A stretch of DNA of 32,271 bases from an uncultured Pedosphaera sp. (GTDB taxonomy: Bacteria; Verrucomicrobiota; Verrucomicrobiia; Limisphaerales; Pedosphaeraceae): the NCBI GenBank assembly GCA_903918755.1, contig CAIXFN010000037.1:1-32271 (forward strand), written 5' to 3'. How positions within the stretch are numbered: position 1 is the stretch's first letter; each line of letters starts with the position of its first letter. Positions 1 to 32,271 of the stretch are shown in pieces. The position numbers were made by a program, and so were the translations under genes. The notes under the pieces are model-generated. The model saw only the letters and a program-made list of their open reading frames with translations, had not been told where the DNA came from and ran no database searches.

Positions 1-376
1 GGCTCGCTACGCTCGCCTGCGTTCCACAACCCGCCCAGCGGCGACTCCCAACAAGAACAATGCAAAGAAGAGAAATCAGACATGGAGGAGAACATATAAA
101 GGTTGGCGCGAGGCACGAGCGCCTACCTTGGGTACCCATCATTAAATTCCGCCAACCCCGAAGGAGGTTGTGGCAAGCTCGTCCTAGTCCCAAGTTTGAA
201 TCTGCCGACGTCCTGAATCGGGGAGTCCCGCCAACCGACGACCCGGTAGCCCGCTCCGGCGGGGGCGGAATGCTCTCCCGCATACTCCCAGCCGTCTGCG
301 CGAATCGCCAAATCCAGTCACTGCACCGCGTCAGCCCACGCCCAATTTCCTGATCAATTAACCCAAACCTACCCTC
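1..376. other. Left-edge region without a supported gene
   Basis: No convincing gene is seen. Short open frames exist on both strands (60-353 plus, 123-311 minus), but they overlap each other, lack a ribosome site and have no recognisable domain. The stretch holds short GC-rich inverted repeats such as CCCGC-TCCG-GCGGG near 250-263. It lies downstream of batE, and no clear rho-independent terminator with a T-run is present after the batE stop. It may be a dispersed repeat of this genome, which cannot be judged from one copy. Confidence 0.4.
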
Positions 377-1177
377 CTACGCCTTGGGCGGCGCAGGACT
401 GGTGATCGACAAGGGCAACACTTGATCTTCGCGCAGCCATCCCAGCCGTTGCGCCGGATCCAGCACCTGCAACCAGTTCTCTTTGCGATCGAGCACTTTG
501 AGTTCTATTCCGTCCCGGATTTTGTAGGCGGACTGCGACTCATCCAGCGGGCCGTTGCGCACATCCACCTCGCCGGCGATGACCACCACCGTGGTATCCA
601 GGTAATCCGCCTTGAGCTTCACCGCGAGAACGGCCCCAAAAACGATTGTCAGCAGGCCGGCACTCCACAGGGTTGACCGCCAGCGGCGGCCGAGTTCGGG
701 CCGCCATTGGCCCAAGGCGAGCAGCGCAAAGGTCACCCAGAAAGCCACCGCCGTCAGGGCGGTCCATTCGTTCACCGTGAGGGTGCCCAGCCAGCGGCCC
801 GACCAATCGGCCGGAAAAGTGACCCCGCCGCGGGCCTGGGTCCGGGCAAATTGCAAATTGGCGCGCAAATCCGGGTCCCGCGGGGCGAGCCGTTCCGCCA
901 GGCGGTACGACACAATCGCGCGACCCAACTGGCCGAGCTTGAAATAGGCGTTCCCGCGATTGAAATAAATGGCGGCGGAAGAATTTCCGGATTGGAGCAA
1001 TTGGCCATAGGCCGCCGCGGCCTCGGCGAATTTGCCTTCCTCATAAAGCCGGTTCGCCTGGTTGAAACCCGCCTCCCCGTCGGTGGCCCACGCGGCGGTG
1101 CCCACCCCCAGCCAAAGCAGACACCCCAGCACCAGAACACGCCAGGACCAGAGGGAAGACGGGGTGGCGGCGTTCAT
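377..1177 (-). CDS. batE: BatE-like TPR/SH3 membrane protein
   Basis: A 266-residue protein with an N-terminal signal/anchor segment (about residues 10-31), tetratricopeptide repeats (about 35-110, including the pattern AIYFNRGNAYFKLGQLGRAI), two hydrophobic helices (about 130-150 and 165-187) and a C-terminal bacterial SH3-like domain (about 195-255, with VDVRNGP and GWLRED). This order matches BatE proteins of the Bacteroides aerotolerance (Bat) system, which sit in the cell envelope; their biochemical role is not settled. The start ATG overlaps the batD stop by four bases (1174-1177), so the two are translationally coupled. No batA, batB or MoxR gene lies upstream, because the next gene is divergent. 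The family call is solid; the function remains that of the Bat family in general. Confidence 0.85.
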   Translation of the reverse strand: MNAATPSSLWSWRVLVLGCLLWLGVGTAAWATDGEAGFNQANRLYEEGKFAEAAAAYGQLLQSGNSSAAIYFNRGNAYFKLGQLGRAIVSYRLAERLAPRDPDLRANLQFARTQARGGVTFPADWSGRWLGTLTVNEWTALTAVAFWVTFALLALGQWRPELGRRWRSTLWSAGLLTIVFGAVLAVKLKADYLDTTVVVIAGEVDVRNGPLDESQSAYKIRDGIELKVLDRKENWLQVLDPAQRLGWLREDQVLPLSITSPAPPKA

Positions 1178-2982
1178 GTGGGGAGGTTTTTGAGGGTGGC
1201 CAGGACTTTACCCGCCATGGCGCCGAGCGAGGCCAACTCCGCGGCGCTGCTGGTCCGGGAGTAGCGGGCCTGGTTGCAGGCGTGAAACAATTGGTGCACT
1301 TCCGCCACCACGGTCTCCGGCCACTGGCCGGGGCGGAGGCGCTCATCCAGCGCCGCTTCGGTGATGGCGGAGGCCGGCAGGTCCAGGCGCTCCCCGAGTT
1401 GCTCCTGGAGCAGGCGAAAAAGGGTCGCAAAAAACTTTTCTCCTTCATTTGCCCGCGCCGCCCGGTCCAATTCCTGCAAGCCGTCGCGGATGACTTGCTC
1501 GACTTGGCGCTGTCGCCGAAGCCGGGGATTCCGGGCCAGCATTTCCTGCCGGCGGCGGGAGATCAGCAAAGCCAGCCAGGCGCCCACGGGCACTATCTGC
1601 AAGCCCAGGAACCACGCTTGCGTCACCAGGGGACGACGGAAGGTGGCGACCGCCCCGGGCCGCGCTTTGATGTGAACGATATCCTGACCCCGGGCCGGGG
1701 TGGCGTCGGCGGCGGCATTGGCATTCGAAAGCGTGGGCGGCGGCAACGAGGCCGTGCTGGGCCGGATGGTCAGCGGTACGGCGGGGTGCGTCAGGGTTTG
1801 GTACTTTTTCAGTTCGGGATCAAAATAGCTGAAAACAAAGGGAGGAAGTTCCCGGACCTCCATGTTCTGCGGCACCACCGTCAGGGCAAAACTCTTGGTC
1901 CCACTCTGGCCGGATTGATCCCCGCCCTCGAAATTGCTGGTCGGCGGGTAAGCCTTGAACTGATCCCACCCGGTTTGCGTCGGCAGCGTAACGGCATCGA
2001 CCGCGCCCCGGCCGCTGACTTGCACCTTGACCGTGATCGGATCACCCACGGCGATATTCGTGGGCGCCACCTCCACCTGCATCGAGAAACTCCCCACGGC
2101 CCCACTGAAGCCCGGGGGAACACCGTCACGGGGCAGGGGCAGGGCTTTGACGGTCACTGGTTCACTGGCCAGGGAGGCCTGCTGGTGGCGGGTGGGTTGG
2201 CCGAAGAAATTGGGCGGCCCCAAAAGCAAGGTCATCGTGCAGGCCGCGGGTCCCAGGCTCAACGTCCCGGCCTTGACCGCGGTGAACGCCATGGGCAAAG
2301 GGACCACCGTGTAGTTAAAATTGCCCACCCGGGCCTGGCGATGTTGCGCCTCACTCATTTTGCCCACGGTGAAGCCCTCCGCTTGCAGCGGCGTCAATTG
2401 AAAATCCTTCATCTGGAGAACCGAATCCCGCAAATAAATCTCCAACTGGCCGGGCAGTACTTCGCCCACGTAAGCCTCGGTCTTCGGCAGCACGAGCCGC
2501 ACAAAGGCCAGTTCGCCGTTGCCGGCACTCGCGGCCGGCGGGGGCGTGCCAGGCTTGAGCACCACCAATTTCAACGCCGGAGTATTAAAAGTCTGGCCCC
2601 CGATTTCGGCCTTCATCGCGGGCACGACGATTTCCCCAACCTGCAAAGGAGTCAGTTGATACGTATGAACTTCCGAACGGCTGCCCTGGCCGTTCACAAA
2701 GCTGATTTGCTGCTGGGTGCCCATCCCTTGCAACCGGGCTCCAGCCACGGACAGCGACGGGAAGGCCCGGGGCGATCCGCCCTCGAAGGTGAGGGTGAGC
2801 GTGACCGGTTCACCAACATAGGTCGAGTCGCGATCCAGCGTGGCGGTAAAATTGGCCGCGCTCGCCCCCCCGGCGGTCAGCCAGCAACCGACCAGCAGCG
2901 CGGCCAGCCACCACGCGATCCGTCCGGGCGGGGACAGGCGAGGCGCTGCAAATTCCGGTGCTTTCGGCAATCCAAACTTCAT
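1174..2982 (-). CDS. batD: BatD-family membrane protein
   Basis: A 602-residue envelope protein. It has a signal peptide after a basic start (hydrophobic core near residues 24-40, likely cut after ASA), then a long beta-rich extracytoplasmic region with the BatD pattern YVGEPVTLTLTFEGGSP and a repeat of it in the middle (YVGEVLPGQLEIYLRDS, then NIAVGDPITVKVQVSGRG). A single membrane helix follows near residues 455-475, then a basic cytoplasmic tail (ISRRRQEMLARNPRLRRQRQ) of about 120 residues. This is the architecture of BatD (oxygen tolerance) proteins, which work with BatA/B/C/E. It is the first gene of its unit and overlaps batE by four bases. No strong ribosome site precedes the ATG, as for most genes here. 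A long open frame on the opposite strand is a codon-bias shadow. Confidence 0.9.
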   Translation of the reverse strand: MKFGLPKAPEFAAPRLSPPGRIAWWLAALLVGCWLTAGGASAANFTATLDRDSTYVGEPVTLTLTFEGGSPRAFPSLSVAGARLQGMGTQQQISFVNGQGSRSEVHTYQLTPLQVGEIVVPAMKAEIGGQTFNTPALKLVVLKPGTPPPAASAGNGELAFVRLVLPKTEAYVGEVLPGQLEIYLRDSVLQMKDFQLTPLQAEGFTVGKMSEAQHRQARVGNFNYTVVPLPMAFTAVKAGTLSLGPAACTMTLLLGPPNFFGQPTRHQQASLASEPVTVKALPLPRDGVPPGFSGAVGSFSMQVEVAPTNIAVGDPITVKVQVSGRGAVDAVTLPTQTGWDQFKAYPPTSNFEGGDQSGQSGTKSFALTVVPQNMEVRELPPFVFSYFDPELKKYQTLTHPAVPLTIRPSTASLPPPTLSNANAAADATPARGQDIVHIKARPGAVATFRRPLVTQAWFLGLQIVPVGAWLALLISRRRQEMLARNPRLRRQRQVEQVIRDGLQELDRAARANEGEKFFATLFRLLQEQLGERLDLPASAITEAALDERLRPGQWPETVVAEVHQLFHACNQARYSRTSSAAELASLGAMAGKVLATLKNLPT

Positions 2983-3139
2983 TTTGTATTACAACCCGCA
3001 AAGTTTTGCCTGCGGTCATGGCCGGACGCAAGCCCCATCCGCAACCGGGGTTGGCCCGTCGCTTTATGGACAGGCGGACACAAAAATTGTTCGGGAAAAA
3101 AGATTGAGTCACATCGCCTGCCGCCCGTATGGATAGGGC

Positions 3140-3700
3140 ATGTCCGACACGCTGCCTCCCCATTGTGCGGCCCTCTTGGAATTCGGTGGTCCGCCCGAGT
3201 TGGGACCCGGTCCCCGCCCGGGCGTGCTGACGGCTGCCGAATTGACTCCCCGGCTGGACCAGTTCACCCACGAACTCCAATTGACCAAATTTCCCGCCCA
3301 TCTGGTCCGCGCCGTTGTGCTGCTCTGGCATGACCAGTTGGACGCGGCCCATGAACTGGCGCAGGCTCTCGAAACGCCGGACGGCAGCCTGGTTCACGGC
3401 ATTGTGCATCGCCGCGAGCCGGATTACGCCAACTCCAAATATTGGTTCCGCCGGGCGGGCAACCACCGGGCCTTCCCCAAAATCGCCGCCGCCCTGCAGC
3501 CTGTCCTGCCCGCCTTGCAACAGCTGCAACTGGACTGGCAGCTTCTTCCCGGGGGCCATTGGGATCCCTTCGCCTTCACGGATCTCGTGGCCCGTGCCGC
3601 GCGCCTTCCGAGCGACGACGCCCTGGTCCAAACGCTCCGGCAGGTGCAGGCGGTGGAATTCCGGGTGCTGCTGGAGGTCTTTTTGCGGCTCGAATCGTAA
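3140..3700 (+). CDS. Conserved hypothetical protein with HRRE..YWFRR motif
   Basis: A 186-residue soluble protein without signal peptide or membrane helix, transcribed divergently from batD. The best mark is the segment HGIVHRREPDYANSKYWFRR at about residues 94-113, followed by AGNH. I recall similar small proteins in Verrucomicrobia, Planctomycetes and Acidobacteria that keep this His/Arg/Trp-rich block, but no function is known to me. The N-terminal part is Pro/Leu-rich and the C-terminal part is predicted helical. An ATG at 3140 gives the full frame; only a weak purine stretch (GGATAGGG) precedes it. The first structured repeat of the window starts about 28 bp after its stop. Probably a real gene, given a long frame that matches no neighbour's shadow. 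Confidence 0.7.
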   Translation: MSDTLPPHCAALLEFGGPPELGPGPRPGVLTAAELTPRLDQFTHELQLTKFPAHLVRAVVLLWHDQLDAAHELAQALETPDGSLVHGIVHRREPDYANSKYWFRRAGNHRAFPKIAAALQPVLPALQQLQLDWQLLPGGHWDPFAFTDLVARAARLPSDDALVQTLRQVQAVEFRVLLEVFLRLES

Positions 3701-3727
3701 TCTCTCCCTCGTGGCAGATGCCGAAAA

Positions 3728-3819
3728 TCAGCCCCAAAGGGGCGCCCTAAGACAGCCCGGGGCATCGCCCCGGGAACCGCGGCCTCTTTGATTTCGAGCC
3801 CTAAATGGGCGACCCAATC
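3728..3819 (+). repeat. Structured intergenic repeat, copy 1
   Basis: First of four copies of a ~93-bp repeat, all in the same orientation. It holds three hairpins: GCCCC-AAA-GGGGC (3731-3743), CCCGGGGCATCGCCCCGGG (3756-3774; 7-bp stem, CATCG loop) and GCCC-TAAAT-GGGC (3798-3810). It lies between two converging genes. The rest of the gap (3820-3960) shows nothing recognisable. No T-run follows the hairpins, so it is not a standard intrinsic terminator. Confidence 0.85.
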
Positions 3820-3960
3820 GCTCACCCCTCCATCTCCTTGTAACAGCTCTGACATTTCGTTTTCCACAATTTCCGGCCCCCAAATTCAGTCACGGAAAAC
3901 CACGGAATTTTAGCCTCCAAGATACGCAACATTCGCAAAATGGAAAATTCCGGGTGCGCT

Positions 3961-5505
3961 TCAGGGCTGGCGCACGACCCGATAATATTTCTGCTGCCCA
4001 CCGGCCCCCGGGGAATCAATCACCGTGGCCGCGCTGTTCGTGGCGGTCAGGCAGGCCACGTTCACGCCCGCGGCCCAAGACTGGTTCAGATTCGTTTTGG
4101 CTTCGACACAATAAGTGACACCGGGCACCGAGTTCCAGGCGATCCGGATGGTGCCCCCAACCAGGGTGATGCTCGCAATGATGGGCAATTCGGCGCGGAC
4201 GAAATAAATGTCCTCCTCGCCGTTAAAAGTCGCCGGGTAAGCAATGCCGGCGCCCTCGTTGAGCGATACCATGGCCAGGTAATCCCCGATTTTCTCCTGC
4301 TGCGGATAGCCCAAGGAATGATCGAATTGCGGGGTGAGCGGGCGGTTCGGCGCCCAGGTCAATCCACCGTCATCCGACCACGAGTAATAAAGCGCGGAAA
4401 GGGAGTTATCCGCGCTCTGACGGGTGTCAAACCAACAGGCGTCAACCCGGCCATTGGGCGCCACGGATAAAGTCCCAAACCAATGGGCGGCATTCTGGGT
4501 CGCCGCATCGTCATTGATTCGCAAAGGTGCGCTCCAGGTCTGACCGCCATTGGTGCTGCGGCTGAACATGACATTCACGATATTTCCCGGGTCGTTGGTC
4601 ACCGAGCACAGAACGTAGACGTAACCGCGCGTCGCCCGGCTCGAATGGTCCACCGCCACCCAGGCCTGCCCCAGCAGTCCGCCCGGATTAATGCCGGAAA
4701 CCCCGATGACCGGCGGGCCGCCCAGGTCCACCAGGGTGCTGACGTCCATGGTGGGGATCGCATTCCGATTCGTTGCGTCGCTGGACCGGTTGAGCCAGAA
4801 GGGCTCGATATCGATTGCCGTGCCAAAGTTATAGACCTCCCCATTGGGTCCGATGGCGATCGTGCCCCAATACGGCAGGTGGGGCAGGCCGATGGCCGGC
4901 ATCCAATCTTTGCCCCCGTCCGTCGAACGGGTAAAGATCTGGTTTTGATTATTGTAAACATTGAAGAAGGGACTCCAGACCAGATAAATGTTCCCGCGGC
5001 CGGGGCCGCTCGTGGTGTCGATGGCCATCCACTCCTTGTCACCCCCCAATGCCGGGCCAACGGGCAGCCACGTGGCGCCCCCATTCGTGGACCGCAGCAA
5101 ATCGCATGCGAAGGTGTTCGCATTGGAGATTCCCAGGTAATAAAACACGCCGTCGGCGTCGCTGGCCAGGACCGGATCACTGCGGAAAGTTCCCGCCTCC
5201 AGAATGCCGGGAAAGGTCCAGTTCAACCCGCCATTGGTGGTGTAGGCCACGCCGGATTGCCGGAAGCTACTGTTGGTCGTGTCGAATTGACGCCAGCCGA
5301 TTGCCAGCCGGTTGGGGTTGGTGGGATCAACGCACATGGAAGGCTCATTGGCGGCGTCTCCCGGGATGTTTTGGCCGGCGGCGTTGACATTCACCTGGTA
5401 ACTGATGCCATATGGGCTGCGGATGGTCACCGCCCGCAAAACTCCGCCCAGGCCGGTGGAAACGATCAGCAGGAACGCCAGCCGCCGGGAATAAACATTT
5501 TTCAT
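3961..5505 (-). CDS. Secreted BNR-repeat (sialidase-fold) protein
   Basis: A 514-residue exported protein with a signal peptide (about residues 1-25: basic start, then LAFLLIVSTGLGGVLRA). The body is a six-bladed-propeller-type sequence with at least five BNR/Asp-box motifs: TTNGGLNW, STNGGATW, STDGGKDW, STNGGQTW and SDDGGLTW. The last ~85 residues (from about 430) form a small beta-sandwich-like module with YCVEAKTNLNQSW and KYYRVVRQP, a tail common on secreted verrucomicrobial proteins. I do not see a convincing set of sialidase catalytic residues (the Arg triad and the FRIP box), so it should not be called a sialidase on Asp boxes alone; a binding or other glycan role is equally possible. 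It stands alone, flanked on both sides by repeat copies. Confidence 0.8.
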   Translation of the reverse strand: MKNVYSRRLAFLLIVSTGLGGVLRAVTIRSPYGISYQVNVNAAGQNIPGDAANEPSMCVDPTNPNRLAIGWRQFDTTNSSFRQSGVAYTTNGGLNWTFPGILEAGTFRSDPVLASDADGVFYYLGISNANTFACDLLRSTNGGATWLPVGPALGGDKEWMAIDTTSGPGRGNIYLVWSPFFNVYNNQNQIFTRSTDGGKDWMPAIGLPHLPYWGTIAIGPNGEVYNFGTAIDIEPFWLNRSSDATNRNAIPTMDVSTLVDLGGPPVIGVSGINPGGLLGQAWVAVDHSSRATRGYVYVLCSVTNDPGNIVNVMFSRSTNGGQTWSAPLRINDDAATQNAAHWFGTLSVAPNGRVDACWFDTRQSADNSLSALYYSWSDDGGLTWAPNRPLTPQFDHSLGYPQQEKIGDYLAMVSLNEGAGIAYPATFNGEEDIYFVRAELPIIASITLVGGTIRIAWNSVPGVTYCVEAKTNLNQSWAAGVNVACLTATNSAATVIDSPGAGGQQKYYRVVRQP

Positions 5506-5790
5506 GAAATCAAGCTACAATTGATTGAGCCGAGGATCATTGCGCAACGCCCGGAGTGAAGCGCGCCGCGGAAGTTTCATCACCTCACCGTAGCACACTT
5601 TTCCCGACGGGCAATCGATTATGCCGGTTACCCCCAAAGTTGCCCCGCCCGCTTCCACCTCAATAATTGTAGGAGCCGACGTGAGGAGGCTGTGGCATTG
5701 CGTTTCTCCTTATTCCGGATCATCGAAAAAACTCCCAAAACGCAAAAGCAAAACCCACCAACTCGAAATCTCTCCCCTGAAACAAACGCA
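5506..5790. other. Intergenic region upstream of the BNR gene
   Basis: Gene-free DNA between the BNR-gene start and repeat copy 2. The only notable word is GTAGGAGCCGACGTGAGGAG near 5669-5688, which looks like part of another dispersed element. No hairpin followed by a T-run and no clear promoter pair was found. Confidence 0.35.
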
Positions 5791-5884
5791 AATCAGCCCC
5801 AAAGGGGCGAAATTCCTCAGCCCAGGACATCGCCCCGGGAACCGCGGCCTCTTTGATTTCGAGCCCTGAATGGGCGACACAATC
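5791..5884 (+). repeat. Structured intergenic repeat, copy 2
   Basis: Second copy of the ~93-bp repeat. Hairpin 1 is GCCCC-AAA-GGGGC (5796-5808). Hairpin 2 is weakened (CCCAGGA-CATCG-CCCCGGG, 5821-5839). Hairpin 3 is GCCC-TGAAT-GGGC (5863-5875). The segment between hairpins 2 and 3 (CGCGGCCTCTTTGATTTCGA) is identical to copy 1. It sits between the M28 stop and the start of the BNR gene. Confidence 0.85.
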
Positions 5885-5915
5885 CTACATCGCACTCAGC
5901 GCCACCCGGCACCAC

Positions 5916-7397
5916 CTATCTCCCGCCCGCCTCGCCCGCGGCAACGGGCAAGGTTCCTGGATTAGCGATCGGCTGCGCGTTGACGTAGGCCGAGACCGGG
6001 CTTTCATGACCGGTCGTGTCCACCGCTTTCACGCCGAAAACCAGCTGGTCGATGGGCGTGTTCTTCAGGACAAATTCGCGGACATTCCCCACCCAGATTT
6101 CGCGCTCCCAATCGGGCGCGGTCGTAGCGCGAACCACCACTATGAAGCCGGCCAGATCCGGCTCCGAATCGGGTTGTTCCCAACGCAAGACGGCGTCGTA
6201 ACCCTCGCCGCGCGTCAAGCCCGGCCGGGAACGGGGCGACCCGGTTGGGCCGGTTCCCGTGGCCGGAGTTGGGGTTGAGTTGCGATTGTTGGTGCTGGCC
6301 CGCGTGCCGGATCGGCTCGTCACCGGCGGCCGGGGGGCAAGGGCGAGCGCCGCGGCCGCGGCGGCATTCAGACGGATCACTTTGGCGGCATAACTCACCG
6401 AGGCGTTGGTGAAGGTGTCGGTGGGTGAGTGTTGGTTGGCGAAATTTTCCGCGGCAGTGGTGAAACGCACGCCCGGGTAGCCTTCCTGATTAAACGCCGT
6501 ATGGTCACCGCCCCGGCCGAACCGGTCGTAGCGGAAAATCATATCCACGGTCAGTTCGGGATAGTACCGGGTGCCAATCGACCGCACGAAACGCGCGAGC
6601 TGGCGGGAGGGCGAGTCATCCGGGTCCTCGGAAAAGACCAACACGTGATGATTATCCGTCCGCCCATTGCCGGCGGTATCGTTGCCGATAATGTCGTTAT
6701 TCAGGACTGCTTCGATCTCCTGGCCCTGGTTTTTGAGTCGTTTGGCCAGGGCCTGGGCGCCGACCAATCCCTGCTCCTCGCCGGCGAAAGCCACGAAGAC
6801 CAGGGTGGCGTCAAACTCATACTGGCTCATGACGCGGGCGCATTCCAGGGCGCAGGCCGTTCCGCTGGCGTCGTCGCTCACGCCGGGCGCAAATAATTCG
6901 GCGGCTTTTTCCGGTTGCTCCCGCAGGCCCGCGGCGTCCTTAAGATTCAGGGAATCATAATGACCACTGACCAGGATCCAGCGCGCTTTGGCCTGCGCTT
7001 GCTTCCCGGGGAGAATCGCCACGACATTGCGCAGCTCGACGTCCTTCCAAATCCGGCCCGCCTTGGGAATCTGATGGGTGTCAAAACTCACTTCGAGGCG
7101 CGGACTGTAGCTTTGGAACTGCTCCCGAATCCACTGCCGGGCGACCCCGATACCGCGATTGGTCTGCGCGGGATTCGACAACGTATTACGCGTCTCGAAT
7201 TTCTCCAAAGCACGCAGGGTGGCCGCAATGCGTTCCTCGGAAATTTCGCCCACGATCTTTTGAATGGCGGGATCAAGTCGCTGCACGGGCTGCGGCGCGT
7301 CCACCGTCGGCGGAATCTGCGCGGACGCGCTCGCCATACGGAAAAGGATCAACATCGCCCATCCAAATCCCCTGGACTTTCGCAGCACGTTCAGCAT
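5916..7397 (-). CDS. M28-family zinc aminopeptidase, secreted
   Basis: A zinc peptidase of the M28 (aminopeptidase Y/S) family, probably exported. The ligand motifs come in family order: GHYDSL (His), PGVSDDASGTA (bridging Asp), FAGEEQGLVGA (Glu catalytic base and ligand), NNDIIGND (Asp) and GRGGDHTAFNQEGYPG (His). A Ser/Thr/Pro-rich linker (about 100 residues before the end) leads to a fibronectin-III-like tail with YDAVLRWEQPDSEPDLAGF. I prefer the ATG at 7397 over one at 7460: it places a basic stretch (MLNVLRKSRG) and hydrophobic core at the N-terminus, ending near ASAQ, a plausible signal cleavage site. It would release N-terminal residues from peptides outside the cytoplasm. It stands alone between repeat copies 2 and 3. 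Confidence 0.87.
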   Translation of the reverse strand: MLNVLRKSRGFGWAMLILFRMASASAQIPPTVDAPQPVQRLDPAIQKIVGEISEERIAATLRALEKFETRNTLSNPAQTNRGIGVARQWIREQFQSYSPRLEVSFDTHQIPKAGRIWKDVELRNVVAILPGKQAQAKARWILVSGHYDSLNLKDAAGLREQPEKAAELFAPGVSDDASGTACALECARVMSQYEFDATLVFVAFAGEEQGLVGAQALAKRLKNQGQEIEAVLNNDIIGNDTAGNGRTDNHHVLVFSEDPDDSPSRQLARFVRSIGTRYYPELTVDMIFRYDRFGRGGDHTAFNQEGYPGVRFTTAAENFANQHSPTDTFTNASVSYAAKVIRLNAAAAAALALAPRPPVTSRSGTRASTNNRNSTPTPATGTGPTGSPRSRPGLTRGEGYDAVLRWEQPDSEPDLAGFIVVVRATTAPDWEREIWVGNVREFVLKNTPIDQLVFGVKAVDTTGHESPVSAYVNAQPIANPGTLPVAAGEAGGR

Positions 7398-7480
7398 GCC
7401 AAGGCTATAGCCCCGACATGGTGATGCGGCAATCACTTTCCGGTGGTGCCCAAGTTGCATTAAGTGTCCAGAATCCCACG

Positions 7481-7578
7481 CAAATCAGCCCCAACGGGGC
7501 ACCCTAAGACAGCCCGGGGCATCGCCTCGGGGGAACCGCGCCTCTTTTAATTCCAAGCCCTGAATGGGCGACCCAATC
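7481..7578 (+). repeat. Structured intergenic repeat, copy 3
   Basis: Third copy. Hairpin 1 is GCCCC-AAC-GGGGC (7488-7500). Hairpin 2 is partly broken by an extra base (CCCGGGG-CATCG-CCTCGGGG, from 7513). Hairpin 3 is GCCC-TGAAT-GGGC (7557-7569). It lies between the curA-like stop and the M28 start. Just upstream, 7459-7472 (ATTAAGTGTCCAGA) resembles the 23-bp direct repeat found near 13.8 and 14.0 kb on the other strand. Confidence 0.82.
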
Positions 7579-7644
7579 TCACGCACCAATCCACCTCGAA
7601 CTAACGTCCATTCAAAATTTTCGTCGGACTCCCGCCCACCCAAC

Positions 7645-8640
7645 TCACCCCACCTTGACCACCATTTTCCCTCGATTCTTCCCCTCAAAAAGGCCGAGAA
7701 AAGCCCCCACCGCCTGGTCAATTCCGACCACCACCGTTTCGTGATTCTTGACTTTGCCGGCGCGCAAATAGCCGCCCACTTCCTTTTCAAACTCCGCCTG
7801 CCTGTGCAGCCAGTCACCCACAATCATGCCCTTCATGGTCAGCCGTTTGGTGGTGACGTTGAACAGGTTGGCCGGGCCGGGCTTCGGCTGGGCTTCGTTA
7901 TAGCTCGATATGCCGCCACAGGCGATGATCCGGCCATTCACCCGCAACGCCGCCAGCGCCGCTTCCAGCGATTCACCGCCCACATTGTCGTAATAAACAT
8001 CAATCCCGTCCGGCACCAGCGCCGTCAGTTGTTCGCGCGTGGAACCGGTCTTGTAATTGAAGGCAATATCATACCCACATTCCTCCTGGAGAAACTTCAC
8101 TTTCTCCGGCGAACCGGCCGAGCCAATTACTTTGCAGCCCCGCAGTTTGGCCAGTTGCCCGGCCATATTGCCGACCGCCCCAGCCGCCCCGGAAATGAAA
8201 ATGACATCCCCGGCTTTGACCTCCACGAGGTTCAATCCCGCCCAGGCGGTCATGCCCGTCATGCCCAGCGCCCCCAAATAAATCGAGAGCGACGAAACCT
8301 CACGAGGGACGGGGCGCAGTTCTTGCGGCGAAGCGATGCAATATTCCCGCCACCCGAACATGGAAGTGACGGTGTCGCCCGGTTTGAATTCCTTCGCACG
8401 CGACTCCACGACTTCACCCACGGCACCGCCCGTCATCGCTTTGCCCAGTTCGAACGGGGGCACATACGATTTTCCCTCTTTCATGCGGCCGCGCATGTAC
8501 GGGTCCACTGAAATAAACCGATTCCGAACCAACACCTGCTGGTCGGACAACGGCGGCAGCTCCGTCTGCGCCAGCGTAAAGTTGGCAGCGGTCGGCATCC
8601 CGTTGGGACGGGACACGAGTCGAATTTCGCGATTGGTCAT
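7645..8640 (-). CDS. CurA-like NADPH-dependent oxidoreductase (MDR family)
   Basis: A 331-residue zinc-independent medium-chain reductase of the leukotriene-B4-dehydrogenase / CurA group, which reduces alpha,beta-unsaturated ketones and aldehydes with NADPH. Visible marks are the N-terminal SVDPYMRGRM (about 44-53), the GALGMTGMTAWAGL segment (about 123-136) and the nucleotide-binding loop SGAAGAVGNMAGQLA (about 150-164), followed by GSAGSPEKVKFL. The structural-zinc cysteine cluster of alcohol dehydrogenases is absent. Length is normal. It follows the carbinolamine dehydratase gene by 34 bp on the same strand and is probably co-transcribed. The exact substrate cannot be told from sequence; curcumin reductase activity should not be assumed. 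Confidence 0.88.
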   Translation of the reverse strand: MTNREIRLVSRPNGMPTAANFTLAQTELPPLSDQQVLVRNRFISVDPYMRGRMKEGKSYVPPFELGKAMTGGAVGEVVESRAKEFKPGDTVTSMFGWREYCIASPQELRPVPREVSSLSIYLGALGMTGMTAWAGLNLVEVKAGDVIFISGAAGAVGNMAGQLAKLRGCKVIGSAGSPEKVKFLQEECGYDIAFNYKTGSTREQLTALVPDGIDVYYDNVGGESLEAALAALRVNGRIIACGGISSYNEAQPKPGPANLFNVTTKRLTMKGMIVGDWLHRQAEFEKEVGGYLRAGKVKNHETVVVGIDQAVGAFLGLFEGKNRGKMVVKVG

Positions 8641-8674
8641 TTGGGTAAGAAGCTCGGAATGTTAACTGATTTCA

Positions 8675-8971
8675 TCAGCCTTTCACCACCGTGGCGAATT
8701 CCTCATCGCATTGTTCGGCGATGGTGAAATCGACCTCGGTGAGTCCGCCGGCATCATGCGTGGTGAGCACCAGCGTCACCTGATCGAACCGAATATCGAT
8801 GTCCGGATGATGATTGAGCTCTTGGGCGCGCTTCGCGATCTGGTTCACAAAAGCTATGCTCTTGAGAAAGCCGGCAAATTTATAGGTCCGGGTGATGCTC
8901 TTCAGGCGACGCGTCCATCCCGGCACCTCCTTCATCGCTTCGCTGATTTCGTCATGGGTCAATGTTGTCAT
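8675..8971 (-). CDS. phhB: 4a-hydroxytetrahydrobiopterin dehydratase
   Basis: A 98-residue pterin-4a-carbinolamine dehydratase. This cytosolic enzyme dehydrates the 4a-carbinolamine formed by pterin-dependent hydroxylases (or acts on related pterins, as in bacteria lacking a hydroxylase). The family signature is complete: ELNHHPDIDIRFDQVTLVLT with the catalytic His pair, then THDAGGLTEVDF. Length and fold match the family (about 95-105 residues). No phenylalanine hydroxylase gene is nearby; the downstream partner is the CurA-like reductase 34 bp away. A broken copy of its 3' end lies about 0.5 kb upstream, at 9189-9275. Very sure of the family; the physiological pterin is unknown. Confidence 0.93.
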   Translation of the reverse strand: MTTLTHDEISEAMKEVPGWTRRLKSITRTYKFAGFLKSIAFVNQIAKRAQELNHHPDIDIRFDQVTLVLTTHDAGGLTEVDFTIAEQCDEEFATVVKG

Positions 8972-9040
8972 AATTTTTGCTCAATGTTTTTTTCCATCCC
9001 GATCCGGGACCAGGAGTCGTAACTCTTGATTGTCACTGGC

Positions 9041-9134
9041 CCATCAGCCCTAAAGGGGCGCCCTACTACAGCCCAGGGCATCGCCCTGGGAACCAACGCC
9101 ACATTGTTTCCAAGCCCTGAATGGGCAACCCAAA
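9041..9134 (+). repeat. Structured intergenic repeat, copy 4 (compensatory change)
   Basis: Fourth and most diverged copy. Hairpin 2 is CCCAGGG-CATCG-CCCTGGG (9072-9090): relative to copy 1, a G-to-A change in the left arm is matched by a C-to-T change in the right arm, keeping all seven pairs. Hairpin 1 is GCCCT-AAA-GGGGC (9047-9059, one U-G pair) and hairpin 3 is GCCC-TGAAT-GGGC (9114-9126). It lies in the 320-bp gap between the dehydratase start and the PfpI-family stop. Confidence 0.83.
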
Positions 9135-9188
9135 ACCCTCACCTGATCCGCGACTAAAACAGGCCACTCGCCATCTTAACTGCTTTTG

Positions 9189-9275
9189 TCACTCCTTCAC
9201 CACGGCGGCAAATTCCCCCCTCGCATTGCCCAACGACCGTGAAATCGGCCTCGGTGAAACCATCCGCATTTTTCC
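9189..9275 (-). pseudogene. Decayed 3' fragment of a second carbinolamine dehydratase gene
   Basis: Read on the minus strand, this stretch encodes DGFTEADFTVVGQCE and then, after a one-base frame change, EFAAVVKE followed by TGA. The intact gene at 8675-8971 ends GGLTEVDFTIAEQCDEEFATVVKG. The DNA can be aligned over about 80 bp, including the stop, with roughly three quarters of bases the same. Only the last ~24 codons remain, and upstream sequence shows no further similarity. It lies directly after the stop of the PfpI-family gene. It is best read as the remnant of a duplicated or horizontally acquired paralog. Confidence 0.7.
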
Positions 9276-9291
9276 GCTCCCACCATTGATC

Positions 9292-9984
9292 TCAACGCCG
9301 ATGTTCCTGCCTCAACATTTTCACCAAAACTCTGGCCGCCTCGGCCGAAGACGCGGGGTTTTGCCCGGTGATTAGCAACCCGTCGGTTTGCACATAAACT
9401 CCCCAATCCGACCCCTTACTGTAAATCCCGCCCGCTTTCTTGAGCTCATCCTCCAGCATAAGCGGCACCACCTTCGTCAGCTTCACCCCCGCCTCCTCGG
9501 TATCCGAAAAACCGGTCACCCGCTTCCCCGCAATCAACGCCTCGCCATTGGGCAATTTAACCTTCAGCAACGCGCACGGGGCATGACACACCAGAGCCAT
9601 GGGCTTCCCCTGCTGCGAAAAGGTGGCGAGCAAAGCAATCGAATTCGGATCGTTTACCAGATCCCACAGCGGACCGTGTCCGCCCGGATAAAACACTGCG
9701 TCATAATCGGACGCCTTAACGTCGCTCAATTTTAAAGTCTTCGCGAGCTTTTGCTGCAGCATTACATCCTTGTCAAACCGGTGCGTGAACTCCGTTTGCG
9801 CCCCCACCTCCAAGCTCTTGGGATCAATCGGCGGTTGACCGCCCTTGGGCGAAGCCAGCGTGATTTTGGCTCCGGCATCCGCCAGCTCATAATACGGCGC
9901 CGCAAACTCCTCCAACCAGAAACCAGTTTTCTTGCCGGTATCCCCCAGTTCGCTGTGCGAGGTCAAAACAATCAAGATCTTCAT
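9292..9984 (-). CDS. DJ-1/PfpI family protein (type 1 glutamine amidotransferase-like)
   Basis: About 230 residues from the preferred ATG at 9984 (MKILIVLTSHSELGDTGKKT); an in-frame ATG at 10002 would add six residues. The fold marks are AVFYPGGHGPLWDL (about 97-110) and the nucleophile elbow ALVCHAPCALL, with Cys near 133 followed by His near 134. An early Glu pair (WLEEFAAPYYEL, about 24-35) supplies the conserved acid. This matches the Hsp31/YajL-like branch, members of which act as glutathione-independent glyoxalases, deglycases or chaperones. The role here is not fixed by sequence. It is cytosolic, stands alone and is followed by the dehydratase remnant. Confidence 0.87.
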   Translation of the reverse strand: MKILIVLTSHSELGDTGKKTGFWLEEFAAPYYELADAGAKITLASPKGGQPPIDPKSLEVGAQTEFTHRFDKDVMLQQKLAKTLKLSDVKASDYDAVFYPGGHGPLWDLVNDPNSIALLATFSQQGKPMALVCHAPCALLKVKLPNGEALIAGKRVTGFSDTEEAGVKLTKVVPLMLEDELKKAGGIYSKGSDWGVYVQTDGLLITGQNPASSAEAARVLVKMLRQEHRR

Positions 9985-10002
9985 GATAATGGGCGCTGGC
10001 AT

Positions 10003-10160
10003 ATGGTATTTGGTTTAGGTGAGAGGTTCATCGCCCACGTTCTACGCAGTTGGCCACGATGCAAATTCAGCAGACTCCGTCCCGGTCGCGCCCCCGCGGA
10101 CGTAAATGAGGCAAGAGCCGGTCGCGGCAAACGTGTGCGCTTTGCGGAGCGCAATTATTA
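10003..10160. other. Intergenic region between PfpI-family gene and minisatellite
   Basis: No gene is supported. Overlapping open frames on both strands run through this region into the minisatellite and owe their length to its lack of stop codons. No terminator or clear promoter pair seen. Confidence 0.35.
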
Positions 10161-10272
10161 GCGTCGGCGTTGGAATCGGCGTCGGCGTTGGAATCGGCGT
10201 CGGCGCTGGAATCGGCGTCGGCGCTGGAATCGGCGTCGGCGCTGGCGTTGGCGTTGGCGTTGGAATTGGCAT
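10161..10272 (+). repeat. 18-bp minisatellite (GGCGTC/GGCGTT based)
   Basis: About five tandem copies of an 18-bp unit (GCGTCGGCGTTGGAATCG and close variants) start at 10161, 10179, 10197, 10215 and 10233, then decay into 6-bp GGCGTT and GGAATTGGCATTGGC units. Because the unit is a multiple of three, all frames stay open and give low-complexity peptides (VGVGIG on plus, PTPTPIPA or ADADSN on minus). These are unlikely to be translated. A short hairpin, GGGGG-TTG-CCCCC, follows at 10314-10326. The remaining DNA to 10451 shows nothing else. Confidence 0.85.
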
Positions 10273-10451
10273 TGGCAATGTCACCATAGAAGATGAACCG
10301 CGTCCGTGCCACGGGGGGTTGCCCCCATCGCTTTGAAGAACGGCGGGTCCATCATCCCAAACCGTAAGACAACCAGTAATTGTCACCGGTCACTATTAAT
10401 TGTCGCCAGCCGAGGACGTAGACCTTCACCCAACGCGCCCATTTTTCATCG

Positions 10452-11372
10452 TCAAGGATTTGGCTCGTTCGGCGGCCGGCCGCCAATGACCTCCGCGAAG
10501 AACGGCAGGAAATGCGCGGGGACATAGGCCTCGATTTTCGGAATTCCCGTATACTGGGTCGTCACTCCGCCCGACCGACGGACGCAATCAAAGGAGCCGT
10601 TGGGATTGCGCGCGACCGCCCACAAGGTGGGCCCCACTTCCGCGATGTTAAAAGTTTTGCCCAACCACTCCTTGGCGGCTTCTGCAATCAGTGCCGAGCG
10701 TTGCTCGCCCAAACTTTCCGTCAGTGCGGCAAGGAAGGACTGCTGATAACGCAATCCCTCACCCGGTGTCCGGGAGATTTCAATGCCCGCCTTGGGTCCG
10801 TTGCTGTTCGCGATTTCCAGCGGGAGGCTTGCGAGTGTGAGTGGCTTGACGTTGGCTGCCTCGGCCGCGCGATAATCCGCCAGCAACCGCGCCAGCTTGG
10901 CGTTGAGTTGCGCCCTTTGCTGATCGTCCAAGGCGAGGATGCCGCCGATCTGCGCGGAAAGTTCTCCGGAATCGTTGAACAGGATCGGCGCGAGCGGAAG
11001 TCCACTGAGCGTTTCTTTGCTCAACCAGATGTACGGCGAGGCCGGGACCCACCTGGGTTCCCCGTCCGGCGGAGTTGTCCATTGACTCTCCGGATTGGCT
11101 TCCACCAAGAGGACTTCCGCCTGGTTTGCCGCGCCCTGCAATCTTTGCGCTTGGTTGCTCGCGACCGTGAGTTCACGGTGCCGGTTTTTCCGGTCCGACT
11201 CGGCATCAGCGATTTCTTGCCGGACATCGGCAATGGACCTCGCCAGCGATTCGATCTCGCGGCGTGTGGACCGCAACCGGATCGCGCCGTGAAAGGAGAA
11301 GCTCAAAAGAACGACGGCTGCCGCCGGCCAGATCAGTGCGCTGGAAATTCTCATAACTGTGGCGGAGAGCAC
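10452..11372 (-). CDS. Membrane-anchored coiled-coil protein coupled to the sigma fusion gene
   Basis: A 306-residue protein with one N-terminal membrane helix (about 11-29), a coiled coil (about 33-88, rich in R/E/A/Q) and a globular C-terminal part of about 215 residues, presumably outside the cytoplasm. I know no named family. The segment LNAKLARLLADYRAAEAANV resembles TALDKFLAEYRAAEKVAL in the C-terminal half of the upstream sigma fusion, and both proteins share the order TM helix, coiled coil, P-Y/W patch, YRAAE helix. A common origin is likely. The start is a GTG at 11372: AGGAAT lies 6-8 bases before it, inside the final codons (CAG GAA TAA) of the upstream gene, whose stop ends 3 bp away. 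That supports translational coupling. An ATG at 11354 is the alternative start. Confidence 0.75.
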   Translation of the reverse strand: MLSATVMRISSALIWPAAAVVLLSFSFHGAIRLRSTRREIESLARSIADVRQEIADAESDRKNRHRELTVASNQAQRLQGAANQAEVLLVEANPESQWTTPPDGEPRWVPASPYIWLSKETLSGLPLAPILFNDSGELSAQIGGILALDDQQRAQLNAKLARLLADYRAAEAANVKPLTLASLPLEIANSNGPKAGIEISRTPGEGLRYQQSFLAALTESLGEQRSALIAEAAKEWLGKTFNIAEVGPTLWAVARNPNGSFDCVRRSGGVTTQYTGIPKIEAYVPAHFLPFFAEVIGGRPPNEPNP

Positions 11373-11375
11373 TAT

Positions 11376-12971
11376 TTATTCCTGCGCGGGGGCTGCCATC
11401 CTGGCATTCTCGGCCAGGGTGATCCAGTCGCTCACTGTCGCCCGGAGCGACTCCGGGATCGCATTGGGTTCCTTTTGCGTGCTAAACATCCCGCGACCCG
11501 GGATGCGCACACCCCATCCCAATACCTTGCTGTTGGCCGACGGTGCGTAAATGACAATCCGGTGAGGGTCCGGGATGATGACCATGCCTGAATTAAATCC
11601 TTGCTCCTGATCGTCCACCGGCATCCAGAATCGCAATCCTCGAAGTAGCAGTTCGAATCGATCAGGCGCCAGTACCGTCCTTAAGTCCGTGAATAAAACC
11701 GCTCGCGGTCCATCGATCTTCGCATGGAGGTCATCCACTTCAAATACTCGGGAATCGCTCGGGAGGTGGCCGAGCAGATCCTCGGCGACGGGCGGAACCG
11801 GCCGCAACGCCACCTTTTCCGCGGCCCGGTATTCTGCCAGAAACTTATCGAGCGCGGTCTGAATTTTTCCCGCTTCGGGAAGGGTGAGTTGCAGCGCCTC
11901 GGTCATCATGGAGGAGAGGCGGGCTTTGTCTCCGGCCACGGCTGAAATGTCCAAGGCGGCCAGGGTGCTCTTCGGGATCCGCGCGAGTGGCGACCCATCG
12001 TCCCAGGCATACCGCGGGGGCGGTAACCGACCGGCGCGTACAGCTTCCGCCCGGTAGAATCGGACGCGCGCCTCGCTCTCGCTTTCGGCAGCCTGCTTAA
12101 GGCTTTCCTCCAGGACCGTCTGTTCGAGCGCGAGTGCGTTCTTGCGCTCTTGGAGCTTGGACAACTCCGTGTTCAAGCGCGTCCAGGTGCCGGATGCCTC
12201 CCGATTGGCAACCCATTGCCAGGCCAGCGGAACGGCTGGGAGTAGCAGGCACACTGCGGCAACCTTTGCTTTGCCGGAACACAGATTGCGAAAGTAGGAA
12301 AGGATCGAACCTCCGACTGCCGGTTTGGTCGTCAGCGCCGCCCCCGCCGCCGCGGTTGCCAGACTGGGCGGTGCCGCCTGCCTTCCCTCCGCCAGCACCG
12401 CTTGAACTCCCGTCGCCGCCGGCATGGTGAAACCCCGCTGCCGAAAAAAGTCCCCCAGTCGGTGCAGCGCGCGCGCGACCCGTTTGCGCGCCGCCTCTTC
12501 GTCCAGGCCAATCGACAAACCCACCTCCCGATAACTGCGCTCCTCAAAAAACCGGAGGATCAACGCGGTCCGATCGTTTTCTCGCATCCCCATCAGCCCT
12601 TCATCGAGGAGTGGAATCAGCCCCGCCAGCGGCGACGAACCTTCCCGATCTTGGAATGAAATGTCAGCCGCGGCCGTCTCCCGGCGGCGCCGGCGCAATT
12701 CCGCCCGCACCTTCGCCCGCGATTCAAGCACGGTCGTGCGATGCAACCAGCCGGCCAAGGTGTCATAACCGGTTAGCCGCGGCGCTTTGCGGGCGAGGGC
12801 AAAAAAGACGTTCTGCGAGATTTCCTCGGCCATGCCTCGATCCCCGGTCAGCCGAAAAGCCGTGGCGAAAACCAGATCGACGTGGCGTTCAACGATCGCC
12901 CGAAAAGCGGCTTCGGACTCATTCGCCGCATAGGCGGTAAGCAGGATGTTGTCGGCATCACCCATGGTCAT
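11376..12971 (-). CDS. ECF-type sigma factor fused to a membrane helix and C-terminal sensor-like domain
   Basis: About 530 residues. The N-terminal ~180 residues are an ECF sigma factor: region 2 with EAAFRAIVERHVDLVFATAF and the core-binding stretch MAEEISQNVFFALARK, then region 4 with LILRFFEERSYREVGLSIGL and the helix-turn-helix EEAARKRVARALHRL. An Ala/Pro-rich linker leads to a membrane helix (AVCLLLPAVPLAWQWVA), a coiled coil (KLQERKNALALEQTVLEESL) and a ~220-residue C-terminal domain probably outside the cytoplasm. Sigma factors with such extensions are frequent in Verrucomicrobia. The design suggests a one-component sensor that ties the sigma factor to the membrane. Several ATGs lie close together (13019, 12980, 12974, 12971, 12965); homologous proteins usually start near the last ones. 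The next gene is coupled and similar to the C-terminal half. Confidence 0.85.
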   Translation of the reverse strand: MTMGDADNILLTAYAANESEAAFRAIVERHVDLVFATAFRLTGDRGMAEEISQNVFFALARKAPRLTGYDTLAGWLHRTTVLESRAKVRAELRRRRRETAAADISFQDREGSSPLAGLIPLLDEGLMGMRENDRTALILRFFEERSYREVGLSIGLDEEAARKRVARALHRLGDFFRQRGFTMPAATGVQAVLAEGRQAAPPSLATAAAGAALTTKPAVGGSILSYFRNLCSGKAKVAAVCLLLPAVPLAWQWVANREASGTWTRLNTELSKLQERKNALALEQTVLEESLKQAAESESEARVRFYRAEAVRAGRLPPPRYAWDDGSPLARIPKSTLAALDISAVAGDKARLSSMMTEALQLTLPEAGKIQTALDKFLAEYRAAEKVALRPVPPVAEDLLGHLPSDSRVFEVDDLHAKIDGPRAVLFTDLRTVLAPDRFELLLRGLRFWMPVDDQEQGFNSGMVIIPDPHRIVIYAPSANSKVLGWGVRIPGRGMFSTQKEPNAIPESLRATVSDWITLAENARMAAPAQE

Positions 12972-12978
12972 CATTGTC

Positions 12979-12984
12979 ATTATA
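12979..12984 (-). promoter_or_regulatory. Possible -10 box of the sigma fusion gene
   Basis: TATAAT on the minus strand lies 7 bases before the ATG at 12971 and 13 before the one at 12965. A start of transcription at the usual distance would give a leaderless or nearly leaderless message, in keeping with the absence of a ribosome site. A weak -35 candidate (TTGATG) is 19 bp upstream. The box falls inside the open frame if the 13019 start were used, which argues mildly against that start. Confidence 0.3.
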
Positions 12985-13053
12985 CCGTTAATCTGCCGGA
13001 GAACATCAAAACCGGACATTGGACAACGGAACCTTCACTCCTCAGACGAAGGA

Positions 13054-13474
13054 CAAAGGGGTCAAACCATAGTTTGGTTCGCGAACGACCAGCGGTCGTC
13101 CTGATCGAGCATCAATGGTTTTGTTTTCTTTGCTGGAAACCCTTTGTGGATAAACTCTATTCGTGTGCCCCGCAACACGTTACCCACCAAATCACACGAA
13201 ATTCCTACGGTAGCAATTCAAACCATCCCAACTCGTGCTAAAAGTGTCAGGGGAGCCCGTCCGCCAAAGGGGTCAAAGCATAGTATGGTTCGCAAACGAC
13301 CAGCGGTTTTCATAATCGAGAGTCCATGATTTGGTGTTCTGACCTCAAAACCCTTTTTGAATGAATTCTATTTGCTTGCCGTGCAACAGGTTACCAACGA
13401 AATGCCGGTTAATTCCTACCGCAGCAATTCAAACCATCCCAACTCGTGCTAAAAGTGTCAGGGGAGCCCGTCCG
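13054..13474 (+). repeat. 211-bp tandem duplication (two copies)
   Basis: Copy A is 13054-13263 and copy B 13265-13474. Both begin CAAAGGGGTCAAA and end GTGTCAGGGGAGCCCGTCCG. The last 52 bp are identical (13212-13263 and 13423-13474); the first part is clearly alignable but diverged. Copy A begins with an inverted repeat AACCA-TAGTT-TGGTT and the palindrome GTTCGCGAAC, both partly lost in copy B. No frame spans it that looks coding. It lies upstream of the sigma fusion gene. It probably is a non-autonomous mobile or repeat-family unit; no transposase is present in the window. Confidence 0.85.
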
Positions 13475-13797
13475 GTTTCAGCACCCGCCGTGTCCTCAAC
13501 CGGCAAAAGTGGAATTTTGCCCAGCGGAACCAAGATTCCGCCCGGCCCGCTCTTTGACATATTAATATTGCAGTCTGCATTCGTCCGACGAGACCAACGC
13601 AGGCCGTCCCGCGATGGTGGTCATCGCCGCGTGCCGTCGCAACCGGCGCGCGGCCCACCGCCTCCGCCTGACAAACCGATCCGTCACTTCCATCCGCACC
13701 TCGGTCCATCGCCGTTATCGATAAACTTGATTCCCCACCCGTTTCGGCCCGCCGCCCGAGAAGTCGCCCTCACCATCGGCGTCCAGTCAGTCCAGGT
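13475..13797. other. Gene-free stretch between tandem duplication and direct repeats
   Basis: About 320 bp without a supported gene. The minus-strand frames here contain only basic, low-complexity translations, and no hairpin-plus-T-run was found. Confidence 0.4.
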
Positions 13798-13820
13798 TCC
13801 GGACACTTAATCCAGTTTCG
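13798..13820 (-). repeat. 23-bp direct repeat, copy 1
   Basis: An exact 23-bp word (plus strand begins TCCGGACACTTAATCCAG) recurs at 13975-13997 in the same orientation, 177 bp away. Read on minus it contains ATTAAGTGTCCGGA, similar to ATTAAGTGTCCAGA at 7459-7472 on plus. It marks one edge of a ~177-bp element. Confidence 0.8.
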
Positions 13821-13974
13821 CTGCCAATCCTTCCGGTCGAGACTCGATCGCCACGATCCGCGCTTGAAAAATTCCTTGTTTTGCGACTTTTGCCCCCTTT
13901 CCCGCCCTGCGAAGCTTCTGAGCGTAGCACGGGTTGCGGCTAATCCCTCCCTGTCCTTCAGCCCGAGTCCAACC

Positions 13975-13997
13975 TCCGGACACTTAATCCAGTTTCG
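13975..13997 (-). repeat. 23-bp direct repeat, copy 2
   Basis: Second exact copy of the 23-bp word, lying 69 bp after the SGNH gene stop on the minus strand. The DNA between the two copies (13821-13974) has no gene. The direct-repeat pair could be the junctions of two tandem element copies or the trace of an insertion. Confidence 0.8.
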
Positions 13998-14065
13998 ACT
14001 CGGACGATCCCCCACCAATCTCCCGGCTTCAGCGCTCCGGCAGGGCGAATCCTTCCGCCAGGGAA

Positions 14066-15220
14066 CTATTTCTCCAACCACTGGCGGAAGGCGGGGCTGG
14101 CGGTGGTGCGTTGGGCGAGGAGCGCGTAGCCGGCGGTGAGGGGGTGGCTGGCGTCGGCGTAGAGTTCGGACGGCAAGGTTTCGGGCGCCAAGTGCGGAAC
14201 GTTTTGCGCGGAGAGCCAGGCGGCGATGCCGTCCCGCGCTTGCACGTACCCCGGCCGGCTTTCGGGGGCGACCAGGTGTTCGTTGAACGGTCCCAACACG
14301 ACGAAGACATCGTTCCCGCGCGCACGCAAACGCGCCACCAACCGCTGGAAGGCCGCCCATTGCAGGGAGGCGGATAGATCCACCCACTCAAATTGCGCGG
14401 GGCCGCCGGTCTTGGTCCAGGACTGGTGGCGCGGGCTTTGCGGGCCGCGTTCCGGGTCGGTCGCCGGCGCGGTGGGGACGGCCAGGCGGATTTGCGCCAG
14501 CGGATTTTTGTAACTGTTCAGGTACTTTGGCGGGTCCTCCGCATCGCTGGCGAGGGTCCAGGTGAGGATGCTCTTCTGGTCAAAGTAGGCGTTTTGGAGA
14601 TGATTGACCCAGGCAATCAGGCCGAAGTTGCGTTCCATCAACACCCCGATCCGCTCGTTGGCGTCCGCCCGGTAACAGGGAATGCGGGGGGAAAATTGCG
14701 GGACCAGCCGGGCGTGGTTGAATTTCTCCTCCTTGGTGGCGCTCAAGTCCGCCTTGGGACTGCTCAACCAGAGGACATTACAATGGAGCAGGACTTTCCG
14801 GTTGTGCAAGGCGCCCCCGTAATCCTCCACCAAACCGCCCAACGCCAGCGGGAAAAGACCATTCACTCCGCCATTGATAAAGCGATCGCCACCGCCGGCC
14901 TCCTGATTCATGAAATGGGACCACGTGCCGTCGGGCATGACATACTCCCCCCAGACCACGGAATCGCCGAGCATGACAATATTGCGCGGACCGGCGGCTT
15001 CGTTCAGGCGGCGTTGCCAAAGCCAATAGTCTTTGCTCAAGGCATAGGGAATCCGGTAATCCGGGCCGGTTTCGAAGCGCTCGACGCGCGGCCAGAGCCG
15101 GGGAATGAGCAGCGCCGCCAGGCCGATCAACAGCACCGCGATCACCCATTGCCGGCCATTGAGGCGAACCTCATTAACCATGGGCGTAACCGGAAGCGCG
15201 GGTGGCGGGGTGGGGTTCAT
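14066..15220 (-). CDS. Membrane-anchored SGNH/GDSL-like protein, partner of the MBOAT acyltransferase
   Basis: A 384-residue protein from the ATG at 15220, which lies one base after the MBOAT stop and so is probably coupled to it. One membrane helix (about 26-43) anchors it; the rest is presumably periplasmic. SGNH marks are present: the Ser block IVMLGDSVVWGEY (Gly85-Asp86-Ser87), a Gly/Asn block (INGGVNGLFPLALGG) and the C-terminal DASHPLTAGY with Asp356 and His359. This is the arrangement of AlgJ/AlgX- or DltD-like proteins that accept acyl groups from an MBOAT channel and put them on an exported polymer. The polymer is not identifiable here. An upstream ATG at 15250 would lie inside the MBOAT gene and is disfavoured. 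Confidence 0.82.
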   Translation of the reverse strand: MNPTPPPALPVTPMVNEVRLNGRQWVIAVLLIGLAALLIPRLWPRVERFETGPDYRIPYALSKDYWLWQRRLNEAAGPRNIVMLGDSVVWGEYVMPDGTWSHFMNQEAGGGDRFINGGVNGLFPLALGGLVEDYGGALHNRKVLLHCNVLWLSSPKADLSATKEEKFNHARLVPQFSPRIPCYRADANERIGVLMERNFGLIAWVNHLQNAYFDQKSILTWTLASDAEDPPKYLNSYKNPLAQIRLAVPTAPATDPERGPQSPRHQSWTKTGGPAQFEWVDLSASLQWAAFQRLVARLRARGNDVFVVLGPFNEHLVAPESRPGYVQARDGIAAWLSAQNVPHLAPETLPSELYADASHPLTAGYALLAQRTTASPAFRQWLEK

Positions 15221-15221
15221 C

Positions 15222-16823
15222 CTAGAACTGGAAATAAATGAAGGCCCCACCGCCCGAGGAAAAGAGGAACAGGTACAGGGCCATGAGCACGGCCAGACCC
15301 ACGCGCACGAAGCCGGACTGTAACACCGGACGCAACCGGGATTCGTAGAGAAATTGATACAGCCAGACGAAGGCGGTCAGCAACAGCAACAGGGCCGGGA
15401 TTTGCGGGTCCGACCATCCCGCGGTGAAAATGCGGCGCACGATCAGGAAGGCGTCGTCCAGGGATTCCGCGCGGAAAAATATCCAGGTGAAACAAACGAA
15501 CGAGAACACCCCGAGTTGCTTGACGAGTTTGGGCACGCGGTCGCGATAGAAGGCGGAGCGCTCCAGTTCCCGGGTGACCATCACCCCGAGGGCATGCAAC
15601 GCGCCCCAGATGGCAAAGGTCCAGGCCGCGCCATGCCAGATGCCGGAGAGCAGAAACGTGATGAACAGGTTGCGGTAGGTCCGCCAGGCGCCGCCGCGGT
15701 TGCCGCCCAGCGGGATGTAAACATAATCCCGGAACCACGAGGAAAGACTGATGTGCCAGCGGGTCCAAAACTCACCGAGGCCGGTGGCCAGGTAGGGATT
15801 GTTGAAATTCAGAATCAATTGGAACCCCAGCAGCCGCGCCACGCCGCGGGCCATGTCCGTGTAGCCGCTGAAATCAAAGAAGATCTGCCAGGCGAAGGCG
15901 AAGGTGGCCAGGAGCAGAGCGGGCGCGCCGAAAGCGGCCGGGTGGTCATACACGCGTTCCACGTAAAAGGACAGGTAGTTGGCCAGGGCCAGCTTCTTGA
16001 ACAGCCCGACAAGGAAGAGCGACAGGCCATCGGTGAAATTCTCGCGGCGGATGGGCGGGAACTGCCGGAATTGCGGCAGCAGATGCCGGGCGCGCTCGAT
16101 CGGCCCGGCCATCAATTGCGGAAAGAAGCAGACAAAGGTGGCAAAACGCAGGAAGTTGCGCTCCCGATCCGTGCGGCCAAAATAGAAATCAATCGTGTAG
16201 CTGAGCGATTGAAACGTGAAAAAGGAAATGCCGACGGGCAGCAAATAGGCCGCGCCAAAAGGCATGAGGCCGGCCGGATCGGGGAGTTTCCACGCCAGAT
16301 GCAGACCGTGAAGAAGGGCATTGAGATTCTCCACCGCGAAACGGGCGTATTTGAAGAACAACAGCAACGCCAGATTATTGACCAGACTGATGACGAGCCA
16401 GACCCGGCGATGGCTGAACAACGCCCCCACCGCCATCAAGGCGAAGAGCACCCCGAGCACGGCCAGCGTGGGACGCAAGGTGGGCGGGCCGAGCACCGCT
16501 CCCATGATGGCGGCGGCGGTGGCGGTGGCGGAAATCAAGAAGGCCGCCTGGAGCACGCGGTCATCGAACCGGAGGCGGGTCAGGCGCCCGATCACGTCCA
16601 CCCGGGCACCTCCACGTGGGCAGTGGTCCATCAACGCGACCAGAAAATAATCCAGCGTCGTGGAATAAAAAACGAGCGCGAGGTAATAGGGATTCCACCA
16701 GCCGTAGAAAAAATAGGAGGCGGCCATCAGCCACGGAATCCAGAGCCGGGTGTGGCGGAGGGCATAAAACACCGGCACTACCACCAGCAGGAAGAGCAGG
16801 AACGGCCAGGTGTGGAAAAGCAT
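15222..16823 (-). CDS. AlgI-like MBOAT O-acyltransferase
   Basis: A 533-residue multi-pass membrane enzyme. The AlgI-family core is clear: LPVGISFFTFQSLSYTIDFY (about 195-214), FVCFFPQLMAGPIERA (about 230-245), the segment EFWTRWHISLSSWFRDYVYI (about 351-370) and GIWHGAAWTFAIWGALHALG, with the catalytic-type His at 397 and a second at 411. Members move an acyl group, usually acetyl, across the membrane for O-acetylation of alginate, cellulose, peptidoglycan or other glycans. The SGNH protein follows immediately, completing the common two-gene core. The SUMF1-like lipoprotein gene lies 68 bp upstream on the same strand. Length is slightly above the usual ~470-520 because of an extra N-terminal hydrophobic region (about 85-135). 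Confidence 0.92.
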   Translation of the reverse strand: MLFHTWPFLLFLLVVVPVFYALRHTRLWIPWLMAASYFFYGWWNPYYLALVFYSTTLDYFLVALMDHCPRGGARVDVIGRLTRLRFDDRVLQAAFLISATATAAAIMGAVLGPPTLRPTLAVLGVLFALMAVGALFSHRRVWLVISLVNNLALLLFFKYARFAVENLNALLHGLHLAWKLPDPAGLMPFGAAYLLPVGISFFTFQSLSYTIDFYFGRTDRERNFLRFATFVCFFPQLMAGPIERARHLLPQFRQFPPIRRENFTDGLSLFLVGLFKKLALANYLSFYVERVYDHPAAFGAPALLLATFAFAWQIFFDFSGYTDMARGVARLLGFQLILNFNNPYLATGLGEFWTRWHISLSSWFRDYVYIPLGGNRGGAWRTYRNLFITFLLSGIWHGAAWTFAIWGALHALGVMVTRELERSAFYRDRVPKLVKQLGVFSFVCFTWIFFRAESLDDAFLIVRRIFTAGWSDPQIPALLLLLTAFVWLYQFLYESRLRPVLQSGFVRVGLAVLMALYLFLFSSGGGAFIYFQF

Positions 16824-16891
16824 GGCGGCGGCGGTGGCGGTTCAAGTCCGGGCGAACCGGATCAGCAGTGGCTCTATCCGGTCGGCGGAAC

Positions 16892-17875
16892 TCATTTGGC
16901 CGGCGCCCGCAAGTTGGCGAATTCCCCCGGGGCCAGCCGGCGGACGCAACGGAATCCGCAAAAATCCGTGTAGAAGCAGGCGTCGGTGTCGCCGGTCCGC
17001 TGACCTTGCCGGAAAGAGGCGCGGCACATGTCGGCGCTGGATTTCCACGAGCCACCCCGCAGGACGCGTTTTACGTCCCGCCCCGGGCTGGGCGGGCCGG
17101 TGGGATCCTCCGCCGGGCTGCCCTGGTAGTAGGTGGGGCTGTAAACGTCCTCGCACCAATGCGAGACATTGCCATACATATCGTGCAGGCCCCAGCGATT
17201 CGGCTTCTTCTGGCCCACGACGTGGGTTTTGGCCTCGGAATTATCAGCGAACCAACCGAATTGCCGGAGTTTCCCGGAGTCGCCGAAATCATAATCCGCT
17301 TCCGAGCCGGCCCGGGCGGCGTATTCCCATTCCGCCTCGGTCGGCAGGCGGTAGCCATTGGCGGCGTAATCGCACACCCATTCCGGGGTCTTCTCGTTGT
17401 AGCAGGGGGTCAAGCCTTCAAGGAGGGAACGCTCGTTGCAATATTGCTTGGCATCCCGCCAGCGGACCCGCTCGACGGGCTTCTTGGGATTGTCCTGCCA
17501 GTGGGAGGGATTGGGCAGTTGCGCCTTGGTGAACAGCTCATGAGTGACGGGGAAGACATCCATCGCGAAGGCGGTAAGTTTCACCTTGTGCGGTGGGGCC
17601 TCGTCGGGATTTCCCTGGCTGGAGCCCATCTGAAATTCTCCACCCGGCAGGTAGATCATCTCCACGCCGGATTTGGTCACAATGGCCACCGGCGCGGTGG
17701 CGTCAATCGCGGCGGGTTTGGCCGCTGCCACAGGGGCAGACGCCGGGGTCGGAGTTGCGGCCGTAGCAGTCGCGGGTGTCGTAGTCTGCGCCGCGGGCTC
17801 CGACTTTTGACAGGAACAGAGCAGCCCCAGAGTGAGGGCGAGGGCGAGCCGGGAGATGCAAGAACGGATTTTCAC
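16892..17875 (-). CDS. SUMF1-fold (formylglycine-generating-enzyme-like) lipoprotein
   Basis: A 327-residue probable lipoprotein: the signal LALALTLGLLCSCQKSE offers a lipobox Cys near residue 22, followed by an Ala/Thr/Pro-rich linker to about residue 65. The SUMF1 domain (about 68-318) has GGEFQMGS, PTEAEWEYAARAG, GLHDMYGNVSHWCEDVY, RVLRGGSW and the closing CGFRCVRR. Comparing the RGGSW region with true formylglycine-generating enzymes, which have two active-site Cys five residues apart, the first position is Ser here (RGGSWKSSADMC) and only the second Cys remains. Sulfatase activation is therefore unlikely; many such lipoproteins have binding or structural roles. No sulfatase gene is in the window. 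It follows the PD40 gene by 7 bp and precedes the MBOAT gene. Confidence 0.85.
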   Translation of the reverse strand: MKIRSCISRLALALTLGLLCSCQKSEPAAQTTTPATATAATPTPASAPVAAAKPAAIDATAPVAIVTKSGVEMIYLPGGEFQMGSSQGNPDEAPPHKVKLTAFAMDVFPVTHELFTKAQLPNPSHWQDNPKKPVERVRWRDAKQYCNERSLLEGLTPCYNEKTPEWVCDYAANGYRLPTEAEWEYAARAGSEADYDFGDSGKLRQFGWFADNSEAKTHVVGQKKPNRWGLHDMYGNVSHWCEDVYSPTYYQGSPAEDPTGPPSPGRDVKRVLRGGSWKSSADMCRASFRQGQRTGDTDACFYTDFCGFRCVRRLAPGEFANLRAPAK

Positions 17876-17882
17876 AGCGTCC

Positions 17883-18953
17883 TCACTTCGTGCCGGCGCG
17901 GAACCAGGCGGATTCCTTGTTGCTTAAGCCATTGGTGGTGATGAGCGTGAAATCCCCGGGGCCGGCGCTGAGCAAGTCAATGGTACGGCCCGGCTCGGCC
18001 GGCACTACTGCCAGATTCCAACCCGGGGCGTAAACCCCCATGATTTCGCAGGCGGCCTGGAATGTCCCGGCCTTGGTCAGATCCCCTTCACCATCCGGCC
18101 CCATGCTGAAGCTCAGATACTGGCTGTCCGGCGACCAATCCACGTGATAGATCTTTTCCTTGGCATCCTTGATGCGCACCCGCCAGGGGCCGACCTTGGG
18201 GGTGGCGGCGTCCGTGTCGAGAGGCGCGGCGGCGATTTCGTTGTCCCCGGCGCCCCAGGCGATTTGTTTGCCATCCGGGCTGAGGCAGGGGCGGCAGCCG
18301 GGAATCTCGAGATTGATGATATTGGTGCCGTGCGCCTCGATCAGCAGAATCGCATGTCCGTAACCCATCCCGGCGTGCACGGTGGAAACGATCCATTTCC
18401 CGTTCTTGGAGAAGCCCGGGTTATAAAGGTGGTGCAGGTTCGTGTAATTGACGTGCGGGGTCACCTTGCCGGTGGCGAGATCATAAAACTCGATGCCCTT
18501 GGTGTAATAATCGATCACCTGGAATTTCGGAAATTCCTGGTCGAGGTAGCAGATCGTCTTGCTATCGGGTGACCAGAAAGGCTCGCGGGCATGATCGGCG
18601 ATCTTGCGTGGGTTTTGACCATCGATGTCGGCCACGTACAATGTCCGGATGGCATCCCTTCCCTCGCCAACATCGCCCACGTAGGCCAGCTTGGTGCCGT
18701 CGGGAGAAATCTGGGGGTAATGCTCATTGACCTTGGGCGTTTTCGTAAGGTTCACCGGATGGGATCCATCCGGGTTCATCACGAAAATTTCCCAGTTTCC
18801 ATCCACGTAGGTTTCGTAGGCGATTTTATACGGCAGGGCGCCGAGGCGGGACTTGAGCGGGCCGGCGTCCTCCGCGGTCAGCAAGCCGGGAGCGAACGCG
18901 ATGCCCAAGGTGGCGCACAGCAAAAAGGGGAGACGAAAACGATTACAGTTCAT
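17883..18953 (-). CDS. TolB-like PD40 beta-propeller secreted protein
   Basis: A 356-residue exported protein with a signal peptide (about 1-27, RLPFLLCATLGIAFAPGLLTA). It carries a series of WD40-like PD40 repeats: ISPDGTKLAYVGD, WSPDSKTICYLDQ, LSPDGKQIAWGAGD and WSPDSQYLSFSMG, starting after YETYVDGNWEIFVMNPDG. Such propellers resemble the C-terminal half of TolB and usually bind proteins or glycans in the periplasm. The TolB N-terminal domain is absent. It is the first gene of the four-gene minus-strand group with the SUMF1-like lipoprotein 7 bp downstream. Function beyond a binding scaffold cannot be told. Confidence 0.85.
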   Translation of the reverse strand: MNCNRFRLPFLLCATLGIAFAPGLLTAEDAGPLKSRLGALPYKIAYETYVDGNWEIFVMNPDGSHPVNLTKTPKVNEHYPQISPDGTKLAYVGDVGEGRDAIRTLYVADIDGQNPRKIADHAREPFWSPDSKTICYLDQEFPKFQVIDYYTKGIEFYDLATGKVTPHVNYTNLHHLYNPGFSKNGKWIVSTVHAGMGYGHAILLIEAHGTNIINLEIPGCRPCLSPDGKQIAWGAGDNEIAAAPLDTDAATPKVGPWRVRIKDAKEKIYHVDWSPDSQYLSFSMGPDGEGDLTKAGTFQAACEIMGVYAPGWNLAVVPAEPGRTIDLLSAGPGDFTLITTNGLSNKESAWFRAGTK

Positions 18954-20159
18954 GGGCGGGGTATCTCCATGGGAGCGGGGCGTTGAGTCTGGATGACCGG
19001 GGTGAAAACGACCGGACCGCTTCCGAGCGGTTGCAGCGCCGAATCACATGCCGGTGGTCAAGCATTGGCGCGTACAGTGGGCGGAGTTTCGGCGGGGTTC
19101 AATCAAAATTTGGGGTGAAAGGGGGGATACGCCGTGGCGTTGGGCATCGGCAAGAATTGAAGGCTGGCAGGCAAGGAGGCCAAGCCGTTGGCAATTCAAC
19201 CATAAGGTAAGGAGCCCACCGCTGGGTGCACATTCTGGTGGACGCGCTTCAAGGGGGGCCTCGAGTAAAGGCACCTGGGAATTCTAATCAGCATGTGGAG
19301 GATGCTTCTTTATCAGGCTATAGTCGCAATCAATTGATGGGATGATTCGATACGCTTTGGTCCCGTATCGTACAACTCCGATGTAATAGCCAACCCAAGG
19401 AAAATCATAATGGGAGAGGGGGTAACAGGGCGTCGGGGCCATCTGGTAGCAGATGGGGCATAAAGAAAGACCGCGGAGTTTCAACCAAAGGTCGCCAAGA
19501 TCACGAAGGCTGGCTATTCGGGCTGAGGCGGGCGGAACGTGGTCGTGAGTGAATCCCGCCATTATCTGAATTTTTTGGTAATCACATGGTAGTGTCCCAA
19601 CGGGCGTATTAACGGGATACTGTCATCACGAAGAATCGCCAGGACTCCCGTATCGTCGCGCTAGCAATTCGCAGCAGAGGCTGATCCCGGCAAAAGACGC
19701 CGGGTATCCGCCCGGCGTGACTGTCCAGAAATACTGAAACTCCAACGCCGACCCGCTCGTTTAAATCAGAATAAAATTCACTGATGACGCTGGTGCTCAT
19801 TGCGGCGGCGGCGTCTGAAGGGCGCAGTTAAAGTCGTGGAAACAATTTGTCCATACGCAGGGGACCGGCGAGGCGGTCCCCGGGAGTGGGGAGCAACGGG
19901 TGATCGAAAATTCCGTCATCGTGCTCGTGATGGTTGGCAATGGAGCCGCGAGCCCCTTTCATTGGCCAGAGGGAGTGCCGATCAAAAGCGAGTGCTGGGG
20001 CGGCGCGAAGGTCGCTTTTCCCCAGGCTGTTTTAAACTGGGCCTTTGGCCCGGGGGGGATTGGGGAAGGCTGGACAATCGCACCTCCCCCATCGGCTGTC
20101 GCGGCTTGCCTCAACGGGGGAGGGCCATTATCGTGCAGCGGTTGTCATGAGCATCAGTT
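18954..20159. other. 1.2-kb region without a convincing gene, with strong hairpins
   Basis: Open frames here are short and mutually overlapping. The most protein-like is 19284-19562 on minus (92 codons), whose C-terminal half contains FPWVGYYIGVVRYGTKAYRI; it could be a gene remnant, but there is no ribosome site or known domain. A second, 19609-19800 minus (63 codons), is equally unsupported. Two strong hairpins stand out: GCCGGG-TATCCG-CCCGGC (19699-19716) and GGGGACCG-GCGAGG-CGGTCCCC (19860-19881, eight pairs). The hairpin-rich segment runs into the tRNA gene. None of the common RNAs (RNase P, SRP, tmRNA, 6S) could be recognised. Confidence 0.45.
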
Positions 20160-20236
20160 GCGCCCGTAGCTCAGTTGGATAGAGCATCTGCCTTCTAAGC
20201 AGGCGGTCGTGGGTTCGAATCCCGCCGGGCGCACCA
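20160..20236 (+). tRNA. tRNA-Arg (anticodon TCT)
   Basis: A complete 77-nt cloverleaf. The acceptor arms GCGCCCG (20160-20166) and CGGGCGC (20226-20232) pair, the D arm is GCTC/GAGC, the anticodon loop is CTTCTAA with TCT at 20194-20196, and the T arm is GTGGG-TTCGAAT-CCCGC. The 3' CCA end is encoded in the DNA. It reads AGA (and AGG by wobble) codons. It closely resembles the E. coli Arg-UCU tRNA in the anticodon and acceptor arms. It converges with the Ig-domain gene, with 76 bp between them and no terminator-like hairpin. tRNA 3' ends are common integration sites, but no integrase or duplicated end is seen here. Confidence 0.97.
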
Positions 20237-20312
20237 TTTTTCTGCATTCTTTGTGTTCCCGCCATCCGCAGCAGGGGTGGCCAACCAAGCAAACTCCCCC
20301 CAAGCTGCCTCC

Positions 20313-23093
20313 CTATTGGCTCAGGCGGAAGAATTGCGGGGTTTGGCCCAGAGGGATGGTGACGATGTTCTGACCAGCCACCGGGACGACGGATTGGGGA
20401 ACGGTCTGCCAGGGGGCGATTGGTGCGAGGCTGGATTTTTGCTGCAACGTGTAACCGGTGGCGGCGGTAGGCCATGAGAGGATGACGTTGGGATTGGCGA
20501 GACGGATGGAGAGGGAGACCGGGACGGAGGCCGGGGCCTGGGCGGAAAAGGTCAGGTCGTCGATGGCCAGACCCTGGGCAGTGCCAGCGGCATCGGTCAT
20601 TTGCCAGACCAACCAGAGCGCGGCGCCGGGAGTCCAGGCGGGGATCGCCAGGTTGGTGACGCCCAAGCTGGTTTGGTTGGTCGCAACCGTGCCGTCCAGG
20701 ATGGCGAAGGCGTTGGTGGGGAAGCTCACATCCAAATTGGTCACCCAGGCGGTCACGTTCGTGGTGAAGGAATTGGTGGCTGCGGAATCCAACAGATAGC
20801 CAAAGGCGAGGGTTTTGGCGGTGGGCTGTTGCCGCCACAATTCGCCGGTGAAATGCAGGGTGATGGAGGTGAACGTGTTGCTGCCGGAATTGACGAAACG
20901 GGCGCCGAAGGCGGTGCCCCCGGTGCTGCTGGTGGCGAGCAAACCCAAAGCGCGATTGGTCGCGGCGCTATTCGTGGGTCCGAAACTGATGATGCCCCCG
21001 GTGCTTTGGTCCCCGGCGCTGGCACCGAACTTGGCCGTCGCGGTGCCGAGGCCAAACCAGCCGGACAGCGAGTTCGAAAAACCGAGTCCGCCCAAATTGG
21101 CACTGGTAATGACGGGGGCGGCAAAATCAAAAGGATCGTACAGGCCGAAGGCGTTGGGCCCGATGGTCACGGGATTCGCGGAGTTCACGGAAACGGCGCC
21201 CGGATTGGGCAGGGAATTAAAATCCTGGCGGTAAATGGCGCCGGGATTCGTATAGGCGATGGCGGAGGGCGGCACGGCCGGATAAACGGTGAGGTTGGCG
21301 GGCTGGCTGTTCGTGGTGCCGCCGCTGTTGGTCACGATGACATAATAGATCCCGGCATCGGCTTCCCTGGCCCCGGTGAGAGTAAGGGTGTCCGTCGCCG
21401 TGCCTTGAAATTCGCCGTTATCGGCGAGGGGAGCGTTGTTGTGGGTCCATTGGTAGGTCAGGGTCGGGGTGCCGGTGGCCGCCACGGAAAAGACCGCGGA
21501 ACCGCCCGTCAGAATGCTTACCGAGACCGGTTCGAGGGTGAACTGCGGAGGCACCGGCCGGACCAGCAGGTAGGCTTCTGGACTGTTCGTGGCACCCACG
21601 GAATTGGCAACGCGCAGCCGGTAATTGCCGGACTGCGCAACCGCGACGTTGGTCAACGTGAGCGTGGAATTGGTCTGACCAGACAGATTGGCATCGTTGT
21701 ATTGCCACTGATAACCCAGGGGATCAGTCCCGGACGCCGCCCCGGTGAAGACGGCGGTGCCGCCGACATAATTGGTCACGGGCTGGGGCAATAGCGTGAA
21801 CACCGGAGCGGTCCCGGTGGTCACCACGGTGAGCACTGCGACGGAACTCGTGACGGAGCCGAACCCGTTGGCCACGATCACCCGGTACGGGGCGGAATCG
21901 GCAGTCGTGACCGCGTGGAGATTCAGCGCGGAGGCGGTGGCCAGGGTGAGATTCGTGCTGTTCTTCTGCCATTGATAGGTCAGGGTGCCTGAGCCGGTGG
22001 CCGTCACGCTCAGGGAGGCATCAGTGCCGGCAACGGGATTCTTGCTTTGCGGCTGGACAGCGATCAGTGGTCGCAAATCCGGCGCGAAATCCAGGCCCCG
22101 GAACACCTGGTTGATGCCGGCCCGGGCGATAATGGTACCGGTGGCGGCGGAATTAGTATCGACGAACGAGACGAGCCGGTTGGTGCTGGCGTCACCGCTG
22201 GTGGCGTAGAGGATGGGGGCAGGAGCGCTGAAATCCACCACGAGGCCGAACGCACCGGCGGCACCGAGATTGTTCGTGAGGGTGTAAACATTTGTCCAGC
22301 CGGAGCCGGGATTGATCCATTTTTGGATGCCCCCGCCGGTGGCGGTGGTCCGCTGGTCGGCGATGTAAATGACACTACCATCTGGTTTGATATCGAAAGC
22401 CACCGGCGCGCTGGCCGCGCCGGTGGCGAGTACCGTGGACGCGGTTTCCGCGACGGCCGGTAAACCCGGCAGGACATAGAGGGCCGCGGTGCCGGATTGG
22501 GAGGTGAAATAAACGTTTCCGTTCACGGCCTTGATAAAGCGGGTGCTGGTCACGGCGGATTGGAGCGTGACGGGGGCGCCAGCCGGGGGTTGGAGGAAGA
22601 GGGTGCCGGTGGCGCCCCCTGCCAACCAGAAGGAATTGGTGCCATCACCCGCGGCGCAACGGGGGTTGTTGGCACTGAAAATGTCCGGACGCGCCTGGCG
22701 GAGCACATAGCCGCCAGTGGCATCCACCGTGGCATAACCACGGGCCACTTGCGCGCCGGTGCTGGCCGAAAGGGAACCTGACGTGGAGGCGCGGTTGGTA
22801 TTATAGCCGGTCAGGATCAGCACGCTGTGGTCCAGAGAACGCGTCAGGCCCCCCTCCGAGCCGGCGACGCCGCTCAAAATGAGGCCGGCGGGCCAGGTAT
22901 TCTGGATCGTGACGGAATTTACCAGTGCCCCAACCGGGGAGAATTGATCAATAAAAAGAGAATTACCACTATTGACCAGGGACTCTGACCCGGTCCCCAC
23001 GCGCAAGACCGCGAGGTTTCCCCCGACAAATTGCGCCCGCGATTGACTGGTGAGAATGGTGAGGAACAGGACGAGGGGAACGAATCTTTTCAT
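20313..23093 (-). CDS. Large secreted protein with three Ig-like domains
   Basis: A 926-residue exported protein with a signal peptide (MKRFVPLVLFLTILTSQSRA, then Q). Residues about 25-335 look like a beta-propeller of PQQ/NHL type (for example VAFDIKPDGSVIYIADQRT). Three Ig-like domains follow in tandem at about 340-425, 430-512 and 515-608, each with the pattern (L/T)YQW followed by Y-(R/Y)-V/L-x-V-x-N (YQWQKNS, YQWQYND, YQWTHNN). The remaining ~310 residues are beta-rich with many Asn/Thr and end in a short YTLQQKSSLAPIAPWQTVPQ module and FFRLSQ, the same tail style as the BNR protein at 3961-5505. It is probably surface-exposed or released. No catalytic motif seen. It stands alone, downstream of the TauE-like gene by 122 bp. 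Confidence 0.85.
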   Translation of the reverse strand: MKRFVPLVLFLTILTSQSRAQFVGGNLAVLRVGTGSESLVNSGNSLFIDQFSPVGALVNSVTIQNTWPAGLILSGVAGSEGGLTRSLDHSVLILTGYNTNRASTSGSLSASTGAQVARGYATVDATGGYVLRQARPDIFSANNPRCAAGDGTNSFWLAGGATGTLFLQPPAGAPVTLQSAVTSTRFIKAVNGNVYFTSQSGTAALYVLPGLPAVAETASTVLATGAASAPVAFDIKPDGSVIYIADQRTTATGGGIQKWINPGSGWTNVYTLTNNLGAAGAFGLVVDFSAPAPILYATSGDASTNRLVSFVDTNSAATGTIIARAGINQVFRGLDFAPDLRPLIAVQPQSKNPVAGTDASLSVTATGSGTLTYQWQKNSTNLTLATASALNLHAVTTADSAPYRVIVANGFGSVTSSVAVLTVVTTGTAPVFTLLPQPVTNYVGGTAVFTGAASGTDPLGYQWQYNDANLSGQTNSTLTLTNVAVAQSGNYRLRVANSVGATNSPEAYLLVRPVPPQFTLEPVSVSILTGGSAVFSVAATGTPTLTYQWTHNNAPLADNGEFQGTATDTLTLTGAREADAGIYYVIVTNSGGTTNSQPANLTVYPAVPPSAIAYTNPGAIYRQDFNSLPNPGAVSVNSANPVTIGPNAFGLYDPFDFAAPVITSANLGGLGFSNSLSGWFGLGTATAKFGASAGDQSTGGIISFGPTNSAATNRALGLLATSSTGGTAFGARFVNSGSNTFTSITLHFTGELWRQQPTAKTLAFGYLLDSAATNSFTTNVTAWVTNLDVSFPTNAFAILDGTVATNQTSLGVTNLAIPAWTPGAALWLVWQMTDAAGTAQGLAIDDLTFSAQAPASVPVSLSIRLANPNVILSWPTAATGYTLQQKSSLAPIAPWQTVPQSVVPVAGQNIVTIPLGQTPQFFRLSQ

Positions 23094-23215
23094 GGGAGCT
23101 AACGTCGCACTTTCTGGATTAAATGATGGTCAAGGAATGCTGGTCAATTGATACACCGGAAGATGCCGGCTCGCAAGCGGTGCTTTTTCCACACGAGTCT
23201 GGTAGGGGGTGGGAA

Positions 23216-24001
23216 TCAATGATGGGGACGCACAAATTCCATGTAAAAAGTCACTCCTGAAATAACAAAACCGATCAGGGTGATGAGCAAGCGGACGCGG
23301 GCCGGGGAAATCCGCTGGGTAAACCGCGAGCCCACATAATAGCCCACCACAGCGCCCACGGTCATGACCGCCGCCCGGGGCCAGTCGATCAGACCCGCGG
23401 CAATAAACCAAAGGGCCGCGATCACGTTGATCAAAGATCCGAGAATGGTTTTCAGGGTGTTCATCTCGTAGATGTCCCGCATGCCGATGAAGCCGAGCGT
23501 GGCCAGCATCAAGATGCCGATCCCGGCGCCAAAGTAGCCCCCGTAGATGGCCACAAGGAATTGGAAACCCACGGCCCACCAAACACCGACAGATTTGGCG
23601 GCGGATTTACCGTCCACCGGCGCACTGGCAAAGCGGCGGAACACCCCCTGCGCCAGGAAAAGGAGGGAGGCGAACAGGATCAGGAAAGGGACCAATTTAC
23701 CGAAGAGCGAGTTGCTGGTATGCGTCAACCCGGCGCTGCCAATCAACCCGCCGATGATGCTGACCGGCAGGAATCGACGCAGCCAGGGGATGATTGGCCG
23801 GATGTATTGCCGGTTGCCGAACATCCCGCCGCTGGTGCCGATCACCAGCGCCAGGGTGCTGGTGGCATTCGCGGTCACCGGCGAAGTGCCGAAGGCCAAC
23901 AGCGTGGGAAAGGTGACGAGCGTGCCGCCGCCGGCCACGGAATTGATCATTCCCGCCGCGCCCGCGGAAGCGGTCAGGCCAAATATTTCCCAACCAGACA
24001 T
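23216..24001 (-). CDS. TauE/SafE family membrane permease
   Basis: A 261-residue multi-pass membrane protein from the preferred ATG at 24001. It starts with GLTASAGAAGMINSVAGGGT, the glycine-rich first helix typical of TauE/SafE (DUF81) proteins, and repeats a related motif in the second half (VGFQFLVAIYGGYFGAGIGI). About seven to eight helices are visible. Members move sulfite, sulfoacetate or other small anions, but the substrate of this one is unknown. An in-frame ATG at 24052 would overlap the aroC end by 32 bp and add a polar, unconserved N-terminus. The chosen start lies 19 bp after the aroC stop and has GGAATT before it. It is probably co-transcribed with aroC by position only. Confidence 0.88.
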   Translation of the reverse strand: MSGWEIFGLTASAGAAGMINSVAGGGTLVTFPTLLAFGTSPVTANATSTLALVIGTSGGMFGNRQYIRPIIPWLRRFLPVSIIGGLIGSAGLTHTSNSLFGKLVPFLILFASLLFLAQGVFRRFASAPVDGKSAAKSVGVWWAVGFQFLVAIYGGYFGAGIGILMLATLGFIGMRDIYEMNTLKTILGSLINVIAALWFIAAGLIDWPRAAVMTVGAVVGYYVGSRFTQRISPARVRLLITLIGFVISGVTFYMEFVRPHH

Positions 24002-24020
24002 AATTCCATGGGCCGCCGAA

Positions 24021-25100
24021 TCATCCGCATTGGGCGCGCTGCCGTAAGGCATGGTCCACCAGGACCAGGGCGGTCATCGCCTCGACCATCGGCACGGCGC
24101 GGGGCAGGACACACGGGTCATGGCGCCCCCGGCCCTTCAGGGTGGTGTCGTGACCATGAACATCCACGGTCTCCTGCTCGTGCATCACGGTGGCCACGGG
24201 TTTGAAGGGGACCCGGAAATAAATGGTTTCACCATTGGAAATTCCGCCCTGGATGCCGCCGGAACGGTTGGTCGTAGTGCGCACCCGGCCGTCCTGCATG
24301 CGGAACGGGTCGTTGTGCTCCAACCCGGTCATCAGGATGCTCCCGAAACCGGAACCGATCTCAAAACCCCGGGACGCCGGCAGGCTAAGCATGGCCTTGG
24401 CCAAATCGGCTTCTAACCGGTCAAACACGGGTTCTCCCCAACCGGCCGGGACGCCCCGGGCCACGCCGGTCACAATGCCGCCGACGCTGTTGCCCTCGCT
24501 GCGCATTTGTTCAATCAACTGGATCATGGCTGCGGCAACGGTGGGATCGGGACAGCGGACAATGTTCGCCTCAATGGCAGCGACCTGCACGGTCTCCGGA
24601 TCAACAACGCAACTCAAATGGTGAACCTGCTGGACGCAGGCGAGCACTTCGACCCCAAACTGGGCGCGCAATATCTTCTTGGCGATGGCGCCGGCGGCGA
24701 CGCGACCGATCGTTTCCCGGGCGCTGGTGCGTCCCCCACCCTGCCAGTTCCGCACGCCATATTTGGCGGTGTAAGTGAAATCCGCATGGGAAGGGCGGAA
24801 CTTGGTCGCCATTTCCGAATAGGCTTCCGGCCGCGCATCCTGATTGCGCACCAACATGGCAATGGGGGTGCCCAAAGTCAGGCCCTCAAAGGTGCCGGAC
24901 AGAATTTCCACAGTGTCGGCCTCCTTCCGGGGGGTGACGATGGCGGATTGGCCGGGACGACGTCGGTCGAGATCGGGCTGGATGTCCGCCTCCGTGAGCG
25001 GCAACCGGGGCGGGCAGCCATCCACAACCACACCAACGCCCCCGCCGTGGGACTCGCCCCAAGTGGTAATGCGGAACAAATGACCGAACGAATTCGCCAT
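24021..25100 (-). CDS. aroC: Chorismate synthase
   Basis: A 359-residue chorismate synthase, the last enzyme of the shikimate pathway. It converts 5-enolpyruvylshikimate-3-phosphate to chorismate with reduced FMN in the cytoplasm. Family signatures are complete: [17 protein letters not shown] (about 15-31), the [15 protein letters not shown] loop (about 46-60), [17 protein letters not shown] with [10 protein letters not shown] (about 102-131), and GSGFGSI plus the C-terminal [11 protein letters not shown] and [17 protein letters not shown]. Length is normal for the bacterial enzyme. The gene is divergent from the methyltransferase gene, with 95 bp between them, and is followed by the TauE-like gene. 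No other aro genes are in the window. Confidence 0.97.
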
Positions 25101-25195
25101 GCAGGCAGAGTGCGGGAAATCCCGCCCCCGGTCAAATCTCCCGTTTTAACCGGTCGGGCATTCCCATTTTGGCATTTTGGGACTATTTTTCCGCC

Positions 25196-25984
25196 ATGGA
25201 CCTTGATCCGATCCAGCAAGCGGCCCAGGAACAATTCGCCCGCCAGAGCAGCCAGTATGGGCGAGGCCATATTCTCGAAGACGTGGCAGACGTGCGCGCC
25301 GCCCTCAGTCAGATCCCCCTGCCCGCTCACGCCACGGTCCTGGATGTGGCCACCGGGGGCGGCCATACCGGGTTGCTGCTCGCCAGTCTCGGCCACGACG
25401 TCATCCTGGCGGACCTGGCGCAACCCATGCTGGATCGCGCCGCCCGATTGGCGGCCGAGCGCGGCTTGGCAGTGACCACCCGGCAGCACGCGGCCGAGAC
25501 ATTGCCCTACCCGGACGAGCATTTCGACCTGGTCACCTGCCGGGTGGCCGCGCATCACTTCAGTTCTCCGGAGAGCTTTGTGCGCGAGAGCGCCCGGGTC
25601 CTGCGTCCGGGGGGATGCTTCCTCTTGATCGATGGCTCGGTGCCGGACGACCAACCCGAAGCCGAAGCCTGGATCCATGCACTGGAGAAATGGCGCGACC
25701 CCAGTCATCACCGCTTTCTCACCCCGCGCGCGTGGCGTGTGTTATGCGGTCGGGCCGGGCTGGCGGTGCAAAGCGCCGAATTGCAGCCGCTGAAACAACC
25801 CAATCTCGACTGGTACTTTGCCGCCGCCGCCACACCACCGGAAAACCGCCGAGAGGTGCTAAAGCTGATTGAGACGGCATCCGCCCAGGTCCGCGCCGCG
25901 TTCCGACTGGCCGAGGAGGACGGCAAAATCACCTGGTGGTGGCCCCGCCTCACCCTCATTGCGCAAAAGTCCCGGCCGACATGA
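25196..25984 (+). CDS. Class I SAM-dependent methyltransferase
   Basis: A 262-residue Rossmann methyltransferase of the UbiE/MenG-like small-molecule group. Motif I is VLDVATGGGHTGLLLASLGH (about 48-67), followed by DLAQPMLDRA, the acidic loop TLPYPDEHFDLVTCRVAAHH and post-motif RVLRPGGCFLLID. The start chosen is the ATG at 25196; an in-frame TTG at 25169 would add nine residues. The substrate is not known; ubiquinone or menaquinone synthesis is not implied, since flanking genes do not fit. Its TGA overlaps the P450 ATG (ATGA at 25981-25984), so both are made from one message in fixed ratio and likely act on one pathway. It is divergent from aroC. Confidence 0.88.
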   Translation: MDLDPIQQAAQEQFARQSSQYGRGHILEDVADVRAALSQIPLPAHATVLDVATGGGHTGLLLASLGHDVILADLAQPMLDRAARLAAERGLAVTTRQHAAETLPYPDEHFDLVTCRVAAHHFSSPESFVRESARVLRPGGCFLLIDGSVPDDQPEAEAWIHALEKWRDPSHHRFLTPRAWRVLCGRAGLAVQSAELQPLKQPNLDWYFAAAATPPENRREVLKLIETASAQVRAAFRLAEEDGKITWWWPRLTLIAQKSRPT

Positions 25985-27321
25985 AAACCTTCCCCCTGGT
26001 CGACGGTCCGCGGCCCGATTTTGCCATCGGCCATTTAACACAGTTTGGCCGCGATCCGCTGGCCTTCCTGGAACGGTGCGCGGCCGAGCACGGGGATTTC
26101 GTGGCCCTGCGCTTCGTCAACAAACCGGTCCTCCTGCTGAATCATCCGGACCTGATCGAAACCGTGCTGGGCGGAAACCTGCACGATTTCCGCAAGACCA
26201 TCGGCTACCGCACCCCCTTCATGCGGCGGCTCTTCGGCGAAGGATTGTTGACGAGTGAAGGCGAACTGTGGATGCGGCAGCGGCGGCTGGCGCAGCCGGC
26301 GTTTCACCGGGATCGCATCGCCGGCTACGGCACCGCCATCACCGGCTTCGCCGAGGCGCTGCTGCGGGAATGGCGCCTGAGTGAGCAGCGCAATGTGCAT
26401 CACGACATGATGCGCCTCACGACCAACGTGGTCACCAAGACACTTTTCAACTCGCCGCCGCCGCCAGAAATCGACGAGATGGGGGCGGCTTCCGAGGCGG
26501 TTATGGAGCGATTCACGAAGCAATGGAGCTTGTGGCGGTTTTTTCTGGCTCTGTTCCCCTCCCCCAGCTCACGGCGTTTCGACCAGGTAATGACCCGCCT
26601 GGATCGGTTCATTTATGGCCTGATCCGGGAACGCCGCGCCACCGAGCGGGATGAAGGCGACCTGCTTTCGATGTTACTGCGCGCCCGCGATGAGGAAGGC
26701 AAGGGCATGAACGACCACCAATTGCGGGATGAATTGGTGACCCTGATGGTGGCAGGACTGGACACCACAGCGCTTTCGCTTTCCTGGGCCTTCCTTCTGC
26801 TGGCCCAGAATCCCGCGGCGGAAACGGCCCTGCACGCGGAACTGGACAACGTGCTGGGCGGACGCCCGGCCGGTTTCGCGGACTTGCCGCGCCTGCCCTA
26901 CACCGAGGCGGTGATCCGGGAAACCATGCGGTTGTATCCGCCCGCGTGGCTGGTGGGGCGCGAGGCCGTGCGCGATTGCCAGGTTGGCGGTCAAACGGTG
27001 CGAGCGGGCACCTCGCTCCTGATGAGCCAGTGGCTGCAGCACCGGGAGGCGCGGCACTTTGCGGAGCCCCGGCAATTCCGGCCGGAGCGGTGGCTGGGCG
27101 GCGGCCTGGCGGGACTGTCCAAGTATGCCTATTTCCCGTTCGGCGGCGGACCGCGCGTGTGCATTGGCAGCGGCTTTGCCCTGCTCGAAGCCGGGCTTGT
27201 GCTGGCCACGGTGGCAGGGCGCTTCCGCCTGACCGCCCCGGCCGGTTACGAGGTCAAACCCTGGCCGGCCATCACCTTGCAACCGCGGGGCGGCGTCTGG
27301 CTCCGGGTGGAACCGCGGTGA
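25981..27321 (+). CDS. Cytochrome P450 monooxygenase
   Basis: A 446-residue soluble P450 with every core motif: the oxygen-activating I helix AGLDTT (258-263), the ExxR pair in VIRETMRLYPPAW (Glu314, Arg317), the PERW segment (RPERWLGG) and the heme loop FPFGGGPRVCIGSGFA with the axial Cys at 394. No N-terminal membrane anchor is seen, so it is cytosolic and needs separate ferredoxin and reductase partners, which are not in the window. The sequence style (long K/K' region, LYPPAWLVGREA) resembles the bacterial CYP110/CYP4-related group acting on fatty acids or terpenoids; that is inference. ATGA overlap couples it to the methyltransferase. It converges on clpB with only 21 bp between the stops. 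Confidence 0.95.
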   Translation: MKTFPLVDGPRPDFAIGHLTQFGRDPLAFLERCAAEHGDFVALRFVNKPVLLLNHPDLIETVLGGNLHDFRKTIGYRTPFMRRLFGEGLLTSEGELWMRQRRLAQPAFHRDRIAGYGTAITGFAEALLREWRLSEQRNVHHDMMRLTTNVVTKTLFNSPPPPEIDEMGAASEAVMERFTKQWSLWRFFLALFPSPSSRRFDQVMTRLDRFIYGLIRERRATERDEGDLLSMLLRARDEEGKGMNDHQLRDELVTLMVAGLDTTALSLSWAFLLLAQNPAAETALHAELDNVLGGRPAGFADLPRLPYTEAVIRETMRLYPPAWLVGREAVRDCQVGGQTVRAGTSLLMSQWLQHREARHFAEPRQFRPERWLGGGLAGLSKYAYFPFGGGPRVCIGSGFALLEAGLVLATVAGRFRLTAPAGYEVKPWPAITLQPRGGVWLRVEPR

Positions 27322-27342
27322 TGGCCGGAGACAGTTTGAGGG

Positions 27343-29946
27343 CTATTTCCGCACGACCAATTCGCCGTCCCACACCGTGCCCTTGAGGCGATCACCCGGC
27401 TTGAATTCCCCGGCGAGCACCTTGAGCGCAAGCGGGTCCAGGAGCAATTCCTGGATGGTACGCTTCAACGGCCGCGCGCCGAACTGCGGATCGTAACCCT
27501 CCCGGGCGAGCAAGGACTTCGCGGCAGGATCGAGTTCCAACTGCAAATTCTGGGCAGCCAATCGTTGCGCGAGGCGGCCCAACTGCACGTCCACAATCGC
27601 CGCGAGATGCTCTTCGCTCAAACTGTGGAAGATAATGATGTCGTCAATCCGGTTCAGAAACTCCGGCCGAAAATGGTTCTTCAATTCGAGCCGGACGAGC
27701 CGCTCCATCTCGGCCTGACCCTTGGTGGATTTTTTGCCACTGCCGTAATATTCCTGGATGATCGGGGAGCCAAGATTGCTCGTCATGATGACGATGGTAT
27801 TTTTGAAATCCACCGTGCGGCCCTGGCCATCCGTGAGCCGGCCATCATCCAACACCTGCAAGAGAATATTGAAGACATCCGGGTGGGCCTTTTCAATTTC
27901 ATCGAACAAGAGCACCCCATACGGCCGACGCCGAACCGCTTCGCTGAGTTGACCGCCCTCCTCATAGCCCACATAGCCGGGCGGAGCCCCGATCAAACGT
28001 GCCACGGCATGTTTCTCCATATATTCACTCATGTCGATCCGCGTCAGTGCGTTTTCGTCGTCGAACAGGAATTCCGCCAACGCGCGGGCCAGTTCCGTTT
28101 TACCGACGCCCGTCGGCCCCAGAAAGATGAAGGAACCAACCGGGCGGTTGGGATCCTGCAAGCCGCTGCGGGACCGGCGCACCGCATTAGCCACCGCAGT
28201 CACCGCCTCCTCCTGCCCGATGACGCGCTTTTGCAAGCGCGTCTCCATTTGCAGCAATTTGGCGCGCTCGCCCTCGAGCATGCGACTGACGGGAATCCCC
28301 GTCCAGGCGGCCACCACCTGGGCGATGTCTTCGTCCGTAACCTCCTCGTTGAGGAGTCGTTTACCGGGCGTCTGTTCCTGACTGCTTTTCTGGGCGGCGG
28401 CGAGTTTGCGTTGGAGATCGGGAACTTTGCCGTACTGGATTTGGGCGGCCAGGTTCAAATCGCCGGCGCGCTGGGCATTTTCCTGCTCCAGTTTGGCGGC
28501 TTCCAACTGCGCATTGATAATGCTCACCGCGTTGATCGCGGCCTTTTCATTCTGCCATTGGGCCTTCAGGTGACTGGCTTGTTCCTTGAGATTAGCGAGG
28601 TCTTTCTCCAGCTTGCCGAGGCGTTCGCGGGAAGCGACGTCCTTCTCCTTTTTCAAGGCCGCCTGCTCGATTTCCAATTGCATGATCTGCCGCTCCAACT
28701 TGTCCACTTCCGTGGGCATGGAATCCAGTTCCATCCGCAGGCGGGAAGCGGCTTCATCCATGAGATCCACTGCCTTATCTGGCAGGAAACGATCAGTGAT
28801 ATAACGGTGCGACAAGGTGGCGGCGGCGACGAGCGCGGCGTCCTGAATCCGCACGCCATGATGCACCTCGTAGCGTTCCTTCAATCCGCGCAAGATGGCA
28901 ATCGTGGCCTCCACCGAGGGTTCCGCCACCATGACCGGCTGGAACCGGCGCTCCAGGGCGGGGTCCTTTTCAATGTGTTTGCGGTATTCGTCGAGCGTGG
29001 TGGCGCCAATGCAGCGCAATTCACCGCGGGCCAGTTGCGGTTTGAGCATGTTCGCCGCGTCCGCGGCACCTTCCGCTGCGCCGGCACCCACGAGCGTGTG
29101 CAATTCATCGATGAAGAGAATAATCCGACCTTCGCTGGAGGTGATTTCCTTCAGAAACGCTTTCAACCGGTCCTCAAATTCTCCGCGGTATTTGGCGCCG
29201 GCAATCATTGCGCCGAGATCCAGCGCCACCAACTTTTTGTTTTTCAGGGATTCCGGCACATCGCCGCTGACGATGCGCCGGGCCAGACCTTCCGCGATGG
29301 CGGTCTTGCCCACGCCGGGTTCACCGATCAACACCGGATTGTTTTTGGTGCGCCGCGTCAACACCTGCATCACCCGGCGGATTTCCTCGTCGCGGCCAAT
29401 GACAGGATCAATCTTGCCGGAGCGAGCCAGGGCGGTGAGATCGCGACCGTATTTTTCCAACGCCTGGAACTTGTCCTCCGGATTCTGATCAGTGACGCGT
29501 TGATTGCCGCGCAACTCCGCCAGCGCCTTCAAAACCTCGGGGGTCTTGATGCTAAAGGACTGGAACAGCTTTTTCAGGGCGGGATTCGGTTCCGCCAGGA
29601 GGCCGAGCAGCAGATGCTCGGTGCTGACATAATCATCCTTAAGCTTCGCGGCCTGGCTTTCGGCGGCGTCAAACGCGCGCTTCAAGTCCCGGCCGGGAAA
29701 GGTATCGGTGGAACTGCCCCCCTGCACCTTGACGCGGCGCTCGATGGCCTGCTCCAATTCCACGAGCAGTTGCGGCACCGGCACGCCCAACTTCTGGAGC
29801 AGCGGGCGGATAAGTCCATCCTCCGGTTCCAACAAGGCGGCCAGGAGATGTTCCCCCTCGATTTCCTGGTTGGAGTGTTGATTGGCAATCTTTTGCGCGG
29901 CTTGCAGGGCGGCTTGCGCCTTGGTGGTAAATCGTTCCAGTTGCAT
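27343..29946 (-). CDS. clpB: ATP-dependent disaggregase ClpB
   Basis: An 867-residue Hsp100 protein that, with DnaK, pulls apart aggregated proteins in the cytosol after heat and other stress. Domains in order: Clp-N (1-145), first AAA+ module with Walker A GEPGVGKT (208-215) and Walker [10 protein letters not shown], the ClpB/Hsp104 coiled-coil middle domain (about 410-535), second AAA+ module with GPTGVGKT (about 605) and [11 protein letters not shown], and the C-terminal small domain with [11 protein letters not shown]. The tripeptide loop that binds ClpP is absent, as expected for ClpB. Length fits the family. No CIRCE element or clear heat-shock promoter was found in the 160 bp upstream. 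A long open frame on the opposite strand is a codon-bias shadow. Confidence 0.98.
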
Positions 29947-30107
29947 AAATTAAGGAAACAACGCCGCCCTGATTGAGGTTTACTTCCCAGACCGCGCCCA
30001 CCCGGACTCGGACCTACTGGCCGTCCGTAAACCCCTTTCGGCCGCCGCTACTTCCAGTTACAACCTACCCCCCATGACCAGCCTGCGCAAGTGACCGACC
30101 CGGGACC

Positions 30108-31463
30108 CTAGCGCACTTCGGACACAGCATTGATCTGAATTTCCCGAGCGTCCCCAATCCGGGCGCGACCCTGCATTTGGAATTGTTGGAGGAAGGCATT
30201 GGTGCCCGGCAGCGGAGCGCCCGCCGGCCGGGCGGAGAGGGCGGGAACCAATTCACCGCTGAACCGGACTAATTGCCGGAGGCTAAGATTCGTGCCTTCC
30301 ACCCGGAAGAAATAGGTGGGGGAACCCGCGATCGCGGGGCCACCGGGACCGGCGGCGGGAGTGGCCGCTCGGCGCGCGCTTTCACCGGGGGAAACATCCC
30401 GTCGGCCAATGATCCCAGAGTAGGACGAGCCATCGGCGTCGATGATCCGAAGGCGATCGCCGTGCTGTTCCACGCGGAAGTTATTCAGCACGGCGGAAGG
30501 GGAGGCGTCGGTTTTCAAGGAGGGAGCGGAAAGGATGCGCCCGGACGCGGCGGGCGATAAAACTGACAATTGCGTAAACTGCTGGGTTTGAGTCAATTCT
30601 GGCAATCCAGGATCGGAAAACCGAGCCGCCAGGGGATTCGCGCGACTGACCGGCGGCGCCGACATGGGCGCCGCCGACTTTGCGCCCCCGAAGGCCGTTC
30701 CCGCCGCCGCCGCGCCCTCACTTCGGGCCATGGTGGGCGGGGCGACGGCCAGATCGACCGGAAGTTTCTCCCGGACGGCGGCATCAAAGGGCATGTTCGG
30801 CACGGATTTGGCCGCGGCGGGCGCAGTTGCCGGCATCACGGGTGCCGGGGCGGGCGCACTGGCAACCACCGGGGCCGCCCGATCGCTCAGGACGGAGTTC
30901 CTGACCACCGCCGTCTCCGCGGCGGGGGCATGAGGCATCGAATCGGTAACCAGCGAGGGCGAAGCGGGCACCGATGTCGGTCCTGGGGCGCTTACAACCA
31001 CGGGTGCGGCCCGATACCGGGTGGAGGTAGGCGAAACGTTAATCGGGGCAGCGACCGCCGCAGGAGAAGGAGTGGCCGCCGGTGGCGTCAGGGGAGCAGG
31101 ACTGGCCAGCGGCTCCGAAACCACCGGAGCTGGCGCGATCCCGGACAACTCCGGCGCCAGCACCGTGCGGCTGCTGGCCATACGCCCTTCCTCCCGGGTT
31201 GGCGAGGGTGAAAGGTGAGGGATGACGACCACGGCCAACGCGACCAAACCGGCGACGAGGGCGAAGCGAGGCCACCAACGGCTGAGCCAACTCGTCGGGC
31301 GTGGACGATTCGCACCCGTTTTGGCCAACCGGCGGGTGACCTCCCCTTGCAGGACCGCGCGGGTGGCCGGATGCAGGGTAAAGGGCGCGCCTGTCTGATT
31401 CCGGCGTTCTTCGGCATAAGCCGCCAGCATTTTTTCAATTTCGCGTTCCGGTTCCGTAGCCAT
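30108..31463 (-). CDS. Single-pass membrane protein, probable regulator of the ECF sigma factor
   Basis: A 451-residue protein. The first ~62 residues are cytoplasmic and charged (MATEPEREIEKMLAAYAEER and VLQGEVTRRLAK), followed by one membrane helix (about 63-84). Then comes a ~200-residue Ala/Pro/Ser/Val-rich low-complexity stretch and a small globular C-terminal part (about 310-451). It begins 6 bp after the sigma gene stop, the usual place for an anti-sigma factor, and the topology fits. I do not see a zinc-binding ZAS motif (HxxxCxxC) in the cytoplasmic part, so it would be an atypical or unrelated regulator. The low-complexity part may span a periplasm or wall. The function is inferred from position only. 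Confidence 0.7.
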   Translation of the reverse strand: MATEPEREIEKMLAAYAEERRNQTGAPFTLHPATRAVLQGEVTRRLAKTGANRPRPTSWLSRWWPRFALVAGLVALAVVVIPHLSPSPTREEGRMASSRTVLAPELSGIAPAPVVSEPLASPAPLTPPAATPSPAAVAAPINVSPTSTRYRAAPVVVSAPGPTSVPASPSLVTDSMPHAPAAETAVVRNSVLSDRAAPVVASAPAPAPVMPATAPAAAKSVPNMPFDAAVREKLPVDLAVAPPTMARSEGAAAAGTAFGGAKSAAPMSAPPVSRANPLAARFSDPGLPELTQTQQFTQLSVLSPAASGRILSAPSLKTDASPSAVLNNFRVEQHGDRLRIIDADGSSYSGIIGRRDVSPGESARRAATPAAGPGGPAIAGSPTYFFRVEGTNLSLRQLVRFSGELVPALSARPAGAPLPGTNAFLQQFQMQGRARIGDAREIQINAVSEVR

Positions 31464-31469
31464 GACAAG

Positions 31470-32096
31470 CTAGTGATTAGACGGGGTCGGGGTCGGTTTT
31501 GCCCCGGAAAATATTGCCCGGGCAATTTGTTCGAGTCGGTCCAGGCATTTGCTCAGCCGGGAGCTCACCGTCTTGGGATTCAGCTCCAGGGCAGCGCTGA
31601 TTTCTTCATAACTGAGCTCGCCGAAATAACGCAACTCGACGATTTCGCGGCAGGGATCGCCGAGCTCCCGAACCGCCGCCTGCACCAATTCGAGGCGCTC
31701 GCGGGCCAACAGGACCAGGTCCGGTCCCGGGGCGGCACTCGGCGGATCCACCAGCATCACCCCTTCCGGAGTTTCGGCCTGCAGGGAGACGGGGACCTGG
31801 CCGCCGCCGCGTTTGGCGGCCTGGCGCCGTTGATAAAAATCGCGCGCCTGGTTGGCAGCGATCCGGAACAACCAGGTCTGGAATTGCGATTGCCCCCGGA
31901 AGGAACCGAGGTTCTGGATGACGGAGAGAAAGACTTCCTGGCAGATTTCCTCGGTGTCTTCGCGGGAAAAATCGTGTCCCAATTGAAAAACAAACCGGCC
32001 GGTGGCCGGGTAAAACCGATCGAATAACTCGTCCCAAGCCGCCGGTTGACCCTGGCGACAACGCGCGATCAACTCGGATTCGGTTTCGCGACTCAT
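31470..32096 (-). CDS. ECF sigma factor (RpoE-like)
   Basis: A 208-residue sigma-70 family factor. Region 2 (about 25-95) has WDELFDRFYPATGRFVFQLG, TEEICQEVFLSVIQNLGSFR and FQTWLFRIAANQARDFYQRR. Region 4 (about 130-190) has CREIVELRYFGELSYEEISA and the helix-turn-helix ELNPKTVSSRLSKCLDRL. It directs RNA polymerase to a small regulon whose signal is unknown. It is followed after 6 bp by the membrane protein that may hold it inactive. Upstream DNA (32097-32201) should carry its promoter, often self-controlled in this group, but I could not pick a convincing pair of boxes. Confidence 0.92.
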   Translation of the reverse strand: MSRETESELIARCRQGQPAAWDELFDRFYPATGRFVFQLGHDFSREDTEEICQEVFLSVIQNLGSFRGQSQFQTWLFRIAANQARDFYQRRQAAKRGGGQVPVSLQAETPEGVMLVDPPSAAPGPDLVLLARERLELVQAAVRELGDPCREIVELRYFGELSYEEISAALELNPKTVSSRLSKCLDRLEQIARAIFSGAKPTPTPSNH

Positions 32097-32201
32097 CAGC
32101 CGTCAGTTTACCGGACAGGGCAGCGGTTCGCGAGAACTTAATCCGCCGGTGGAAAACCTGGGGGCGCAGAAAAAGCCGCGTTCGCGAAACTCGATCTGCA
32201 C

Positions 32202-32271
32202 ATGGACTCCCAGAAGGTTGCGGAAGTCATGTTCCACAACCCCAAGGTCCGTCGCCTGTGGGCTGAAGAGA
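32202..32271 (+). CDS. Possible 5' end of a gene cut by the window edge
   Basis: From the ATG at 32202 the plus strand stays open to the end, beginning MDSQKVAEVMFHNPKVRRL. The same frame is open back to a TAA at 32139 but has no ATG, GTG or TTG before 32202. The peptide looks protein-like and the strand is divergent from the sigma gene, but there is no clear ribosome site and too little sequence to name it. Confidence 0.3.
   Translation, partial: MDSQKVAEVMFHNPKVRRLWAEE

What the first reader, a model, noticed from the sequence alone, without database searches (positions are those of the whole stretch)
3728..9134. Four-copy intergenic repeat with three hairpins and a compensatory base-pair change
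Copies at 3728-3819, 5791-5884, 7481-7578 and 9041-9134 share the same orientation, order and spacing of three hairpins. The middle stem is CCCGGGG/CCCCGGG in copy 1 and CCCAGGG/CCCTGGG in copy 4, so a change in one arm is matched in the other. The CATCG loop is constant in all four. Each copy sits at a border between transcription units in this 5.4-kb stretch and none lies inside the phhB-curA pair. That fits a conserved structure (RNA element, transcription boundary, or a small mobile element needing hairpins) better than random decay. Copies 2 and 3 have damaged middle stems, so not all may be active.
Basis: partly seen in the sequence, partly recalled or inferred. Interest (0 to 1): 0.65.

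Follow-up and report, generated by a model that had tools for sequence, protein, structure and literature searches.

The report
Transposase-linked triple-hairpin DNA repeat
The four repeats are copies of a roughly 90-letter DNA unit with three hairpins that often brackets a small single-strand-DNA transposase gene in several groups of bacteria, so a sequence catalogued as a mystery 'RNA' is probably a tiny mobile DNA element.

Summary
In detail: four same-strand copies, each with three hairpins, all between genes, with a real G-C to A-T compensatory change in the middle stem. Two of the four pass Rfam's threshold for RF01687 (Acido-Lenti-1 'sRNA'), which covers two of the three hairpins. The evidence points to mobile DNA rather than RNA. 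A covariance model trained on dispersed copies from other genomes finds all four copies. It also finds the unit beside Y1 HUH transposase genes: 149 of 175 counted hits in 80 named loci lie within 500 bp of the gene, mostly in inverted orientation, with density falling from 1.98 per kb to zero. Transposase and unit sequences co-diverge (Mantel r 0.66, 38 hand-picked loci). RF01687 copy density is higher where the transposase is present. Stem mismatches show no strand preference (22 G.T, 16 A.C). The transposases carry the signature of TnpA-Y1 subclass 1.2, published as having no REP-like repeats. Against this, 20 of 76 loci show no unit within 200 bp, no clean empty site was found, and this genome's gene may be damaged. 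I read this as a REPtron-like system with a new triple-hairpin substrate; movement itself is inferred.

The parts
3730..3817 (+). copy 1: H1 3731-3743, H2 3756-3774, H3 3798-3810, tail GACCCAA
   Evidence: R1 hit 3725-3818, 53.0 bits; RF01687 3774-3730 minus, 41 bits
5795..5882 (+). copy 2: H1 5796-5808, H2 5821-5839 (two A.C mismatches), H3 5863-5875
   Evidence: R1 hit 5790-5883, 45.7 bits; RF01687 33.6 bits, below cut-off
7487..7576 (+). copy 3: H1 7488-7500, H2 7513-7531 (one G.T; 2-nt insertion after H2), H3 7557-7569
   Evidence: R1 hit 7482-7577, 42.0 bits; RF01687 27.4 bits, below cut-off
9046..9133 (+). copy 4: H1 9047-9059 (one T.G), H2 9072-9090 (A-T in place of copy 1's G-C), H3 9114-9126
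   Evidence: R1 hit 9041-9134, 48.9 bits; RF01687 9090-9046 minus, 40.4 bits
3140..3700 (+). neighbour gene, 186 aa, no Pfam match; ends 29 nt before copy 1; orthologue in same-genus genome G001 has no unit after it
3961..5505 (-). neighbour gene, BNR-repeat protein; lies between copies 1 and 2
   Evidence: PF02012 29.0 bits; PF13088 below its cut-off
5916..7460 (-). neighbour gene, M28 peptidase; lies between copies 2 and 3
   Evidence: PF04389 106.2 bits
7645..8640 (-). neighbour gene, curA-like oxidoreductase (ADH_N_2); no unit between it and phhB
   Evidence: PF16884 141.7 bits
8675..8971 (-). neighbour gene, phhB (pterin-4a-carbinolamine dehydratase); orthologue in G001 has no unit on the copy-4 side (a 12.4-bit, E 0.083 match lies on the other side)
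   Evidence: (PF01329 102.6 bits)
9292..10002 (-). neighbour gene, DJ-1/PfpI family; lies beyond copy 4
   Evidence: PF01965 58.1 bits

Best explanation
The four copies are dispersed, non-autonomous copies of a triple-hairpin DNA unit (A-H1 - about 10 nt - AG-H2 - about 16-26 nt - H3 - short tail, GACAGAA in the relatives' consensus) that is, or was, the substrate of a small IS200-like Y1 HUH transposase (TnpA-Y1 subclass 1.2 type) coded elsewhere in the genome (contig C41, with sister genes on C110 and C28). Shown: the unit lies beside such genes, mostly in inverted orientation, in genomes labelled as several phyla; it co-diverges with them; it is denser in genomes that carry them; it has sharp edges and keeps its hairpins through compensatory changes without strand preference. 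Inferred: the enzyme binds the hairpins in single-stranded DNA, cleaves beside them and rejoins them elsewhere, as TnpA-REP does in vitro (and, from general knowledge, IS608 TnpA). H1 and H3 share one consensus module in the same orientation, so they may act as equivalent ends, with H2 as a further recognition hairpin. Rfam's Acido-Lenti-1 'sRNA' is then H2+H1 of this unit read on the other strand.
For: (1) R1, built from 44 dispersed copies in relatives, was run on 80 loci chosen by transposase protein. Of 175 hits with E<0.009, 149 lie within 500 bp of the gene; density by 500-bp bins 1.98, 0.23, 0.09, 0.05, 0.02, and 0 per kb beyond 2.5 kb; nearest upstream unit + in 41 of 49 loci, nearest downstream unit - in 46 of 53 (p 2e-6, 4e-8); of 76 loci with both flanks long enough, 40 have a unit within 200 bp on both sides, 56 on at least one. 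(2) In this genome the C41 gene has units at 14783(+), 15533(+), 15647(+) and an inverted one at 14887-14968; two weaker hits bracket the C28 gene. (3) Two long TnpA-Y1 loci of another type (C14, C40; NHFH and YVHLNP) have no hit at E<=0.01 in 33 kb. (4) Unit and transposase distances correlate: Mantel r 0.66, p 1e-4, 38 loci; upstream and downstream unit of one locus 72% alike, 53% between loci. (5) RF01687 density: median 4.6 per Mb in 25 genomes with a C41-like protein, 0.7 in 15 without, p 5e-5; one genome per family 19 vs 14, p 4e-4. (6) 12 of 18 pairs show changes on both sides; G.T 22 vs A.C 16 in 109 units, p 0.42. (7) Sharp edges; shared H1/H3 ends in three tandem cases.
Against: No empty site with intact flanks was found; the congeners held are diverged. 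20 of 76 loci have no counted unit within 200 bp, among them the Lentisphaera locus, all three Bacteroidetes-type loci (L140, L170, L181) and one of two Chloroflexi loci (L137). R1 finds none at this genome's C110 gene, whose own three-hairpin repeats are seen by eye only. In 8 of 49 upstream and 7 of 53 downstream cases the nearest unit has the other orientation. Genome G025 has 17 RF01687 matches without a C41-like protein. The C41 gene may be damaged: its ATG is out of frame and the ORF reads from TTG. Units used for the covariation and mismatch counts were selected for good pairing. Training copies and test loci are separate, but genomes G002 and G010 supply both. Transcription was not testable.
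Confidence: 0.85

Rival explanations
1. A small RNA or cis-regulatory RNA family (as Rfam files RF01687): hairpins are kept because the transcript folds.
For: Two of four copies exceed the Rfam cut-off; strong covariation; copy 2's two A.C mismatches would be G.U pairs on the Rfam strand (sequence; RF01687 33.6 bits).
Against: Over 109 units the Rfam strand is not favoured (22 G.T vs 16 A.C read on the unit's + strand); the unit clusters beside transposases, mostly in inverted orientation; at three gene borders a same-genus relative has no confident unit.
Confidence: 0.07
2. Bidirectional transcription terminators or mRNA 3'-end stabilisers at gene borders (possibly a secondary use of a mobile repeat).
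For: All four copies lie between genes; two of nine terminator-like matches fall in copies, one in copy 1 (minus strand), one in copy 3 (plus strand).
Against: Terminator-like matches equal the shuffled expectation (9 vs 8.6); no conserved T-tract after the unit; units cluster at transposases.
Confidence: 0.05
3. Fossil only: a REP-like family spread earlier that now decays, with no active cognate transposase in this genome. This does not exclude the main explanation; it limits it to the past.
For: Two of the four middle stems carry mismatches; the C41 gene's ATG is out of frame; 34 R1 matches at E<=0.1 in 7.2 Mb (150 of 2766 candidates scored).
Against: HUH and Tyr are intact in the C41, C110 and C28 proteins; related genome G003 has 114 RF01687 matches, and the G003 copies read are near-identical in stems.
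Confidence: 0.35
4. Bystander: the units are recombination debris or assembly-breaking repeats that accumulate near any mobile gene.
For: A dozen or so listed G003 matches lie within 350 bases of a contig start.
Against: Orientation rule, distance gradient and co-divergence with this transposase; no hits at the C14 and C40 TnpA-Y1 loci. Other transposase families were not tested.
Confidence: 0.03

Closest known systems
Rfam RF01687 Acido-Lenti-1 RNA (Weinberg 2010, PMC2864571: two table passages seen)
   Same: Copies 1 and 4 pass its cut-off; H2+H1 with their linker; matches in genomes labelled Acidobacteria and Lentisphaera.
   Different: The unit is longer (adds H3), clusters beside a transposase and behaves as DNA; Rfam types it as an sRNA on the opposite strand.
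TnpA-Y1 subclass 1.2 (Quentin 2018, PMC6006769: sections 12, 17, 18, 27 read and passages)
   Same: DH[IV]H, WQ, Y---Q--HH, about 148 aa; three such genes in this genome, all different.
   Different: The paper lists REP 'no', generally without IS200-like terminal structures, mostly Cyanobacteria and Bacteroidetes; here most sampled genes (56 of 76) have a unit within 200 bp, in genomes labelled mainly Verrucomicrobia and Planctomycetes.
REP/REPtron (RAYT) systems (PMC8266576: passages; PMC3116915: listing only; PMC2817692: listing and a term search without hits)
   Same: Y1 transposase flanked by inverted palindromic repeats that are dispersed in the genome; each transposase with its own repeat family (as described in PMC6006769).
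   Different: Three hairpins per unit; foot mostly ATAG, not GT[AG]G; protein fits the IS200 model better than the REP_Tyr_transpos model.
TIRYT/TIR systems (Di Nocera 2013, PMC3733652: section 16 read and passages)
   Same: RAYT-like genes, some in Acidobacteria, flanked by inverted repeats, some of them repeated families.
   Different: Their TIR sequences are in figures not held, so identity could not be tested; no triple-hairpin rule in the section read, and 'Rfam' does not occur in the text.
IS200/IS605 (IS608, ISDra2)
   Same: Solved structures matched by sequence are IS200-type transposases (best 2fyx; also 2xm3, 2a6m 'ISHp608', 2vhg); single-strand hairpin ends (recalled); H1 and H3 in the same orientation.
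   Different: Whole units flank the gene mostly in inverted orientation; non-autonomous copies outnumber the gene.

Membership tests
Rfam RF01687 | score at or above gathering cut-off 37 bits | tested here: met
   met by 2 of 4 window copies (41.0, 40.4); copies 2 and 3 are below it (33.6, 27.4)
Rfam RF01687 | transcribed small RNA folding on the Rfam strand | tested here: inconclusive
   no mismatch bias toward that strand; transcription not testable
REP/REPtron | repeat flanks a Y1 HUH transposase gene and is dispersed in the genome | tested here: met
   20 of 76 loci without a unit within 200 bp
REP/REPtron | 5' GT[AG]G foot at the hairpin | tested here: not met
   foot of H2 in 44 units: ATAG 28, GTAG 7, TTAG 6, ACAG 2, CTAG 1; window ACAG, TCAG, ACAG, ACAG
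REP/REPtron | single hairpin of about 20-40 nt | tested here: not met
   three hairpins, about 88-95 nt
TnpA-Y1 subclass 1.2 | motifs DH[VI]H, WQ and Y---Q--HH | tested here: met
   Y---Q--HH 80 of 80 (HH partly selected by the search pattern), WQ 80 of 80, DH[VI]H 76 of 80; D-H-x-H, WQ and YxxxQxxHH in 17 of 17
TnpA-Y1 subclass 1.2 | no associated repeat structures (as published) | tested here: not met
   56 of 76 loci with a unit within 200 bp
TnpA-Y1 class 3 | Y----Q motif, W[TA], CnGA foot | tested here: not met
   motif is Y---Q--HH with WQ in 80 of 80
IS200/IS605 | left- and right-end hairpins in the same orientation around the transposase gene (recalled) | tested here: not met
   flanking units mostly inverted: + in 41 of 49 upstream, - in 46 of 53 downstream
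TIRYT/TIR | RAYT-like gene between inverted repeats that form a repeated family | tested here: met
TIRYT/TIR | published TIR sequences and protein signatures | not testable with these tools
   they are in figures and additional files not held

The most novel reading that the evidence does not exclude
Each 88-95-nt unit is itself a complete minimal single-strand-DNA transposon: H1 and H3, which share one consensus and orientation, serve as interchangeable left and right ends, H2 is a central recognition hairpin, and a whole class of transposases thought to lack repeats (subclass 1.2) works on it. An RNA family catalogued since 2010 would then be a mobile DNA family spread over several phyla.
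Probability: 0.35. Interest if true: 0.75.

Novelty: new variant of a known kind. Interest (0 to 1): 0.6.

Why it matters
It offers a testable function for an orphan Rfam family that is still read as a possible regulatory ncRNA (a 2026 Tannerella paper, PMC13298647, one passage seen, suggests it may regulate protease genes), and a repeat substrate for a transposase subclass reported to have none. It also warns that covariation alone does not prove RNA: mobile DNA hairpins covary too.

Tried and rejected
Transcription terminator: not supported as main role. Sequence-only nhmmer from the four copies found close copies but few divergent families. Clean empty-site search: R1 finds no unit (E<=1) after the G001 orthologue of the 3140-3700 gene, and at the G001 phhB orthologue only a 12.4-bit match (E 0.083) on the side away from copy 4, but synteny differs; G003 has no congener held; in G004 a 72.5-bit unit lies past a stretch shared with G006, whose contig has none, but the flank diverges there. 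So presence differs, without an exact junction. A survey of Acidobacteria by taxon could not be run; replaced by 14 named genomes, chosen by me from the 80 loci for spread and partly because their loci had hits, so 14 of 14 with RF01687 is not an unbiased rate. Alignment A4 with this genome's copies was dropped because their 3-nt loop was misaligned against 4-nt loops; R1 uses 44 of its 64 rows. Of 196 rows, 175 were counted: 4 window rows and 17 rows with E 0.011-0.08 were left out. In one search, 4 of 80 loci were not evaluable on both sides. For one search I hand-picked 38 loci with a + unit upstream and a - unit downstream (one of L128's lies 471 bp off; L191 has a short flank); others with units on both sides were left out. 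One search kept 109 of 123 units, selected for pairing. For 'transposase present' means a C41 protein match at E<=1e-8; several of the 40 genomes are incomplete. Control genomes: RF01687 rang in 8 of 14 at E<=10, 1 of 14 at E<=0.01, 0 of 14 at E<=0.001, none over the cut-off.
Full report
WHAT IS THERE. The window is one whole contig (C37) of a 7.19-Mb, 118-contig genome. Its relative G002, of the same family, has an RF01687 hit at the same place and score as the genome behind locus L166, labelled 'Verrucomicrobia bacterium Centralia_MAG_180', so I infer a verrucomicrobial genome. The four copies head the window's direct-repeat families, align over about 95 nt, lie on the + strand, and fall between six genes, five of which have Pfam matches. 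The compensatory G-C to A-T change between copies 1 and 4 is real.

RFAM LINK. cmscan puts copies 1 and 4 above the cut-off of RF01687, Acido-Lenti-1, on the minus strand. The Rfam match covers H2 and H1 only. In the whole genome RF01687 gives 83 matches at E<=10, 8 of them over the cut-off, with 150 of 1509 candidates scored. The paper that named it (PMC2864571, table passages) gives Acidobacteria and Lentisphaerae and no function there.

THE TRANSPOSASE. The genome has five Y1_Tnp genes. Three are short (C41, C110, C28; 153-162 aa) and carry D-H-x-H, WQ and Y-x-x-x-Q-x-x-H-H; two are long with NHFH and YVHLNP. The C41 gene is surrounded by the same triple-hairpin unit. The C110 gene is bracketed by a different sequence with the same three-hairpin plan (by eye; R1 does not detect it). 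Two weak R1 hits bracket the C28 gene. The two long genes have none at E<=0.01.

MODEL TEST. R1 was built from 44 dispersed units taken from relatives' RF01687 loci, none from this genome and none on a contig with a C41-like gene listed. It found all four window copies and 34 matches in this genome at E<=0.1, 150 of 2766 candidates scored. In 80 named loci, the best of 516 found by transposase protein, 175 hits with E<0.009 were counted; 149 lie within 500 bp of the gene, and density falls to zero beyond 2.5 kb. Nearest units are + upstream in 41 of 49 and - downstream in 46 of 53, which puts H3 next to the gene; 30 of 53 downstream units begin within 10 nt of the end of the matched coding stretch. 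Of 76 loci with both flanks long enough, 40 have units on both sides, 56 on at least one and 20 on neither. Bracketed loci carry labels Verrucomicrobia, Planctomycetes, Acidobacteria (L192, L173), Chloroflexi (L138) and Deltaproteobacteria (L145, L155, L176); the Lentisphaera locus (L142), the three Bacteroidetes-type loci (L140, L170, L181) and Roseiflexaceae L137 are among the 20 without. G002 and G010 therefore supply both training copies and test loci. The C41 protein is 73-79% identical to homologues in MAGs labelled Opitutaceae, Pirellula and Roseiflexaceae, which suggests horizontal transfer, with the caution that MAG labels can be wrong.

COGNATE PAIRS. Over 38 hand-picked loci, unit distance and transposase distance correlate (Mantel r 0.66, p 1e-4). 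The two units of one locus are 72% alike against 53% between loci, and the own partner is the best match in 22 of 38. Among 40 genomes of the order, RF01687 density is higher in the 25 with a C41-like protein than in the 15 without (median 4.6 vs 0.7 per Mb, p 5e-5; one genome per family p 4e-4). At most 115 candidates per genome were scored, genomes with the protein are somewhat larger (median 5.1 vs 4.1 Mb), and one without it (G025) has 17 matches. RF01687 occurs in 14 of 14 transposase genomes that I chose from the named loci, 12 of them over the cut-off, and in 0 of 14 control genomes at E<=0.001.

DNA OR RNA. In the 44 units 12 of 18 pairs have changes on both sides, above all 500 shuffles on every measure; the units were chosen for good pairing, so the percentage paired is not evidence. 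In 109 units there are 22 G.T and 16 A.C mismatches (p 0.42). A folded RNA would be expected to keep G.U on its own strand; the Rfam strand predicts an excess of A.C in this reading, which is not seen. Copy 2 alone goes that way (two A.C), copies 3 and 4 the other way (one G.T each).

ANATOMY. Conservation begins at the A before H1 and ends about seven bases after H3 (GACAGAA), with near-background flanks (92 units). The consensus of H1 with its tail equals that of H3 with its tail apart from undetermined positions, and in three cases an H3 serves as the next unit's H1 in tandem. Eight listed G024 and G016 places hold two RF01687 matches in inverted orientation about 130-160 nt apart (most read), like REP pairs. 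The foot of H2 is ATAG 28, GTAG 7, TTAG 6, ACAG 2 and CTAG 1 of 44, and ACAG or TCAG in the window, so the REP rule GT[AG]G is not met.

MECHANISM. Shown: linkage, orientation, co-divergence, density, hairpin maintenance, edges. Inferred: the Y1 enzyme, whose solved relatives by sequence are IS200-type transposases (2fyx, 2xm3, 2a6m 'ISHp608'), recognises the folded single strand and moves units. TnpA-REP enzymes bind and cleave single-stranded REP (PMC8266576, passages). Not shown: cleavage, excision, insertion, or activity of the C41 gene, whose ATG is out of frame with the ORF.

WHAT IS KNOWN. PMC6006769 (sections 12, 17, 18, 27) defines subclass 1.2 with the motifs found here and lists no REP. 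Its class 3 (Planctomycetes, Acidobacteria, Proteobacteria; about 600 structures in Solibacter usitatus) has a different Y motif. PMC3733652 (section 16) describes TIRYT genes flanked by TIRs, some in Acidobacteria, the nearest published idea; its TIR sequences could not be compared. I found no paper joining Acido-Lenti-1 to a transposase: 'Acido-Lenti-1' (3 papers; the passages with the term seen), 'RAYT'+'Rfam' (36 papers, 15 listed), 'TIRYT'/'tyrosine transposase' (24), 'RAYT'/'REPIN'/'Verrucomicrobi' (111, 25 listed), 'tnpAREP'+'Planctomycet' (1), RAYT with Bacteroidetes terms (2) and 'repetitive extragenic palindrom'+'Verrucomicrob' (4), in an open-access library only. A reported association of Acido-Lenti-1 with group II introns is recalled, not checked.

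VERDICT. The repeat is real and conserved in structure. Best reading: a transposase-linked, triple-hairpin mobile DNA unit, a new variant of the REPtron/TIRYT kind.

Noticed in passing
window 13801-13815 and 13978-13992; genome-wide: GGACACTTAATCCAG occurs 81 times in the genome (reversed control 0), in places interleaved with other triple-hairpin units (L043); a partial reverse-complement match lies just before copy 3 (by eye). Nature unknown.
   Followed up: partly
window 9193-9290: A second, decayed piece resembling one end of the phhB gene lies beyond copy 4 (repeat D6).
   Followed up: no
L039 8860-13400 (contig C73), L043 11780-12280 (contig C82): Other repeat families in the same genome share the three-hairpin plan with different stems, some in tandem blocks.
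   Followed up: partly
L036 15023-15511 (contig C41): The family-A transposase ORF reads from TTG; the nearby ATG is out of frame, so the gene may be damaged or use a non-ATG start.
   Followed up: no
window 10143-10286 and 13054-13474: An 18-bp tandem repeat and two 210-nt direct copies 82% alike.
   Followed up: no
G003 contig ends: About a dozen listed RF01687 matches lie within 350 bases of a contig start, so the units may break assemblies.
   Followed up: no
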